Shown here: in pieces, positions 1-64,000 of the stretch
How the letters are laid out: each line of letters starts with the position of its first letter
Numbering within the stretch: position 1 is the first letter of the stretch
Source: Luteimonas kalidii
Lineage (GTDB): Bacteria > Pseudomonadota > Gammaproteobacteria > Xanthomonadales > Xanthomonadaceae
Length of the DNA: 64,000 nucleotides
Reading direction: 5' to 3'
Assembly: GCF_029887935.1 (NCBI RefSeq)
Contig: NZ_JARXRO010000010.1
Coordinates: 291 to 64,290, forward strand
The notes under the pieces: generated by a model
What the model was told of the DNA's origin: nothing
Databases searched by the model: none
The model's input: the letters and a program-made list of their open reading frames with translations, nothing else
Position numbers and translations under genes: made by a program

Positions 1-286
1 GGGCCGACCGCGTAGCGGCCCTGACCGAGGGAAGAGCGATCCTCCGGCGACGGGGCGTGGCGTCTCTCCGAAGTGACACCTCCACCGATGGCGTTTCCAC
101 GGGTTTCTGCACGACGTTCGTAACGATCAAGTCGCGACAGGTCGACGGATCAGCAGCCGGCCATCCCGGCACCGCGACGATCCTGTCGCGCCAGACCGAC
201 ACAAATGTGTCAGCTGAAACTCCCTTGTCACAAAACCTTCGCATCCTGTCGCGACGGCGCCGACCACGCGCCATGACCGTCGACCC
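1..286. other. Non-coding region upstream of gspC
   Basis: No convincing gene is seen before the gspC start. A short inverted repeat (GGGCCG / CGGCCC, positions 1-6 and 16-21) lies at the very edge and may belong to the tail of a gene outside the window. The rest carries repeated CTGTCGCG words and a small ACACAAATGTGT dyad (199-210), so it looks like a promoter region for the secretion operon. Confidence 0.5.
133..253. promoter_or_regulatory. Repeated CTGTCGCG words upstream of gspC
   Basis: The word CTGTCGCG occurs at 183-190 and 246-253 and in inverted orientation (CGCGACAG) at 133-140. The two direct copies extend to the ten-base TCCTGTCGCG and start exactly 63 bp apart, about six helical turns, just before the gspC start at 287. 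This arrangement suggests a regulator binding the operon promoter. No regulator is assigned. Confidence 0.3.
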
Positions 287-1117
287 GTGCCCGCATTCCC
301 GACCTTTCGCGATCCGCAAGCGCTGCTGTCCAGGCTCGGTGGCACCGATGCACTGATCCGCATGGCGGAAGCGGGCGTCGTCGTGCTCCTGGCGCTCCAG
401 TGCGCGCGCCTGGGCTGGCTGCTGCTGCCGCCCGCGCCACTGGGTTCGATCCCCGGGGCCGCCACCGACACGATGGCGCCGCGACCCGACCGCCTGGCCA
501 TCGACGCCTTCCATCCGGGTGCAGCGCCCGGCGCCACTGCGGACACCTCCGGCCTGCGGCTGTATGCAACGCGCGGCGGCGCCGCGGGCGGCAGCGCCAT
601 CGTGGCAGATCGCGCCGGCACGCAGCGGTCGTACGCGGTCGGTGACGAGATCGCGCCGGGCGCGGTGCTGGCCGCCGTGCACGCGGACCACGCGATCCTC
701 GAATCGTCAGGCCGCAGAACGGAACTGCGGTTCCCGGTAGCGATCCCGGCCAACCGTCCGCCCGCGGCGGCAAAGCCGATCGCGACGCAGACACCGGCAG
801 CACGAACGGCGACTGGCGCCGACGCCGCGTCACCCACGATCGATCCCACGCAACTGCTGGCCGAAGCCGGGCTGCGTTCGATCGACGCTGGCGGCGGCGA
901 GGCCGGCTACACCGTGATTCCCCGCGGCGACGGCGCGGTCCTGCGCCAGGCCGGACTGCAGGCCGGCGACGTGCTGCTGTCGGTCAACGGCCAGGCGCTC
1001 ACGCCCGAGCGCTACGCCGAACTCGGCGACAGCCTCGCCGGTGCCGCCACCATCACCCTCACCTACCGGCGCGACGGCCAGGTCCGCACCGCGACCCTGC
1101 AGGCACCCACACCGTGA
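287..1117 (+). CDS. gspC: Type II secretion system protein GspC
   Basis: Inner-membrane clamp of the type II secretion system, linking the cytoplasmic-membrane platform to the secretin. The 276-residue product has a single N-terminal membrane segment (about residues 24-44, rich in V, L and A). A periplasmic homology region follows at about 90-160 and a C-terminal PDZ-type domain at about 185-272, with the typical stretch GLQAGDVLLSVNGQ. Translation starts at a GTG. The stop overlaps the gspD start by four bases. A GspC gene leading the operon is typical of the xcs-type cluster. The family call is firm; the exact start is less so. Confidence 0.9.
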   Translation: MPAFPTFRDPQALLSRLGGTDALIRMAEAGVVVLLALQCARLGWLLLPPAPLGSIPGAATDTMAPRPDRLAIDAFHPGAAPGATADTSGLRLYATRGGAAGGSAIVADRAGTQRSYAVGDEIAPGAVLAAVHADHAILESSGRRTELRFPVAIPANRPPAAAKPIATQTPAARTATGADAASPTIDPTQLLAEAGLRSIDAGGGEAGYTVIPRGDGAVLRQAGLQAGDVLLSVNGQALTPERYAELGDSLAGAATITLTYRRDGQVRTATLQAPTP

Positions 1118-3198
1118 ACCAGCGATTCCTCGCCGCCGCGCTCGTGTGCGCGCTGGCGCTCCCGCCCGCACCCGCCGCGTTCGCGCAGGCCAGCTCCGGT
1201 GTCACCGCACAGGACGCGGACATCCGCGCCTTCATCCAGGACGTCGCGCGCGCCACCGGCACCACCTTCATCATCGATCCCGCGGTGCAGGGCAGCGTCA
1301 ACATCACCCGCGACGTGGCGATGGACGAGGCCGAACTGCTGGGCGTGCTGCTGGCGGTGCTGCGCGCGAACGGCCTGGTGGCCGTGTCCGCCGGCCCGGG
1401 CGCCTATCGCGTGGTGCCCGACACCGCTGCCGCGCAGCTGCCCGGCAGCGGCGTGGGCGGCTCGGCGTTCACCACCCAGGTGCTGCCGCTGTCGAGCGTG
1501 GACGCGCGCATCGCCGCCGAGACGCTCAAGCCGCTGGTGGGTCGCGGCGGCGTGGTCGTGCCCACGCCGCAGGGCAATGCCCTGCTGATCGCCGACTACG
1601 CCGACAACATCCGCCGCATCCGCGGCCTGGTCGCGCAGATCGACAGCGACACCGCCGGTATCGACACGGTGACGCTGCGCAACAGTTCGGCACGCGAGGT
1701 GGCCGCCACGGTCAACCAGCTGTTCGGCGGCGGCGAGGCCCGCGGCGGCCAGCTCTCGATCCAGCCGGTGGAGGGCAGCAACTCGATCGTGGTCCGCGGC
1801 GCACCGTCCGCGGTGCAGCGGGTGGTGCAGACCATCCTCGAACTCGACCGCCGCGCCGAGCGCACCGGCGGCGTGCGCGTGGTGCGGCTGCAGCACGCCA
1901 GCGCGGAACAGCTGCTGCCCGTGCTGCAGCAGCTGGTCGGGCAGTCGCCGGATGGCGAGGACGGCGCGGGCACGGTCGCGGCGAGCGCGGCCAACCCCGA
2001 CGCAGCGGCCGCCCAGCTGATCACCGCCGTGCCGGGCAAGCGCCCCACCATCGTCCGGTACCCGGGTTCGAATTCGCTGATCATCAACGCCGATCCCGAG
2101 ACCCAGCGCCTGCTGGTGGACGTGATCACCCAGCTCGACACGCGGCGCGAGCAGGTGCTGGTGGAAGCGATCGTGGTCGAGATTTCCGACAACGCCGCCC
2201 GCCGCCTCGGCGCGCAGCTGCTGATCGCCGGCAAGGACGGGAGCAACATCCCCTTCCTCGCCACCCAGTACCCGGGAGCCAGCCCGGGCATCATGCCGCT
2301 GGCCGGCGGCTGGTACGCCGAGCAACGCCGCCGCGACGGCGACGATGATGACGACGACGACGACGGCGCGCTCGAACTCGCCCGCCGCGCCGCCATCCAG
2401 TCGCTGCTGGGCATCAACGGCGCGCTCGCAGGCATCGCCGGCAGCAACGACAACGCCACCTTCGGCCTGATCATCGACGCGGTGAACAGCGATACCGCGT
2501 CCAACCTGCTGTCCACGCCGTCGATCCTGACCCTGGACAACGAGGAGGCGCGGATCCTGGTCGGCCAGGAAGTGCCCACCACCACCGGCGAGGTGCTGGG
2601 CGACAGCAACTCCAACCCGTTCCGCACGATCCAGCGCCAGGACGTCGGCATCCAGCTCGAGGTCACGCCTCAGATCAACGCCGGAGGCGGCATCACCCTC
2701 ACCCTGCGCCAGGAGGTTTCGTCGATCGCCGGGCCGGTAAGCGAGGACTTCTCCGAACTGGTGCTCAACAAGCGCGAGGTCGAGACCCGGGTACTGGTCG
2801 ACGACGGCGAGATCGTCGCCCTCGGCGGCCTGCTCGACCAGGCCGACCGCAACACGGTGTCGAAGGTGCCGCTGCTGGGCGACATCCCGATCGTGGGCCA
2901 GCTGTTCCGACACCGCTCGCGCTCGCGCGACAAGACCAACCTGATGGTCTTCATCCGCCCGACCATCGTGCGCAGCACCGCGGATGCGCAGGCGATGAGC
3001 GCGAACCGCTACGGCTACATGCGCAGCCAGCTGCCGGTGGTGGGCGAGCGCGAGAACGCGCTGGACGAACTGGTCCGCGACTACCTGCGGACCACGCCGC
3101 CGGCGATGCCTCCTCCGGCGCCCACGACGGCGCCCACGACAGCGCCGGTCCCCGCGCCCACCTACCCGGCAGCCGTCGGCGCCGACGACACGCGATGA
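1114..3198 (+). CDS. gspD: Type II secretion secretin GspD
   Basis: Outer-membrane secretin that forms the exit channel for folded exoproteins. The 694-residue product has a cleavable signal peptide ending near AAFAQA, an N0 domain (FIQDVARATGTTFIIDP) and repeated N-type domains. The C-terminal secretin core from about residue 440 carries VGIQLEVTPQINAGG and a VPLLGDIPIVGQLF block. A run of eight aspartates (residues 410-417, preceded by D408-G) sits in a loop before the core, an unusual acidic insert. The Pro/Thr-rich tail may be the pilotin-binding region. Starts at GTG within the gspC stop and overlaps gspE by four bases. Confidence 0.95.
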   Translation: MNQRFLAAALVCALALPPAPAAFAQASSGVTAQDADIRAFIQDVARATGTTFIIDPAVQGSVNITRDVAMDEAELLGVLLAVLRANGLVAVSAGPGAYRVVPDTAAAQLPGSGVGGSAFTTQVLPLSSVDARIAAETLKPLVGRGGVVVPTPQGNALLIADYADNIRRIRGLVAQIDSDTAGIDTVTLRNSSAREVAATVNQLFGGGEARGGQLSIQPVEGSNSIVVRGAPSAVQRVVQTILELDRRAERTGGVRVVRLQHASAEQLLPVLQQLVGQSPDGEDGAGTVAASAANPDAAAAQLITAVPGKRPTIVRYPGSNSLIINADPETQRLLVDVITQLDTRREQVLVEAIVVEISDNAARRLGAQLLIAGKDGSNIPFLATQYPGASPGIMPLAGGWYAEQRRRDGDDDDDDDDGALELARRAAIQSLLGINGALAGIAGSNDNATFGLIIDAVNSDTASNLLSTPSILTLDNEEARILVGQEVPTTTGEVLGDSNSNPFRTIQRQDVGIQLEVTPQINAGGGITLTLRQEVSSIAGPVSEDFSELVLNKREVETRVLVDDGEIVALGGLLDQADRNTVSKVPLLGDIPIVGQLFRHRSRSRDKTNLMVFIRPTIVRSTADAQAMSANRYGYMRSQLPVVGERENALDELVRDYLRTTPPAMPPPAPTTAPTTAPVPAPTYPAAVGADDTR

Positions 3199-4682
3199 GC
3201 GAGCCCCTGCCCGCGTTCGCCTACGCGTTCGCCAAGCACCAGGGCGTGGTGCTGCTGGCGCTGGGCGATCGTGCACGCGTCGGCCTGCGCGAGGACGCGG
3301 ATCCCGTCGCGCTGCTGGAGGCGCGCCGCAGTCTCGGCGTCGAACTCGATGTCGAGGTGCTGCCGCGCGCCAGTTTCGACCGCCGGCTGTCCGAACTCTA
3401 CGCCGACGCCGCGCTGGCCGGCGGCGCCGGCGAACTCGCCCTGCCGGGCGACCTCGATGCGCTCGCCGGCGACCTCCCCGCCACCGCCGACCTGCTCGAT
3501 GCCCGCGACGACGCGCCGGTGATCCGCCTGATCAACGGCCTGATCGCCGAGGCCACGCGCATCGGCGCCTCCGACGTCCACATCGAACCGTTCGAATCGG
3601 CGCTGGTGGTGCGCATGCGCGTCGACGGCGTGATGCGCGAGGCGCTGCGCCTGCCCGGGCGCATCGCGCCGCTGCTGGTCTCGCGCGTGAAGGTGATGGC
3701 GCGCCTGGACATCGCCGAGAAGCGGCTGCCGCAGGACGGCCGCATCGGCCTGACCATGGGCAGCAAGGCACTCGACGTGCGCGTGTCCACGCTGCCTGCG
3801 CGCGGCGGAGAGCGCGTGGTCATGCGCATCCTCGACAAGGACCAGCGCACGCTGACGCTGGAGGGCCTGGGCATGCAGCCCGCGGTGCTCGAGGCGCTGC
3901 GCCGCGCGCTGCGCGTGCCCAACGGCATCGTGCTGGTCACCGGCCCCACAGGCGCCGGCAAGACCACGACGCTGTATTCCGCGCTGGCCGCGCTCAACGA
4001 CGGCCGCCGCAACATCCTCACGGTCGAGGACCCGGTGGAGTACGCCATCGATGGCGTCGGCCAGACCCAGGTCAACGCACGCGTCGGCATGAGCTTCGCC
4101 GCCGGCCTGCGCGCCATCCTGCGCCAGGATCCGGACGTGGTGATGGTCGGCGAAGTACGCGACCCCGAGACCGCGCAGATCGCGGTCCAGGCCAGCCTCA
4201 CCGGCCACCTGGTGCTCTCGACCGTGCACACCAACGACGCGCCCGGCGCGGTGACGCGCCTGCGCGACATGGGCATCGAACCCTTCCTGCTCGCCTCCAG
4301 CCTGCGCCTGGTGCTGGCGCAGCGGCTGCTGCGCCGGCTGTGCACCGCCTGCCGCCAGCCGATCGCGGCCGATGCGGCCGCGGCGGCGCTGCTCGGCGAC
4401 GATGCCGCTGGCGCCACGCTGTACCGCGCGACCGGCTGCCCGCAGTGCAGCCACACCGGCTACGCCGGACGCCTGGGCATCCACGAAGCGCTGGAAGTCG
4501 ACGAGCGCATGCGCCAGCTGATCGGCGGCGGCGCCGACGAGGATGCGCTCGCGGCGTCTGCGTTCGCACGCGCAGGGCGCCTCGACGACGCCGCCCGCGC
4601 CGCCGTGCTGCGCGGCGACACCACGCTGGAGGAAGCCATGCGCGTGACCCGCCAGGAGCCGCAGGACCATGCCGGCGTTTGA
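3195..4682 (+). CDS. gspE: Type II secretion ATPase GspE
   Basis: Cytoplasmic hexameric ATPase that powers pseudopilus assembly. In 495 residues it has a variable N-terminal domain, a central ATPase with Walker A GPTGAGKTTT (near residue 250), an Asp box and the Walker B stretch DPDVVMVGEVRD. Two CxxC pairs (CTAC and CPQC) make up the zinc-binding subdomain. The ATG overlaps the gspD stop (ATGA) and the end overlaps gspF by 14 bases, so translation is probably coupled. All hallmark residues are present. Confidence 0.95.
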   Translation: MSEPLPAFAYAFAKHQGVVLLALGDRARVGLREDADPVALLEARRSLGVELDVEVLPRASFDRRLSELYADAALAGGAGELALPGDLDALAGDLPATADLLDARDDAPVIRLINGLIAEATRIGASDVHIEPFESALVVRMRVDGVMREALRLPGRIAPLLVSRVKVMARLDIAEKRLPQDGRIGLTMGSKALDVRVSTLPARGGERVVMRILDKDQRTLTLEGLGMQPAVLEALRRALRVPNGIVLVTGPTGAGKTTTLYSALAALNDGRRNILTVEDPVEYAIDGVGQTQVNARVGMSFAAGLRAILRQDPDVVMVGEVRDPETAQIAVQASLTGHLVLSTVHTNDAPGAVTRLRDMGIEPFLLASSLRLVLAQRLLRRLCTACRQPIAADAAAAALLGDDAAGATLYRATGCPQCSHTGYAGRLGIHEALEVDERMRQLIGGGADEDALAASAFARAGRLDDAARAAVLRGDTTLEEAMRVTRQEPQDHAGV

Positions 4683-5874
4683 GTACTCCGCGCTCGACGT
4701 CCAGGGCCACGGCCGCGAGGGCGTGGTCGAGGCGGGCGACGCGATGCAGGCGCGGCGGCTGCTCGAGGGCCGCAAGCTGCTGACCGTGCGGCTGCAGCCG
4801 GCCGGCACGCATGCGGAGCAGGCCACGCCGCGGCGCGGCCGCTTCGGCGCCAGGGACCTGACCCTGCTGACGCGCCAGCTCGCCACGCTGGTGGCGGTGG
4901 CACCGCTGGAGGAAGCGCTGCGCACCATCGGCAGCCAGTCCGAGCGCGCACCGGTGCGGCGGGTGGTGATGGCGATCCATGCCCGCGTGGTCGAAGGCTT
5001 CCGCCTGTCGGATGCGATGGCGCGCGAGCCGCGCGCCTTCCCCCCGCTGTACCGCGCCATGGTCGCCGCCGGTGAAGGCACCGGCGCCCTGCCGGCGATC
5101 CTCGAGCGCCTTGCGGATCTTCACGAGCGCGACCAGCAGGTGCGCGGCAAGCTGGTCTCCGCGCTGGTGTATCCGGCTGCGCTCGCGGTCACCGCGGTCG
5201 GGGTGGTGATCGCGCTGATGGTGTTCGTGGTGCCGAAGGTGGTGGAGCAGTTCGAGTCGATGGGCCGGCAGCTGCCGCTGCTCACGCGCATCGTCATCGG
5301 CGTATCCGAGGTGCTGTCCACCTGGTGGCTGCCGCTGCTGGCGCTGCTGGCGCTCGCCGTGTACGCCGCCACCCGCCTGCTGCGCCGGCCGCCGATCCGC
5401 CGCCGCGCCGATGCCGCGCTGCTGCGCCTGCCGCTGCTCGGCCGGCTGCTGCGCGACGTGCACGCCGCGCGCATGGCGCGCACCCTGGCGACCATGTCCG
5501 ACAGCGGCCTGCCGCTGATCGAAGGCCTGGCGATCACCGCGCGCACCGTCGGCAACACGGTCCTGCGCGAGGCCACCGAGGCGATGGTCGAGGTGATCCG
5601 CGAGGGCGGCAGCCTGTCAAGCGCGATGAAGCGCGCGGCGGTGTTCCCCCCGACCCTGCTGTACATGGCCACCAGCGGCGAGGACAGCGGCCGCCTGGCG
5701 CCGATGCTCGATCGCGCGGCCGATTACCTCGAACGCGAGTTCAACACCTTCACCACGGCGGCGATGAGCCTGCTCGAACCCCTGATCATCATCGTGCTGG
5801 GCGCGATGGTGGCGGTGATCGTGCTCGCGATCCTGCTGCCGATCCTGCAGTTCAACGCCCTCGTGGCCGGCTGA
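4669..5874 (+). CDS. gspF: Type II secretion inner-membrane protein GspF
   Basis: Polytopic inner-membrane platform protein that interacts with GspE and GspL. The 401 residues contain two GspF-family repeats (about 70-190 and 270-395), each followed by hydrophobic membrane segments such as AVTAVGVVIALMVFVVPKV. The N-terminal sequence MPAFEYSALDVQGHGREG matches the family opening. It lies between gspE and gspG, the standard position. The start overlaps the end of gspE. Confidence 0.95.
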   Translation: MPAFEYSALDVQGHGREGVVEAGDAMQARRLLEGRKLLTVRLQPAGTHAEQATPRRGRFGARDLTLLTRQLATLVAVAPLEEALRTIGSQSERAPVRRVVMAIHARVVEGFRLSDAMAREPRAFPPLYRAMVAAGEGTGALPAILERLADLHERDQQVRGKLVSALVYPAALAVTAVGVVIALMVFVVPKVVEQFESMGRQLPLLTRIVIGVSEVLSTWWLPLLALLALAVYAATRLLRRPPIRRRADAALLRLPLLGRLLRDVHAARMARTLATMSDSGLPLIEGLAITARTVGNTVLREATEAMVEVIREGGSLSSAMKRAAVFPPTLLYMATSGEDSGRLAPMLDRAADYLEREFNTFTTAAMSLLEPLIIIVLGAMVAVIVLAILLPILQFNALVAG

Positions 5875-5885
5875 CCGGAGGCCCC

Positions 5886-6335
5886 ATGCACAGCCGCAAC
5901 ACCCGTCCGTTCCATCCGCGCCGCTCCGCCGGCTTCACCCTGGTCGAACTGATGGTCGCGATCGTCATCATCGGCCTGCTGTCCACGGTGGTGATGATCA
6001 ACGTCATGCCCAGCCAGGACCGGGCCATGACCGAGAAGGCGCGCGCCGACATCTCGGTGCTGGAGCAGGCGCTGGAAACCTATCGCCTGGACAACCTCGC
6101 CTATCCCACCAGTGCCCAGGGCCTGGACGCGCTGCTCAGTGCGCCGTCGGGGCTGGCGCGCCCGGAGCGTTACCGCAAGGGCGGCTACATCCGCCGCCTG
6201 CCGGAGGATCCGTGGGGCAACGCCTACCAGTATCGCCAGCCGGGCCGCAGCGGCGGCTTCGACGTGTACTCGTTCGGCGCCGACGGGGCGGATGGTGGCG
6301 ACGGCGACAGCGCCGACATCGGCAACTGGCGCTGA
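5886..6335 (+). CDS. gspG: Major pseudopilin GspG
   Basis: Major pseudopilin of the type II secretion pseudopilus. The 149-residue precursor has a short basic leader, the prepilin peptidase site G|FTLVELM and a hydrophobic N-terminal helix. A C-terminal acidic loop (GADGADGGDGDSADIGNW) matches the calcium-binding loop of GspG. The ATG at 5886 is chosen because it gives a normal leader of about 18 residues. The open frame extends much further upstream only as an overlap with gspF. The prepilin peptidase GspO needed to process it is not in this window. Confidence 0.95.
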   Translation: MHSRNTRPFHPRRSAGFTLVELMVAIVIIGLLSTVVMINVMPSQDRAMTEKARADISVLEQALETYRLDNLAYPTSAQGLDALLSAPSGLARPERYRKGGYIRRLPEDPWGNAYQYRQPGRSGGFDVYSFGADGADGGDGDSADIGNWR

Positions 6336-6344
6336 CTCACAGCC

Positions 6345-6797
6345 ATGCGGCGCGCACGCGGTTTCACCCTGGTCGAGCTGATGGTGACGCTGGCCGTCAT
6401 CGGCCTGGCGGGAGCGACCGTGGCGCTGACGTTGCCCACGGACGACGACGTGCTGGCCGGCGAAGCGGAGACGTTCGCCGCGCGCCTGGCGCATGCGCGC
6501 GACGAGGCGATCCTCGGCATGCGTACGGTGGAAGTTGCCGTGACCACGCGCGGCTACGGGTTCTCGCGTCGCCGCTTCGATGGCTGGCAGCCGCTCGACG
6601 GCCGTGCCTTCGCGCCGGTCGACTGGGACGCGGGCACGCAGCCGCGGCTGCCGCCGGGCGAAGCGCGGCAGGCGTTCCGGTTCGACCCCACGGGGGCGAC
6701 CGAGCCCGGCGCCCTGGTCCTGGTGCGCGAAGGGCGGCGCGCGCGCGTGGCGGTCGATGCCGACGGAACGGTGGTGATCGATGGCCCGGCGCGTTGA
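6345..6797 (+). CDS. gspH: Minor pseudopilin GspH
   Basis: Minor pseudopilin of 150 residues, with a six-residue basic leader (MRRARG) before FTLVELMVTLAVIG, the canonical prepilin peptidase motif with Glu at mature position 5. The rest is a small beta-rich domain typical of GspH/FimT. It follows gspG by 9 bp and overlaps the gspI reading frame by 17 bp if gspI starts at its upstream ATG. Confidence 0.9.
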   Translation: MRRARGFTLVELMVTLAVIGLAGATVALTLPTDDDVLAGEAETFAARLAHARDEAILGMRTVEVAVTTRGYGFSRRRFDGWQPLDGRAFAPVDWDAGTQPRLPPGEARQAFRFDPTGATEPGALVLVREGRRARVAVDADGTVVIDGPAR

Positions 6798-7200
6798 CGT
6801 GCATGCGCCATGCGGCGGCGGGCAGCGCCGCCGTGGCCGCGCCGAGGCCGGCTTCTCGCTGATCGAGATGCTGGTGGCGCTGGCGGTGTTCGCGCTCGCG
6901 GTGCTCGGGCTGCTGAACCTGGCCGGCGAGAGCACGCGCACCGCGGTGGCGATCGAGGAACGCGTGCTGGCCGCGGTGGTCGCCGACACCCTCGCGGTCG
7001 ACGCCGCCACCCTCGACGTGCGCGCACTGTCCGCCGATGCCGGCGGCCGCGAGCACGCGGGTGGCCGCGACTGGCAGTGGACGCGTTCCATCACGCCGAC
7101 CGCCGATCCGGCCCTTCTGCGCGTGGACATCCGGGTCTCGCCACCCGGCGAATCGCGCGTGGCGGCCGAGGTGGCGCTGTTCCGGAGCCTGCCGCGATGA
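6781..7200 (+). CDS. gspI: Minor pseudopilin GspI
   Basis: Minor pseudopilin of the tip complex (GspI-J-K). The frame contains a long basic leader and then AG|FSLIEMLVALAVFALAVLG, a valid prepilin peptidase site with Glu5. The true start may be the GTG at 6799, just after the gspH stop, which would shorten the leader by six residues. The stop overlaps the gspJ start as ATGA. Domain and position both support the call. Confidence 0.9.
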   Translation: MARRVDVHAPCGGGQRRRGRAEAGFSLIEMLVALAVFALAVLGLLNLAGESTRTAVAIEERVLAAVVADTLAVDAATLDVRALSADAGGREHAGGRDWQWTRSITPTADPALLRVDIRVSPPGESRVAAEVALFRSLPR

Positions 7201-7841
7201 GCCGCGCCTGGAATCGCATGCGCAAGCCGCGGCGGTATCCGGCGCCTCGCGCCGCCGGCCGCGGCTTCACCCTGCTCGAGGTGATGGTCGCGCTGGCGCT
7301 GTTCGGCCTGATCGCCGCCGCCGGTGTCGCGGTAATGGGCCATGCGGTCGAAAGCCAGCAGATCCTGCGCGAACGCATGGACCGGCTGGGCGAGTTCCAG
7401 CGCGCGCGCGCCCTGCTCCGCGCCGATCTGTCCCAGGCCGCCGTACGCCTGGTGCGACGCGCCGACGGCAGCAACACCCGCGACGCCTTCGTCGGCGGCC
7501 GTCCCGGCGAATCGGGTCCGCTGTTCGCGTTCGTGCGCCGCGGGCGCGAGAACCCCGAGGCCGCCGCGCGCGCCTCGCTCGAGTACGTCGAATACCGCAT
7601 CGTCGACGGCCGCCTGGAACGCAGCGCACGCGCCGCGGTCGACGGCGCCGCCCCGGCGCCTGCGCGGGTGCTGCTCGACGGCATCACCCGTGCACGCGTG
7701 GCCTACCTCGAGCGTGAGGCGTGGAACGACGGCTGGCACGGCGGGGCCACGGCGTTGCCGGCGGCGGTGGAACTGGAACTGGACCTGGACGCGATCGGCC
7801 GCGTGCGCCAGCGTTTCCTGCTGCCGGTGTCCGCGCCATGA
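7197..7841 (+). CDS. gspJ: Minor pseudopilin GspJ
   Basis: Minor pseudopilin, 214 residues, with the leader ending at GRG|FTLLEVMVALALFG and a larger beta-rich globular domain, as expected for GspJ. The ATG at 7197 is chosen because it overlaps the gspI stop by the ATGA arrangement used throughout this operon. Upstream in-frame starts would lie inside gspI. It overlaps gspK by four bases. Confidence 0.9.
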   Translation: MSRAWNRMRKPRRYPAPRAAGRGFTLLEVMVALALFGLIAAAGVAVMGHAVESQQILRERMDRLGEFQRARALLRADLSQAAVRLVRRADGSNTRDAFVGGRPGESGPLFAFVRRGRENPEAAARASLEYVEYRIVDGRLERSARAAVDGAAPAPARVLLDGITRARVAYLEREAWNDGWHGGATALPAAVELELDLDAIGRVRQRFLLPVSAP

Positions 7842-8878
7842 GTCGCGGCGATCGTGCGCGTGCCCGCGCGGCCCGCACCAGGCGCGAATGCGCCCGAAGG
7901 CCGGCGCACGCGACGGGTGCGCCACACGCCGGCGCCGCGCTGCTCACGGTGCTGTTGCTGGTCGCGGTGATGAGCGTGCTGCTGACGGCGGTGCTGGACG
8001 ACATCCGCTTCGGCCTGCGCCGCACCGGCAACGCCCAGGCGATGGCGCAGGCGCAGTGGTACGCGCTGGGAAGCGAGGAACTCGCGCGCGCGCGCATCCA
8101 TCAGCTCGACCGCGGCGACGGACGCACCACGCTCGAGGGCGGCTGGAACGGCCGCCCGTTCGTGTTCCCCATCGACGGCGGCACGATGCGCATCCGCCTG
8201 GACGATGCCAGCGCCTGCTTCAACCTCAACAGCGTGGTCGAAGGCGCCGTGGGCCAATGGGCGCGGCGCGAGGCCGGCGTGCGCCAGTACCTCGCATTGA
8301 TGCAGGCGCTCGGGTACTCGCCGGTGCAGGCCGGGGCGATGGCCGACGCCCTGGTCGACTGGATCGACAGCGACCAGTCGCCGTCCCCGGCGGGGGGCGA
8401 AGACGCCGCCTATGCCCACCGCGGCCCGGGCTACCGCACCTCCGGCGCGCTGCTGGCGGAGGTGAGCGAGCTGCGCGCGATCGCCGGCTACGACGCGGCG
8501 GGTTACGCGCGCCTGCGCCCGCATGTCTGCGCGCAGCCCGACAGCGCGCTGTCGCCGCTCAACCCCAACACCCTGGGGCCGGACGATGCGCCCCTGCTGG
8601 CGATGCTCAGCGACAACACGCTCGACCCTGCCGGCGCACGCCGCGTGATCGCCGCGCGTCCGCCCGGCGGCTGGCGCGACGTCCCCGCGTTCGCGCAGGC
8701 GATCGCCGTCCCGCTTCCCGACCACGTGCTGCAGCAGCTGCGCCTGCGCACCCGCTATTTCGCCCTGCGCACCGAAGTCGAGTACGACGGCGCCGAAGTG
8801 GTGCTGAGCGCGCTGCTGGATGCCGACACCGCTGGCCCCGTGCGGCTTGTCGCGCGGCGATGGACCCCTGACGAATGA
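7838..8878 (+). CDS. gspK: Minor pseudopilin GspK
   Basis: Largest minor pseudopilin, thought to cap the pseudopilus tip. The 346-residue product has a basic, Arg-rich leader of roughly 35 residues and then G|AALLTVLLLVAVMSV. The mature helix lacks Glu at position 5, which is normal for GspK. A long globular region follows, including the helical insertion with LNPNTLGPDDAPLL. The leader is longer than usual, so a later start is possible. Overlaps gspJ and gspL by four bases each. Confidence 0.9.
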   Translation: MSRGDRARARAARTRRECARRPAHATGAPHAGAALLTVLLLVAVMSVLLTAVLDDIRFGLRRTGNAQAMAQAQWYALGSEELARARIHQLDRGDGRTTLEGGWNGRPFVFPIDGGTMRIRLDDASACFNLNSVVEGAVGQWARREAGVRQYLALMQALGYSPVQAGAMADALVDWIDSDQSPSPAGGEDAAYAHRGPGYRTSGALLAEVSELRAIAGYDAAGYARLRPHVCAQPDSALSPLNPNTLGPDDAPLLAMLSDNTLDPAGARRVIAARPPGGWRDVPAFAQAIAVPLPDHVLQQLRLRTRYFALRTEVEYDGAEVVLSALLDADTAGPVRLVARRWTPDE

Positions 8879-9978
8879 ACCATCGCATCCTGTTCCTGCC
8901 TGCGGACCCCGCGTCCGCCGCCACCCTGCTCGACGTCGATGGTGACGGGCGCGTGCTCGCACGTGCGCAGCTGCAGCCCGGCACGCCGGCACCGGTCGCG
9001 CCGGCCGCTGCGTCGACCGTGCTGGTGGTGCCCGGGACCGCGGTGCGCATCGACCGGCTCGATCTTCCCGCCCACAGCGCGGCGCAGGCACGAGCCGCGG
9101 CGCGCGCGCTGCTCGCCGCCCGACTGGCGCGCGCGGACGCACTGCACGTGGCGCTCGACTCCGCGCAGGCCGGGCCCCTGCGGACCGTCGCCGCGGTCGA
9201 GGCGGCGCTGATGCGGGGATGGCTCGATCGTGCCGCCGCCTTCGGCCTGGCGATCGACGCCGCGGTCCCCGAGCAACTGCTGCTGCCCGTGCCCGATGCC
9301 TCCGGTGCGGCGCATGTGCTCGATGCCGGCGACCGCTGGCTGGTGCGCGCCGACGCGATGGCCTTCGCCGCCGAGCCGGCGCTGGCCGCGCAGGTCCTCG
9401 GGGAACGCGAGCGGGTGGTGCTCGATGGCGACCTCGTCCGCTTCGCAGCGCGCGCGCTGCGCCCGGACATCGACCTGCTGCAGGGCGAATTCGTCCCGGC
9501 ATGGAAACGCACGCGACCCGCCGGCCGCAGGCGGCTGGCCTGGCTGACCGCCGCGCTGGCGATCTCGCCGCTGCTGCTGGTCGCCGCGCAGGCGCTGCAG
9601 CTGACGCTGGCGGCGCGCTCGCTGGAGGCGCGCGTCTCCGCCGTGGTCCGGGATGCACTGCCCGTCCCCGGCACCGCCCCGTCGGGCGGTGTGGACACGC
9701 TCGATGCGCAACTGCAGGCCGCACGCGAACCGCGTGCCTTCGCCGCGGCCACCGGCGCGCTGTTCTCCGCCGTGGCCGCACGGCCCGGGGTGCGTCTGGT
9801 CGACCTCGAGTACCAGCGCGGCGACCGCCTGCGCGCGACCATCGCGCACCCCGGCGCCGACGACCTGGACGCGCTGCGCGGCGCGTTGGCCGCCGAGGGC
9901 TGGCGACTGGTCGAAGGCGGCAGCCGCGACGCCGACGGCGGCCTGCGCACCGCGGTGTCCCTGGAGCCCGACGCATGA
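8875..9978 (+). CDS. gspL: Type II secretion protein GspL
   Basis: Bitopic inner-membrane protein linking the GspE ATPase to GspM. The 367 residues comprise an N-terminal cytoplasmic actin-like domain, a membrane helix around residues 222-243 (LTAALAISPLLLVAAQALQL) and a C-terminal periplasmic ferredoxin-like domain. Sequence conservation in this family is low, so the call leans on the gspK-L-M order as well as on topology. Overlaps gspM by four bases. Confidence 0.85.
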   Translation: MNHRILFLPADPASAATLLDVDGDGRVLARAQLQPGTPAPVAPAAASTVLVVPGTAVRIDRLDLPAHSAAQARAAARALLAARLARADALHVALDSAQAGPLRTVAAVEAALMRGWLDRAAAFGLAIDAAVPEQLLLPVPDASGAAHVLDAGDRWLVRADAMAFAAEPALAAQVLGERERVVLDGDLVRFAARALRPDIDLLQGEFVPAWKRTRPAGRRRLAWLTAALAISPLLLVAAQALQLTLAARSLEARVSAVVRDALPVPGTAPSGGVDTLDAQLQAAREPRAFAAATGALFSAVAARPGVRLVDLEYQRGDRLRATIAHPGADDLDALRGALAAEGWRLVEGGSRDADGGLRTAVSLEPDA

Positions 9979-10466
9979 CCCCGCCCACCCGATCGACCGA
10001 CTGGTGGCGCGCCCGCGTGCCGCGCGAGCGCGTCATGCTGGCGCTGATGGCCGTGCTGGTCGCCGGCTTCGCGTGGTGGTACGGCCTGTTGTGGCCGCTG
10101 CGCGCCCTGCGCGACGGGGCCGGCGCGCGCTACGACCAGGCGGTCTCGGCCTCGCGAACCGCCGAGGCCGAGGTCGCCGCGCTCTCGGTGAATCGCAACG
10201 GCGCCGCGCGGGTCGCGATGCTCGAAGGCGAGGCACTGCAGCGGCATGTGCTCGACAGCGCGCGTGCGGCAGGTCTCGCGCCGAGCCGCCAGCGCAGCGC
10301 GGCCGACGGCGCCTTCGTGCTCGAGTTCGAACGCGTGGCCTCGCCGGCGCTGTTCGCCTGGCTGGGAACGCTCGCCGACGATGGCCTGGCGCCCTCCTCG
10401 CTGCGGGTCGAACCCGCGGAGGGCCGGCTGCGCGCGGACGTCGGCTTCGGCGGACGCGCGCCATGA
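9975..10466 (+). CDS. gspM: Type II secretion protein GspM
   Basis: Small inner-membrane protein (163 residues) that pairs with GspL. It has one membrane segment near the N-terminus (VMLALMAVLVAGFAWWYGLLW), a helical stretch and a periplasmic ferredoxin-like C-terminal domain. The ATG at 9975 overlaps the gspL stop and gives the usual family length. Called from topology and position between gspL and gspN. Confidence 0.85.
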   Translation: MTPPTRSTDWWRARVPRERVMLALMAVLVAGFAWWYGLLWPLRALRDGAGARYDQAVSASRTAEAEVAALSVNRNGAARVAMLEGEALQRHVLDSARAAGLAPSRQRSAADGAFVLEFERVASPALFAWLGTLADDGLAPSSLRVEPAEGRLRADVGFGGRAP

Positions 10467-11161
10467 GCCGCCGCCGGCTCGTCCTGTGGTTCGCCGCCGC
10501 GCTGGTGTCCGGCACGCTGGCGTTCGCGCCGCTCCAGCTGGTGCTGCCGCGGCTGTCGCTGCCGGCGGCGCTGTCGGCGACGCGGGTCGAGGGCCCGGTC
10601 TGGCGCGGCCACCTGCGACAGCTGCACTGGCAGGCCACGCCGCTGGGCGACGTGCGCCTGGGCCTGTCGCCGCTGCCGCTGCTGGCGGGGCACCGCCAGG
10701 TGTGGATGCAGGGCCCGGACGTGTCGCTGCGGTTGCATACCGGGCACCTGCGCGGCCTCGATGGCGCCAGCGGCGTGGTGCCACTGCCGGCGCCGTCCGG
10801 ACTGTCGCTGCGCGCCTCGCTGGAGGAGGCAGGCCTGCTGTTCGACGACGGCGGCTGCCGCGAGGCCGGCGGCCGGGTGAGGCTCGAGCTCGCGCTCGCC
10901 GACGACGCAGTGACGCCCATGATTCTCTCCGGCACGCCCGCATGCGAAGGCCGCCGGGGCGTGCTGGCGCTTGCGCCCGAACAGGCGGGCGGTCCGCTCC
11001 AGTTCGAGGCGCGGCTGGAGATCGACGGCGACGGCGGCTACCGGATCGAGACCCTCGCCCGCAGCGACGATCCCGCACTGCGCATGTCGCTGCTGGCCGC
11101 CGGGTTCCAGCAGGCGCCGGGCGGGTTCAGCCGGGTCGACGCCGGCACGCTCGCCGACTGA
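10463..11161 (+). CDS. gspN: Type II secretion protein GspN
   Basis: GspN-family protein, 232 residues, with an N-terminal membrane anchor (LVLWFAAALVSGTLAFAPLQLVL). A periplasmic beta-rich region follows, with the family-type stretch ATRVEGPVWRGHL and two cysteines (in GGCREAGG and GTPACEG) that could form a disulfide. It is the last gene of the secretion operon; the next gene is on the opposite strand, ending 61 bp away. GspN is not essential in all systems, and its presence at the end of the operon fits the xcs arrangement. Confidence 0.85.
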   Translation: MSRRRLVLWFAAALVSGTLAFAPLQLVLPRLSLPAALSATRVEGPVWRGHLRQLHWQATPLGDVRLGLSPLPLLAGHRQVWMQGPDVSLRLHTGHLRGLDGASGVVPLPAPSGLSLRASLEEAGLLFDDGGCREAGGRVRLELALADDAVTPMILSGTPACEGRRGVLALAPEQAGGPLQFEARLEIDGDGGYRIETLARSDDPALRMSLLAAGFQQAPGGFSRVDAGTLAD

Positions 11162-11222
11162 GCGCGCCGCGCACGGACGGCAACAGGACGCTCCGCCGCG
11201 CGCGGGCCAAGAACTGCTCCGC

Positions 11223-12533
11223 TCAGAACGCGAACTGGGTCCGCAGCGCGTACTGCCCGGTCTCGTCGCCGTTGAAGCCGTTGTCGCCGCGCGTGTAGTT
11301 GAACATGAAGCGCAGCGCCGGGTTGACGTAGTAGTTGACGCCCAGCAGCCAGCTGGTCACGTCCAGATCGGCGACGTCCCGGTTCTCGATCGAGTCGTAG
11401 CGCGCGGTGAGTTCCCACAGTCCCGCGCCCGCGACCGGCGCCGAACCGAACACGCCGGTGCCGGCCTTGTACGGCTTGTGGCCGCCATTGAGGTGCCAGC
11501 TGCCCTGCAGGTACCAGGTGGAGACGTCCTGGTCGGGACCGACCGGTTGCCCGAACGCGGCGTTCGCGTACTCGCCCTGGAAGAACAGCGGACCGAAGGC
11601 GCCGGCCGCTTCCACGCCATAGGCGGTGACCTCGTCGCCGCTGGCGCCGCTCACGGTCGCGATCGTCTGCGACGGCCCGCGACGGCCGGCGTAGTTGACC
11701 GACGCCACCAGGTCGGCCGAACCCTTGTTCGCGTTCTCCTGGCTGATCCAGCCACCGAAGTGCAGCGTGCTGTCGGCGGTGTTGATCGGCGCGAACGTGA
11801 CGCGCCCGGCGTAGCCCGCGCCCTCGTTGCGCGCGCCGCTGGCGCCGCGCAGGTTGAACGCGCTGAAGCCCGCGGTGTAGTTCGCGCCCGCACGCAGGTA
11901 GCCCACGCCCTGCTGGAACTGGCGACCACCGAACAGGCCGGTGGCCGAGGCGAAGGGACGCTCCATCATCAGCAGGTCGTTGGAGCTGGTGAGCTCCTCC
12001 ATCGAGCGGTACGGCTTGAAGTGGCCGACGGTGAACTTGCCGCCCAGCGCGGACCTGGCGATGTAGGCATCGCGCAGGCCGTCGAGGTTGCTGCCCGCGG
12101 CGAAGTCCTGCTCGAGCTTGTAGTCCCAGCCGTAGGCCTTGCCCTGCAGGGTCAGGCGCGCGCGGCGGAACTCGGTGGTGCCGGTGGTGTCGGCCTGGTC
12201 GCGGTCGAAGGCGTAGGCGTCGAAGTGGATGCGCCCGCCGAGCGAGGCCTCGAAGGTCTTGTCGGCGGAGGTCACCTTGATCCCGCCCCTGGTGTCGACC
12301 ACCGGCTGGGTGGTCGCCATCCGGTCCAGGTTTTCCCGGGTGGCGATGTTGATGTCGGACTGGGCGTCGGTCCGGGTCTCGAGTTCCTGGACCTTGGCCG
12401 CGAGCGCGGCGATCTGGGCCTTGAGCTCGGCGATTTCCTGCGCCTGCGCGGACTGGGCGGACGCAGGGGCACTGGCGATCGCGAGGGCGGAGGCCAGCGC
12501 GGCGGCGGGGAGCGAATGGCGCATGGGGGACAT
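11223..12533 (-). CDS. Phosphate-selective porin (OprO/OprP family)
   Basis: Outer-membrane trimeric porin for phosphate or polyphosphate uptake. The 436-residue precursor has a signal peptide ending near ASAQ. A short coiled coil (residues about 32-55, heptad-like EIAELKAQIAALAAKVQEL) precedes the OprO/OprP beta-barrel, which starts with GGIKVTSADKTFEASLGGRIHFD and ends with the terminal Phe of barrel proteins. The divergent position opposite pstSCAB and the Pho-box-like repeats between them support induction by phosphate starvation. A start nine bases downstream is also possible. Confidence 0.85.
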   Translation of the reverse strand: MSPMRHSLPAAALASALAIASAPASAQSAQAQEIAELKAQIAALAAKVQELETRTDAQSDINIATRENLDRMATTQPVVDTRGGIKVTSADKTFEASLGGRIHFDAYAFDRDQADTTGTTEFRRARLTLQGKAYGWDYKLEQDFAAGSNLDGLRDAYIARSALGGKFTVGHFKPYRSMEELTSSNDLLMMERPFASATGLFGGRQFQQGVGYLRAGANYTAGFSAFNLRGASGARNEGAGYAGRVTFAPINTADSTLHFGGWISQENANKGSADLVASVNYAGRRGPSQTIATVSGASGDEVTAYGVEAAGAFGPLFFQGEYANAAFGQPVGPDQDVSTWYLQGSWHLNGGHKPYKAGTGVFGSAPVAGAGLWELTARYDSIENRDVADLDVTSWLLGVNYYVNPALRFMFNYTRGDNGFNGDETGQYALRTQFAF

Positions 12534-12620
12534 TCCCGGTTGGTGGAGGCGCGAGGGCGAAGCCGGCCGCGTCGGGCCATGCGGTGGCGCGGCACGGCAT
12601 GGGCCGGCGCCGCGCAGAAT

Positions 12621-12665
12621 GGGTCAACGACGTGTCATTTTGATGACAGTGCTGTCATATGACAG
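12621..12665. promoter_or_regulatory. Pho-box-like cluster near the porin gene
   Basis: GGGTCAA (12621) and GTGTCAT (12632) are 11 bp apart, the PhoB repeat period. They are followed by ATGACAG (12643), CTGTCAT (12652) and ATGACAG (12659), the last two forming the perfect 14-bp palindrome CTGTCATATGACAG. CTGTCA is the conserved half of the PhoB box. The mix of orientations leaves the controlled strand uncertain; the porin, starting about 90 bp away on the minus strand, is the nearest target. Confidence 0.5.
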
Positions 12666-12758
12666 TTCATCGCATCCGCCCCCCGCCGGGATTCGCGCGC
12701 AGCGCCCCCGGATCGCGCCCGGCCGACCACAGCCCACGCCTCCCAGCGCTTCCGGCAC

Positions 12759-12798
12759 GTGTCACGCGAGCGTCATCCGGCCTGAATGCCCCTGTCAT
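12759..12798 (+). promoter_or_regulatory. Four-unit Pho box
   Basis: Seven-base units spaced exactly 11 bp apart start at 12759 (GTGTCAC), 12770 (GCGTCAT), 12781 (CCTGAAT) and 12792 (CTGTCAT). Three of the four match the PhoB half-site CTGTCAT well. Such an array normally replaces the -35 element, placing transcription start about 25-30 bp beyond 12798. The next terminator is at 12948, before pstS. Confidence 0.6.
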
Positions 12799-12824
12799 CG
12801 CGGCGCGTTCCAATGTGCCCACGG

Positions 12825-12948
12825 AAGCGGCACCCGGATGCCAGCTGGTCCCTCTCCCCGGCTTTCCAGCCTGCACTTCCGGTCGATCGGAACACCTCTC
12901 CTCCAGATGGCACCTCCCATTGCGCGGGCCTCCGGGCCCGCTTTTTTT
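12825..12948 (+). ncRNA. Candidate Pho-controlled small RNA
   Basis: Inferred from a well-formed Pho-box array ending at 12798 and an intrinsic terminator ending at 12948, with no open reading frame of interest between. The predicted transcript of about 120 nt contains pyrimidine-rich stretches ahead of the terminator (CACCTCTCCTCC at 12892-12903 and CACCTCCC at 12911-12918). These could pair with Shine-Dalgarno sequences. The 5' end is a guess; only the 3' end is well supported. Confidence 0.35.
12924..12948 (+). terminator. Intrinsic terminator upstream of pstS
   Basis: Perfect 7-bp stem GCGGGCC / GGCCCGC with a TCCG loop, followed by seven T. It reads rightward and lies 130 bp before pstS, so it ends a transcript that begins inside the intergenic region rather than a known gene. 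Confidence 0.8.
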
Positions 12949-12996
12949 GCGCCTGCGGCCCGGAAGGCGGCCGTCGGGAAGCGGTCGGGACGTCTG

Positions 12997-13025
12997 CAGT
13001 CATACGCCTGTAACAAAAACATCAT
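12997..13025 (+). promoter_or_regulatory. pstS-proximal Pho box
   Basis: Units CAGTCAT (12997), CTGTAAC (13008) and ACATCAT (13019) recur every 11 bp; the first 18 bases match most of the classical PhoB box. It lies about 55-80 bp before the pstS start, downstream of the internal terminator, and is the likely activator site of the pst operon. Confidence 0.55.
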
Positions 13026-13078
13026 TTCATGTGGCCATCCCGCCAGGCGTTGCCCTGGCCTGCTCCAGGAGCTCGCAC

Positions 13079-14185
13079 ATGAACACCCGCTTCGCCCGCT
13101 TGACCCTCCTCGCCCTGTCGGCCGCGCTGTTCGCCAGCGGCTGCTCCGGCGACGGCGGCTCCGCGACCGCAGACCAGGCCGGCCAGGCGCCCCTGCCGGG
13201 CGCCGCCGCGCAGCCGGCCGCCGGCGACCGCATCAGCGCCGAGATCACCGGCGCCGGCGCCACCTTCATCTATCCATTGCTGTCGAAGTGGTCCGACGAC
13301 TACAACAAGGCCACCGGTGCGCGGATCAACTACCAGTCGATCGGTTCCGGTGGCGGGATCGCGCAGATCAAGGCCGGCACCGTCGACTTCGGTTCCAGCG
13401 ACAAGCCGCTGACGAGCGAAGAGCTGGCGCAGGCCGGGCTCGGGCAGTTTCCGTCGGCCATCGGCGGCGTGGTCCCGGTGGTGAACATCGACGGCATGGA
13501 ACCCGGCGAACTGCGCCTGACCGGCCCGCTGATCGCCGACATCTACCTGGGCAAGGTCGCGCGCTGGAACGATCCGGCGATCGCCGCGCTCAACCCGGGC
13601 GTGCAGCTGCCCGACGGCAAGATCACGGTCGTGCACCGCTCGGACGGTTCGGGCACCACCTTCAACTGGGTCAACTACCTGTCCAAGGTGAGCCCGGAAT
13701 GGCAGTCGCAGGTGGGCGAAGGCACGTCCGTGAGCTGGCCGACCGGCGTCGGCGGCAAGGGCAACGAAGGCGTGGCCGCGTACGTGAAGCAGATCAAGGG
13801 CTCGATCGGCTACGTCGAGCTGGCCTACGCCACCCAGAACGGCATGTCGTACGCGTCGATGCAGAACGCGGCGGGCAACTGGGTGCGCCCCAGCGCCGAG
13901 AGCTTCCAGGCAGCGGCGGCGAGCGCCGACTGGACCAACGCCACGGACTTCAGCCTGATCATCACCAACGCGCCCGGTGCGGACGCGTGGCCGGTGGCGG
14001 CGACCAACTTCATCCTGATGTACAAGCAGCCCAAGGATCCCAAGCGCTCGCAGGACGCCATCGACTTCTTCACCTGGGCGCTGGAGAACGGCCAGCCGCA
14101 GGCCGATGAACTGCACTTCGTGCCGCTGCCGCCGGACCTCGTGCAGCAGGTCGAAGCCTACTGGGAAGCCGAATTCCAGCTCTGA
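13079..14185 (+). CDS. pstS: Phosphate ABC transporter substrate-binding protein PstS
   Basis: High-affinity phosphate-binding protein feeding the PstCAB importer. The 368-residue precursor has a lipoprotein-type signal (ALFASGC, Cys21), then an Ala/Pro-rich linker and the PstS fold with ISAEITGAGATFIYPLLSKW. Phosphate-binding signatures are SIGSGGG and HRSDGSGTTFNW. The ATG at 13079 is chosen because it gives a proper lipobox; the longer in-frame reading would start before the Pho box. First gene of pstSCAB-phoU. Confidence 0.95.
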   Translation: MNTRFARLTLLALSAALFASGCSGDGGSATADQAGQAPLPGAAAQPAAGDRISAEITGAGATFIYPLLSKWSDDYNKATGARINYQSIGSGGGIAQIKAGTVDFGSSDKPLTSEELAQAGLGQFPSAIGGVVPVVNIDGMEPGELRLTGPLIADIYLGKVARWNDPAIAALNPGVQLPDGKITVVHRSDGSGTTFNWVNYLSKVSPEWQSQVGEGTSVSWPTGVGGKGNEGVAAYVKQIKGSIGYVELAYATQNGMSYASMQNAAGNWVRPSAESFQAAAASADWTNATDFSLIITNAPGADAWPVAATNFILMYKQPKDPKRSQDAIDFFTWALENGQPQADELHFVPLPPDLVQQVEAYWEAEFQL

Positions 14186-14279
14186 CCGGACCCGACCGGC
14201 GGTCCCGGGCGCCCGCTTCGCGCAGGCACCCGGGGCCACCGGATGACCGGCCTCCCTCCGCACCGGCCTGCCAGACACG

Positions 14280-15248
14280 ATGAACGCCAGCACCCTCCCC
14301 GTGAGCGATACACGACGCGACGCCGCCGACCAGCGCGCGGACCGCGCCTTCCGCTGGCTGGTCTCGGCCGCCGGCGTACTGGTCCTGGTGTCACTGGTCG
14401 CGGCGGCGCTGTCGATGCTGTGGGGCGGACGCGAAGCGTTCGGGAAGTTCGGCCTGTCCTTCTTCTGGCGCGACGCCTGGAACCCGGTGCTCCAGGACTT
14501 CGGCGCCCTGGTGCCGATCTACGGCACCCTGGTGACGGCCCTGATCGCGATGGTGATCGCGGTGCCGATCAGCTTCGGCATCGCCATGTTCCTCACCGAA
14601 ATCGCGCCCAAGTGGCTGCGCACGCCGATCGGCGCGGCGATCGAACTGCTCGCCGGCATTCCGTCGATCATCTACGGCATGTGGGGCCTGTTCGTGCTGG
14701 TGCCCTACCTGGCCGAACACGTGTATCCGTGGGTCAACGACCACCTCGGCGAGATGCCCGGCATCGGCGCGGTGTTTTCCGGCCCGCCCTTGGGACTGGG
14801 CATGGGGACCGCGGGACTGGTCCTGGCGATCATGGTGATCCCCTTCATCTCCTCGGTGATGCGCGAGGTCTTCCTGACCGTACCGGGGCAGCTGAAGGAG
14901 TCGGCATACGCACTGGGCGCCACCAAGACCGAAGTGGTCTGGGACGTGGTGCTGCCCTACACGCGCTCGGCGGTGATCGGCGGCATTTTCCTGGGCCTGG
15001 GACGGGCGCTGGGCGAAACCATGGCCGTGACCTTCGTGCTGGGCAACGCGCACCGCCTGACGGTGTCCCTGCTCGAACCCGGCAACTCGATCGCGGCCAC
15101 CATCGCCAACGAATTCGCCGAAGCCGACTCGCCGATGTACCTGTCTTCGCTGATCGCGCTCGGCTTCGTGCTGTTCATGGTCACGTTCGTGGTCCTGACC
15201 ATCGCGCGCCTCATGCTCCGCCAGCTCAAGAAGCGGGAGGGCAACTGA
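14280..15248 (+). CDS. pstC: Phosphate ABC transporter permease PstC
   Basis: Membrane permease subunit of the phosphate importer. The 322 residues contain about six membrane segments and the binding-protein-dependent permease motif around LKESAYALGATKTEVVWDVVLPY (EAA loop region), which contacts PstB. It follows pstS by 94 bp and its stop shares one base with the pstA start (TGATG), indicating coupled translation. Confidence 0.95.
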   Translation: MNASTLPVSDTRRDAADQRADRAFRWLVSAAGVLVLVSLVAAALSMLWGGREAFGKFGLSFFWRDAWNPVLQDFGALVPIYGTLVTALIAMVIAVPISFGIAMFLTEIAPKWLRTPIGAAIELLAGIPSIIYGMWGLFVLVPYLAEHVYPWVNDHLGEMPGIGAVFSGPPLGLGMGTAGLVLAIMVIPFISSVMREVFLTVPGQLKESAYALGATKTEVVWDVVLPYTRSAVIGGIFLGLGRALGETMAVTFVLGNAHRLTVSLLEPGNSIAATIANEFAEADSPMYLSSLIALGFVLFMVTFVVLTIARLMLRQLKKREGN

Positions 15249-16102
15249 TGAGCGCCTCGCTGTACCGGCGTCGCCGGGCCAAGAACCTGATCGTCCAGGC
15301 ACTGGCGGTGGCCGCCGCGGTGTTCGGCCTGTTCTGGCTGGTGTGGATCATGTGGACCACGCTGACCAAGGGGATCGGTGCACTGAACCTGGCGCTGTTC
15401 ACCGAGATGACTCCGCCGCCGGGAGCGGAAGGCGGCGGCCTGCTCAATGCCTTCTTCGGCAGCGCGGTGATGAGCCTGCTCGGCATCGCCATCGGCGCAC
15501 CCATCGGGGTGCTCGCGGGCACGTTCCTGGCCGAGTACTCGCGCGCCAGCTGGGTGGGCGAATCGGTGCGCTTCGTCAACGACATCCTGCTGTCGGCGCC
15601 GTCCATCGTGCTGGGCCTGTTCGTGTACACGCTGGTGGTCGCGCAGATGGGGCACTTCTCGGCCCTGGCGGGCGCGATCGCGCTGGCCTTCATCGTGCTG
15701 CCGGTCGTGGTCCGGACCACCGACGAGATGCTGCAGCTGGTGCCCGCCCAGATGCGCGAGGCGGCACTCTCGCTCGGGGTGCCGCAATGGAAGGTGATCG
15801 TCCAGGTGCTCTACCGCTCGGCGATGCCCGGCATCGTCACCGGCATCCTGCTGGCGTTGGCGCGCATCTCCGGCGAGACCGCGCCGTTGCTGTTCACCGC
15901 ACTCAACAACCAGTACTGGACCACCAACGTGTTCTCGCCGATGGCCAACGTGCCGGTGGTGATCTTCCAGTACGCGATGAGTCCGTACGAGAACTGGCAT
16001 TCGCTGGCCTGGGCAGGCGCCTTCGTGCTGACCATGTTCGTGCTGCTTGTCAGCCTGGTGGCGCGCTACATCGTGCTGCGCAACAAGATTGCCCATGACT
16101 GA
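15248..16102 (+). CDS. pstA: Phosphate ABC transporter permease PstA
   Basis: Second permease subunit. The 284-residue product has a basic N-terminus, six predicted membrane helices and an EAA-type loop ([21 protein letters not shown]) that couples to PstB. The ATG at 15248 overlaps the last base of pstC; the open frame runs further upstream only because of the high GC content. Ends with an 8-bp overlap into pstB. Confidence 0.95.
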
Positions 16103-16955
16103 CCTTTCGATGGACCATTCCGTGATGAACGACGCCGCCCCCGCCGCCCGCACGCAGCGCATCAGCACCGCCACGGCCGAACGCGGCGCGCTGCCGCCGG
16201 CGCCGGTCAAGATCGCCGCCCGGAACCTGCAGTTCCACTACGGCACGTTCCATGCGCTGAAGAACATCAGCCTGGAGATCCCGGAGAAGCGCGTGACCGC
16301 GCTGATCGGACCTTCCGGCTGCGGCAAGTCCACCCTGCTCCGGGTGTTCAACCGGATCTATGCGCTGTATCCGAAGCAGGACGCCAGCGGCGAAGTGCTG
16401 CTGGATGGCGAGAACATCCTCGCGCCGAAGTACCCGATGAACCGGTTGCGCAGCAAGGTCGGCATGGTGTTCCAGAAGCCCGTGCCGTTCCCGATGACGA
16501 TCTACGAGAACATCGCCTACGCCATCCGCCACCACGAGAACCTGTCGAAGAAGCAGCTCGACCAGCGCGTCGAGCACGCGCTGCGCCAGGGCGCGCTGTG
16601 GGACGAAGTCAAGGACAAGCTGGGCCAGAGCGCGCTCGGCCTGTCGGGCGGGCAACAGCAGCGGCTGTGCATCGCGCGCGCGGTGGCGCTGAAGCCCGAC
16701 GTGCTGCTCCTGGACGAGCCGACCTCGGCGCTGGACCCGATCTCCACCAGCCGCATCGAGCAGTTGATCGAAGAGCTCAAGCTCGACTACACCATCGTCA
16801 TCGTCACCCACAACATGCAGCAGGCCGCGCGCGTGTCCGACTTCACCGCCTTCATGTACCTGGGCGACCTGATCGAGCACGACACCACCGAGACCATTTT
16901 CTCCAACCCCTCGAAGCAGCAGACCGAGGACTACATCACCGGCCGCTTCGGGTGA
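16095..16955 (+). CDS. pstB: Phosphate ABC transporter ATPase PstB
   Basis: ATP-binding subunit of the phosphate importer. The 286 residues show Walker [10 protein letters not shown], the Q-loop region [15 protein letters not shown], the signature LSGGQQQR, Walker [14 protein letters not shown] and the switch His in [14 protein letters not shown]. These are all PstB-specific in sequence. Starts at 16095 (MTDLSMDHS); ATGs at 16110 and 16125 are alternatives because the first 45 residues lie outside the conserved domain. Confidence 0.95.
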
Positions 16956-17018
16956 GGCAGGCCGCCTGCGCGGGACTGCCGCGCGGCCTGCCGAACGCCC
17001 GGGCACGGATGTCCGGGC
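16956..17018 (+). repeat. Tandem stem-loops between pstB and phoU
   Basis: Directly after the pstB stop is a perfect 10-bp inverted repeat (GGCAGGCCGC at 16956, GCGGCCTGCC at 16983), then a second near-perfect one (GCCCGGGCA at 16997, TGTCCGGGC at 17010). Neither has a T run, so RNA stabilization or partial attenuation between pstB and phoU is more likely than termination. Confidence 0.5.
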
Positions 17019-17094
17019 AGGCTGATCCGAAGCCCACGCTGCTGCGCCACGGACGGCAGCGTCCACAGCGCCCACCACTGGAATCGCCATCGCC

Positions 17095-17799
17095 ATGACC
17101 ACCCAACCCCACGACCACATCGTCAAGAGCTACGACGAGGAGCGCCAGCGGCTGATCGGCGAGATCATGCGCATGGGCGAGATGGCGGCATCGCAGCTGG
17201 AGGCCGCGCTGGACGTGGTGGAGCGACGCGACGACAAGGCCGCCGCCCGCATCATCGAGAACGACGAGGCGATCGACGCGCTCGAGCACGAAGTCAGCCA
17301 GGACGTGATGAAGCTGGCGCTGCGCGGGCCGCTGGCGCGGGACCTGCGCGAGATCCTTGCCGCGCTGCGCATCGCGTCCGACATCGAACGCATCGGCGAC
17401 TACGCCGCGAACGTCGCCAAGCGGTCCACCGCGCTCAACGCCTCGCCGCCGCTGCCGCATACGCGCGGGCTCAATGCGCTCGGGCAGCTGGTGGTGCGGC
17501 AGATCCGCGACGTGCTGGCCGCCTACGCGAACAACGACGCCCAGGCCGCGCAGCGGGTGCGCGCGCAGGACGCCGAGGTCGATACGCTGTACACCGGCCT
17601 GTTCCGTGAACTGCTGACCTACATGATGGAGGATGCGCGCGTGATCACGCCCTGCACCCACCTGCTGTTCATGGCAAAGAACCTGGAACGGGTCGGCGAC
17701 CACGCGACCAACATCGCCGAGAACATCTGGTTCCTGGTGCACGGCGACGACGCCCTGCCGCCACGCGAGAAGCGCGACGCCACCAGCGTGGCCACCTGA
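17095..17799 (+). CDS. phoU: Phosphate transport regulator PhoU
   Basis: Negative regulator that connects PstSCAB activity to the PhoR-PhoB two-component system. The 234 residues form two PhoU three-helix repeats. Each carries the metal-cluster motif E/DxxxD: ASDIERIGDYAANV in the first repeat and AKNLERVGDHATNI in the second. It is the last gene of the pst operon, separated from pstB by 139 bp with stem-loops. phoB and phoR are not in the window. Confidence 0.95.
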   Translation: MTTQPHDHIVKSYDEERQRLIGEIMRMGEMAASQLEAALDVVERRDDKAAARIIENDEAIDALEHEVSQDVMKLALRGPLARDLREILAALRIASDIERIGDYAANVAKRSTALNASPPLPHTRGLNALGQLVVRQIRDVLAAYANNDAQAAQRVRAQDAEVDTLYTGLFRELLTYMMEDARVITPCTHLLFMAKNLERVGDHATNIAENIWFLVHGDDALPPREKRDATSVAT

Positions 17800-17944
17800 T
17801 CCCGCGCCGTCCACTCGCGCTGCCCGGCGCCGCGCACTGATGGTGCGCCGCGTCATGACGGCGATCTGACTTCAGCCTGAACACGGGCCGCTGCGCATCG
17901 CGCGCAGCGCCGCGTGGACCTCGACCAGCCCTTAATGTCGCGCT

Positions 17945-17959
17945 GGCCACACTGTGGCC
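17945..17959. promoter_or_regulatory. 15-bp dyad upstream of the bufferin operon
   Basis: GGCCACA-C-TGTGGCC is a perfect inverted repeat with a one-base centre, 128 bp upstream of the precursor start at 18088. The 288-bp phoU-precursor gap holds no other clear signal. It may be an operator for the following operon, but no regulator is identified. Confidence 0.3.
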
Positions 17960-18087
17960 GGCGGCGTCCGGCCGCGTCACGCTCCCCGCCGCCACCGGCA
18001 CCCCGGTGCGTGTCGCGTGCCGCAGCCCACGATCCCGCCCCGTCTTCATCCGTTCGCGGAGCGATCCGCCACCCGAAGGAATCCGTC

Positions 18088-18513
18088 ATGACCCAGTCCA
18101 GCCACAAACCCGCCGCCGTCGCCATCGGAACCGCGCTCGCCGGCGGCCTGCTGCTGTCCGGATCGGCATTCGCCGTCACCCCGCTCGCGCAGGGCTACCT
18201 GCTCGGCGCGCAGGACGCCGCCACCGCCGAGGCCAAGGCGCACGAAGGCCAGTGCGGCGGCGACAAGGCCAAGTCCGAAGGCAAGTGTGGCGAAGGCAAG
18301 TGCGGGATGGAGAAGGCCGACACCGACAAGGACGGCCGCATCTCGCGCGCCGAGTTCGACGCCGCCCACCCCGACAAGGCCGACAAGTTCGCCGGCATCG
18401 ACGCCAACGCCGACGGCTTCATCGACCAGGCCGAACACGATGCGCATTCGGCCGCGCGCAAGACCGACATGGAAGGCAAGTGCGGCGAGGGCAAGTGCGG
18501 CGGCGCCGCCTGA
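18088..18513 (+). CDS. EF-hand bufferin-like RiPP precursor (BufA/HvfA type)
   Basis: Probable secreted, post-translationally modified metal-binding peptide. The 141 residues have a signal peptide (about 1-29, ending SAFA). Five cysteines follow (56, 67, 72, 132, 137). Four of them lie in two identical EGKCGEGKCG blocks at 64-73 and 129-138. Two perfect EF-hand loops lie between the blocks: D78 to E89 (DTDKDGRISRAE) and D105 to E116 (DANADGFIDQAE). EGKCG cysteines next to a DUF692 enzyme are the hallmark of bufferin/HvfA precursors, in which the cysteines become copper-binding heterocycles. The EF-hand pair adds a likely calcium site. GAAGGA precedes the ATG. Modification is inferred, not shown. 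Confidence 0.8.
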   Translation: MTQSSHKPAAVAIGTALAGGLLLSGSAFAVTPLAQGYLLGAQDAATAEAKAHEGQCGGDKAKSEGKCGEGKCGMEKADTDKDGRISRAEFDAAHPDKADKFAGIDANADGFIDQAEHDAHSAARKTDMEGKCGEGKCGGAA

Positions 18514-18536
18514 CGCGCTGACCGCCCCACCCCGCC

Positions 18537-19400
18537 ATGCGCCCCGCCCCGCCGTTGCCGGAGGCGAGCGCGGGCCTCGGCCTGCGGCGCGGACTGCTGT
18601 CCGCGCTGCAGGCGGCCGACCGGGGTACCTTCGATTTCCTCGAATGCGCGCCCGAGAACTGGATCGGCGTCGGCGGGCGTCTTGGCGCCGCCTTCGACGC
18701 CTTGGCCGAACGCCATCCGGTCACCTGCCACGGCCTGTCGCTGTCGCTGGGTGGCGCCGCGCCGCTGGACGAGACCTTCATCGCCCGCGTCGGCCGCTTC
18801 CTCGACCACCACCGCGTTCCGCTGTACAGCGAACACCTGAGCTGGTGCAGCGACGACGGCCACCTGTACGACCTGCTGCCGCTGCCGTTCACCGAGGAAG
18901 CGGTCGAGCATGTGTCGGCGCGCATCCGGCGCGTCCAGGACCTGCTCGGCCGGCGCATCGCGATCGAGAACGTCAGCTACTACGCCGCGCTGCCGGCCGC
19001 CGGCCACGCCACGCTGGACGAGGCGACGTTCGTCAACGCGGTGCTCGAGCGCGCCGACTGCGGCCTGCTGCTGGACGTGAACAACATCCACGTCAACGCG
19101 ACCAACCACCGTTACGACGCGATGGCGTTCCTGCGCCGCATGCCCTCGGAACGCATCGCCTGCTACCACGTCGCCGGACACCACGACGAGGCCGCGGACC
19201 TGAAGGTCGACACCCACGGCGCCGCGGTGCGCGACTCGGTGTGGGACCTGCTGGCCGAGGCCTATCGCGTGCACGGCGTGCGCCCGACGCTGCTCGAGCG
19301 CGACTTCAATTTCCCCCCGTTCGAACAGCTGCTGGGCGAGGTCGACGGCATCCGCCGCCTGCAGCAGGCCGGCGATCCGGCGCGCCAGGCGCATGGCTGA
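18537..19400 (+). CDS. DUF692 multinuclear non-heme iron oxygenase (BufB/HvfB type)
   Basis: Predicted MNIO enzyme that oxidatively modifies cysteines of the adjacent precursor. The 287 residues form a TIM-barrel-type DUF692 protein with family motifs in order: [57 protein letters not shown] and LLERD. The His, Glu, Asp and Asn residues of these motifs are the usual iron ligands. It follows the precursor by 23 bp and overlaps the DUF2063 gene by 8 bp, matching bufB/hvfB order. Family assignment is strong; the exact chemistry is inferred. Confidence 0.85.
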
Positions 19401-20178
19401 GTCCACCTCGCGAGCGTCGCTGCGCGAGCAGCAGTTCGCGCTGTCGCGCCACCTGCGCGATCCGGCGACCGGGCCGGCGCCAGCCGGCATCGAGGACCGG
19501 CGCCTGGCGATCTATCGCGACCTGCTCTACAACAACCTGCAGAGCCTGCTGGCCGGCAACTTCCCGGTGATCCGCCGCACCCTCCCCGATGGGGACTGGC
19601 ACGCGCTGGTACGCGCGTTCTACGCCGGCCACCGCTGCCGCACCCCGCTGTTCACCGAGATCGGCCGCGAGTTCGTGCGCTGGCTGGAGGCGCGCATCGA
19701 CGCCGATCCGGGGCTTCCACCGTGGCAGGCGGAACTGGCGCACTACGAATGGGTGGAGCTGGCGCTGCAGATCTCCGACGCCGAGGCCGGGCCGGTCGAC
19801 CCGCTCGAGGGCGATCCCCGGCGCGGGGTGGCGCTGCTTGAGGGGGTTCCGGTGGTGTCGCCCCAGGCCTGGGCACTGGCCTACCGCTGGCCGGTCCACC
19901 GGATCGGGCCCGGCCACCTGCCGCAGACCGCGCCCGAGGCGCCCACCCTGCTGCTGGTGCGCCGCGACGGCGGCGGCGAGGTCCGCTTCGCCGAGCTCTC
20001 GCCGCTGGTGTTCCGTCTGCTCGAACTGCTGCACGGCGGAACCGCGACCGGGCATGGCTGCCTGTGCACACTGGCGCAGGAGGCCGGGCTCGGCCCCGAC
20101 GCGCTGCTCGCCGAGGGCCGCGCCATGCTCGAGCGGCTGCATGCCGAAGGCACGCTGCTGGGCGTGCGCCCCGGCTGA
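19393..20178 (+). CDS. DUF2063 RiPP partner protein (BufC/HvfC type)
   Basis: Partner protein thought to present the precursor peptide to the MNIO enzyme. The 261 residues open with the DUF2063 domain ([14 protein letters not shown], then [25 protein letters not shown]), which characterizes these operons. A C-terminal winged-helix-like region follows (about 190-261). Overlap with the upstream gene indicates co-translation. The DoxX-type membrane gene that often ends such operons is absent here; the next gene is RNase T. Confidence 0.8.
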
Positions 20179-20304
20179 GAACGGGCGCGACGCCGCTCCG
20201 CGGGGCGCCGTTCGCGTTGGCGGTCGCGATACCGCCCCATGTCGCACGGTGCGACGATCGCGGGCCGGATCCTGCGCGAAATGCGCCTCTGCTAGTCTTC
20301 CGCG

Positions 20305-20934
20305 ATGGATCCCGCCGTCGCCCCCAGCCCCGCCGCCAGCCCTCTCGCCAAACGCTTCCGCGGGTACCTGCCGGTGGTGGTGGACGTGGAAACCGGCGGC
20401 TTCGACTGGAACCGCCACGCGCTGCTCGAGATCGCGGTGGTCCCGATCGACGTCGACGCCGATGGCGCGCTGATCCTCGACACCCCCGCGAGCGCGCATG
20501 TGGTGCCCGCGCCGGGGACCCAGATCGACCCGCAGTCGCTGGAAGTGACCGGGATCGACCTCGACCACCCGTTCCGCTTCGCCAAGCCGGAGCGCGAGGC
20601 GCTCGACCACGTGTTCGCCACCGTCCGCGCGGCGGTGAAGAAGCACGGCTGCCAGCGCGCCATCCTGGTCGGCCACAACGCGCACTTCGACCTCAACTTC
20701 GTCAACGCCGCGGTCGCGCGCAGCGGGCACAAGCGCAATCCCTTCCACCCCTTCAGCGTATTCGACACCGTGACCCTGGCCGGCGTGGCCTACGGCCAGA
20801 CCGTGCTGGCGCGCGCCGTGCAGGCCGCGGGGTTCGCGTGGAGCAGCGAGGACGCGCATTCGGCGCTGTACGACGCCGAGCAGACGGCGAAGCTGTTCTG
20901 CAACATCGTCAACGCGTGGCCACCGCGCGCCTGA
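20305..20934 (+). CDS. rnt: Ribonuclease T
   Basis: 3'-5' exoribonuclease of the DEDDh family that trims tRNA and other stable RNA 3' ends. The 209 residues contain [10 protein letters not shown] (first Asp and Glu), [13 protein letters not shown] (second Asp) and the final His/Asp pair in [16 protein letters not shown], plus the RNase T-specific [10 protein letters not shown] segment. Standalone gene preceded by 126 bp without features. Confidence 0.92.
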
Positions 20935-21021
20935 TCGCGGCGCCTCGCGCGGTCGCGCCTAGACCCGCTGTGAACATCCTCTGTGCTTGACTGCCGGCAT
21001 CCCTCGAACGGAGATGTCGCG

Positions 21022-21993
21022 ATGCCGATCACACGCGCGAAGGCGAGCCGCCTGCTCAACCAGGCCGAAATGGCGCTCTACGACGACAGCCGCGCGAACG
21101 GTCTGCGCAAGCTCGATTCCCGGGCACTGACGTCGCGGGTCAAGCGCGCACGCACCGCGCGCGACCGGGCGCGCGACCTGGTGCAGAAGCACAAGCTGGC
21201 CTCGCGGGCCCGCACCGGCAGCAAGCGAGGCGGCAGCGGCGAGGCGAACCAGCGCAGCAAGGACAAGGCCGAGCTGATGGCCGACATCCTCAAGCGCTTC
21301 GAACAGCAGCTCAAGGACGTGCAGCGTGCGGAGCGCGACGATGCCAGGGCCGCCGCGAAGCAGGCCAAGGGCAAGTCTGCGACCCGTGCCTCCGCGTCCG
21401 GCAGGGCCAGCGGGCGCGCATCGGCCGCCAAGGCGGCGGGCAGGAAGACGGCTTCCGCGAAGAAGACTGCTGCGAAGACTGGCGCGAAGAAGACTGGCGC
21501 GAAGAGGACTGGCGCGAAGAAGACGGTTACGAAGAAGCCGGTTACGAGGAAGCAGGCTGCGAAGACCGCTGCGCCGAAGAAGGCGAGCGCGGCGGGTAAA
21601 GGTTCCGCGAGCAAGCGGGCTACCCGGACGACGACCGGCGCTGCCCGCGCCACGAAGCCCGCAGCGTCCGGGCGCACGAGGTCCGGGGGCGGATCGACGG
21701 CCGGCAGGAAGGCCTCGCGCAAGCGTCGCATCACGCCCGAGCAGGCGCTGGAGCAGACCCGCGCGCTGCTCGAAGCCAAGCAGGCGCACGATGCCGAGCC
21801 CAAGCCGTGGCAGGACCTGCCTGCCGGCCCGACCGATGCCGGCGAGCCCGGATTCCAGTCCGACGCCGCGGCTCGGCGCGCAAAGCGCCTGCACGCTGCC
21901 GAGGTCCGCCTGCCCGCCAACCAGGGCAGCATCAGCACCCGCGACCGCATCAACCAGGGCAAGCGCGATCATCGCGGCGACACCGGCGACTGA
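21022..21993 (+). CDS. Lys/Ala-rich histone H1-like protein
   Basis: A protein of 323 residues with no recognized enzyme domain. The N-terminal 110 residues look helical (LLNQAEMALYDDSRANGLRKL, coiled-coil-like KRFEQQLKDVQRAERDD). Residues about 115-245 are a low-complexity Lys/Ala/Arg/Thr tail resembling AlgP or eukaryotic H1. The C-terminus is conserved-looking (ITPEQALEQTRALLEAKQ). DNA or RNA binding is likely from charge. The ATG at 21022 is preceded by GGAG; an upstream GTG is less likely. Homologues in Xanthomonads are usually annotated as hypothetical. Confidence 0.75.
   Translation: MPITRAKASRLLNQAEMALYDDSRANGLRKLDSRALTSRVKRARTARDRARDLVQKHKLASRARTGSKRGGSGEANQRSKDKAELMADILKRFEQQLKDVQRAERDDARAAAKQAKGKSATRASASGRASGRASAAKAAGRKTASAKKTAAKTGAKKTGAKRTGAKKTVTKKPVTRKQAAKTAAPKKASAAGKGSASKRATRTTTGAARATKPAASGRTRSGGGSTAGRKASRKRRITPEQALEQTRALLEAKQAHDAEPKPWQDLPAGPTDAGEPGFQSDAAARRAKRLHAAEVRLPANQGSISTRDRINQGKRDHRGDTGD
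21479..21528 (+). repeat. 15-bp tandem repeat coding KTGAK units
   Basis: Three near-perfect copies of a 15-bp unit (ACTGGCGCGAAGAAG) encode repeated KTGAK pentapeptides in the basic tail of the H1-like protein, with degenerate copies on both sides. Because the unit is a multiple of three, copy-number change would alter tail length without frameshift. Confidence 0.6.
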
Positions 21994-21998
21994 TCGAA

Positions 21999-22026
21999 CC
22001 AGCCGCCGGGCCAGCCCGGCGGCTGG
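21999..22026. terminator. Hairpin between convergent genes
   Basis: Perfect 12-bp stem CCAGCCGCCGGG / CCCGGCGGCTGG with a four-base loop, located between the ends of the H1-like gene (plus) and gdx (minus). There is no T run on either side, so it is a terminator candidate by position and stability only. Confidence 0.5.
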
Positions 22027-22028
22027 AC

Positions 22029-22349
22029 TCAGCCGGGCGTCGCGAGCTTGAGTCCGATGATGCCGGCAACGATCAACCCAAGGCTGACCAGCCGGCCCGG
22101 GTTGGCCGGCTCGCCCAGCAGCACGATGCCGAGGATGGCCGTGCCTACCGCGCCCACGCCGACCCAGATCGCGTAGGCCGTCCCCAGCGGCAGCGTCTTC
22201 ATCGCCACGCCGAGCAGCCACAGGCTGACCGCCATCGCGGCCACCGTGCCGAGCGTCGGCCACGGCCGGGTGAAACCGTCGGTGTATTTCAGGCCCACCG
22301 CCCAGCCGACTTCGAACAGGCCGGCGAGCACCAGGATGATCCACGACAT
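22029..22349 (-). CDS. gdx: Guanidinium exporter Gdx (SugE-type SMR protein)
   Basis: Small multidrug resistance family transporter of 106 residues with four membrane helices. The family motif is [19 protein letters not shown] in helix 1, with the conserved Glu14 ([10 protein letters not shown]); [19 protein letters not shown] lies in helix 3. SugE-type members of the Gdx subgroup export guanidinium. The guanidine-II riboswitch directly upstream supports that role over general drug efflux. The ATG at 22349 is preceded by GGAGG. Confidence 0.92.
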
Positions 22350-22370
22350 GGATGACCTCCATCGATCGAT

Positions 22371-22423
22371 GGGGTCGTCCCCGAAACAGAAAAGCGCCGT
22401 CGTCGCGCCGCGGGGTCGTCCCC
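22371..22423 (-). promoter_or_regulatory. Guanidine-II (mini-ykkC) riboswitch
   Basis: On the minus strand, two identical hairpins GGGG-ACGA-CCCC (22423-22412 and 22382-22371) are separated by 29 nt and followed closely by the Shine-Dalgarno GGAGG and the gdx start. Paired stem-loops with ACGR loops are the defining feature of the mini-ykkC/guanidine-II class, which turns on guanidine exporters. The ligand is inferred from class and gene context. Confidence 0.9.
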
Positions 22424-22488
22424 GGTGGCGCCATCGTCGCACGCGGGCCGCGCGGCGGGATGACCCGCGCGCAACCCGGTGTCGGCGG

Positions 22489-22746
22489 TCACCCTCCGCG
22501 CGGACCGGGCGCGCGCACGAGCCGGTAGCTGCACAGCAGCACCCAGCCCACCAGCAGGAAGAACAGCGGCGCCCGGAACGCAAGCCAGGCCGACGGCAGC
22601 AGCGCCGCCGACCCGAGCAATCCGAGCAGCGCCCGCCCGCGGCCGCCGTCCAGGCGCGGCGCGAACGAATGCAGGAACAGCGCCAGCAGCAGCAGGCACG
22701 CGCCCGCCAGCCCCAGCCAGTCCTGCCACAGCAGCGATGTCAGCAT
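22489..22746 (-). CDS. Small membrane protein (CBU_0592-like)
   Basis: An 85-residue membrane protein with three hydrophobic segments ([56 protein letters not shown]), resembling the CBU_0592 family seen in gamma-proteobacteria. Function unknown. It lies between rlmB and gdx on the same strand, 20 bp downstream of rlmB, and probably shares its transcript. Confidence 0.65.
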
Positions 22747-22766
22747 GCCCGGCCTCCTCGCCTTGC

Positions 22767-23525
22767 TCAGCCGCGCTGGCGTACCGCCTCGAACAGCGTC
22801 ACGCCGGCGGCCACCGACACGTTGAGACTCTCCACGCCCGGCGAAGTTTCCACGCCCGGCATCGGAATCGACACCAGCTGGTCGCAGTGCTCGCGGGTCA
22901 GCCGGCGCAGGCCGTCCGCCTCGCCGCCGAGCACCAGCGCTACGTTGCCGGTCAGGTCGAGTGCGTACAGCGAGGCATCGGCGCCGCCCACCAGGCCGTA
23001 GATCCACACCCCGAGCTTCTGCAGCTCCGACAGCGTGCGCGAGAGGTTGGTCACGCGCACCACCGCCACGCGGTCCGCCGCACCGGCCGAGGTCTTGCGC
23101 ACGGTGGCGTTGACCTGCACCGCCTTGTCCTTGGGAATCACCACCGCGGTCGCCCCGGCAGCCGCGGCGCTGCGCAGGCAGGCGCCGAGGTTGTGCGGGT
23201 CCTGCACGCCGTCGAGCACGAGCAACAGCGCGCGGCCCTGCGCCTGTTCCACCAGGCCCGGCAGGTCGCCCTCGTCGAGCGTGGTCGCGGCGGCATAACG
23301 GGCCGCCACGCCCTGGTGGCGGGTCGCGCCGGCCACGCCGTCGAGCGCCTGCTGCGCGACCCGGCGCACGTCGATGTCGCGGCGGCGCGCGAGCTGTTCG
23401 ATCTCGGCCAGGCGCGGGTTCTTCGCGCCCGCCTCCACCAGCACCTCGCGCACGTGATCGGCGTCGTGCTCGACCGCCGAGGCGACCGCGTTGATGCCGA
23501 CGATCCACTGGTTCTGTCTGGACAT
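22767..23525 (-). CDS. rlmB: 23S rRNA (guanosine-2'-O)-methyltransferase RlmB
   Basis: SPOUT-class methyltransferase that modifies G2251 of 23S rRNA. The 252 residues have an N-terminal substrate-binding domain (IVGINAVASAVEHD) and the trefoil-knot domain with LVLDGVQDPHNLGACLRSA, ALVLGGEADGLRRL and SLNVSVAAGVTLFE, motifs 1 to 3 of the SpoU family. The ATG at 23525 gives the usual length. It sits downstream of rnr, a pairing common in gamma-proteobacteria. Confidence 0.93.
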   Translation of the reverse strand: MSRQNQWIVGINAVASAVEHDADHVREVLVEAGAKNPRLAEIEQLARRRDIDVRRVAQQALDGVAGATRHQGVAARYAAATTLDEGDLPGLVEQAQGRALLLVLDGVQDPHNLGACLRSAAAAGATAVVIPKDKAVQVNATVRKTSAGAADRVAVVRVTNLSRTLSELQKLGVWIYGLVGGADASLYALDLTGNVALVLGGEADGLRRLTREHCDQLVSIPMPGVETSPGVESLNVSVAAGVTLFEAVRQRG

Positions 23526-23584
23526 GCGTTCTGGTTCGCGAATTCGAAGGTGGGGCCGGCGCAGGCGGCCGGGCGGGGATTGTC

Positions 23585-23617
23585 GTCGCCGGACCGGCAG
23601 GAATCCAGTCCGGCGAC
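23585..23617 (-). repeat. Stem-loop between rnr and rlmB
   Basis: Perfect 10-bp inverted repeat GTCGCCGGAC / GTCCGGCGAC with a 13-nt loop in the 194-bp gap between rnr and rlmB. No T run follows on the minus strand. It may be a weak terminator or an RNA-processing site. Confidence 0.4.
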
Positions 23618-23719
23618 AGGACATGGCGGCAGCGCGTCACGACCTGGGCGCGGACATCCAGGCGCGACGCTGGCCCCGCCCCGTGCCGCCCCTCGGAGCC
23701 ACGGGCGGACCTCGCCAGG

Positions 23720-26152
23720 TCAGTACTTCTGCTTCTTGCGCTTCGCCGGCTGCCCGCGCGGCGGCGGCGCCTTGGCATCGCGCGATTCGGCCAGGCGGAA
23801 ATCGATCTTGCGCTCCTCCAGGCTGGCCTTGAGCACCACGATCCGCGCGCGGTCGCCAAGCCGGAACTCGCGCGCGGTGCGCTCGCCGGTGAGCGTCTTG
23901 CGCACCGGATCGAAGTGGTAGTAGTCGTTGGGCAGCTGGGTCACGTGCACCAGTCCGTTGACCTTGGACTGGTCGAGCTCGATGAACAGCCCGAAGCTGG
24001 TCACGCCGCTGATGGTGCCCTCGAACTCGCCGCCCACGTGCTGCTCCATCCATGCCGCGCGGTAACGCTCGTCGACTTCGCGTTCGGCCTCGTCGGCGCG
24101 GCGCTCGCGCTCGGAACACTGCAGCGCCAGCGATGCCATCTCGCGCGGGGTGTGGAAGTTCTCGCGCTTGCCGCGCGCCAGCACGTGCTTGATCGCACGG
24201 TGCACCAGCAGGTCTGGATAGCGCCGGATCGGGGAGGTAAAATGCGCGTACGCCTGCAGCGCCAGGCCGAAGTGGCCGATATTCTCCGGCGAGTACACCG
24301 CCTGGCTCTGGCTGCGCAGGATCACCGACTCGAGCAGGGTGGCGTCGGGCCGCTCGCGCACCTTCTTGAGCAGGTTGGCGAAATCCTTGGGCTGCAGCCG
24401 GGCCCAGCCGGGCATGCGCAGCGCGAACTCCTTGAGGAATTCCAGCAGGTCGGCGTACTTGGATTCCGGCGGTTTGTCGTGGATCCGGTACGGCGCCGGA
24501 ATGCCCGCGGCGAGCAGGTACTTCGCCGCCTCGACGTTGGCCGCGATCATGCATTCCTCGATCAGCTTGTGCGCGTCGTTGCGCACCAGCATGCCGGCCT
24601 GGGTGACCTCGCCGCGGTTGTCGAGCACGAACCGCACCTCGGACGATTCGAACTCGATCGCGCCGCGCCGCGCGCGTGCCTTCGCGAGCGCGTGGTACAG
24701 CTGGTGCAGACGTTCGACCTGCGGCATCAGCGCGCCCACCTGCGCGCGCGCCTCCCCGTCGCCCTCGCCCACCGCCTTCCACACCTGGGTGTAGGTCAGG
24801 CGAGCGTGCGAGTTCATCACCGCCTGGTAGAACTCGGACTCCACCACCTCTCCGTCGCGGTCGACCTGCATGTCGCAAACGAAGCACAGGCGGTCGACCT
24901 TTGGTTTGAGCGAGCAGATCCCGTTGGACAGCGTCTCGGGCAGCATCGGCACCACGAAGCCGGGGAAGTACACGCTGGTCGCGCGCAGCTGCGCCTCGTC
25001 GTCGAGCGGCGTGCCCGGACGCACGTAGCTGGAGACGTCGGCGATCGCGACCACCAGCCGGAAGCCGCGGCCGTTGGGCTCGCAGTACACCGCGTCGTCG
25101 AAGTCCTTCGCATCCTCGCCGTCGATGGTCACCAGCGGCAGCGCGCGCAGGTCGACACGGCCGGCGGCGGTGGCGGCATCGACCTCCAGCGGCACCGCCG
25201 AGGCCTCGGCCAGCACCTCGGGCGGAAATTCGTGCGGCAGTTCGTGGCCGTGGATCGCCGCCTCGACCACCAGTGACGGGGTCAGCGCATCGCCGAGCAC
25301 CGCCAGCACCTTGCCGATCGGCGGCCTGCGCTCATCGGCCGGGGTGGTGATCTCGCACACCACCAGCTGCCCGTGCTGCGCCTCCAGTCGCGCGTCGGAC
25401 GGGACCTGGATGTTGCGCTGGATGCGGCGGTCGTCGGGCACGACGTAGCTGATGCCCGACTCCACCGTGAAGCGCCCGATCAGCCGGTTGAGCCGGCGCT
25501 CGAGCACTTCGACGATCGCGCCCTCGCGGCGGCCGCGCCGGTCCAGGCCGGTGACGCTGGCCATGGCGCGGTCGCCATGCATCACCTTGCGCATCTGTGC
25601 CGGCGGCAGGAACAGGTCGTCGCCGACGCCGCGATCGGGGCGCAGGAAGCCGAAGCCGTCCGGGTTGGCGATCACCGTGCCGGAGATCAGGTCGAGCTGC
25701 TCGGCCGGGACGTAGCCGCCGCGGCGGTTCTGCAGCAACTGGCCGTCGCGCACCATCGCGCCGAGACGCTTGCCCAGCGCGTCGGCGCGATCGGGGGCTG
25801 CGAGGTCGAGCTGTTCGGCCAGCATCTCGGCGGTGAGCGGGCCGTCGGCCGCCGAAAGCAGGTGCAGGATCGCCTCGCGGCTGGCGATCGGTCGCTCGTA
25901 GCGCTCCGCCTCGCGCTGCGCATGCGGGTCCTGGAAGCCGCTTCCGCCCGATCCGCGCTCCCTGCGCCTTGCGCCGCCGGCGGATTTCGCGGTGGCCGCA
26001 ACCTCCGGCATCCAGCCCGGCGTGGACGCCGTCTTGCGGCGGCTGTCGCCGCCCCGTCCGCCCTGCGGACCTTTTCCGGACGCGGGCGTACCGCCCCGTC
26101 CCGTGCCGCGGCCGCTGCCGCGCTTGCGTGGAGTTTTCGTCATCCGCGGCAT
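23720..26152 (-). CDS. rnr: Ribonuclease R
   Basis: Processive 3'-5' exoribonuclease of the RNB family acting on structured RNA. The roughly 810 residues comprise an Arg/Gly-rich N-terminal extension (about 1-85) and a winged-helix region (REAILHLLSAADGPLTAEML). Cold-shock domains follow (TVIANPDGFGFLRPD), then the RNB catalytic domain with the Asp cluster DGEDAKDFDDAVYCE. A C-terminal S1 domain (EFEGTISGVTSFGLFIELD) and a Lys-rich tail end the protein. Start could be 26152 or 26143. A longer upstream frame would run into tRNA-Leu and is rejected. Confidence 0.93.
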   Translation of the reverse strand: MPRMTKTPRKRGSGRGTGRGGTPASGKGPQGGRGGDSRRKTASTPGWMPEVAATAKSAGGARRRERGSGGSGFQDPHAQREAERYERPIASREAILHLLSAADGPLTAEMLAEQLDLAAPDRADALGKRLGAMVRDGQLLQNRRGGYVPAEQLDLISGTVIANPDGFGFLRPDRGVGDDLFLPPAQMRKVMHGDRAMASVTGLDRRGRREGAIVEVLERRLNRLIGRFTVESGISYVVPDDRRIQRNIQVPSDARLEAQHGQLVVCEITTPADERRPPIGKVLAVLGDALTPSLVVEAAIHGHELPHEFPPEVLAEASAVPLEVDAATAAGRVDLRALPLVTIDGEDAKDFDDAVYCEPNGRGFRLVVAIADVSSYVRPGTPLDDEAQLRATSVYFPGFVVPMLPETLSNGICSLKPKVDRLCFVCDMQVDRDGEVVESEFYQAVMNSHARLTYTQVWKAVGEGDGEARAQVGALMPQVERLHQLYHALAKARARRGAIEFESSEVRFVLDNRGEVTQAGMLVRNDAHKLIEECMIAANVEAAKYLLAAGIPAPYRIHDKPPESKYADLLEFLKEFALRMPGWARLQPKDFANLLKKVRERPDATLLESVILRSQSQAVYSPENIGHFGLALQAYAHFTSPIRRYPDLLVHRAIKHVLARGKRENFHTPREMASLALQCSERERRADEAEREVDERYRAAWMEQHVGGEFEGTISGVTSFGLFIELDQSKVNGLVHVTQLPNDYYHFDPVRKTLTGERTAREFRLGDRARIVVLKASLEERKIDFRLAESRDAKAPPPRGQPAKRKKQKY

Positions 26153-26231
26153 GGTACACGCGGCCGGTCGGCGGCCCGTGCACGGACGCGTTGACTTTGG
26201 CGCAGACGCACCGCAACATACGCGGCCACCT

Positions 26232-26316
<85 letters not shown>

Positions 26317-26357
26317 GATCGCGACCTCGGACCCCTCGGGTCCGGTCGCAGACAAGA

Positions 26358-26379
26358 CCCCGCCTGGTGCGGGGTTTTT
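26358..26379 (+). terminator. Intrinsic terminator of tRNA-Leu
   Basis: Stem CCCCGC / GCGGGG with a five-base loop (CTGGT) followed by five T, 42 bp downstream of the tRNA end. A standard rho-independent terminator for the tRNA transcript. Confidence 0.85.
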
Positions 26380-26547
26380 CATGTCCGCCATCCGTCGCCG
26401 CGGCCACGGTGCCGGGTGCTCCCGGCTGGACCTTGCGTCGACGCTCGCGCTCCTCGGAACCGGGATCGCGCCGGCACCGGATGCCTTGACCCACCGGTCA
26501 CGACCGGCGGCGCAGCATCGGGCGGGATCCTTCGAAGGAGATCCGCG

Positions 26548-27066
26548 ATGACCCCAAGGCTTGCCGTGTCCACCCTGGCCCTCGCCCTGCTCGGCGCGTG
26601 CGGCTACGACGCCACCCCGCCCGATGCGCCGCCCGACAACGAAGCGCCCGCGGCCACCGCGCCCGCACCGGCAGCGCCGGCCGCCCCGGAAACGCAAGCC
26701 GCACCCGCCCAGCCGATGCTGGTCCGCGAAGGGGATCCGCCCTACCTGGCCGATTCCAGCGGCGCGGCGCTCTATACCCTGGAGGGGAACACGGACGGCG
26801 GCGCGTGCGATACCGCCTGCGAGCAGGTCTGGCCGCCGGTCACCAGCGACACCGCGCAACCGGTCGGTGCCCAGGGCGTGGACGCTTCCGCGGTCGCCAC
26901 CCTGCAGGGTCGGGACGGCCGCAATCACGTGACGTACGCGGGTCGGCCGCTCTACCGCTACGCTGGCGACCGCGGCGCCAACACCACGACGGGCGACGAT
27001 GTCGAAGACGAGTGGGGCCGCTGGCAACTGGTGAGGCTGGACGGAACGCCGCCCCCCGGCAATTGA
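26548..27066 (+). CDS. COG4315 repeat lipoprotein
   Basis: Predicted outer-surface or periplasmic lipoprotein of 172 residues. It has a lipobox (ALLGAC, Cys18), a Pro/Ala-rich linker (about 25-60) and two copies of the secreted repeat of unknown function (Lipoprotein_15, PF03640). The first is YLADSSGAALYTLEGNTDGG with a CDTACEQVWPP Cys pair; the second is VTYAGRPLYRYAGD. Function is unknown in this family. The ATG is preceded by GAAGGAG. Monocistronic by position. Confidence 0.8.
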   Translation: MTPRLAVSTLALALLGACGYDATPPDAPPDNEAPAATAPAPAAPAAPETQAAPAQPMLVREGDPPYLADSSGAALYTLEGNTDGGACDTACEQVWPPVTSDTAQPVGAQGVDASAVATLQGRDGRNHVTYAGRPLYRYAGDRGANTTTGDDVEDEWGRWQLVRLDGTPPPGN

Positions 27067-27076
27067 GGGGCGGCGT
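27046..27076 (+). repeat. Stem-loop across the stop of the COG4315 gene
   Basis: ACGCCGCCCC (27046-27055) pairs perfectly with GGGGCGGCGT (27067-27076), loop of 11 nt containing the stop codon. There is no T run downstream, so it is either an atypical terminator or a 3'-end stabilizer. The remaining 150 bp to the next gene show no clear signal. Confidence 0.45.
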
Positions 27077-27229
27077 GCGTCAGGGCTGGTTGCGCCGCCA
27101 CCCGCCATCCACGCCGCACGCAGGTGGTGAAACAGGCGCGCCCGGGGCCAGCGTTCCGCTCGATTGAGCGTGCAAGCCGGCCCGCACCACCCGACCGCCG
27201 CTAGTGGCGCATATGCATCGACCCCCGGC

Positions 27230-27811
27230 TCATCCCCCCAGCGGCAGATGCCAGGCGGTGCGATGCGTGCTGTAGCGCGTAACCATTGCCTCCGGTAGCG
27301 CATGCGCCACCCCGAGCCCGAGCGCGGGCCAGGCATCGAGTACGTCCACGACCCGCGACCAGTGTGTCTGCGGCAGCGGCGCGTCATCCGGCACATCGCG
27401 CAGGCAGGCCTCCGCCCACTCGTACAGGCGCGGCTCCTCGGCCTGCAACCTGGCCCGCCACCAGTCGTCGGCGGGCAGCCATGCCTGGTGTCCTGCCGCC
27501 GCCCCGGCTGCCGCTTCGGCCTGCAGCTGCGGCCACGCGCCGCGATACCACTCGGTGCCGCCGCCCGCAAGCGCGGGAACGGTCAGCGGGGCGGGTGCGC
27601 GCCAGACGCGCAGCGCGCGATGCAGGGCCGTCTCGCGCCGGCGCGCCTCCGCAACGCTGTCGAACGCCAGCAGCAGGCTGCGATCGAGATCGAAGGATTC
27701 GTAATAGCGCCTGGAGAACGCGCGCACACGCGCCAGCGGATCGACCGAGATGCCGACCTTGGCGATGTCTTCGTGGAGCAGCGGCAGGATGTAGAGATGG
27801 CAGGCAGGCAT
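27230..27811 (-). CDS. GIY-YIG nuclease-like protein
   Basis: A product of about 193 residues whose N-terminal 90 residues resemble the GIY-YIG/T5orf172-type fold. It has HLYILPLLHEDIAKVGIS (the Y-I-L and K-V-G-I signature), an Arg (SRRYYES), the helix ARRRETALHRALR with Glu, and TEWYRG. The C-terminal half (about 100-193) is Trp-rich and unrecognized. The start may be a GTG at 27826 or an ATG at 27811. No mobile element flanks it, so it may be a standalone repair or recombination nuclease. Confidence 0.55.
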   Translation of the reverse strand: MPACHLYILPLLHEDIAKVGISVDPLARVRAFSRRYYESFDLDRSLLLAFDSVAEARRRETALHRALRVWRAPAPLTVPALAGGGTEWYRGAWPQLQAEAAAGAAAGHQAWLPADDWWRARLQAEEPRLYEWAEACLRDVPDDAPLPQTHWSRVVDVLDAWPALGLGVAHALPEAMVTRYSTHRTAWHLPLGG

Positions 27812-27940
27812 GTGGCAGGCGGGCACGGGCTGCGGTGAAGCGCCGTGCAAGCCTACGGCCGCCGCGTCCCGGGTCGTGCGACCCGATGCGACGATGCCCG
27901 CGATGCGCGTCCTGTGGCCGGCATCATCGACCCGGGACGT

Positions 27941-28786
27941 TCAGTCCCACGCCATCAGGCATTGAGCAGTCAGCGTTTCGCCCGGGCGCAACATCTGGCC
28001 GGGCTGCAGGTTGAACGCATCCGGCGGCGCGGTCTGGGCCTCCACGCAGGTGGCGAATTCCGTTCCGTCGTAAACGACCCAGTCGCTGCATCCGGACCAC
28101 ACGCGCAGCCGCTGGCCGCCACGATGCAGCACCACCTCGCGCCGGTTCACGAAGCAGTCGTCCCACGGCCCCGGGCGCACCGGGCCTGGTGGCAGGACGG
28201 CGATGCCTTCCTGATCGCGCGGGTACATGGCCTCCGGCACGAACTCGAGGCGGTCCGGCTTGAGGAACCACGGGTGCCAGCCGAGCGCGGCGGGCATCGC
28301 CTGGTCCTCCGCGATCACCGACAGCGTCAGCCGGAGTTGGCGACCCGAGATGTCGAAGCGCTGTCGCGCGATGCCGCCGAATGGCCAGCGATGGTCACGC
28401 GGCAGTCCCAGCTCGAGCGCGACGTGCTGCGCGTCCTGCCCGGTCACCTGCCAAGGCATCAGGAAGCCCACCCCATGGATCGCATGCGGGCCCAGGTTCA
28501 CCGGCAACTGCCGGGCCAGGCCTTCGAATTCGAAGCGCCCATGCCGGATGCGGCCGCACCACGGCACCATCGGGTAGCAGCCCCAGGCGATCGCGGTGGT
28601 GGCGCCGTGCGCGCCGTGGGCCAGCAGCTGGTCCACGCCGTCGCATCGGATCTGTGCGATGCGACCACCCGCGGCGGCGGCGATATCGAGCTCGATGGCA
28701 CCGGTGGCCAGCGTGAGCAGCGGCCCCGGTGCCAGCGGCGACGTGGGCCCCGGATCGATGCCTCCGTCCGCGGCGTCAGCCGCCAT
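27941..28786 (-). CDS. Aldose 1-epimerase
   Basis: Galactose-mutarotase-fold protein of 281 residues that interconverts sugar anomers. Catalytic candidates are His in HAIHGVGF, His in ALGWHPWFL and Glu in TCVEAQTAPPDAFN, in the expected order; MVPWCGRIRHGRF is the family's substrate loop. It overlaps the end of the GH43 gene by 11 bp and is the last gene of the leftward xylan operon, probably acting on released xylose or arabinose. Confidence 0.85.
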   Translation of the reverse strand: MAADAADGGIDPGPTSPLAPGPLLTLATGAIELDIAAAAGGRIAQIRCDGVDQLLAHGAHGATTAIAWGCYPMVPWCGRIRHGRFEFEGLARQLPVNLGPHAIHGVGFLMPWQVTGQDAQHVALELGLPRDHRWPFGGIARQRFDISGRQLRLTLSVIAEDQAMPAALGWHPWFLKPDRLEFVPEAMYPRDQEGIAVLPPGPVRPGPWDDCFVNRREVVLHRGGQRLRVWSGCSDWVVYDGTEFATCVEAQTAPPDAFNLQPGQMLRPGETLTAQCLMAWD

Positions 28787-29795
28787 AGGGATGCAGGGTC
28801 CGGATGCGCCCCTGCGCGTCGTGTTCGATCTCCACCACCTTGGCCGAGCGCAGGTGGGTCACGCCACCGGACAGGATCGAGTCGTGGTAGTACAGCCACC
28901 AGCGGCCATCGAACTCGACGATCGACTGGTGAGTGGTCCAGCCCACCACCGGCTCCAGGATCCGGCCACGGTAGGTGAACGGCCCATACGGATCGTCGCT
29001 GGTGGCGTAGCACAGGTAGTGCGTGTTGCCGGTCGAATACGAGAGGTAATAGCGACCCGCATGGCGATGGATCCACGGCGCCTCGAAATAGCGGCGGTCG
29101 TGGTCGTCGGCACGGAGCGGTTGGCCCGCCTCGTCCAGGATCGACACCTCGCGCGGCGCTTCGGCGAACTGCCGCATGTCGTCCGTCAGCCGCGCCACGC
29201 GTGGACCGAGCGCGGGGGCATCGCCCACAGGTTCCTCGTGCGTGGCGTCGTAGCGGTTGTCGCGGTACTTCTGCAGCTGACCGCCCCAGATGCCGCCGAA
29301 GTAGATGTAGTGCGCACCATCGTCGTCGGCGAACACCGCCGGATCGATCGAATAGCTGCCGGCGATCGGCTCGGGCTCGGGCGTGAACGGGCCTTGCGGC
29401 CGGTCGCCGACCGCGACCCCGATCTGGAAGATGCCGTCGGGCCGCTTGGCCGGGAAATACAGGTAGTAGCGTCCGTCCTTCGTCGCCGCGTCGGGCGCCC
29501 ACATCTGGCGTTCCGCCCAGGGCACGTCGTCCACGCTCAGGGCAACGCCGCAGTCGGTGGCGGCCGAGGTCGGCGCGTCCTGCCGCAGTACGTGGTAGTC
29601 GCGCATCTGGAAGTGGCCGCCATCGTCGTCGAACGCGGCGCCGGCCTCGATGTCGTGCGAGGGATAGATGTAGATCCGGCCCTCGAACACGTGCGCCGAC
29701 GGATCGGCGGTGTAGATGTGGGTGACGAGCGGCTGCGACAGCGCCTTCGCCTTCAGCGCCTCGAGCTGTTGCGGGGTGTAGTCCTGGTCTGCCAT
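28776..29795 (-). CDS. Glycoside hydrolase family 43 (beta-xylosidase/arabinofuranosidase)
   Basis: Five-bladed beta-propeller hydrolase of 339 residues. Three acidic catalytic residues of GH43 are visible: Asp31 in TADPSAHVF (general base), Asp in SIDPAVFADDDG (pKa modulator) and Glu in YFEAPWIHRH (general acid). No signal peptide is evident, suggesting a cytoplasmic enzyme acting on imported xylo-oligosaccharides. Encoded after the sugar symporter and before the aldose epimerase. Specificity between xylosidase and arabinofuranosidase cannot be settled from sequence. Confidence 0.88.
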   Translation of the reverse strand: MADQDYTPQQLEALKAKALSQPLVTHIYTADPSAHVFEGRIYIYPSHDIEAGAAFDDDGGHFQMRDYHVLRQDAPTSAATDCGVALSVDDVPWAERQMWAPDAATKDGRYYLYFPAKRPDGIFQIGVAVGDRPQGPFTPEPEPIAGSYSIDPAVFADDDGAHYIYFGGIWGGQLQKYRDNRYDATHEEPVGDAPALGPRVARLTDDMRQFAEAPREVSILDEAGQPLRADDHDRRYFEAPWIHRHAGRYYLSYSTGNTHYLCYATSDDPYGPFTYRGRILEPVVGWTTHQSIVEFDGRWWLYYHDSILSGGVTHLRSAKVVEIEHDAQGRIRTLHPYGG

Positions 29796-29811
29796 GTCGG
29801 GCCTCCTCGGG

Positions 29812-31302
29812 TCAGGCGCGCTGGCCGGCGCGGCGATCGGCGAGTTCGCGCTCGATGCGCGACTCCATCGACTTGTCGATCCGGTAGAAGAACATCAGCC
29901 CCACGCCGAGCAGGAACGGCAGCGAGCAGTACACGCTCATCGAGAAGCGGATGCCGTCGACGGTGGCGGGCGACTGCAGCTCTGCGCCGGCCACGTAGTC
30001 GTAGCGGGCCAGGATCGCGGCGACGAGCGCGCCGCCTACCGCGAGACCCACCTTCAGCCCGCACAGGATGGCCGAGAAGATGATCGCGGTGGCACGTCGG
30101 TGGTTCTTCCATTCCGAGTAGTCGGCGACGTCGGCCACCATCGCCCACAGCAGCGGGATGGTGATGCCGTAGAAGAAGCCGTGCAGGATCTGCGACAGGA
30201 ACACCAGGCCGATCGCGTCGGGCGGGAAGAAGTAGAACGCGAGCAGGAACAACGTGGAGACGAACAGGAACACGCCGAACACGTTGCGCTTGCCGAAGCG
30301 GTCGGCCAGGGGCTTGGAGAAACCGATGCCGACGATCATGCACAGGATGCCGCCGGCATTGAACAGGCTGAACGCGGAAGTCGGCGCATCCTCGGGCCAC
30401 TGGAACGCGGTCAGCCCCATGCCGGTGAGCAGCGTGTTGAGCCCGGCGATGAAGCCGTTGAAGCCGATGTCGTCCAGGAACGTGGCCAGCGCCGGTTCGC
30501 TGAGGTAGTACTCGAAGTAGTAGACGTAGGTGCCGCCCTTCAGCGCCAGGGTGATGAACACCAGGATCGTCAGCAGCAGCATCACCAGCCAGGGCCGGTT
30601 GCCCGCCAGGTCGGCGATGTCCTGGCGCAGGTCGGACTTCTGCTCCGGCGGTGCCAGCACCCGTTCGCGCGTGGTGAAGAAGGTGATGAACAGGAAGATC
30701 GTGCCCACCACCGCGAACAGCAGCATGGTGTTGTGGAAGCCCTGCACACGGTCGCCGTCGCCCAGGATCAGCACCAGCGGCAGCAGCAGCGCCTGCACCA
30801 CCAGCTGCGCGATCATCACCGCCACGAACCGGTAGGCCGACAGGCTGTTGCGATCGGACATGCTGCCGGTGAGCACGCCGCTCAGCGCCGAGTACGGCAG
30901 GTTGTTGGCCGCATACACCAGCACCAGCAGCGTGTAGGTCGCCGCGGCGTAGAAGACCTTGCCCTGCGGCCCGAGGTCGGGCGTGCTGAAGGCCAGCAAC
31001 GCCAGCACGCCGAACGGCACCGCCGTCCACAGGATCCAGGGCCGGAACTTGCCCCAGCGGGTGTTGGTGCGGTCGGCCATCACCGCCACCAGCGGCGTGA
31101 ACACGAAGGCGCCGAGCAGGCCGACCACGAAGATGATCGTGGCCGCGGTCCCGGCGGGGATGCGGTAGATGTCGGTGTAGAAGAAGGCCAGGAACGTCAT
31201 CAACGTCTGGAAGATGAGGTTGGCCGCCAGGTCGCCGAGGCTGTAGCCGACCTTCTCGGTGACCGACAACCTGTCCGCGCGGGTGCTCTGGGCAATGCTC
31301 AT
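29812..31302 (-). CDS. GPH-family sugar:cation symporter
   Basis: A 496-residue transporter with 12 predicted membrane segments of the glycoside-pentoside-hexuronide family (MelB/XynB/XylP-like). It has the loop motif MADRTNTRWGKFRPWIL after helix 2 and DVADYSEWKNHRRATAI later. It probably moves xylo-oligosaccharides or xylosides across the inner membrane. The ATG at 31302 follows 226 bp containing the terminator of the TonB receptor gene. The Shine-Dalgarno is weak and an upstream start cannot be excluded. Confidence 0.88.
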   Translation of the reverse strand: MSIAQSTRADRLSVTEKVGYSLGDLAANLIFQTLMTFLAFFYTDIYRIPAGTAATIIFVVGLLGAFVFTPLVAVMADRTNTRWGKFRPWILWTAVPFGVLALLAFSTPDLGPQGKVFYAAATYTLLVLVYAANNLPYSALSGVLTGSMSDRNSLSAYRFVAVMIAQLVVQALLLPLVLILGDGDRVQGFHNTMLLFAVVGTIFLFITFFTTRERVLAPPEQKSDLRQDIADLAGNRPWLVMLLLTILVFITLALKGGTYVYYFEYYLSEPALATFLDDIGFNGFIAGLNTLLTGMGLTAFQWPEDAPTSAFSLFNAGGILCMIVGIGFSKPLADRFGKRNVFGVFLFVSTLFLLAFYFFPPDAIGLVFLSQILHGFFYGITIPLLWAMVADVADYSEWKNHRRATAIIFSAILCGLKVGLAVGGALVAAILARYDYVAGAELQSPATVDGIRFSMSVYCSLPFLLGVGLMFFYRIDKSMESRIERELADRRAGQRA

Positions 31303-31383
31303 GGCGATAGGAATGATCCGTGTGTCGTGCGTGTTCGTAACGATTGAAACCGGTGCGGTGCGCATGCGCCGGTATCCCCTGCA

Positions 31384-31409
31384 ACACGGCCGCCTTCCGG
31401 CGGCCGTGT
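31384..31409 (-). repeat. Stem-loop with GGAA tetraloop upstream of the symporter
   Basis: Perfect 11-bp stem ACACGGCCGCC / GGCGGCCGTGT; in the minus-strand RNA the loop is GGAA, a stable GNRA-type tetraloop. It sits 82 bp before the symporter start, after the terminator of the receptor gene. A role as a 5' mRNA stabilizer or processing boundary is inferred. Confidence 0.4.
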
Positions 31410-31454
31410 CTTGAAGGATCGCATGTTCACCGGCTCGCCGGACCACTCCCGTCG

Positions 31455-31501
31455 AAAAAAGTCACGACCCCCCGGCGCCTCGCGGCGCCGGGTGGGTCGT
31501 G
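31455..31501 (-). terminator. Intrinsic terminator of the TonB receptor gene
   Basis: On the minus strand a long GC stem (CACGACCC then CCGGCGCC, four-base loop, GGCGCCGG then GGGTCGTG) is followed by six T. It lies 28 bp after the receptor stop and would separate its mRNA from the symporter-GH43-epimerase genes, possibly with read-through. Confidence 0.85.
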
Positions 31502-31528
31502 GGGAGTAAAGCGTCTTCGCGAAACGGA

Positions 31529-34444
31529 TCAGAAGGTGCCGCGGATACCGACCAGGAACGTCCGGCCGGGCTGGTAGATCTCGCCGGGAACGTTCGGGTA
31601 GGTGATGTAGTTGCGCGTTTCCTCGTTGGTGATGTTGAGCACGTTGAAGGTGAGCTGCGGCTCGGAGGGCAGCGACGCCAGGGTGTAGCTCGCCGACAGG
31701 TCGAACTGCCCCCGGTCCTCGCCGAAGTACTGGCCGTAGTTGATGCCGCCCTCGTTGTTGCCCACCGCACGCTGCGCCGATCCTTCGACGAAGTTGTAGG
31801 ACAGGCGCACCGAAGCCAGGTCGTTCTCCCAGTAGGCGGTGGCGTTCCACATCACCGGGGCGATGCCGAACAGGTTGCCGGCCAGTTGGGCGGCTTCCTG
31901 CCCCGTCGGCTCGAGATCGATGTCGGTGTAGTTGGCCATGAACCCGAGCCCGTCGAACACCATGTCCAGCGGCTGCACCCAGATCAGCTCCCAGCCCTGG
32001 ATGTCGAGTGTGGCGTCGGCATTGACCTGCTGGCGCACGTTGATCGGCGCGTCGAGCCCACCGTTCGCGTTCAGGGCCGCCAGCTGGTTCTCGGTCAGCG
32101 AATCGATCGGAATTCCCAGATCGCGGAACGGACGCACGTTGATGCCCTGGTAGGTGTAGCCCGAAACCCGCTTGTTGAACATCGTCAGTGCAACCAGGCC
32201 TTCGTCACCCGTGTACCACTCCAGGCCCAGGTCGAAGTTGGTCGACAGGTATGGCGCGAGGTTCGGATTGCCCTGGTCGGCGATCTCGGCCGACGGATCG
32301 GAGAACGTGGTCGCCGGCAGCATCGAGCGCGGATTGGGCCGGGTCATCGTGCGCGAGCTGGACAGGCGCACGACCCAGTTGTCGGCCACGTCCCACGCGG
32401 CGTTGAACGACGGCAGCCATTCATCGTACGCACTGCTCAGCGTCTGCCATTCGCGCACCCCGCCCAGCGTCACCGGTCCGGTGATGTCCTGGTCGGTGTC
32501 GACGTAGCGCACACCACCGTTGACGCGCAGGTTGCGGTTCCAGATCTCGGTTTCGCCGTTGAACTCGATGTACGCGGCAAGGCTCTTCTCGTCGAATCCG
32601 CCCGAGGCCGCACCCACCGACTGCGAGCTGCCGGATTCCGGCGCCTCGTCGAAGAAGCGTGCGTAGTCGGTGGCGTCCTTGAACGCGTCGAAGTCGACGG
32701 TGATGAAGCCGGCCGGACCGGGCCGCAGGAAGTTCGGCAGCTCACCCGGAGGCACGTTAGCGAACACGTACTCCTGCCATGCCGGGCTGTTGTCGAAGCC
32801 GGTGATCGTGCGGCGGGAGCGGTCGTGGGACACGCCGACCTTGATGTTCTGCACGTCGTCGCCGAACTGCAGGTCCGCACGCAGGCGGCCGGCCTCGGTG
32901 ACGCGTTTTTCGTTGTTGAGGTTGACGCGGCCACCCGCCCAGTTCCAGCCGGCGTTGGGGTCGTTGAGGTCGAGTCCGCCCGCGGCGAAGGCCGGCGTGC
33001 CGTTGTTGGTGTAGTCGACCGTGGTGATCGGCGAGGCGGGCATGATCGTCGGCGACTCGCGGAAGAACCAGCTGCGGCTCCAGTTCGCCTGCACGTCCAG
33101 CTTCACGTCCTCGTTCTCGCCGAACCAGAAGGTGGCGCCCGGGTTGAGGTTCCAGTACTGCACTTCGTCGCGGTACGGACGCGCCTCGAGGATGAACTGG
33201 GCATTCACCAGCGTGGCGCTGGTGACCACGTTGTTCTCGTCGAGCTGCATGTTGGTCGGCAGGAAGCCCGACGGGCCGAAGGTGCGGCCGACCAGGTTCA
33301 CGTCGATGCGGTCGTTCTCGTAGTTGGCGCGCGAGTACAGGCTGTCGAGGTAGAAGTGCATCCGGTCGTTCGGGCGCCACTCCAGCGAGGCCACCACGGC
33401 GTCGCGCTCGCGGTCGCCGGACATGTCCACCGGGCGCGCCAGACGCGGGAACAGCGCCTCGGTGATCTGCCCGATGGACAGGCCCGGGTTCTGCTCCATG
33501 AGCCACTGCGCGTCGATCGTGTCTCCCGGTGTCATCCCTGCCCCGATGGTCGAAGCGTTGTCGGGCACGGTGTTGGGCATCTGCAGGCTGCCGCCGCCAC
33601 CCGGGTTGCATTCGACGGGGCGGTTGGTGAGCGGGTCGACGCCATCGGGCGCAGCGATTCCGCACTGCTGGTAGTTCAGGCCGGGGTTCATCCAGCCGAC
33701 CGACTCCCAGCCGCGCACCGAGATACGGCTGCGCACCACCGACGCCCCGACCAGTGCGCCGAAGGTGCCCTCGTCGTTGGTCCAGGTGAACAGCGCGGAG
33801 CCGCGCGGATTGAACTTCTCGCCGATGGTGTTGTAGTCGAGCTGGCCCGAGTAGTTGAAGTGGCGCCCGGGCAGGTCGAACGGACGCATGCTGCGCATGT
33901 CGACCACGCCGGAGATGCCGCCCTCGGGCAGGCTCGCCTGCGGCGACTTGTAGACGGTGAGCTTGTTGAAGAATTCGGTCGGGAACAGGTTGAGGTCGAC
34001 CTCGCGGTTCTGGTTGCCGCGGTTGAGGCCGATCGACGCGGTCGCCGCTTCGCCGCCGTTGATGAGCGTCTTGGTGAAGCTCTGCGGCAGGCCGCGGATA
34101 CCGACGTTGAGGCCTTCGCCGTTGACGTCACGGTCGATCTGGATGCCTGGGATGCGCGCCAGCGATTCGGCGATGTTGGTATCCGGGAACTTGCCGATGT
34201 CCTCGGAGAAGATCGAGTCGGTGAAACCGGTCGCCTGGCGCTTGGCGTCGGTGGAGAACTGGAGGCTCTGCCGGTAGCCGGTCACCACGACCTGGTCGAG
34301 GTCGACCGCATCCTGCGCGACGGGAGCCGGCGGCGGTGTTTCCGGCGCCGGCGTAGGATCCTGCGCGATGGCCGCGCCGGCGATTCCGACCAGGGCCAGG
34401 CCCAGGGCGTGGGACAACGCTGTTCTTGCGATTCGGACTTGCAC
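31529..34444 (-). CDS. TonB-dependent receptor (xylan/glucuronoxylan CUT type)
   Basis: Outer-membrane TonB-dependent receptor of 971 residues. It has a signal peptide ending AAIAQ, a Pro-rich spacer, a TonB box (LDQVVVTGY) and a plug with FPDTNIAESLARIPGIQI. A long barrel ends in VGIRGTF with terminal Phe. The size and plug sequence match the large carbohydrate-uptake receptors of Xanthomonads, not siderophore receptors. The GTG at 34444 is chosen for its Shine-Dalgarno (AGGGGAG) and signal peptide; the longer frame adds an unlikely N-terminus. Substrate (xylo-oligosaccharides) is inferred from neighbours. Confidence 0.88.
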   Translation of the reverse strand: MQVRIARTALSHALGLALVGIAGAAIAQDPTPAPETPPPAPVAQDAVDLDQVVVTGYRQSLQFSTDAKRQATGFTDSIFSEDIGKFPDTNIAESLARIPGIQIDRDVNGEGLNVGIRGLPQSFTKTLINGGEAATASIGLNRGNQNREVDLNLFPTEFFNKLTVYKSPQASLPEGGISGVVDMRSMRPFDLPGRHFNYSGQLDYNTIGEKFNPRGSALFTWTNDEGTFGALVGASVVRSRISVRGWESVGWMNPGLNYQQCGIAAPDGVDPLTNRPVECNPGGGGSLQMPNTVPDNASTIGAGMTPGDTIDAQWLMEQNPGLSIGQITEALFPRLARPVDMSGDRERDAVVASLEWRPNDRMHFYLDSLYSRANYENDRIDVNLVGRTFGPSGFLPTNMQLDENNVVTSATLVNAQFILEARPYRDEVQYWNLNPGATFWFGENEDVKLDVQANWSRSWFFRESPTIMPASPITTVDYTNNGTPAFAAGGLDLNDPNAGWNWAGGRVNLNNEKRVTEAGRLRADLQFGDDVQNIKVGVSHDRSRRTITGFDNSPAWQEYVFANVPPGELPNFLRPGPAGFITVDFDAFKDATDYARFFDEAPESGSSQSVGAASGGFDEKSLAAYIEFNGETEIWNRNLRVNGGVRYVDTDQDITGPVTLGGVREWQTLSSAYDEWLPSFNAAWDVADNWVVRLSSSRTMTRPNPRSMLPATTFSDPSAEIADQGNPNLAPYLSTNFDLGLEWYTGDEGLVALTMFNKRVSGYTYQGINVRPFRDLGIPIDSLTENQLAALNANGGLDAPINVRQQVNADATLDIQGWELIWVQPLDMVFDGLGFMANYTDIDLEPTGQEAAQLAGNLFGIAPVMWNATAYWENDLASVRLSYNFVEGSAQRAVGNNEGGINYGQYFGEDRGQFDLSASYTLASLPSEPQLTFNVLNITNEETRNYITYPNVPGEIYQPGRTFLVGIRGTF

Positions 34445-34567
34445 GCAACTCCCCTCCCGCTGATGGTGGCCGACGCCTGTGTTCGCGTCGTGACACCGGT
34501 GGACTGTGATGCCTCGTGCCCCCGAAGGGACGCTTGCACGACACGCCCTGCGGGAGTGGCGGCCGGA

Positions 34568-34581
34568 TGGTAGCGCTATCA
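34568..34581. promoter_or_regulatory. LacI-type operator near the TonB receptor
   Basis: TGGTAGCGCTATCA, a 14-bp near-perfect palindrome centred on GC, 124 bp upstream of the receptor start. It closely resembles the xyl-box palindrome described for Xanthomonas xylan genes, which I recall but cannot check here. The paired copy is at 34732. Confidence 0.65.
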
Positions 34582-34653
34582 AGTCAGCCACTACACGCTG
34601 CGTCGCAACATGCATCGGCGATGTGAGAAAACGCAGAAAAACGCGGTACGTAA

Positions 34654-34667
34654 CGACAGCGTTGTCG
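34654..34667. promoter_or_regulatory. Second dyad in the divergent region
   Basis: CGACAGCGTTGTCG has 5-bp inverted arms (CGACA/TGTCG) around a GC-rich centre, midway between the two TAGCGCTA operators. Its shape is that of a LacI or GntR-family site, perhaps for a separate hexuronate regulator. Weak evidence. Confidence 0.3.
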
Positions 34668-34731
34668 TCTGCCCAATGACAGCGGCAGGTTGCATGTGCA
34701 CCTGTGGCTCACGCGATGGCGAATGTGTTAC

Positions 34732-34745
34732 TGATAGCGCTATCA
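34732..34745. promoter_or_regulatory. LacI-type operator near exuT
   Basis: TGATAGCGCTATCA is a perfect 14-bp palindrome 85 bp before the exuT start. It shares the core TAGCGCTA with the site at 34568, so both arms of the locus are probably controlled by the same LacI-family repressor, not encoded in the window. The 385-bp region 34445-34829 contains no gene. Confidence 0.7.
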
Positions 34746-34829
34746 CGTAACGCCGGGGAGAGCATCGATGTCATCTGCACGCATTGGCCCGACGGGCGCC
34801 CATGCCGCTGCGGCGCGGATGCGCCACGC

Positions 34830-36134
34830 ATGAGCGACGCAACCGCTTCCCCGATGCCGGCGACCGCCGGTATCAGCCGGTACCGCTGGGTCATCTGCGC
34901 CCTGCTGTTCTTCGCCACCACCATCAACTACGTGGACCGTGCGGTACTCGGCGTGCTCGCACCGACGCTGGTGGACGAGTTCGGATGGAGCGAGCAGCAC
35001 TATGGCGTGATCAGCGCCTCGTTCACCCTCGCCTATGCCATCGGCTTCCTGTTCGCCGGCTGGTTCATCGATCGCGTCGGTACGCGCGTGGGCTACAGCG
35101 TGTACCTGACCGTCTGGTCGCTGGCCGCCGCCGCACACGCGTTCGCCAGGTCGGTGGTCGGTTTCAGCGTGGCGCGCTTCGCGCTCGGACTCGGCGAATC
35201 GGGCAATTTTCCGGCCGCGGTCAAGACCGTCGCGGAATGGTTTCCCAAACGCGAGCGGGCGTTTGCCACCGGTGTCTTCAACGCGGGATCCAACATCGGC
35301 GCGATCGTCGCACCTCTCGTGGTGCCCTGGCTGGCGCTGACCTGGGGCTGGCGCACGGCGTTCGTGGTCACCGGACTGGCGGGTCTGGTGTGGCTGGCAT
35401 TCTGGTTGCCCGTCTACCGTCGCCCGGCCGAACATCCGAAGGTATCGCCCGGCGAACTGGCGCTGATCGAGAGCGATCCGCCCGATCCGCCGGGCAAGGT
35501 GTCGTGGTCGCAGCTGCTGCGCTTCCGGCAGACCTGGGCCTTTACCGGCGGCAAGTTCCTCAGCGATTCGGTGTGGTGGTTCTACCTGTTCTGGTTCCCG
35601 ATGTTCATGGCCGACCGCTTCGGCGTGGACCTGCGCACGATCGGACTGCCGATGGTGACGGTGTTCCTGCTGGCCGACGTCGGCTCGGTCGGCGGCGGCT
35701 GGTTCAGCTCGTTCCTGATGAAGCGCGGCTGGAGCGCGAACCGCGCGCGCAAGACGGCGATGCTGATCTGCGCGCTGTGCATCCTGCCCGTGGTGTTCGC
35801 GCCCCACGTCGAAGGCCAATGGGTCGCGGTCTGGCTGATCGGCCTGGCCGCGGCTTCGCACCAGGGCTTCTCCGCGAACCTGTTCACGCTGACGTCCGAC
35901 ATGTTCCCCCGCTCCGCGGTCGCGTCGGTGGTCGGCATCGGTGGATTCGCCGGGGCGATGGGCGGCTTCTTCATGAACCTCGGCGCCGGCTGGCTGCGGC
36001 AGTACACCGGCAGCTATGCGGCGATGTTCCTGATGGCCGGCTTCGCCTACCTGGCCGCGCTGTTGCTCATCCACGTGCTGGCGCCGCGACTGGAACCGGT
36101 GCGGCTGGACACCGCAGGCACCGCAAGGACCTGA
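34830..36134 (+). CDS. exuT: Hexuronate transporter (ExuT-like MFS)
   Basis: Major facilitator of the anion:cation symporter family, 434 residues, 12 membrane helices. The family stretch is ALGLGESGNFPAAVKTVAEW with FPKRERAFATGVFNAGSN, as in ExuT and related glucuronate/galacturonate carriers. The ATG at 34830 gives a normal cytoplasmic N-terminus before helix 1 (ICALLFFATTINYVDRAVLG). First gene of the rightward arm, followed by GH115 and glucuronate isomerase, which fits glucuronate import. Confidence 0.88.
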   Translation: MSDATASPMPATAGISRYRWVICALLFFATTINYVDRAVLGVLAPTLVDEFGWSEQHYGVISASFTLAYAIGFLFAGWFIDRVGTRVGYSVYLTVWSLAAAAHAFARSVVGFSVARFALGLGESGNFPAAVKTVAEWFPKRERAFATGVFNAGSNIGAIVAPLVVPWLALTWGWRTAFVVTGLAGLVWLAFWLPVYRRPAEHPKVSPGELALIESDPPDPPGKVSWSQLLRFRQTWAFTGGKFLSDSVWWFYLFWFPMFMADRFGVDLRTIGLPMVTVFLLADVGSVGGGWFSSFLMKRGWSANRARKTAMLICALCILPVVFAPHVEGQWVAVWLIGLAAASHQGFSANLFTLTSDMFPRSAVASVVGIGGFAGAMGGFFMNLGAGWLRQYTGSYAAMFLMAGFAYLAALLLIHVLAPRLEPVRLDTAGTART

Positions 36135-36198
36135 TCGCGGTCCACGTGCCGCGCCCGTCTGCGTCGCACGAACGATCGCCCCACGCCCTCCCTCCGCC

Positions 36199-39087
36199 AT
36201 GAGGACAACCTGCTCGATGAGAGCCTCGCCATTCTTCCTGATCGCCGCACTCTCCTGGGTGCTCGTTGCGGTTCCCGGGGTCGCGTCCGGCGCATCCGAC
36301 TGCCGCGCGCCCGCGGCCGTGTGCGAGGCGCGCGGCAGCGGCAGCCTGGCGCTGATCGAAGGCGGAGTTCCGGTGGCCGTGCTGGTCGATGCCGGCGACT
36401 TCGCTGCCGTGCGCCGCGCCGCCGACGCGCTGCGCGAGGACCTGCAGGCAGTGTCCGGCGGCGCCCCGGCCGCCGGTGCGCCGCGCACCGCGATCATCGC
36501 CGGCACCCTGGGCCACAGCGCGCGCATCGACCGCATCGTGCGCGAGCGCGGTATCGACGTCTCAGGCGTCGAGGGCGTGTGGGAAGGCTACCTGCTGCAG
36601 GTGGTCGAGGCGCCCGAGCCCGGCATCGCGCGCGCGCTCGTCGTGGTCGGCGCGGACCGCCGCGGCACTGCGTTCGGCCTGTACGAGCTGTCGCGCCGCA
36701 TCGGGGTCTCGCCCTGGACCTGGTGGGCGGACGTGCCGCCACCGCGCCGCACCTCGCTGCACGCCGCGCCGGGCCGCTTCGTCGATGCGCCGAAGGTGAA
36801 GTACCGCGGCATCTTCATCAACGACGAGGAGCCCGCGCTCGGCGGCTGGTCGCGCGCGACCTTCGGCGGCACCAACCACCGCTTCTACGAGCGCGTGTTC
36901 CAGCTGATCCTGCGCCACAAGGCCAACTACCTGTGGCCGGCGATGTGGCAGCCGCGCGCGTTCTACGACGACGACCCGCGCAACGCCGAACTGGCCGACG
37001 AATACGGGGTGGTGATCGCGACCAGCCACCACGAGCCGATGATGCGGGCGCACGACGAGTGGTCGCGCTACGGCAAGGGTCCGTGGGACTACACCCGCAA
37101 TGCCGAGACGCTGCAGCGGTTCTGGCGCGGCGGCATCGAACGCCTGCAGGGCCGCGAGGCCGTGGTGACGCTGGGCATGCGTGGCGACGGCGACGAGGCG
37201 ATGACCGAGGGTACCGCCACCGCCCTGCTCGAACGCATCGTCGCCGACCAGCGCCGGATCATCGGCGACGTGACCGGCAAACCGGTGGAGAACACGCCGC
37301 AGGTCTGGGCGCTGTACAAGGAAGTGCAGGACTACTACGACGCCGGGATGCGCGTGCCCGACGACGTGACCCTGCTGTTCGCCGACGACAACTGGGGCAA
37401 CATCCGTCGCCTGCCCGACCCGGCCGCGACGCGCCCCGGCGGCTACGGCGTGTACTACCACTTCGACTACGTCGGCGGTCCGCGCAACTACAAGTGGCTC
37501 AACACCACCCAGGTCGAGCGCGCGTGGGAGCAGATGCGACTGGCGTGGGCACATGGCGTGGAGCGCGTGTGGGTCGTCAACGTGGGCGACATCAAGCCGA
37601 TGGAGCTGCCCATCAGCGCCTTCCTGGACCAGGCCTGGAATCCGGATGCGGCGGATCTCGACTGGATCAGCGGTTACCCGATGGCGTGGGCGGCCGAACA
37701 GTTCGGCGCCGGACATGCGCGCGAGATCGGCGACATCGTGACCCGTTACACGCAGTACAACGCGCGCCGCAAGCCGGAACTGCTCGACGCCGACACCTGG
37801 AGCCTGCTGCACGATGGCGAGGCCGAGCGCGTGATCGGCGAATGGGATGCGCTGGAACAACGCACGCTCGCACTCGCCAGGCGCATCCCGGACAGCCACC
37901 GCGACGCGTGGGTGCAGCTGGTCGAGTACCCGGTGCTGGCCAGCGCCAACCTCAATCACCTTTACATCGCGGTGGCCCGCAACCGCCTGTACGCGGCCCA
38001 GGGCCGTGCGTCCGCCAACCGCTGGGCGGACGAGGCGCTGCGACGGTTCGAGCGCGATGCCGAACTGCAGCGCGCGTACGAACACGACGTCGCCGACGGC
38101 AAGTGGGTGCACATGATGTCGCAGGTGCGCATCGGCTACACCCACTGGCAGCAGCCCGAGCGCAACATCCTGCCGCCGCTGGCGCGGGTCGACGTGCCCG
38201 CGCGTGGCGTCACCGGGGTCGCGATCGAAGGCGATCCGCGCCGCTGGCCGCGGCCGGCCAGCTCGCCGCGGCTGGCGGCTCTCGATCCGGCAGGCGCGCC
38301 TTCGCGCGCGGTGGTGGTCTTCAACGGCGGGCGCGAAGCCGTGGAATTCAGCGCGAGATCGTCGCAACCCTGGTTGAAGGTGGCACCGGCGCAGGGCAAG
38401 GTCGACGACATCCAGCCGCTGTCGCTGTCGGTCGACTGGTCGAAGCTGCCGGAAGGTGAGCACGAGGCGGTCGTGGCCATCCGCGGCAGCGATCGCACCG
38501 AGGTCTACGTGCAGGTGCCGGTGCGCAAGCCGCCCTCGCATCGCGGCGCGCGCGGCTTCGTGGAGGGCGACGGCGTGGTCGCGGTCGAAGCGGCGCAGCA
38601 CACCCGTGCGGTGCCGCCGCCCCGCGGGCAGTGGCAGGAGATCCCCAACCTGGGGCGCACGGGGTCGGGCATGACCGTCTGGCCGGCCGTCGGCGGCGCC
38701 CTGGAGCCTGGTGGCGAAGGCGCGCGGCTGGAGTATCCGCTGGTGCTCGATGCGTCCGGCGAGGTCGAGGTGCGCGTGGTGCTGGCGCCGACCCTGGACA
38801 TCCGCAACCGCGGCGGCCTGCGCTACGCGGTCTCGATCGGCGACGAACCTCCGCAGGTGGTCACGATGCGGCTGGACCCGACGCCCGGCGATCGCGATTT
38901 CCAGGCCTGGGAACGCGCGGTGATCGATTATTCGCATGTCGCCCGCTCGCACCACGCGGCATCGGCCGGCGCCAACATCCTCAGGCTCTGGCCCGTCGAC
39001 CCGGGGCTCGTGTTCCAGCGGATCGAGGTCGTCACCGACCCGCGTCCGCGCGGGACGCTCGGCCCGGTCGGGAGCACCACCCGCTGA
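36199..39087 (+). CDS. GH115 alpha-glucuronidase
   Basis: Exported enzyme of 962 residues that removes (4-O-methyl)glucuronic acid from xylan, including internal side chains. It has a signal peptide (SPFFLIAALSWVLVAVPGVASG) and an N-terminal alpha/beta domain. The catalytic barrel carries GIFINDEEPALGGW, RHKANYLWPAMW, TSHHEPMMRAHDEW and VVTLGMRGDGDEAM. C-terminal helical and beta domains end near residue 950. These match the GH115 family closely. Placed between exuT and uxaC, so the released uronate would be imported and isomerized. Confidence 0.9.
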   Translation: MRTTCSMRASPFFLIAALSWVLVAVPGVASGASDCRAPAAVCEARGSGSLALIEGGVPVAVLVDAGDFAAVRRAADALREDLQAVSGGAPAAGAPRTAIIAGTLGHSARIDRIVRERGIDVSGVEGVWEGYLLQVVEAPEPGIARALVVVGADRRGTAFGLYELSRRIGVSPWTWWADVPPPRRTSLHAAPGRFVDAPKVKYRGIFINDEEPALGGWSRATFGGTNHRFYERVFQLILRHKANYLWPAMWQPRAFYDDDPRNAELADEYGVVIATSHHEPMMRAHDEWSRYGKGPWDYTRNAETLQRFWRGGIERLQGREAVVTLGMRGDGDEAMTEGTATALLERIVADQRRIIGDVTGKPVENTPQVWALYKEVQDYYDAGMRVPDDVTLLFADDNWGNIRRLPDPAATRPGGYGVYYHFDYVGGPRNYKWLNTTQVERAWEQMRLAWAHGVERVWVVNVGDIKPMELPISAFLDQAWNPDAADLDWISGYPMAWAAEQFGAGHAREIGDIVTRYTQYNARRKPELLDADTWSLLHDGEAERVIGEWDALEQRTLALARRIPDSHRDAWVQLVEYPVLASANLNHLYIAVARNRLYAAQGRASANRWADEALRRFERDAELQRAYEHDVADGKWVHMMSQVRIGYTHWQQPERNILPPLARVDVPARGVTGVAIEGDPRRWPRPASSPRLAALDPAGAPSRAVVVFNGGREAVEFSARSSQPWLKVAPAQGKVDDIQPLSLSVDWSKLPEGEHEAVVAIRGSDRTEVYVQVPVRKPPSHRGARGFVEGDGVVAVEAAQHTRAVPPPRGQWQEIPNLGRTGSGMTVWPAVGGALEPGGEGARLEYPLVLDASGEVEVRVVLAPTLDIRNRGGLRYAVSIGDEPPQVVTMRLDPTPGDRDFQAWERAVIDYSHVARSHHAASAGANILRLWPVDPGLVFQRIEVVTDPRPRGTLGPVGSTTR

Positions 39088-39169
39088 TGCCGCCAGCCCC
39101 GCTGCCCCGCTCCGCGCGCGAGGATGCCCGCGCGACCCGCACCAACGACAACGGAACACGTCCTGCCAC

Positions 39170-40594
39170 ATGAACACCGCCGCCAAGCCCCTGCACCTGC
39201 ACGAAGACCGCCTGTTCCCGTCCGATCCGACCCAGCGCGCGATCGCGCGGCGGCTGTACGCGCAGGTATGCGGGCTACCGATCGTCAGCCCGCACGGCCA
39301 CACCGACCCGCAGTGGTGGGCGGACGACGCGGCGTTCGCCAATGCCACCGAACTGCTGCTGGTCCCGGACCACTATGTGTTCCGCATGCTCTACAGCCAG
39401 GGCATCGGCCTGGACGCGCTGGGCATCCCGCGCGCCGATGGCTCGCGTGCCGAAGTCGACCCGCGCGAGGCCTGGCGCGTGTTCGCGCGCAACGTGCACC
39501 TGTTCCGCGGCACGCCCTCGTCGCTGTGGCTCGACCACGTGTTCGCCGAGGTCTTCGGCCTGGGCGTTCGCCTGGACGCGGGCACCGCCGACCACCATTA
39601 CGACGCGATCACCGATGCGCTGCAGACCGCCGCGTTCCGCCCGCGCGCGCTGTTCGAGCGTTTCAACATCGAGGTCATCGCCACCACCGAGTCGCCACTC
39701 GATCCGCTGGCCCACCACCAGGCGATCCGCGACAGCGGCTGGGGCGGCCGCGTGGTCACCGCGTATCGTCCCGACCCGGTGATCGATCCCGAGCACGAAC
39801 AGTTCCGGCCCGCGCTGGAGCGCTTCGGCGAGATCACCGGCGAGAACGTCTACGACTGGGATGGCTACCTGCGCGCCCACCAGCAGCGGCGCGCGTACTT
39901 CGCCGCGATGGGCGCGACTTCCACCGACCACGGGCACCCCAGCTGTGCGACCGCCGATCTCGCGCCGGCGCAGGCACGCGCGCTGTTCACGCGCATCGTC
40001 ACCGGGAAGGCCACGCCTGAGGACGCGGAGCTGTTCCGCGCCCAGATGCTGACCGAGATGGCGGCGATGAGCCTGGACGACGGCCTGGTGATGCAGATCC
40101 ATCCCGGCAGTTTCCGCAACCACAATCGCTTCCTGTTCGAGCGCTACGGGCGCGACAAGGGCGCCGACATTCCCATGCGCACCGACTACGTGCATGCGCT
40201 CAAGCCGCTGCTCGACCGCTTCGGAAACGAAGCGGGCTTCCGCCTGATCGTGTTCACGCTCGACGAGAGCAGTTACGCGCGCGAGCTCGCGCCGCTGGCC
40301 GGCCACTGGCCGTGCCTGTTCCTCGGCCCCGCCTGGTGGTTCCACGACTCGCCGGAGGGAATGTGGCGTTTCCGCGAGCAGACCCTGGGCACCGCGGGCT
40401 TCTACAACACGGTCGGATTCAACGACGACACGCGCGCGTTCCTGTCGATCCCGGCGCGGCACGACGTCGCCCGCCGCATCGACTGCGCGGTGTTGGCGAA
40501 GCTGGTCGCGGAGCATCGCATCGATGAGGACGATGCGGCGGAGGTCGCGATCGACCTCGCCTACCGCCTGCCGAAGCAGGCCTACCGGCTGTGA
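39170..40594 (+). CDS. uxaC: Glucuronate isomerase
   Basis: Uronate isomerase converting D-glucuronate to D-fructuronate (and galacturonate to tagaturonate). The 474 residues open with LHLHEDRLFPSDP and contain the metal-site motif IVSPHGHTDPQW. MQIHPGSFRNHN and LGPAWWFHDSPEGMWRFREQ follow, as in UxaC. The ATG at 39170 yields the typical length. Its stop overlaps the GTG of the GH2 gene. Product feeds UxuB, encoded at the other end of the window. Confidence 0.93.
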   Translation: MNTAAKPLHLHEDRLFPSDPTQRAIARRLYAQVCGLPIVSPHGHTDPQWWADDAAFANATELLLVPDHYVFRMLYSQGIGLDALGIPRADGSRAEVDPREAWRVFARNVHLFRGTPSSLWLDHVFAEVFGLGVRLDAGTADHHYDAITDALQTAAFRPRALFERFNIEVIATTESPLDPLAHHQAIRDSGWGGRVVTAYRPDPVIDPEHEQFRPALERFGEITGENVYDWDGYLRAHQQRRAYFAAMGATSTDHGHPSCATADLAPAQARALFTRIVTGKATPEDAELFRAQMLTEMAAMSLDDGLVMQIHPGSFRNHNRFLFERYGRDKGADIPMRTDYVHALKPLLDRFGNEAGFRLIVFTLDESSYARELAPLAGHWPCLFLGPAWWFHDSPEGMWRFREQTLGTAGFYNTVGFNDDTRAFLSIPARHDVARRIDCAVLAKLVAEHRIDEDDAAEVAIDLAYRLPKQAYRL

Positions 40595-43443
40595 GCGCGA
40601 AGGCGCGAAGCGCGGATCGCGCAGCTACGGCGACCCGCGCGCACGCGTTGGCCCGCGTTCCCCTCACGAGCATCGCGACCGCTGGGGGATCCGGTTCCCG
40701 CATCGGTGGGGCCAGCTGGAGGCGCGTGGTCGCCCTGGCGGGGATGCTGATGTGGGGCATCGCGTCGTCGGTCTCCGCTTCCGCCGCCGAGGTCTCGCCG
40801 CGCGACCGCATCCGCCTCGATGCCGGCTGGCGCTTCCACCCGGGCGACCCGCCCGGCATCGACGGCCGACTCGATTACGACGTGCGGCCCGAGGTCGTCC
40901 GCAGCGCCGACGGCAAGGTCGCCGACGCGCGTCCCGACGAGGCGGTGCGCATTGCTGCCGACCGCCCCGTGCTCAAGCCCTGGATCCTGCCGACCGCGAA
41001 CCGCTTCATCCGCGATCCCGCGGCGCGACACGTGCGCCCGCGCGCGGAGCCGTCCATCGGCGACGTCCCGTTCCTCGATGCCGGCTTCGACGACAGCGGT
41101 TGGACGCCGGTGACCCTGCCGCACGACTGGGCGATCGCCGGGCCGTTCATCGCCGAAGGCCCGTACGGTGGCATGGGCCGGCTGCCGAGCTGGGGCATCG
41201 GCTGGTACCGGCGCACCCTCGACATCCCGGCGACGCATGCGGGACGACGCGTGTACCTCGATGTCGATGGCGCGATGTCGTACGCGAGCGTGTGGCTCAA
41301 CGGCGCGCTCGTGGGCGGATGGCCGTACGGCTACAACAGCTGGCGCGTGGACCTGACGCCGTACGTGGCCTTCGGCGGAGTGAACCAGCTCGCGATCCGG
41401 CTCGACAATCCGCCCGAATCCGCACGCTGGTATCCGGGCGGCGGGCTGTACCGCGACGTGTGGCTCACCACGACCGCACCGGTGCATGTCGCACAGTGGG
41501 GCACCACGGTGACCACGCCCGAGGTCTCGGAGGCCTCCGCGAACGTGCACGTCCGGGTGGAGATCGACAACACCACCGATGCCCCCGTGCGGGTGCAGGT
41601 GGAGACCGCGCTGCACGTGCTCGGCGAGGAAGGCAAGCCGCAGGCGGAACCCGTTGCCCGCATTCCCGCCCTCGGCGTCGACGTGGTCGCCGGCGGCACC
41701 ACGGCCGTCACCTCCGGCACGCGGATCGACCGGCCCCGGCTGTGGGGGCCGCCCCCGAACCAGCAGCCGCACCGCTATGTCGCCGTCACCACCCTCCTGC
41801 GCGATGGCGAAGTGGTGGATCGTGTCGAAACGCGTTTCGGCATCCGTCGCCTCGAATTCGACCCCGACCGCGGCGTGGTGGTCAACGGCGAGCACCTGCC
41901 CCTGCGCGGCGTGAACCAGCACCACGACCTGGGCGCGCTCGGCGCCGCGTTCAACGTCCGCGCCGCGCAGCGGCAGCTCGAGATCCTGCGCGGCATGGGC
42001 GTCAACGCGATCCGCATGGCGCACAACCCGCCCGACCCCCAGCTGCTCGAACTCACCGACCGCATGGGCTTTCTGGTCGTCGACGAGGTGTTCGACTCCT
42101 GGGAGAAGAAGAAGACGCCGCTCGATTTCCATCTGATCTTCCCCGACTGGCACGAAGCCGACCTGCGCGCGATGCTGCGCCGCGACCGCAACCATCCTTC
42201 CGTGATCCTGTGGAGCGTGGGCAACGAGGTCGGCGAGCAGTACGACGGCGAGGCCGGCGCGGCGATCGGCCGGCGGCTGGTGCGGATCGTGCGCGAGGAG
42301 GATCCCACCCGCCCCACCACCGCGTCGATGAACTGGGCCAAGGCCGACATGCCCTTCCCCGCCGCGTTCGACGTGGTCAACCTCAACTACCAGGGCGAAG
42401 GCATCCGCCAGGAACCGGAGTTCGAGGGGACCGAACGCATCCGCACGCCGCCCTCGTACCCGGCGTTCCGCGCCGCGTTCCCGGACAAGGTGCTCATGGG
42501 CAGCGAGACCGCCTCGGCGGCCAGCAGTCGCGGCGTCTACCTGTTCCCGGTGACCCCGCGCAACAGTGCGCCGATCCGCGACGACAACGGCGGCGGTGAT
42601 GCCGCCCGCCAGCACGTCAGCGCCTACGAACTGCACGCCGTCGACTTCGGCTCCAGCGCCGACCGCGTGTTCGCCACGCTCGACCGCAATCCCTACGTGG
42701 CCGGCGAATTCGTCTGGAACGGCTTCGACTACCTCGGCGAGCCCACGCCCTACTATTCCGCGCGCAGTTCCTACACCGGCATCGTCGATCTCGCCGGCTT
42801 CCCGAAGGACCGCTACTACCTCTACCAGTCGCGCTGGCGCCCGGATCTGCCCATGGCCCACATCCTGCCGCACTGGAACTGGCCGGGCCGCGAGGGCGAG
42901 GTGACGCCGGTGCACGTGTTCACCAGCGGCGACGAAGGCGAGCTGTTCGTCAACGGCGTCTCGCAGGGGCGCAAGCGCAAGGGCCAGTCCGAGTACCGCC
43001 TGCGCTGGGACGAGGTGGTCTATCAGCCCGGTGAGGTGCGCGTGCGGACCTGGCGCGATGGCGCCCCGTGGGCGGAGGCCCGGGTGGAGACGACCGGCGC
43101 GCCGGCACGGCTTGCGCTCGAGGCCGATCGCGACCGCATCGGCAACGACGGCCGCGACCTGTCCTTCGTGACCCTGCGCGTGCTCGACGCGCAGGGCCGC
43201 GCGATCCGGAATGCCGAAAACCTCGTGCAGTTCGAGGTCGAAGGCCCGGTCGAACTCGTCGCCACAGACAACGGCGATCCGCGCGACCTCACCGCCTTCC
43301 CCTCGCCTGCGCGCAAGGCCTTCAGCGGACTGGCGCTGGCGATCGTCCGCGGCCGCGCCGGGGAATCGGGCACCGCCACCGTGCGCGTACGCTCCGAGGG
43401 TCTGGCGCCGGCGGAACTGCGCCTCCACGTCGGCGCTCCGTGA
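40591..43443 (+). CDS. Glycoside hydrolase family 2 (beta-galactosidase-like)
   Basis: Exported GH2 enzyme, 950 residues as read from a GTG overlapping uxaC. An unusually long basic N-terminus precedes the signal-like stretch VVALAGMLMWGIASSVSASA, so the true start may be internal. Domains are a sugar-binding sandwich, an Ig-like domain and a barrel with acid/base Glu in WSVGNEVGEQY and nucleophile Glu in MGSETAS. C-terminal beta domains, the last invasin-like, complete it. Specificity could be galactosidase, glucuronidase or other; the xylan context does not decide it. Confidence 0.85.
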   Translation: MSAKARSADRAATATRAHALARVPLTSIATAGGSGSRIGGASWRRVVALAGMLMWGIASSVSASAAEVSPRDRIRLDAGWRFHPGDPPGIDGRLDYDVRPEVVRSADGKVADARPDEAVRIAADRPVLKPWILPTANRFIRDPAARHVRPRAEPSIGDVPFLDAGFDDSGWTPVTLPHDWAIAGPFIAEGPYGGMGRLPSWGIGWYRRTLDIPATHAGRRVYLDVDGAMSYASVWLNGALVGGWPYGYNSWRVDLTPYVAFGGVNQLAIRLDNPPESARWYPGGGLYRDVWLTTTAPVHVAQWGTTVTTPEVSEASANVHVRVEIDNTTDAPVRVQVETALHVLGEEGKPQAEPVARIPALGVDVVAGGTTAVTSGTRIDRPRLWGPPPNQQPHRYVAVTTLLRDGEVVDRVETRFGIRRLEFDPDRGVVVNGEHLPLRGVNQHHDLGALGAAFNVRAAQRQLEILRGMGVNAIRMAHNPPDPQLLELTDRMGFLVVDEVFDSWEKKKTPLDFHLIFPDWHEADLRAMLRRDRNHPSVILWSVGNEVGEQYDGEAGAAIGRRLVRIVREEDPTRPTTASMNWAKADMPFPAAFDVVNLNYQGEGIRQEPEFEGTERIRTPPSYPAFRAAFPDKVLMGSETASAASSRGVYLFPVTPRNSAPIRDDNGGGDAARQHVSAYELHAVDFGSSADRVFATLDRNPYVAGEFVWNGFDYLGEPTPYYSARSSYTGIVDLAGFPKDRYYLYQSRWRPDLPMAHILPHWNWPGREGEVTPVHVFTSGDEGELFVNGVSQGRKRKGQSEYRLRWDEVVYQPGEVRVRTWRDGAPWAEARVETTGAPARLALEADRDRIGNDGRDLSFVTLRVLDAQGRAIRNAENLVQFEVEGPVELVATDNGDPRDLTAFPSPARKAFSGLALAIVRGRAGESGTATVRVRSEGLAPAELRLHVGAP

Positions 43444-43650
43444 TGGAACGAGCCGAGCCACGAACCCCAGGCCGCCGCCCACCGGATGGGCGACTATCCC
43501 TTCGCCTGGACGCGCTGCATGTCTCGCGGCCACCTGTCCCACTCGGCGCCCGGCCACGAGGCCAAGACCTGCCGGGATCCGCCGCACCTGCAGATGATCG
43601 ACGGCGCGATCGGCTGGGCCGCCGGGACGCCACGCGACACCTGCGAATGA
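43444..43650 (+). pseudogene. ThuA-domain C-terminal remnant
   Basis: The bases after the GH2 stop continue in the same frame for 68 codons to a TGA at 43648. The product contains RMGDYPFAWTRCMSRGHLSH and HLQMIDGAIGWAAG, resembling the C-terminal end of ThuA-like proteins (pattern D-P/F-AW-R...G-G then L...G-I-WA-G). No N-terminal ThuA domain is present and no start fits. It is best read as the tail of a deleted ThuA-family gene left inside the operon. Confidence 0.5.
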
Positions 43651-43685
43651 CGCCCCGTTCCATACACGATCTCCGGAGACTCCCG

Positions 43686-44840
43686 ATGCGCATGCGCCAC
43701 GTCGTCCACGCTCTCGCCGCCATCCTGCTGACCGGTGCCGCCGCGACCGCCTCCGCCGCGTCGCCGACGACGCTCAAGGACGCCTATGCCGACGCGTTCC
43801 TGATCGGCACCGCGATGAACGCCGACATGGTCTCCGGCCGCGACGCGCGCGCGCAGGCCCTGGCGACGCGTCACTTCAACGCGATCACCGCCGAGAACGT
43901 GATGAAGGCGGAAGTCCTGCACCCAGAGCCCGACACCTGGGACTTCTCCGCCGCCGATGCCTTCGTCGAGTTCGGCGAACGCCACGACCTGTTCATGGTC
44001 GGCCACACCCTGGTCTGGCACAACCAGACCCCGGCCTGGTTCTTCGCAGGCGACGACGGTACGCCCGCCGACCCGGCCACGATGCGCGAACGCATGCGCA
44101 CCTACATCCACACCGTCGCCGGCCGCTACGCCGGGCGCCTGGATGCGTGGGACGTGGTCAACGAACAGATCGGCGAGGACGGCCAGTACCGGGACACGAC
44201 GTGGGTCCGTGCCTACGGCGGCGACGGCGACGCGCTGGTGCGCGACGCCTTCCGCTTCGCCAGCGAAGCCGCACCCGACGCGGCGCTCTACTACAACGAC
44301 TTCAACGCCTGGCGCCCGGAGAAGCGCGACGGCATCGTGCGCATGGTGAAGATGCTGCAGGACGCCGGCATCCGCATCGACGGCATCGGCATCCAGGGCC
44401 ATTGGGGGCTGAACTATCCGTCCACCGCGCACATCGAGGCGGCGATCGACGCGTACGCCGCGCTCGGGGTGAAGGTGATGGTCACCGAACTCGACGTCGA
44501 TGTGCTGCCGCTGACGAAGGAAGGCCAGATCATCGGCCAGGGCATGATGCACCCGCAGTTCCAGCTGCCGGAGTTCAAGACCTTCCTCGACCCCTACCGC
44601 GACGGGCTGCCCGATGCCGTGCAGCGCCAGCTCGCCGACCGCTATGCGGAACTGTTCCGCATCTTCCACGGCCGCCGCGACAAGCTGCACCGGGTGGCCG
44701 TATGGGGCGTGGAGGACGGCATGTCGTGGAAGAACGGTTACCCGATCCCCGACCGCACCAACTACACCCTGCTGTTCGACCGCGACGGCCAGCCCAAGCC
44801 GGCGTTCGATGCGGTGCTCGCGGTGCCGTCCGGGCGTTGA
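43686..44840 (+). CDS. GH10 endo-1,4-beta-xylanase
   Basis: Xylanase of 384 residues with a signal peptide ending near ATASAAS and a single GH10 barrel. Catalytic residues are Glu in WDVVNEQ (acid/base, near residue 155) and Glu in VTELDVDVLP (nucleophile, near 266). Other family motifs are FNAITAENVMKAE, HTLVWHNQTPAWF and VWGVEDGMSWKNGYP. GGAG lies 8 bp before the ATG. Depolymerizes xylan in the periplasm or outside, feeding the TonB receptor and GH115/GH43 enzymes. Last gene of the rightward arm. Confidence 0.95.
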   Translation: MRMRHVVHALAAILLTGAAATASAASPTTLKDAYADAFLIGTAMNADMVSGRDARAQALATRHFNAITAENVMKAEVLHPEPDTWDFSAADAFVEFGERHDLFMVGHTLVWHNQTPAWFFAGDDGTPADPATMRERMRTYIHTVAGRYAGRLDAWDVVNEQIGEDGQYRDTTWVRAYGGDGDALVRDAFRFASEAAPDAALYYNDFNAWRPEKRDGIVRMVKMLQDAGIRIDGIGIQGHWGLNYPSTAHIEAAIDAYAALGVKVMVTELDVDVLPLTKEGQIIGQGMMHPQFQLPEFKTFLDPYRDGLPDAVQRQLADRYAELFRIFHGRRDKLHRVAVWGVEDGMSWKNGYPIPDRTNYTLLFDRDGQPKPAFDAVLAVPSGR

Positions 44841-45014
44841 CCGGCGTTCGGGCGACCGCCGCTCCCGCGGCCGCCCACCGCTTCCACCGGCAACGCCCGC
44901 GCACGCAGGACGCACGGTTCCGGCCTCAGGCCGGTTCGCGTCGGCGGACACCGCTATGATCGGTGCCGAGCCCGCGCGCGTGGTTCGCGCGCGCATCGCC
45001 ACCCGGGAGACGCC

Positions 45015-45776
45015 ATGAGCACCGTGACCGCCAATCGCGCGACGTTTCGCCGCATGCACGCCTCCGGGTTCTTCCTGCTGCCCAACGCCTGGGATCGCGG
45101 CAGCGCCGTGCGGCTGGTCGCGCACGGGTTTTCGGCGATCGCCTCCACCAGTTCGGGGGCGGCGTGGGCAGCGGGCAAGCAGGATGGCGAGATGACGTTG
45201 GACGAGGTCCTCGACCACCTGCGGCAGCTGGTCGACGCGGTGCCGGTGCCGGTCAACGCCGATTTCGAGAACGGCTTCGCCGACGCGCCCGACGCGGTCG
45301 CCCGCAACGTCGCGCGCGCGGTGGACACCGGCGTGGCGGCGCTCTCGATCGAGGACTGGTCCGGCAGCGCCATGTACGACACCGCGCTGGCGGTGGAGCG
45401 GCTGCAGGCGGCGCGCGAGGCGATCGACGCCATCGACCCGACGGTGATGCTGGTCGGCCGCAACGAGAACTTCCGCGTGCCCGGCATGCCGGTCGCTGAC
45501 AGCATCGCACGCGCGGTGGCGTACGCCGATGCGGGTGCCGACTGCCTGTTCGTGCCGTTCCTGCTCGACGCCGGCGCGGTCTCCGAACTCGTCGCCGCGG
45601 TGGCGCCGAAGCCGGTGAACGTGGTGCTCGGCGCGTTCGACGCACGCATCGCCGAATTCGCCGCGCTCGGCGTGCGCCGCTGCAGCACGGGTGGTGGCCT
45701 GGCGAAGCAGGCCTGGAATGCGTTCGACGACGCCGCACGCACGCTGAAGCAGTTCGAGGATCAGGCCAACGCCTAG
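45015..45776 (+). CDS. Isocitrate lyase/PEP mutase family protein
   Basis: Barrel enzyme of 253 residues in the ICL/PEP mutase superfamily. It has FFLLPNAWDRGSAVRLVAHG, the Mg-binding segment VNADFENGF, and SIEDWSGSAMYD. It lacks the KKCGH motif of true isocitrate lyase, so it likely acts on another carboxy-acid C-C or C-P bond. No operon partners; a perfect 8-bp hairpin with a CGAA loop (45776-45795) follows the stop. Confidence 0.8.
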   Translation: MSTVTANRATFRRMHASGFFLLPNAWDRGSAVRLVAHGFSAIASTSSGAAWAAGKQDGEMTLDEVLDHLRQLVDAVPVPVNADFENGFADAPDAVARNVARAVDTGVAALSIEDWSGSAMYDTALAVERLQAAREAIDAIDPTVMLVGRNENFRVPGMPVADSIARAVAYADAGADCLFVPFLLDAGAVSELVAAVAPKPVNVVLGAFDARIAEFAALGVRRCSTGGGLAKQAWNAFDDAARTLKQFEDQANA

Positions 45777-45795
45777 CCCGCGACGAATCGCGGGC
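45776..45795 (+). terminator. Hairpin after the ICL/PEP mutase gene
   Basis: GCCCGCGA / TCGCGGGC with a CGAA tetraloop begins on the last base of the stop codon. No T run follows. Candidate terminator between this plus-strand gene and the convergent cupin gene. Confidence 0.45.
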
Positions 45796-45848
45796 CTGGC
45801 GCGCCACCGCGTCGCGATACCGGGCGTGCCGATCGGACTCCGCGCCGG

Positions 45849-46205
45849 CTAGATCAGGACCCGTGCGGCCGCGGTCGCGGGGTCGCCCGTGTTCGGCGTG
45901 CCCTGCGGTTCGATCAGCAGGATGTGCGCCTCTTCGTCCGCCACCGGGCAGTGCTCGACGCCCTTGGGCACCACGTACAGGTCCCCCGGTCCGAGTGCGA
46001 CCTCGCCGTCGCGCAGCAGGATGCGCAGCCGGCCGCTCAGCACCAGGAAGAAATCGTCGGTTTCGTCGTGCCGGTGCCAGTTGAAGGGGCCTTTCGCCTT
46101 CACCACCATCAGGTCGTGGCCGTTGAACTGGCCCACGGTGCGCGGCTGGTAGTGCTCGTGGAAGGTGGACAGCTTCTGGGCGAGGTTGATCGGCGCGGGG
46201 CTCAT
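45849..46205 (-). CDS. Single-domain cupin protein
   Basis: Cupin of 118 residues with the metal-binding motif HRHDETDDFFLVLSG and a second half containing GDLYVVPKGVEHCPVADEE, where the two His of motif 1, a Glu/Asp and the His of motif 2 can bind a metal. Substrate unknown. Downstream of the GNAT gene by 33 bp, likely co-transcribed. Confidence 0.8.
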   Translation of the reverse strand: MSPAPINLAQKLSTFHEHYQPRTVGQFNGHDLMVVKAKGPFNWHRHDETDDFFLVLSGRLRILLRDGEVALGPGDLYVVPKGVEHCPVADEEAHILLIEPQGTPNTGDPATAAARVLI

Positions 46206-46238
46206 CGGCGGGGTCGACTCTTCACGTGGGGAATGGCG

Positions 46239-46787
46239 TCACGGTGTGAGGGCGGAGGATGCGATCGCAACGCCCATGATGGTGTCGTCGTAGTCCTGGC
46301 CGCCCACGCTGAACCGGCGCGTGCCCAGGGCCTGGAAGCCGGCGCGCTGGTAGAAGCCGATCGCGGCGGCGTTGTGCGCATAGACGCCCAGCAGCAGGCG
46401 CCGCGCGCCGCAGTCGGCCGCATGCGCTTTCGCCAGCGAGACCAGGTGACCGCCGAGCCCGCCGCCGCGCCAGCGGTCCAGCAGGTAGATGCGCTTGATC
46501 TCGAGATCGCCGGGCGTGGCATCGGGCAGCGGCAGGTCCGCGGGCGATACGACCATGTAGCCCACCGGCGCGCGGCCCGGTTCGGCTTCGACCAGCCACA
46601 GCGCACAGGCCGGATCGGCCAGCCACGCCCGGTAGCGCGCCGGGGCGTGCGCGTCCGCGCAGTGGGCCACGATGGCGTCGCCGGCCAGCACGCCGGCGAA
46701 GGTCTGCAGGAACGTCGCCTGCCCGACCAGCGCCAGCGCCGCTTCGTCACCGGCCACGCAGCGCCTGATGTTCGTGTCGGACGGCAT
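46239..46787 (-). CDS. GNAT-family N-acetyltransferase
   Basis: Acetyltransferase of 182 residues with the acetyl-CoA loop in RGGGLGGHLVSLAKAHA (motif A) and the preceding strand LEIKRIYLLDRW. The motif B helix NAAAIGFYQRAGFQALGTRRF follows. The ATG at 46787 is preferred over a longer frame that runs through the intergenic region. Substrate is unknown; small-molecule or antibiotic acetylation cannot be told apart. Confidence 0.82.
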   Translation of the reverse strand: MPSDTNIRRCVAGDEAALALVGQATFLQTFAGVLAGDAIVAHCADAHAPARYRAWLADPACALWLVEAEPGRAPVGYMVVSPADLPLPDATPGDLEIKRIYLLDRWRGGGLGGHLVSLAKAHAADCGARRLLLGVYAHNAAAIGFYQRAGFQALGTRRFSVGGQDYDDTIMGVAIASSALTP

Positions 46788-46870
46788 GGGCCTCCCGGTC
46801 GCGGAGCGCACCGCGCGCCTCGCAGGATGATGGATCGCAGCGGACGTTCTACGTGGCGAGGGGCCCGCCA

Positions 46871-47266
46871 TCAAGTCCCGTGCGTCACACGCTGGCGGCG
46901 TGCGTACGCCCCGATCCGGCCGCGGCCGGCCGCCGCGTCGTTCAGGACTGCGGATCGAACTGGAACACCCGCAATTCCTGATCGCATCCGCGCCGCCCAG
47001 TCGACCCCATCCTCGCGCGTGGGCAATTCCAGCACGGTGAATCCCCCGTGCAGCCGCGGCCCCGACGGATACCCGCCCTCGGCCACGGCGCCATCGGCCG
47101 ACACCCGCACCGGCGCCACCTGCTCGTCGATGCCGCCGCCGAACACGTACACTCCGGCGCGCCTGGCCTCATCGATCACAGCGTGCGAATCGCGGACCAC
47201 CGCGTCCCACTCGCCGTCGGGGACGCGCATCGCCACGCTGGGGAAGGAGATCAGGTACTTGGCCAT
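46871..47266 (-). CDS. YCII-family protein with frameshifted C-terminus
   Basis: The start MAKYLISFPSVAMRVPDGEWDAVV and the body (GVYVFGGGIDEQVAPV, GGFTVLELPTREDGVDWAARM) are those of a YCII/DGPF-type protein. At about 46986-46990 the expected ending switches to another frame: CDQELRVFQFDPQS, with a stop at 46942. The current frame instead adds 31 unrelated residues. The expected IA...CRC segment before CDQEL is missing, so a small deletion (about 17 bp by analogy) probably shifted the frame. Possibly non-functional. Confidence 0.6.
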   Translation of the reverse strand: MAKYLISFPSVAMRVPDGEWDAVVRDSHAVIDEARRAGVYVFGGGIDEQVAPVRVSADGAVAEGGYPSGPRLHGGFTVLELPTREDGVDWAARMRSGIAGVPVRSAVLNDAAAGRGRIGAYARRQRVTHGT

Positions 47267-47345
47267 GGCGGGGTCCGGTCGGCGGTGGACGTCGATCCTG
47301 CCAGTGGCAGGCACGTGCAGAAGGCACGCTCAAACTAGCGCCCCG

Positions 47346-47786
47346 CTACGCGTCGCCGTGAACCCGCAGCAGTTCGAGTGTGCGCGGATCCCGCTCGCCG
47401 GCAAAGAAGCGCTCCAGGGCCGCGGCGAAGACGGGTTCGTCCGGATCGGCCAGTGCGAACAGCGTCAGGCAGGACCTGAACTTCAAGGCATCGAGTTCGC
47501 CGAGCACGTCACTTGCGGCCAGGGTGCGGTGCGACAGCATGGCCTGCGCAGCCTCCCGCAGCCGAGGGCCCAGAACAGGGTCGGCCATGTAGGCACGGGC
47601 CTCGGCCAAGTCTGCAATCCCGTAGGCCTCCGAAGTGGCGCTGCGCCCCAGCCCCCTGAGCTGCGGAAACACGAACCAGATCCAGTGCGTGCGTTTTCGC
47701 CCGGCCCGCAACTCACGCAAGGCAGCTGGATAGACATCCGCCTGCGCCTGCCGGAAGCGTTTCAGGGGATCGGTGCCCGGTTTCAC
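47346..47786 (-). CDS. DUF1810 family protein
   Basis: A 146-residue protein with the DUF1810 pattern: FRQAQADVYPAALRELRAGRKRTHWIWFVFPQLRGLG, then SEAYGIADLAEARAYMADP, LGPRLREAAQAML and LDALKFRSCLTLFALA. Function unknown. Starts at a GTG preceded by GGAGAAGG and overlaps the upstream membrane-protein gene by four bases. Confidence 0.85.
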   Translation of the reverse strand: MKPGTDPLKRFRQAQADVYPAALRELRAGRKRTHWIWFVFPQLRGLGRSATSEAYGIADLAEARAYMADPVLGPRLREAAQAMLSHRTLAASDVLGELDALKFRSCLTLFALADPDEPVFAAALERFFAGERDPRTLELLRVHGDA

Positions 47787-48148
47787 GAGCCTTCTCCTCC
47801 TGGTGCTCGTCGCCTTCGCATCTTTCGCCCGGTCGCAGGGCGAGATGCCATCGTCCCGATCGAGCGGTCGGGCCACAGTACTCGCCACAGCCAAGCGATC
47901 GCGAAACCGTACACAAGCCACTGGAGCGCGGCGGCCAGCGCCACGGCACCCGCTGACGGCGATCCACCCGCTGGAAGGCCAGTAAGCGCGAAAAGCACGG
48001 CGGGAAGATTGATGGCCGACGCGACATTCGTGGCGAGCGGTTGGCCAGCGAGCCAGTCGGCGAGCGGTGAGCCGCCCGCCAGCAAGAGCCAGCTGAGCAC
48101 GAGGCCAACCGTAGCGATGCAGCCTGTGCGGATTACCAGTTGCACCAT
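47783..48148 (-). CDS. DUF2938-like small membrane protein
   Basis: Hypothetical 121-residue protein with three hydrophobic segments (IRTGCIATVGLVLSWLLLAGG, LPAVLFALTGLPAG, AGAVALAAALQWLVYGFAIAWLW) and a basic Arg-rich tail. No motif with a known role is seen. Coupled by a four-base overlap to the DUF1810 gene. Confidence 0.55.
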   Translation of the reverse strand: MVQLVIRTGCIATVGLVLSWLLLAGGSPLADWLAGQPLATNVASAINLPAVLFALTGLPAGGSPSAGAVALAAALQWLVYGFAIAWLWRVLWPDRSIGTMASRPATGRKMRRRRAPGGEGS

Positions 48149-48178
48149 GAAAGTCCCTGGGCACCAATAGCCGAGTTG

Positions 48179-48868
48179 CTATACCGCGTCGCCACGCACT
48201 GGCTCTGTACGGTCCTTGCGGATCCGATACAGCCCGTACGCGATGGACACGACGGCGGTAAGACTGGCAGGAAACAGGAGGGCGGAGTACGCGAACGCCT
48301 GGAAGGCGAACGTGCCCGCGACACCACCGCACAGGAATCCGGAGATGACGAGGAAGCAGAGCCGCAGACGTCGCGCATCCACCGGGAGGCCACGCAGCGC
48401 GTGACCGAGGAAGATGCCGAGATCCGTGAACATGCCGGATACGTGCGAAGTGCGAACGACGGTTCCGCTGTAGGTACTCACCATTGCGTTCTGAAGGCCA
48501 ATCGCGCAGGCAGCGGTATACATCCCGTAGGCGCTTTCGTATCCAAGGAGAGGAACCGAGACGAAGAGCAATAGTGATACCAGAAGCAAGGCAGCGCCGT
48601 ACCTGCGGCCGAGCCGCAACGCAGTGTCCTGGATGACGAATCCACTGATCACGGCACCTGCTACGAACGATCCGATCAGCAATGCAAAATGAAGCACTGC
48701 CGACAGATTCAAGGTCGCCAATGCCCCCGCCAGAAGGGACGTGTTGCCGGTGAGGTGGGTGATGGCCTCATGCTTGAAGCCGAGCAACCCAACCACATTG
48801 ACCATGCCCGCGATGAAGGCGAGCGCCCATGCGCCGGCCCATACCCAACGGGGAAGCTTCGATATCAT
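48179..48868 (-). CDS. YoaK-family membrane protein (DUF1275)
   Basis: Membrane protein of 229 residues with about six helices. The DUF1275 signatures are FIAGMVNVVGLLGFKHEAITHLTGN at the N-terminus and GLQNAMVSTYSGTVVRTSHVSGMFTDLG in the middle. Function unknown. Base composition is lower in GC than the flanking genes. The start lies 26 bp from the core site of the attC at 48894, so it may have arrived as an integron cassette, though no attC is visible after it. Confidence 0.85.
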   Translation of the reverse strand: MISKLPRWVWAGAWALAFIAGMVNVVGLLGFKHEAITHLTGNTSLLAGALATLNLSAVLHFALLIGSFVAGAVISGFVIQDTALRLGRRYGAALLLVSLLLFVSVPLLGYESAYGMYTAACAIGLQNAMVSTYSGTVVRTSHVSGMFTDLGIFLGHALRGLPVDARRLRLCFLVISGFLCGGVAGTFAFQAFAYSALLFPASLTAVVSIAYGLYRIRKDRTEPVRGDAV

Positions 48869-48893
48869 TGTGCTTGCGCGACGCGCATCAGCG

Positions 48894-48952
48894 GTCTAAC
48901 ACCTAGATTGAGCCGCGCCGCGAAGCGGCGCGGCTTAAATGAATTGTTAGCC
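48894..48952 (-). mobile_element. attC: Integron attC recombination site 1
   Basis: Core sites GTCTAAC and GTTAGCC bound an imperfect palindrome, TTGAGCCGCGCCGC / GCGGCGCGGCTTAA with a GAA-type loop, one mismatch in the outer stem. This is the structure of an integron attC. It follows the methyltransferase gene in the minus direction, as expected for the 3' end of a gene cassette. Confidence 0.8.
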
Positions 48953-48977
48953 GGCACTCTTCGAAAACTAATTCTTC

Positions 48978-49586
48978 TTATGAATGTGCCAACACCAGCC
49001 ATGTCCAAGTGACTCCCGCTGCCCGATTCTTTTCCTGCACCGACTCAGCTGACCGTCTGGCGAGAATTTTCAAGTTGCCTTGGCAAGCGAGAGCGACTGC
49101 TTCCGACGTGGGCGCGGGGAAGCACTCTCGGTCTGGCAAGCCTAGTCCGTGACGCACTGACATGATGATCCGACCGCATGGTGAAAGAAGTTTAGACAAA
49201 TTCGTCATAGCAACTACGCGCTCCTCGGGCGTGAGATGCTGCCAAACGGCAACAAGCAACACGAGGTCGAACCTCTCACCTTTCTTAAGCATGCGAGTTA
49301 ACAATGGCAGACGGTCGTCAACCCAATGAATTAACGGAGAGGGGTGCAGAAGCATGCCGGCTTTACGGAATTTCTCCACTGGCTCAACCGCAGTCAAGCT
49401 ATGGCCCTGCGAAGCAAGCCAAGCGGCATCGCGGCCTGTACCTGCGCCAATCTCAACGATCCGCGATGGATGCTTGGGCAAGAAGTCTAGTACGTGAGCA
49501 AAAACGTCAGGCGCTGAAATAGCTTCAAACGCAGGGATGAGATGTTCCGCCCCGGCGACGTATCCGCTGATGCTTGTTCGTTCCAT
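48978..49586 (-). CDS. SAM-dependent methyltransferase (gene cassette)
   Basis: Class I methyltransferase of 202 residues with motif I VEIGAGTGRDAAWLASQG, then the acidic strand end LTAVEPVEKF, and the FDLVLLVAVWQHLTPEERVVAM segment. Lies between two attC sites in the same orientation and has clearly lower GC than its neighbours, typical of an integron cassette gene. Substrate is unknown. Confidence 0.82.
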   Translation of the reverse strand: MERTSISGYVAGAEHLIPAFEAISAPDVFAHVLDFLPKHPSRIVEIGAGTGRDAAWLASQGHSLTAVEPVEKFRKAGMLLHPSPLIHWVDDRLPLLTRMLKKGERFDLVLLVAVWQHLTPEERVVAMTNLSKLLSPCGRIIMSVRHGLGLPDRECFPAPTSEAVALACQGNLKILARRSAESVQEKNRAAGVTWTWLVLAHS

Positions 49587-49612
49587 GCGAATGCGACGAC
49601 CTTGCTGCTGCC

Positions 49613-49673
49613 CGCTAACACCTGAGTTAAGCCGTGCCGCGAAGCGGCATCGGGCTTGAATGAATGGTTAGAC
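49613..49673 (-). mobile_element. attC: Integron attC recombination site 2
   Basis: Core sites CGCTAAC (49613) and GTTAGAC (49667) flank TTAAGCCGTGCCGC, a GAA loop and GCGGCATCGGGCTTGAA, an imperfect stem similar to site 1. It marks the junction between the small membrane-protein cassette and the methyltransferase cassette. Confidence 0.78.
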
Positions 49674-49946
49674 GCTGCCGAAGAGTCTGGCAACGCACTT
49701 GTTGCACGCGAAGACAGCAACCACAGCGCCGATGGAACCCACGCCGACGCCTAAGATCACAGCGATGTGCTCGCCAACATCCTGACTTGGTTTCGCGTAC
49801 CAAGCCAGCACGGCAAAAAGGAGAACAATCAGGGAGGAAGCGGCGAGCAGCGCAGGGCGCTTCCAAGATCGAACGGGCATCTCACCCCAGAAGCAGACGA
49901 GGTTGATCGGCCTACAGAACTTGCATGGCGAGGTTTCGCGATCCAT
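49668..49946 (-). CDS. Small two-helix protein with paired cysteines (gene cassette)
   Basis: Unrecognized 92-residue protein. The N-terminus has CKFC followed by a third Cys, then two membrane helices (LLAASSLIVLLFAVLAWYA and IAVILGVGVGSIGAVVAVFA). The C-terminus holds CNKC. The four Cys of the two pairs could bind a metal on one face of the membrane. The start lies 6 bp after a lone GTTAGAC core site (rc of 49952-49958), so it is the first cassette of the array. The stop overlaps attC site 2. Confidence 0.6.
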   Translation of the reverse strand: MDRETSPCKFCRPINLVCFWGEMPVRSWKRPALLAASSLIVLLFAVLAWYAKPSQDVGEHIAVILGVGVGSIGAVVAVFACNKCVARLFGSV

Positions 49947-50332
49947 CACACGTCTAACCACGAATAGACCCCACCTTGGGGCATAAGCCCGCACTTTGCT
50001 CTCGCCCCAAGGCTCCGTCAATCGGCTTCGCTCTGCTGATCAAGCACTTGCAGCCTCGCGAGGCTGATCGCATGTCATCGCGATCGGCGGAATATGCTGC
50101 GACCAGACGGTGTAGCGTGATACGCCGACAATCTCGCCGGCGTATCCAGCAGGCGGCACCTTCGGCAAGGATGGGTTGTTTCGCCGGAATTGAGTCGGCT
50201 CATGCCCATTCTTGCTCCCGATCGGCGCACGCTTCGGATCTCGGCCGGCGTATCTCCACCGGGAAAGGGCCGACATTGCTGGGCGGGCGGGAAGAGGCGA
50301 CCTCACCTCCGATCGCGTTGCTCGTCTCTGCC
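49947..50332. other. Non-coding stretch beside the cassette array
   Basis: Begins with the lone core GTCTAAC (49952-49958), followed by an inverted repeat CCTTGGGGC (49974) / GCCCCAAGG (50004). Another inverted repeat, GATACGCCG (50119) / CGGCGTATC (50138), has a third copy at 50244-50254 (GCCGGCGTATC). No integrase gene, complete attC or convincing protein is seen. It may be a degraded end of an integron. Confidence 0.5.
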
Positions 50333-51523
50333 CTAGCCTGTGGTGGATCGAAACGCGCGCCCGCCCCCAGTTCCCCGAACCGCTCGCCGCCGACGCCACC
50401 ACAGCCACACGCCGGTCACGCACACCAACGCAGTACCAACGCCCGACACGAACACCGCAACCCTGCCCGGCAGCCCGAACGCTTGGCCCGAGTGCAGGGC
50501 GTACTGCCAGACGAACAAGGCATCGCCTGCACTTTCGCCGCGATCGTGACGTTGGCCGCGGAGGCGGCCGTCGTCCATGGCCACGTAGGTCCACAGGCGG
50601 CCCTGCTGGTCGACGTCGCGCGGGTCGAACGTGCGCACGGCGTACGCGCCCACGCGCGGCAGGATGCGCACGCTGTGGATGCGTGCGTCGGGCTGTTGCG
50701 CTTGCACGCGCGCGATGGCCTGGTCGATGTCGATCGTGCGCGGAGTGTCGGGTGCGGGCGGCATGGTCCAGTCCAAGCGTCCGGACACCGGCGACAGCAC
50801 GCCCACTGCGTCGCGACTTGCCTCTGGCCAGGCCAGGGTCACGCCGGTGAGCGACATCACGAAGGTCAGCACCAGCAGCCACATGCCGGGCGCACGGTGG
50901 CGGTCGTGGCGACGACGGCCGCTGCCGGGAGGCCCGGCGAGGCGGAACGCATCGCGCCATGCGGCCAGGCGCGGCAGCGACAGCCACGCCGCCGCCAGAT
51001 GGTCGAGCAGCCACAGCAGCGACACCAGGCCGAACAGCCAGGTGACCACCGGGCCGAGCATCAGGTCGACGTGCAGGCCGTAGAGCACGTCCATCACGTG
51101 GCGGCGATCGAGCGCGAACCGGCCCTGTTCGCGCCAGCCCAGCACGCGACCGTCGTCCGGGTGCGAGAACAACTGGAAGTCGCGTTCGACGCCGCCGCTG
51201 TCTTCGTGCCCCAGCATCCACAGCGTGCGTCCCGGTGCGTGCGGGAACTCGACGATCCACGGCTCGAAACCCGGCAGCGCCTCCTGCGCGCGCGCGATCG
51301 CAAGTTCGAGCGGTGCCGGCGCGTCCGACGTGGCGACGACCTCGCCGGTCGTACGCAGGTCAGGATTGAGCCAGGTGTCGATCTCGTCGTAAAAGGTGAT
51401 CGCGCTGCCGGTCAGTGCGAGCAGCAGCAGCCACAGCGAAGCGCCCAGCCCGAACCAGCGATGCCAGGCCAGCAACGCCAGGCGCGTGCGCACGCGCCAG
51501 CCACCGGGTGCCCGTGCGACCAC
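50333..51523 (-). CDS. PepSY-associated membrane protein (ferric reductase-like)
   Basis: A 396-residue PepSY_TM protein with four or more membrane helices. The opening is LLAWHRWFGLGASLWLLLLALTGSAITFYDEID and the ending HSGQAFGLPGRVAVFVSGVGTALVCVTGVWLWW, with several conserved His. Such proteins accompany iron receptors and are thought to reduce ferric iron or process siderophores at the inner membrane. The GTG at 51523 lies 8 bp after the receptor stop; a GTG at 51493 is an alternative. Confidence 0.82.
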   Translation of the reverse strand: MVARAPGGWRVRTRLALLAWHRWFGLGASLWLLLLALTGSAITFYDEIDTWLNPDLRTTGEVVATSDAPAPLELAIARAQEALPGFEPWIVEFPHAPGRTLWMLGHEDSGGVERDFQLFSHPDDGRVLGWREQGRFALDRRHVMDVLYGLHVDLMLGPVVTWLFGLVSLLWLLDHLAAAWLSLPRLAAWRDAFRLAGPPGSGRRRHDRHRAPGMWLLVLTFVMSLTGVTLAWPEASRDAVGVLSPVSGRLDWTMPPAPDTPRTIDIDQAIARVQAQQPDARIHSVRILPRVGAYAVRTFDPRDVDQQGRLWTYVAMDDGRLRGQRHDRGESAGDALFVWQYALHSGQAFGLPGRVAVFVSGVGTALVCVTGVWLWWRRRRAVRGTGGGRAFRSTTG

Positions 51524-51530
51524 GCGAGGC

Positions 51531-53618
51531 TCAGAACCGCAGGGTCGCGCCAAGCCGGAAGTTGCGCCCGGGCTCGTTGAGCCCGGCGACGAGTTCGTAA
51601 TCCGGGATGGCGGTGTAGTCGGCCACGCTGGCGTGCGCGCGGTAGCTGCGGTCGAACAGGTTGTAGACGCCGGCGAACAGTTCGAAGCGGTCGGTCGCCA
51701 GCGGCTGCCAGCGCGCGAACAGGTCGACCACGGTGTAGCCGGGCTTGTCGACGAACTGGGTATCGGGCAGGTAGCCCAGCTCGACGTCGCGGAACAGCAC
51801 CTCGACATCGTCCAGGTCTTCCACGTGGGTCACGCCCAGCTGCAGGCCGAAGCGGTCGTCCGGACGGTAGCCGAGCATCAGGTTCCAGTTGTCGCCCATG
51901 GAGTTGCCGAGCGCGATGTGTTCGTAGCCTTCGATCCGGCGATCATTGAGCCTAGAGTCGTAGCGGTTGTAGTAGGCATCGGCCGAGAACGCGCCGCGGA
52001 TGATGCCCGCACGCAGTTCCACGCCCTCGGAGCGGAACGTGCCGACGTTCTCGTAGTACACCCCGCCCTGCGGCGGCGGGCCGCTGTAGAGCTGGTCGAG
52101 CACCACGTCGTCGATGGTCATGCGATAGACCACGGCCGAAGCGCTGATGCCGTCGCGCGCCCAGGCCAGGCCGAGTTCGGTGTTGTCCACCTGTTCCGGC
52201 TGCAGGGTCGGCGACAGGGTGAGGCGGCCGGGGCGCTGCTCGAGCGTGAACGCATCGCCGATCTCCTTGCCGCGGAACGCCTCGGCATAGCCCACGTTGA
52301 GGGTGAGCTCCGGCGTCAGCCGGTAGCTGCCGCCGGCGTTGAGGCTCACGCCGTCGCTCCCGGTGCCGCCACCGTAGGTGGTGAGGTCGAGGTCGTAATC
52401 GTCGTAGCGCGCGCCGAAGCTCAGCAGCAGCGGTTCGCTCACCTGCCAGTGGTCCTGCACGTAGACGCCGAGCAGGCGGCCCTGCTCCTCGAACCGTCCG
52501 ATCGCCGGATCCCAGGCCCAGGGTTGCCAGGTGGCGGCATCGGCGAGGTACTGGCTGGACACGCTGTCGTCGCGGTGCTCGATACCGGCGGTGATGCGAT
52601 GGGGGCCGGCACGCCAGCGGCCGCGCAGGTCGAAGCCCCAGGTGTCGATGTCGGCGCCGTAGCGGCCCCAGCGATCGTAGCGGTCCTGCACGAAGCTCGA
52701 TTCGGTGCGGTAGCCCGTCGCCTCGAGTTCGAAGGCGTCGCTGACGGCCACGCCGTAGTTCAGCACCGCGGTGCGACGTTCGCCTTCCACCGGGAACAGC
52801 GGCTCGCCTTCCAGCACCGGCCAGTTGGGACGCGCGCCGAAGTCGCCCTCCTCGCGGCGCACCTCGTAGCTGGCGGCGAGCCGATGGCCGTCGCCGAACT
52901 CGCCGCCGATCTTGACGAAGCCCAGGCGCTGGTCGGCGCCGGTGCCGCGCAGGGTGGTGCCGTCGCCGTCCTCGTAGTCGTCGCGGTCCACGCGCACGAA
53001 CGAGGCGAGGATGCCGATGTCGCCCGACAACCGCCCGAACGCGGTGGCGCTGGCCTTGTGGCCGGCGTTGCTGAACCAGCCGGCCTTGAGCAGCGCACCG
53101 GCATCGCGGCCGGGCTGCAGCAGGTCCACCGGGTTGCGGGTGCGGAAGCGGATCGCGCCGCCGATCGCGCCGAAGCCCGAGGTCGCCTCGCCCGGGCCGG
53201 CCTGCACGTCGACCGTTTCCAGCAACTCCGGCTCGATCGAAACCCGGCCCACGTGGTGGAACAGGGTGCCGCGCTGCGGCGCGCCGTCGACGGTGACGTT
53301 GAGCAGCGAATCCTCCAGCCCGCGCACGTAGATCTTCTGCGCCAGGCCCACGCCCCCGCCCACCTGCACCGACGGGATGGCGCGGAACAGGTCGGCCAGA
53401 TCGTTGGCTTGGGTGAGCTCGATGTCCTCGCGGTCGAGCACCTCGTCGGTCATGGCGCCGACGACGACCACCTGGTCGAGGGCGACCGCCGCTGGCTCTT
53501 CAACCGTCGCGGCCTGGGCGAAGGCCCCCGCAGGCATGGCGAGCACGATCGCGGCCGCAAGCCGGCTGAGGCGGAACGTAGTGGACGTGGAACGGGCAGG
53601 AACGCATTGGAACGGCAT
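51531..53618 (-). CDS. TonB-dependent receptor (iron/siderophore type)
   Basis: Outer-membrane receptor of 695 residues with a signal peptide ending AGAFAQ and a TonB box region (LDQVVVVGAM). The plug contains DLFRAIPSVQVGGGVGLAQKIYVRG, and the 22-stranded barrel ends LGATLRF with terminal Phe. A Fur box lies 36 bp upstream and a PepSY gene downstream, so iron, heme or a siderophore is the likely ligand. The ATG at 53618 gives the best signal peptide. Confidence 0.88.
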   Translation of the reverse strand: MPFQCVPARSTSTTFRLSRLAAAIVLAMPAGAFAQAATVEEPAAVALDQVVVVGAMTDEVLDREDIELTQANDLADLFRAIPSVQVGGGVGLAQKIYVRGLEDSLLNVTVDGAPQRGTLFHHVGRVSIEPELLETVDVQAGPGEATSGFGAIGGAIRFRTRNPVDLLQPGRDAGALLKAGWFSNAGHKASATAFGRLSGDIGILASFVRVDRDDYEDGDGTTLRGTGADQRLGFVKIGGEFGDGHRLAASYEVRREEGDFGARPNWPVLEGEPLFPVEGERRTAVLNYGVAVSDAFELEATGYRTESSFVQDRYDRWGRYGADIDTWGFDLRGRWRAGPHRITAGIEHRDDSVSSQYLADAATWQPWAWDPAIGRFEEQGRLLGVYVQDHWQVSEPLLLSFGARYDDYDLDLTTYGGGTGSDGVSLNAGGSYRLTPELTLNVGYAEAFRGKEIGDAFTLEQRPGRLTLSPTLQPEQVDNTELGLAWARDGISASAVVYRMTIDDVVLDQLYSGPPPQGGVYYENVGTFRSEGVELRAGIIRGAFSADAYYNRYDSRLNDRRIEGYEHIALGNSMGDNWNLMLGYRPDDRFGLQLGVTHVEDLDDVEVLFRDVELGYLPDTQFVDKPGYTVVDLFARWQPLATDRFELFAGVYNLFDRSYRAHASVADYTAIPDYELVAGLNEPGRNFRLGATLRF

Positions 53619-53653
53619 CGGAACCCCCTGATCTGCAGGGGGCAAGTTTGAAA

Positions 53654-53672
53654 GATAATGAGAATGATTGTC
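53654..53672. promoter_or_regulatory. Fur box
   Basis: GATAATGAGAATGATTGTC matches the 19-bp Fur consensus GATAATGATAATCATTATC at 16 positions. It lies 36 bp upstream of the iron receptor start, where Fur would repress transcription when iron is plentiful. Confidence 0.85.
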
Positions 53673-53730
53673 AAACAAGAGCGGCTCTCAGGAGGCCGCA
53701 TTCAGCACCTGCGCAGCGACGGCGATGCGG

Positions 53731-54186
53731 CTAGCGCAGCACACCACGACGCGCGAGGCGTCGGCTATACACGGCCATCGCCAGGGTGAGCCCCGCCAGC
53801 ACCAGCGGCATCGCCCACAGCACCCCCATGGCCTCCCGGCCGGGCGTGAGCACCAGCACGTGCAGGACGTAGAGCAGGCCGCCCACCAGCGACACCACGA
53901 ACAGGATCCACGCCTGGCGGCGCTTCAGCAGCAACGCAGCCGCCGCGGCCAGGCCGCCCCAGACCGACAGCGTCCAGCCGACGATCGCCCACGCGGGCAC
54001 CGCCGAGAAGTAGGCGACCTGCCCGTCCGTCATGCCGGCCGAACGGTAGTACGCCTCGCCCACGGCGAGGCTCATGCCGTGATCGAACGCGGCCGCGATG
54101 CCATAGAGCAGGAACATGCCGCCTGCCAGCCACGCCTGCCACGGCATCTGCGCCGCGGATCGATCCCCGCCTTGTCCCCTGCCCAT
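53731..54186 (-). CDS. Hypothetical four-helix membrane protein
   Basis: Unrecognized 151-residue protein with four membrane segments: AWLAGGMFLLYGIAAAFDHG, AWAIVGWTLSVWGGLAAAAALL, WILFVVSLVGGLLYVLHVLVL and MPLVLAGLTLAMAVY. The layout resembles small integral membrane proteins often annotated as sugar-transporter-like hypotheticals. No partner is obvious. The following 273 bp (54187-54459) show no clear feature. Confidence 0.6.
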   Translation of the reverse strand: MGRGQGGDRSAAQMPWQAWLAGGMFLLYGIAAAFDHGMSLAVGEAYYRSAGMTDGQVAYFSAVPAWAIVGWTLSVWGGLAAAAALLLKRRQAWILFVVSLVGGLLYVLHVLVLTPGREAMGVLWAMPLVLAGLTLAMAVYSRRLARRGVLR

Positions 54187-54459
54187 GCTTCCGCTTCCCC
54201 GTTTGTCCGAGGCCAGTCTGCGGGCGGCGCTACGGGGCCGACAGTTGCGTAGGTGCAGGAGACTTCCGGCACCCCAGCATGACGCTACCTGGGCGCGACA
54301 CGCCGAATGCGACTCACCCGCGACGGCAGCGCTGCAGGCACCGCGCGGGTCTGCGTGCCGGCGATGTCGCGCATCACCGTGCAGTCGATTCGCGTCCTCG
54401 GGAAATCGTGGCGACCGGCCCCGTCGCCCTGATCGATCAAGGCGAACGCGGGATCCGTA

Positions 54460-55767
54460 TCAGACCACCAGCTCCAGCAGCAGCACCCCCGCCAGCCCGA
54501 CGATCGAGATCGTCGTCTCCATCACGGTCCACGACGCGAAGGTCTGCTTCATGGACAGGTTGAAGAATTCCTTGAACATCCAGAACGCCGAGTCGTTGAC
54601 GTGCGAGCCGAACACGCTGCCCGCGCCCACCGCCAGCACCATCAGTTCCGGCGAGGCGCCGGTGGTGGCGATCAGCGGGCCGACGACGCCGGCGGCGGTG
54701 ATCACCGCCACCGTGGCCGAGCCGATCATCACCCGCAGGATGGCCGTGGCCAGCCACGCGAAGATCAGCGGCGGCATCTGCCAGCTTTCGCTCAGCGCGG
54801 CGATCTGCGCGCCCACGCCGCTGTCCACCAGCACCTGCTTGAACACGCCGCCGGCGGTGATGATCAGCAGGATCACGGCGATGCTGGCGATGGCGGCATT
54901 GAGCCACTTCGTCTGCGTCTCCAAGCCCACGCCGCGGCGATAACCGAGCCACCAGAACGCGACCAGCGTGGCGAGTAGCAGCGCCACGGTGGGATTACCG
55001 AGGAACAGCAGCCCGGTACGTAGGAGGCCTTCCGGCAGCAGCGCATCGGCCAGCACCGACACGCTGATCAGGATCACCGGCGAGAGCGCGATCAGGAACG
55101 AGCTCCAGGCTCCCGGCAGTTCCTTGTGCTGCGTGCTGGACGTGAACAGGTCCAGCATCGGCGGATTGATCACCTGCAGGCGCCTGCCCAGGATCGGCCC
55201 GGCGATGATCACCGCCGGGATCGCCATCGCGATGCCGTAGACCAGGGTCAGGCCCATGTCGGCGCCGAACGCGTTCACCAGCACCACCGGTCCCGGGTGC
55301 GGCGGCAGGAAGCAGTGGGTGGTGCTGAGCGAGGCCACGGTGGGGATGGCGAGGTACAGGATCGGCAGCCCGGTCTTGCGCGCCAGCGAGAAGATCAGCG
55401 GCACCAGGATGATGAAGCCGGCGTTGAAGTACAACGGGATGCCGACCAGGAAGCCGGTGAGCAGCAGCGCCCACTGGATGTTCTGCTCGCCGAAACGCGC
55501 GATCAGGGTGGTGGCGATCTTTTCCGCCGCGCCGCTCTCTTCCAGCACCTTGCCCAGGATCGCGCCGAGCACGATCACCAGTGCCAGGCCCGCGAGCGTG
55601 CTACCGACGCCGGCATCGATGGTCTTGAGCAGGTCCTGTGGCGACATGCCGAGCAGCAGGCCCATCGGGATCGCCACGATCAGCAGCGACAGGAACGGGC
55701 TGAGCTTGCGCGCGGTGAGGAAGATCTGCAGCGCGATCGCCGCGGCGATGATCAGGAACATGGTCAT
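54460..55767 (-). CDS. GntP-family sugar-acid permease
   Basis: Gluconate:H+ symporter family permease of 435 residues with 12 or more membrane segments. It has GIPLYFNAGFIILVPLIFSLA, TTHCFLPPHPGPVVLVNAFGAD and GSATVAVITAAGVVGPL, the family signatures. It ends the operon that also encodes a YjhG-type dehydratase, so D-xylonate or another pentonate is a better guess than gluconate as substrate. Confidence 0.9.
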   Translation of the reverse strand: MTMFLIIAAAIALQIFLTARKLSPFLSLLIVAIPMGLLLGMSPQDLLKTIDAGVGSTLAGLALVIVLGAILGKVLEESGAAEKIATTLIARFGEQNIQWALLLTGFLVGIPLYFNAGFIILVPLIFSLARKTGLPILYLAIPTVASLSTTHCFLPPHPGPVVLVNAFGADMGLTLVYGIAMAIPAVIIAGPILGRRLQVINPPMLDLFTSSTQHKELPGAWSSFLIALSPVILISVSVLADALLPEGLLRTGLLFLGNPTVALLLATLVAFWWLGYRRGVGLETQTKWLNAAIASIAVILLIITAGGVFKQVLVDSGVGAQIAALSESWQMPPLIFAWLATAILRVMIGSATVAVITAAGVVGPLIATTGASPELMVLAVGAGSVFGSHVNDSAFWMFKEFFNLSMKQTFASWTVMETTISIVGLAGVLLLELVV

Positions 55768-55794
55768 GCGGTGCGCCCTCCCCGGCGACTGGTA

Positions 55795-57816
55795 TCAAGG
55801 ATTGCCGGCATCCTGCGGTCCGCGCGTCGCACGCAGCACCTCGCGCCCGGCGCGCAATGTTTCGAGGATGGCGTCCACGTCGTAGACGCAGCCGCCCCAG
55901 GTGCCGCCGCTGGCGTCCTGCAGCGCAGCCCACAGGCGGGTGTCGGCGGGCAGGCGCGGATGTGCGGCGATCGCGGGATGGACTTCGCGCGACGCCAGCA
56001 CGGCGGCGGCAGCGGCCGGTTCGAGCGGCGCGTCGGGATCTTCGCCGATGAAATCGAGCCGGCCCTCGAGCCGCACGCGGTCGATCTCGATCCGCACCAC
56101 GTCGTGGTCGCGCAGCCGGCCGATCGGCCCACCGGCCAGCGCCTCCGGGCCGACATGGCCGATGCAGGCGCCGGTCGACACGCCGGAGAAGCGCGCATCG
56201 GTGATCACCGCCACGTGCTTGCCCCAGGGCAGGTGCTTGAGCGCGGAGGTGAGCTGGTAGGTCTCCTCCATGCCGGTGCCCGCCGGGCCGCAGCCGGCCA
56301 GCACGATGATGTCGCCCGCGCGCACCGCGTCGTCGCCCTTGGACTTGATCGCGCGGATCGCGTCGCGCTCGCTGGCGAACACGCGCGCGGGGCCGGTGTG
56401 GCGATAGACCTCGTCGTCGTCGACCACCGAGGGATCGATCGCGGTGGCCTTGATCACCGAGCCGTCGGGCGCGAGGTTGCCGCGCGGGAACACCAGTGCG
56501 CTCGACATCCCCGCCGCGCGCGCGGCATCGGGCCCCATGATCACGTGCGCGGGATCCACGCCGTCGAGTTCGCGCAGCCGCTCGCGCGCGATCCGGCGCG
56601 CATCGCTGCGTTCCCACCAGTCGAGGTTGTCACCGAGCGAACGTCCGGTGACCGTGGGCACGTCCAGGTGCAGCAGGCCCATCGCGCGCAGGTGCAGCAT
56701 CACCTCCGGCACGCCGCCGGCCATGAACACCTGCACCGTGGGATGGTGGCGCGGACCGTTGGGCAGCGCATCGACCAGGCGCGGGGTGGCGCGGTTGGCG
56801 CGGATCCAGTCGTCGACGGTCGGGCGTTCGACGCCCGCCGCGTGCGCGATCGCCGGCACGTGCAGCAGCAGGTTGGTGGAACCGCCGAAGGCCGCGTGCA
56901 CCATCACGGCGTTGTCCACCGCCGCGCGGGTCAGGATCGCCGAGAGCGCGGTGCCCTGCCGCGCCAGCTGCACCAGCGCCAGCGCCGAGCGACGTGCGAT
57001 GTCGAGCCACACCGGTTCGCCGGATGGCGCCAGTGCACTGTGCGGCAGCGCGATGCCGAGCGCCTCGGCGATCACCTGCGAGGTGGCCGCGGTGCCGAGG
57101 AACTGGCAGCCGCCGCCGACCGAACCGCAGGCGCGGCAGCCCATGGCGGCGGCGTGTTCCAGGTCGATCAGCCCGTGCGAGAAGCGCGCGCCGATGGTCT
57201 GCACGATCGCGGTGTCCTCGGCGCCGCGCGCAGGCAGGGTGACGCCTCCGGGCACGATCACGCCGGGCAGGTCGGCGCAGCCGGCCAGCGCCAGCATCGT
57301 CGCCGGCAGGCCCTTGTCGCAGGTGGCCACGCCCAGCACGCCGCGGCGCGTGGGCAGCGAGCGGATCAGCCGCCGCATCACCACCGCCGCGTCGTTGCGG
57401 TACGGCAGGCTGTCGAACATGCCGGTGGTGCCCTGGGTGCGACCGTCGCAGGGATCGGAACACATCACCGAGAACGGCAGTCCCTCGTGCGCGGCGAAGG
57501 CTTCGGCCGCGGCGCGCACCATGCGGTCGATCTCCCAGTGACCCGTGTGCAGGCCGAGCGCGACCGGCCGCCCGTCCTCCGCGCGCAGGCCGCCCTGGGT
57601 GCTGACGATCAGGTACGGGTCACGCGCCACTTCCGACGCGCGCCAACCCATGCCCGCGTTCTGGGTCATGCCGAACAGGTGGCCGCTGGGCGAATCGCGC
57701 AGGGTGTCGGCGTCGATCGGCAGGCTGCCGGCCGGGCCTTCGCCGGAGGTGCGTGACTGCGCGAGTGTGGCGCCGTCGCCCAGCAGGGTGTCGAGGTCGA
57801 AATCGGGAGACGTCAT
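55795..57816 (-). CDS. YjhG/YagF-type sugar-acid dehydratase (probable D-xylonate dehydratase)
   Basis: IlvD/Edd-family dehydratase of 673 residues, the length of the YjhG branch. Iron-sulfur cluster cysteines are in [28 protein letters not shown] and [27 protein letters not shown] and [18 protein letters not shown] are family motifs. It would convert D-xylonate to 2-keto-3-deoxy-D-xylonate, although arabinonate is possible. The ATG at 57816 follows AAGGAG. Second-last gene of the operon. Confidence 0.88.
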
Positions 57817-57891
57817 GGCGCGCTCCTTGCCGCATCGTGGGCAATGGATCGGGAGTGCAAGGGCACGCGACACACCGTGCCGCCACCCCGT

Positions 57892-57915
57892 CCCTCCCCC
57901 GAAAGCGGGAGAGGG
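57892..57915. repeat. REP-like palindrome
   Basis: CCCTCCCCC (57892-57900) pairs with GGGAGAGGG (57907-57915) around the loop GAAAGC, with one mismatch. It resembles the short extragenic palindromes common in Xanthomonads. It sits in the 147-bp gap between the aldehyde dehydrogenase and dehydratase genes of one operon. Confidence 0.5.
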
Positions 57916-57963
57916 GGAGAAGCAGATCGCAGTATGCGACGCATCTCCCCAGCGACAGGCGCG

Positions 57964-59562
57964 CTACACGTCACGCGTCGTCCATTCGCCGTCGACCAGG
58001 CGCGGCAGCGTGCCGGTCGGGTTGCGGTCCTGCAGCGGCAGCGGCAGGCGATGCGCGCGCACGTTGTCGTAGCTGTGCAGCGCGGAGAAGCGGATCAGCG
58101 AGGCGGGGATGCCCACCGCGGTGAAGCCCGGGTGGCCGGTGGCCGGGAACGGGCCGCCATGGTTCATCGCCGCGCTCACCGCCACGCCCGTGGGCATCTT
58201 GTCGTTGAGCAGGCGGCCCACGCGGGTGCGCAGGATCGGCGCCAGCGCATCATAGGCGGCGTCGTCGCTGCCGCCCGTGTCGCTGCAGATGGTGCCGGTG
58301 AGGTTGCCTTCCATCGCCTTCGCGACGTCCAGCACCTGCGTGGGCGAATCGGCCACCACCACCAGGTTGACGTGGCCGAAGGCCTCGGACTGCAGCGCGC
58401 CCGGATCGGCAAGGAAGCGTTCGCCCGACACCCGCAGCACGGTCGGCTGGAACGCGAAGCCCTCCGCGTCCTCGGCGATCGCACCGCCGGCCAGCAGTTC
58501 GGCGCCGGCCGACTGCAGCGCCGCCACGGTGGAGGCGATGTCGCGCGGCGCATGCGGCGAGAGCAGCACGCCGGGCTTGGCCTCGGCGGTGAGGCGCTGC
58601 AGCTGTTCGACGAAACGCTCGGCCTCGTCGCCGGCCTGCAGCACGGTGACGCCCGGCTTGGTGCAGAACTGGCCCGCGCCCATCGCGCAGGAACCGTGCA
58701 GCTCGGTGGCGAGCGCCTCGCCGCGCTCGCGCAGCGCGCCGGGCAGCACGAACACCGGATTGACGCTCGACATCTCCAGGTAGATCGGCTTGCCCACCGC
58801 GTCGGCCGCGGCCTTGAGCTTCATTCCGCCCGGGCGACCGCCGGTGAACGCCACCGCGCCCACGCGCGGATCGGACACCAGGCGCAGGCCCAGCTCGCCA
58901 TCGGTGCGGAAGAACATCTGCACCGCGCCCGACGGCATGCCCGCGGCCTGCGCGGCCTCGAGCGCGGCTTCGGCCAGCAGCACCGAGGTGCGCGGATGCG
59001 CGGGATGGGCCTTGGCGATCACCGGATTGCCGGCGGCGATCGCGGCGGCGAAATCGCCCCCGGCGATGCCGTTGAAGGCATAGGGGAAGTTGTTCGGCCC
59101 GAACACCACCACCGGGCCGCCGAGCGGCGCATGGATCGAACGGATGCCGGCAGCGGTGTCGATGGTGGCGCGGCGCCAGCTGCCGTCGCGGGCGGCGCGC
59201 GCGGCCTGTCGCAGCTGGCCGGTGGTACGCGGCAGTTCGACGTTGCGCAGTCGCGGTTCGGCCGGCAGCCCGGTCTCGCGGTGCGCGGCTTCCACCAGCG
59301 CATCGGCGCGCGCCTCGATCGCCTCCGCATAGCCTTCGAGGAAGCCGGCGAGCGTCTCGCCGGGCAACTGCGACATCGTCGCGGCCGCGGCGTGGCCGGC
59401 CGCGAGCAGCGCATCGAGATCGGCCCAGCCGGACACGGGATAGGCGTGTTCGTCGATCGTCGCGCGGCTGGAGGGATTGAAGGCATGGAAGCGGTCGGAA
59501 GGCGCCTCGGCCTGGCGCCAGGCGCCGTCGAGCAGGATCGGTTGCAGCATGGGGGTGGTCAT
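57964..59562 (-). CDS. 2-oxoglutarate semialdehyde dehydrogenase
   Basis: NAD(P)+-dependent aldehyde dehydrogenase of 532 residues in the branch that oxidizes 2,5-dioxopentanoate to 2-oxoglutarate. It carries [27 protein letters not shown], the catalytic Glu in [12 protein letters not shown] and the catalytic Cys in [11 protein letters not shown]. It overlaps the FAH-type dehydratase stop (ATGA) and precedes the YjhG-type gene. This is the last step of a Weimberg-type pentose pathway. Confidence 0.88.
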
Positions 59563-60377
59563 TGGACGGGGTTCTCCAGGATCAGTCCGTCGATGTCGAT
59601 GCGCACGACATCGCCGGAACGCAGGGTGAAATCCTCGCCGGGCACGATGCCGGTGCCGGTGAAGAGGAAGGCGCCACGGGGTTGGCGCAGTTCGCGCAGG
59701 AGCCAGCCGGCGAGTTCCTCCAGGCTGCGCTTGATCTGCGAGGTACGGGTGGTGCCGGCGAAGGCCGGCGAGCCGTTGCGCCGGATTTCCAGCGACACGG
59801 CGAGGTCGCGCATCTGCGCCGCATCGCACAGGCGGATGCCCGGGCCGATCGCGCAGCCGCCATCGTAGACCTTGGCCTGCGGCAGGTACAGCGGGTTCTC
59901 GCCCTCGATGCTGCGCGAGGACACGTCGTTGCCGGTGCTGTAGCCGACGATCTCGCCCGCGGACGTGAGCACCAGGACGAGCTCGGGTTCCGGCACGTCC
60001 CACGCGCTGTCGGCGCGCACACGGATCGGCGCGCCGTGGCCGGCGACGCGCCAGCCGGTGGCCTTGAAGAACAGCTCGGGCCGCTCGGCGTCGTACACCT
60101 TCTGGTACACGTCGCGGCTCTGCGATTCGGCCTCGCGCGCCATCCGGCTGCTGAGGTAGGTCACGCCGCTGGCCCAGACTTCCTGCGCGTCCTCCACCGG
60201 CGCCAGCAGCGGTGCATCGGCATCGCCCTCGCGCGGCAGCCGCGCGAGGCTGTCGCGCGCTTCGCCGGCGGGCAGCCCCAGCCACTGCGAGAGGCTGAAA
60301 TCGGCGGGCAGGTAGCGGCCATCGAGCGCCCAGCGCGGGCCGTCGGTGGTGGCGTGGCGGGTCAGCAGGCTGTGCAT
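59559..60377 (-). CDS. FAH-family 2-keto-3-deoxypentonate dehydratase
   Basis: Fumarylacetoacetate-hydrolase-fold enzyme of 272 residues. Metal ligands are expected in the EPELVLVL Glu pair and the Asp of [34 protein letters not shown] is typical of the 2-keto-3-deoxy-D-xylonate/arabinonate dehydratases, distinct from catechol-pathway relatives. It would produce 2-oxoglutarate semialdehyde for the next gene. First gene of the operon; promoter not recognized. Confidence 0.85.
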
Positions 60378-60679
60378 GTCGGATCTTCCGGAGAGAGGCG
60401 TGGACGGTGCGCCGGGCCGGCGCAGGCGCGCGACGCGCACGGCGTCGCACGGAATGGATGAGGCGATGCGCGCAGGCGCGACTGCGCCCGTCCTGAAGCG
60501 CGGCGGTTGCGTCTGCAACCGGATCCGCCAATCGCGTGCAGCGGGCTTGGGGCTATGATCGCGCCACGGGTCGCGACGCTGCGTGCGGCGATCCGCGCCG
60601 CGCGACGACGCGCAGCCCGGCGTGCGGCCTGCGACACGCGCAGCGCCTGCCCGCCCCCACTTCCATACAGGACCCGCCG

Positions 60680-61780
60680 ATGCGACTGCTTCCCACCCTG
60701 CTCAGTGCCGCGCTCGTGACCGCCCTCGCCGCCTGCACGCCCGCCGCCGACGACACTGCCGCCGACGCCGCGCCTGCGGCTGATGCGACGACCGAGACCG
60801 CCGACACGGAGACCGCACCGATGCCCACGTTCGAGACCGTCGGCCAGCTGACCACGTTCGATCCCGCCTTCGCCGAGGTGGTCGATCCGGCCGCACGCAT
60901 CGAGAAGCTCACCGGCGACGAGTTCACCTGGTCCGAAGGTCCCACCTGGGTGAAGGACGGCTACCTGCTGTTCAACGACCCGCCCGAGAACCGCATGTTC
61001 CGCTGGTCCGAGGCGGACGGTCTGAGCGTGTTCCTCGATCCGTCGGGCTATGCCGGCCCGCCGATCGACGCCGTCCGCGAGGCGGGCGCCAATGGCCTGT
61101 ACACCGAAGCCGCCGGCACGGTGCTGCTGGCCGACTCGGGCAACCGCCTGGTCGCTCGCCTCACCCCCGGCGACAAGAGCCGCACCACGCTCGCCGAGCG
61201 CTTCGACGGCAAGCGCTTCAGCAGCCCGAACGACGTGGTCGCGCGCGGCGACGGCAGCGTGTTCTTCACCGATCCGCCGTACGGGTTCACCGACGGCGAC
61301 GACTCGCCGCTGAAGGAACAGCCGGTCAACGGTATCTACCGGATCGATGCCGACGGCGTCGTGCACCTGGTCGACGATTCGCTGAACCGGCCCAACGGAC
61401 TTGCGTTCTCGCCCGACGGCAACACCCTGTACGTGGCCAACTCCGACGACACGCGGCCGATCTGGATGGCCTACACGCTCGATGCGGCCGGCAACGTGGT
61501 CGAGAGCCGCGTATTCGGCGACGCCACCGACCTGATGGGCGAAGGCGTGCACGGCCTGCCGGATGGCCTGGCGGTGTCGACCGAAGGCCTGGTGTTCGCC
61601 ACCGGCCCCGGAGGTGTGCTGGTGATGGATGCCGAAGGCAAGCGCCTGGGCCGGATCGAGACCGGCAGCGCGATCGCCAACTGCGCCTTCGGCGACGACG
61701 GGAAGACGCTGTACATGACCTCGCACAAGTTCCTGGCGCGGGTGCCGCTGAAGGTGGCCGGGCTCGGGTTTCAAGACTGA
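60680..61780 (+). CDS. SMP-30/gluconolactonase family lipoprotein
   Basis: Predicted lactonase of 366 residues with a lipobox (ALAAC, Cys19) and a Thr/Ala/Asp-rich linker. The six-bladed propeller has metal ligands in [10 protein letters not shown] (Glu), [13 protein letters not shown] (Asn) and LPDGLAV (Asp). Membrane-anchored periplasmic hydrolysis of xylono- or gluconolactone is plausible given the divergent pentonate operon. The ATG at 60680 is chosen for the lipobox. Its end overlaps uxuB on the opposite strand by 10 bp. Confidence 0.87.
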
Positions 61781-63291
61781 GGTCCCGACGCGGCGGTGAG
61801 CGCTGATGCCACCGCCGCGCGGTCGCCCTCGCCGAGCGCGGCGTAGGCGCGTTGCAGCGCGTCGACGAAGCGCGGATCCGACGCCAGGGGCGCGAAGACC
61901 GCGTCCAGCGAAAGGAAGTCGGCGATGTCGCGATCGGTGTCGCCGGTCGCGTCTCGGCCGAGCCCCTCCAGCGCCTCCGCCATCGGATCGACCAGCGCCT
62001 CGCCCGCCTGCGCCTGGCGCACCACGAAGCGCAGCCAACCCGCGACGGGCAGGCACAGCCGGTCGACCGGCCGGTCGGCGGCGAGCGCATCGGCGATCGT
62101 GCCGAGCAGGCGCACGGGAACCTTCTGCGAACCGTCCCAGGCGATCTGTGAGAGCCGGTGCACGATCGCGGGATTGCGGAAGCGTTCGAGGATCGCGTCG
62201 ATGTAGGCATCCGCGTCGAGACCCTCGGGCAACGCCAGGGTCGGCGTGATGTCCGCGCGCATCATCCTTTCGACGAAGCCGGCCAGCGTTGGGTCACCCA
62301 TCGCCTCCGCCACGGTCCCCAGTCCCATCAGGCTCCCGAGGTAGGCCAGTGCGGAGTGCGGTGCGTTGAGCAGCCGCAGCTTGGCGCGATCGAAGCCGGC
62401 GATCTCGCCGCTCATGACCACGCCAGCGCGTTCGAACGCGGGACGCCCGGCGCGGAAGTCGTCTTCCACCACCCACTGCGTGTACGGCTCGCGCTGCACC
62501 GGCCAGACGTCCTCGACCCCCAGTTCGTCGGACACACGCGCGCGCAGCGCGTCGTCGCTGGCCGGGGTGATGCTGTCGACCATCGAGCGCGGGAAGGAAG
62601 CCTCTACGTCGATCCAGCCGGCCAGCCCGGGATCGAGCCGGCGCGCGAAGTCGAGCACCGCGCGGCGCAGGCGCAGGCCGTTGTCGGCCAGGTTGTCGCA
62701 GCTGAGCATCGTGTATGGCGCGAGGCCCGCCGCGCGACGCGCGCGCAGGCCGGCGACCAGCCAGCCGATCGCGCTGACCGGTGCGTCGGGCGCGGAGAGG
62801 TCGTGCGCGATGTCCGGATGCGCGGCGTCGACGCCGTCGGGCGACAGGCAATAGCCCTTCTCGGTGATCGTGAGCGTCACCAGGCGCACCGCGGGATCCA
62901 CCAGTCGCGCCATCACCGCGTCGCGCTGCTGCGGCGCGCACAGCACCTCGCGGATCGCGCCGATCACGCGCAGGCGCGGCGGCTCGTCCAGCAGCGCCAG
63001 CGTATACAGCCCGTCCTGAGGCTGCAGCGCATCGCGCACCCCGGCGCTGTGCAGCGAGACGGCGCAGATCGCCCAGTCGGGTTCGGTGGCCAGCAGTTCG
63101 TCGAGGTACACCGCCTGGTGCGCGCGATGGAAGGCACCGGGGCCGAAGTGGACGACACCGATGCAGGTCGCGCCGCGGTCGTAGGCCGGACGCTGCACCT
63201 GCACCGGCAGCGTGCCGAGCGTCGCGTCGGACAGGCGCGGCAGCCCGGTGGCCGCGCGCGCCTCGTGCCGCGTGTCCGCCAGCCGGCTCAA
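61771..63291 (-). CDS. uxuB: Fructuronate reductase (mannitol dehydrogenase family)
   Basis: Polyol-specific long-chain dehydrogenase of 506 residues with the NAD-binding segment CIGVVHFGPGAFHRAHQAVYLD and the catalytic K-x5-N-x2-H motif in KLRLLNAPHSALAYLG. With uxaC, exuT and GH115 in the window, reduction of D-fructuronate to D-mannonate is the best-supported role; mannitol or tagaturonate oxidoreductase is the alternative. The start overlaps the GH3 stop (ATGA). Mannonate dehydratase is not in view. Confidence 0.85.
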   Translation of the reverse strand: MSRLADTRHEARAATGLPRLSDATLGTLPVQVQRPAYDRGATCIGVVHFGPGAFHRAHQAVYLDELLATEPDWAICAVSLHSAGVRDALQPQDGLYTLALLDEPPRLRVIGAIREVLCAPQQRDAVMARLVDPAVRLVTLTITEKGYCLSPDGVDAAHPDIAHDLSAPDAPVSAIGWLVAGLRARRAAGLAPYTMLSCDNLADNGLRLRRAVLDFARRLDPGLAGWIDVEASFPRSMVDSITPASDDALRARVSDELGVEDVWPVQREPYTQWVVEDDFRAGRPAFERAGVVMSGEIAGFDRAKLRLLNAPHSALAYLGSLMGLGTVAEAMGDPTLAGFVERMMRADITPTLALPEGLDADAYIDAILERFRNPAIVHRLSQIAWDGSQKVPVRLLGTIADALAADRPVDRLCLPVAGWLRFVVRQAQAGEALVDPMAEALEGLGRDATGDTDRDIADFLSLDAVFAPLASDPRFVDALQRAYAALGEGDRAAVASALTAASGPQS

Positions 63292-64000
63292 CGCGCCTCC
63301 ACCTCGAACTGGCTACCGATGCGCAGGTCACCGCTCGATGCACCGAGTTCCGCGGCATAGCGCCCCGGATCGACCGCGTACGCGCCGCCGTCCTCGTCGT
63401 AGTGACGCAGGTCGCGCGCCGGCGTGAACGTGAAGCTCACCTCGCGCGACTCGCCCGGCGCCAGGTGCACGCGTTGGAAACCGCGCAGCTCGCGCACCGC
63501 GCGTTCGCGCGCCGGCGCCAGCGGCCGCAGGTAGAGCTGCACCACCTCGTCGCTGGCGCGCTGCCCGCTGTTGCGCACGGTGACGGTCGCGGTGATCGCG
63601 TCGTCCACGCCTGCGCGGTCGCGATCGAGCTGCAGGTCGGTGTACTCGAACGTCGTGTACGACAGGCCGTGGCCGAACGGATACAGCGCCTCGCCCTCGA
63701 AGTAGCGGTAGGTGCGGTTCGCCATGTCGTAGTCGTCGAAGGCCGGCATCTTCTCGTCGGCCTTGTAGAACGTGACCGGCAGGCGGCCGGCCGGGCTGAC
63801 GTCGCCGAACAGCACGTCGGCCACCGCATTGCCGCCGCGCTGGCCCGGATACCAGGCCACCAGGATCGCCGGCACGTGCTCCTTGGCCCAGTCGATGCCC
63901 AGCGCCGAACCGGTGGTCAGCACCACGACCACGGGCTTGCCGGTGGCGTGCAGGGCTTCGAGCAGCTTCTGCTGCGTGGCCGGCAGCCGAATGTCGGTGC
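63288..64000 (-). CDS. GH3 beta-glucosidase/xylosidase, C-terminal part
   Basis: Partial gene running off the right edge (its 5' part lies beyond 64000). The visible C-terminal 237 residues start in the GH3 alpha/beta sandwich (LPATQQKLLEALHATGKPVVVVLTTGSAL, PAILVAWYPGQRGGNAVADVLFGD). The YFEGEALYPFGHGLSYTTFEY segment and the fibronectin-III-like domain (VTVRNSGQRASDEVVQLYL) follow. In this xylan locus it may be a beta-xylosidase. Translationally coupled to uxuB. Confidence 0.88.
   Translation of the reverse strand, partial: TDIRLPATQQKLLEALHATGKPVVVVLTTGSALGIDWAKEHVPAILVAWYPGQRGGNAVADVLFGDVSPAGRLPVTFYKADEKMPAFDDYDMANRTYRYFEGEALYPFGHGLSYTTFEYTDLQLDRDRAGVDDAITATVTVRNSGQRASDEVVQLYLRPLAPARERAVRELRGFQRVHLAPGESREVSFTFTPARDLRHYDEDGGAYAVDPGRYAAELGASSGDLRIGSQFEVEAR

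Follow-up and report, generated by a model that had tools for sequence, protein, structure and literature searches.

A three-gene EGKCG operon between phoU and rnt

The 64,000-nucleotide stretch of Luteimonas kalidii DNA analysed here (the window) carries a three-gene operon in a slot bordered by phoU and rnt (Table 1). The first gene encodes a precursor protein in which two EF-hand loops lie between two EGKCGEGKCG blocks, an arrangement that a first-pass annotation of this DNA had placed at exact coordinates. The five cysteines reported there are residues 56, 67, 72, 132 and 137, of which C56 belongs to a degenerate EGQCG motif that is missing from some relatives, such as P0022. Profile searches matched the precursor, in two stretches each, to EF-hand_5 (PF13202 in Pfam; 30.0 bits, cut-off 25.9) and to KCGExKCG_twice (NF050137 in NCBIfam; 41.1, cut-off 19.5), and the calcium-ligand positions of both loops are canonical by sequence. 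No BufA or DUF2282 match of the precursor was listed in the Pfam and NCBIfam search, and no solved structure matching its sequence was found.

Table 1. Features of the operon and its borders in the window
Feature	Nucleotides	Precursor residues	Strand	Basis
phoU, final gene of the pst cluster, bordering the slot on the left	17095..17799		+	PF01895, 156.8 bits
CTTAATGTCGC (17931-17941), then perfect palindrome GGCCACACTGTGGCC (17945-17959)	17931..17959		+	motif comparison within the genus
Precursor gene, 141 aa	18088-18513		+	Pfam and NCBIfam profile matches; motif reading
Sec-like signal peptide		1-29	+	judged by eye: hydrophobic stretch, AFA-V
Degenerate motif EGQCG with C56 (fifth Cys)	18244..18258	53-57	+	sequence
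N-terminal EGKCGEGKCG block	18277..18306	64-73	+	sequence; best NF050137 stretch 48-74
EF-hand loop 1, DTDKDGRISRAE	18319..18354	78-89	+	PF13202/PF00036; AlphaFold2 block means 74 (71-80) and 90 (81-90)
EF-hand loop 2, DANADGFIDQAE	18400..18435	105-116	+	second PF13202 stretch; AlphaFold2 block means 90 and 88
C-terminal EGKCGEGKCG block, highest conservation in the precursor	18472..18501	129-138	+	homologue and slot comparison
HvfB-type MNIO (DUF692) maturase, 287 aa	18537..19400		+	PF05114, 338.9 bits, E 2.4e-101; NF003818
HvfC-type DUF2063/RRE partner, 261 aa	19393..20178		+	PF09836, PF22106; NF050145
rnt (RNase T-like exonuclease), bordering the slot on the right	20305..20934		+	PF00929, 63 bits

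As previously annotated, the MNIO gene starts 23 nt past the precursor stop and the DUF2063 gene overlaps the MNIO gene; the overlap measures 8 nt. The label 'bufferin-type RiPP operon' held in part. The type of operon (MNIO, DUF2063 and EGKCG genes) stands, but the profile searches that the annotation proposed for the three proteins returned KCGExKCG, DUF692/HvfB and DUF2063/HvfC matches, with the bufferin models below cut-off. The MNIO exceeds the cut-off of the HvfB model NF003818 (416.2 against 360), the DUF2063 protein that of the HvfC model NF050145 (280.3 against 142), and the bufferin maturase (BufB) model NF050167 gives the MNIO 266.0, below its cut-off of 310; 'oxazolin/EGKCG-type' is therefore the more exact name. 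The Pfam match of the MNIO is MbnB_TglH_ChrH, and among PDB entries it matched 3bww (4.2e-79) and MbnB 7tcr (6.6e-8), with 3dee (1.6e-6) matched by the DUF2063 protein. The operon contains no DoxX gene, also in agreement with the annotation, and the only DoxX (PF07681) match of the genome at E ≤ 0.001 lies on another contig.

Contig 15 of the same genome (197000-209000, locus L102) encodes, at about 5600-7800 of that locus, a canonical BufA2 precursor (NF050166, 102.4 against a cut-off of 60) with its own MNIO. The same locus also carries a divergent small Cys-containing secreted protein that adjoins the genome's only DoxX match.

An AlphaFold2 model of the precursor, built with 89 sequences, has a mean pLDDT of 59.4, a low overall value that is uninformative on arms with metal bound. 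Block means over residues 71-120 are 74, 90, 87, 90 and 88, so the EF pair is modelled with confidence, and values fall below 50 in the N-terminal block up to residue 71 and in most of the C-terminal block. The helix that leads into loop 1 comprises only residues 74-77 in this model, directly after C72-G73, and the last helix extends from residue 114 to 131. The model thus suggests a folded EF-hand module carrying two flexible arms.

Upstream of the operon, the element at 17931-17959 offers a weak lead to a possible promoter or operator. The exact CTTAATGTCGC recurs in three loci of the same genus (L007, L106 and L107), where the counterpart of GGCCACACTGTGGCC is a perfect palindrome in L106 and L107 and an imperfect one in L007. 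A scan of 17700-20400 for sigma-70 promoters found none. Beyond rnt, window positions 21023-21993 encode a Lys/Ala/Thr-rich protein with repeats such as AKKTGAKRTGAKKT, resembling a histone H1 tail.

Likeness to described EGKCG and EF-hand proteins

The annotation's doubt whether EF-hand members of this class were already known was justified: EF-hand/EGKCG chimaeras (Buf_EGKCG|EF-hand_5) were described by Antoine et al. 2025 (PMC12452194). These share with the window the EGKCG motifs, two EF-hand_5 domains, and MNIO and DUF2063 genes after the precursor, and their cysteine domain is predicted to be unstructured. As that paper puts it, the EF-hands are joined C-terminally to a short EGKCG domain, whereas the window precursor has a further, better conserved block after the EF-hands. 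The accessible text of PMC12452194 has no occurrence of phoU, and in the accessible literature, supplementary tables and subscription journals aside, we found no description of a block after the EF-hands or of the phoU-rnt slot. Precursors with motifs on both sides of the EF pair ('sandwich' proteins) may nevertheless be among the proteins counted in that study. Given the published chimaeras and EfhP, the EF-hand/EGKCG idea itself is not new; the both-ends layout and the usual phoU-rnt slot appear to be an undescribed arrangement of an already described kind.

As portrayed in the accessible parts of PMC4053335, PMC9132961 and PMC11559002, EfhP (PA4107) of Pseudomonas aeruginosa resembles the window precursor in its two EF-hands, predicted export, EGKCG repeats (four in PMC11559002) and operon with DUF692 and DUF2063 genes. 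Among the best 80 of 170 confirmed loci from a scan of named genomes, all 28 Pseudomonas relatives have EGKCG confined to the region ahead of the EF pair, with a spacing of 9 residues to loop 1, and lack a C-terminal block; the three that were printed (L154, L157 and L169) end like NGKKMPKGLFEHLKDQDGA. The window precursor differs from these relatives in a spacing of 6 rather than 9, in its C-terminal block and in lacking an NGKKMPKGLF-like tail, marks of the EfhP type that are read off the 28 relatives and not off a published definition or PA4107. A spacing of 9 was rejected as the sole mark of the EfhP lineage, since sandwich proteins show it too (L069 and L070 in the slot, L090, L091 and, by one count, L057).

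Neither an MNIO nor an HvfC match was found near the 28 Pseudomonas loci in the DNA examined, which agrees with a statement on P. fluorescens Pf0-1 in the accessible part of PMC4053335. Intact EGKCG repeats without a nearby MNIO/HvfC match were thus observed at L154, L157-L175, L177-L182, L185 and L189 (Pseudomonas) and also at L089, where no MNIO match lies within 12 kb. EfhP-like proteins of the window's own family occur off the phoU slot, without a C-terminal block in L077, L084, L089, L098, L099 and L100 and with one in L090 and L091. Such an off-slot copy coexists with a sandwich copy in the slot in genomes G038 and G045, and with a slot copy lacking the C-terminal block in G102. The MNIO tree includes seven rows for off-slot EfhP-like loci. 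Six of them cluster in a single starred group, and L084, on a long branch, lies outside it.

Two further systems resemble the window operon, as far as the accessible parts of their descriptions go. The oxazolin system HvfABC(X) of Haemophilus influenzae (PMC13419390) shares the HvfB- and HvfC-model enzymes and an AEGKCGEGKCG sequence toward the precursor C-terminus. It differs in having HvfX (DoxX), missing from the window operon, and in HvfA, against whose equivalog model NF050188 the window precursor scores 31.8, below the cut-off of 95. Fontiphorin FonABC and other captophorins (PMC13097082) share an MNIO with a DUF2063-type partner and EGKCG repeats, and are described as carrying 5-thiooxazole and binding copper. 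The accessible parts of both papers now assign the heterocycle of such cysteines as 5-thiooxazole, an absorbance near 305 nm is on record for oxazolin, and PMC13097082 reports that FonBC modified a two-repeat EGKCG peptide (loss of 8 Da) and not a one-repeat peptide. Each block of the window precursor is likewise a pair of EGKCG repeats. The term EF-hand does not occur in the main text of PMC13419390 or of PMC13097082.

Layout and conservation of the precursor

Homologues were collected with the window precursor as query (set 1, the best 120 of 894 relatives at E ≤ 0.001) and with the L057 precursor, from another family of the class (set 2, the best 120 of 6819 relatives). EGKCG-like motifs flank two EF loops on both sides in 114 of the 120 proteins of set 1; in four of the others a single recognised loop has motifs on both sides, one protein has them only after and one only before. 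The same layout is found in 80 of the 120 proteins of set 2, with 33 having no EF loop and seven showing other arrangements.

The C-terminal end is the more constant of the two motif-bearing regions near the window. A tandem EGKCGEGKCG lies within the last 16 residues of 82 of 95 slot precursors (69 with and 26 without the EF pair), and at least one motif is found at the end of 93, the exceptions being L092 and L255, the latter a scoring artefact from a wrong frame. By comparison, a tandem precedes the EF pair in 43 of the 69 EF-bearing slot precursors. Of 117 matches listed for set 1, 110 have a tandem after the EF pair and 68 have one before it; among those listed for set 2 the values are nearly equal (73 and 72 of 84), and only the window's kin thus show the difference.

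The window precursor was compared with six close relatives codon cell by codon cell, and silent and amino-acid differences were counted. In 60 cells of the C-terminal block, 5 differences are silent and none changes an amino acid, compared with 13 and 4 in 54 for the N-terminal block, 32 and 32 in 201 for the linker before it, and, in 72 cells each, 12 and 7 for loop 1 and 11 and 8 for loop 2. We read the C-terminal tandem block, the best conserved stretch of the precursor, as the probable core substrate.

A recent internal duplication of the block was considered and rejected, as the copies of the 65-nt repeat that encloses the blocks share only 71% identity. Together with the occurrence of several blocks in EF-less relatives, this makes an EF module set inside a repeat precursor the simpler view. 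Four homologues (P0134, P0135, P0146 and P0158) have two EF-hand regions with EGKCG-like motifs also between them, a layout that suggests repeated insertion or duplication of the module.

Occupancy of the phoU-rnt slot

The usual position of the operon in the family is between phoU and rnt. After 13 loci without a PhoU match were dropped from 100 fetched, 87 slots remained, each defined by its PhoU match: 40 hold EF loops and EGKCG, 26 EGKCG only, 20 neither and one EF loops only, counts that do not measure prevalence, since a precursor match had guided the choice of 27 of the slots. These 27 comprise 24 with both features and three with EGKCG only. The other 60 were reached through PhoU matches, mostly in genomes without a previously seen precursor, and comprise 16 with both features, 23 with EGKCG only, 20 empty slots and the single EF-only case.

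The motif and its enzymes are co-inherited. Within the locus DNA examined, EGKCG, MNIO and HvfC are all present in 66 of the 87 slots and all absent in 21, with no mixed case, although one of the 21 (L241), having only 44 bp downstream, is uninformative. An exact EGKCG frame lies between phoU and the MNIO gene in each of the 66 enzyme-bearing slots, and no forward frame of at least 40 aa with an M start and the motif was found in eight long or open empty slots. Within the genus, 32 loci were examined from 41 genomes searched; the operon is present in 12, with a fewest-changes count of 4 on the PhoU tree, a scoring in which L113 is absent on a 1.5-kb flank and its nearest tree row, L112, has the operon.

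When named genomes were scanned, 170 loci were confirmed, the best 80 of which divide into 26 with motifs on both sides of the EF pair, 31 with motifs only before it and 23 encoding other EF-hand proteins. In 20 of the 26 sandwich loci, PstB, PhoU, MNIO and HvfC lie beside the precursor, and 19 of these 20 also have rnt; they come from Luteimonas, Pseudoxanthomonas, Vulcaniibacterium, Thermomonas, Lysobacter and two less precisely named MAGs. Within the family, L075, L090 and L091 encode sandwich proteins without PhoU in the DNA examined, and PhoU lies about 3.6 kb upstream of the operon in L031.

Two loci have unusual precursor genes. In L255 (genome G214), a stop codon interrupts an EF-less precursor between its signal peptide and EGKCG block, with MNIO and HvfC present, reflecting either a recent pseudogene or a sequence error. 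In genome G239 (L277 1490-2884, also L024), an EF-hand precursor runs in frame into the MNIO as one 465-aa frame, possibly a natural substrate-enzyme fusion, with a sequence error as the alternative; no other genome among the loci scanned has such a run-on.

Modularity of the EF-hand pair

On an MNIO tree of 99 slot rows (72 with and 27 without the EF pair), made by a quick method that leaves many branches open, the EF state changes at least 7 times, a count that carries no direction of gain or loss; the starred branches alone force 5 changes under the EF-less label. The tree neighbours L238, without the EF pair, and L030, with it (support 93), have a common signal peptide and C-terminal end, and the position of the EF pair in L030 is taken by further EGKCG repeats in L238.

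The EF-only slot, L251 (the stretch also sampled as L191, genome G199), encodes two intact loops with no EGKCG and no slot MNIO or HvfC. Its genome has two other MNIOs, which are 38 and 37% identical to the window MNIO and 50 and 46% identical to the Buf2-type enzyme of the window genome, and one of them lies beside a Buf2-like precursor. Because these are closer to the Buf2 type, the HvfB-type enzyme and the motif are missing together there, with the EF pair present. The L251 protein is possibly a relic or a repurposed calcium protein, and the EF pair may therefore have a job of its own.

Since 26 of the 66 enzyme-bearing slots lack the EF pair, copper binding should not need it, and its absence from many sister operons argues against an obligatory calcium role. 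The strict position of the EF pair beside the N-terminal EGKCG in near relatives nevertheless leaves a coupling of calcium to copper possible.

Proposed function of the operon

The window precursor is probably a periplasmic RiPP protein of the oxazolin/EGKCG ('captophorin') kind that would bind copper through thiooxazoles and carry an optional module folded by calcium. By analogy with published relatives, the HvfB-like MNIO and its HvfC partner would convert EGKCG cysteines into 5-thiooxazoles in the cytoplasm, with the C-terminal tandem block serving as core substrate. Four sites would most likely be modified, with C56 possibly a fifth, at a loss of about 4 Da per site. The precursor would then be exported by Sec, and its thiooxazoles would bind Cu(I); the same relatives suggest that the product would also bind calcium. 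Because Sec takes only unfolded substrates and the cytoplasm contains little calcium, folding on calcium can naturally be expected after export. The EF pair would be unfolded in the cytoplasm, would fold on calcium in the periplasm, and would join two flexible thiooxazole arms to a single compact body.

A stronger role for calcium, in which it re-orients the EF pair, brings the thiooxazole arms together or apart and so sets copper affinity or release, is conceivable but doubtful. Beyond the two-sided layout of set 1, the register near the window speaks for such a clamp: among the matches listed for set 1, the last N-terminal cysteine precedes loop 1 by 6 residues in all 116 two-loop homologues that bear an N-terminal cysteine, the loops are 27 residues apart in 116 of 117, and the modelled helix entering loop 1 follows the N-terminal block directly. 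The relative EfhP, predicted to be periplasmic, binds calcium at 13.7 µM with a conformational change, according to the accessible part of PMC9132961. Away from the window's near relatives, however, the register is less strict. The spacing of 6 is found in only 28 of the 40 slot proteins with an EF pair (nine have other values and three no N-terminal cysteine) and in 64 of 84 matches listed for set 2, where the loops are 24 apart in 79 of 84. The C-terminal arm follows loop 2 at a variable 9-35 residues, and the EF pair was gained or lost repeatedly. With comparable reserve we put forward the EF pair as a hinge, whose calcium folding, possible only after export, might switch on or tune copper binding.

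It is unlikely that the protein is instead a calcium sensor of the EfhP kind, signalling periplasmic calcium to iron or other regulons and using its thiooxazoles for metal sensing and not copper storage. In the accessible part of PMC11559002, EfhP controls calcium-dependent transcription of iron-uptake genes and its authors suggest iron sensing; in addition, L251 keeps two intact loops without EGKCG or slot enzymes. The window protein, however, departs from the Pseudomonas relatives in all three marks given above, and the EF-only state is found in just one of 87 slots.

That the operon belongs to the Pho response, as its position after pst-phoU might imply, is very unlikely, even with PstB and PhoU beside it in 20 of the 26 sandwich loci. 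Without the operon, phoU and rnt are direct neighbours, 56 to 813 nt apart in 16 of the 20 empty slots (no rnt was seen in the other four) and 92 to 539 nt apart in 13 of the 20 genus loci that lack it; an old gene order therefore explains the adjacency of operon and phoU, and a phosphate tie was dropped as the main reading. Moreover, six of the 26 sandwich loci have no PhoU (L156, L183 from Dokdonella, L184, L186 from Tahibacter, L188 and L192), and in L186 and L188 the operon lies beside rnt all the same. Least probable is that the EGKCG blocks stay unmodified as plain thiol or low-complexity tails, since, although modification is invisible in sequence, all 66 EGKCG-bearing slot operons carry MNIO and HvfC, and homologous operons make thiooxazoles according to the accessible parts of PMC13097082 and PMC13419390.

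A thiooxazole copper-binding protein with an optional EF-hand module thus remains our preferred reading. The comparison sets the sandwich proteins of the phoU slot apart from the EfhP-like ones, and moves the focus to the C-terminal block, away from the N-terminal EGKCG domain that published accounts emphasise. The slot itself is a natural experiment, in which related bacteria have, in the same place, the operon with the EF pair, the operon without it, no operon, or the EF pair alone, and such matched pairs make the role of calcium for a copper-binding RiPP directly testable. If the EF pair does act as a hinge, these bacteria would add or remove a calcium switch by way of an EF module inside one otherwise fixed operon slot.
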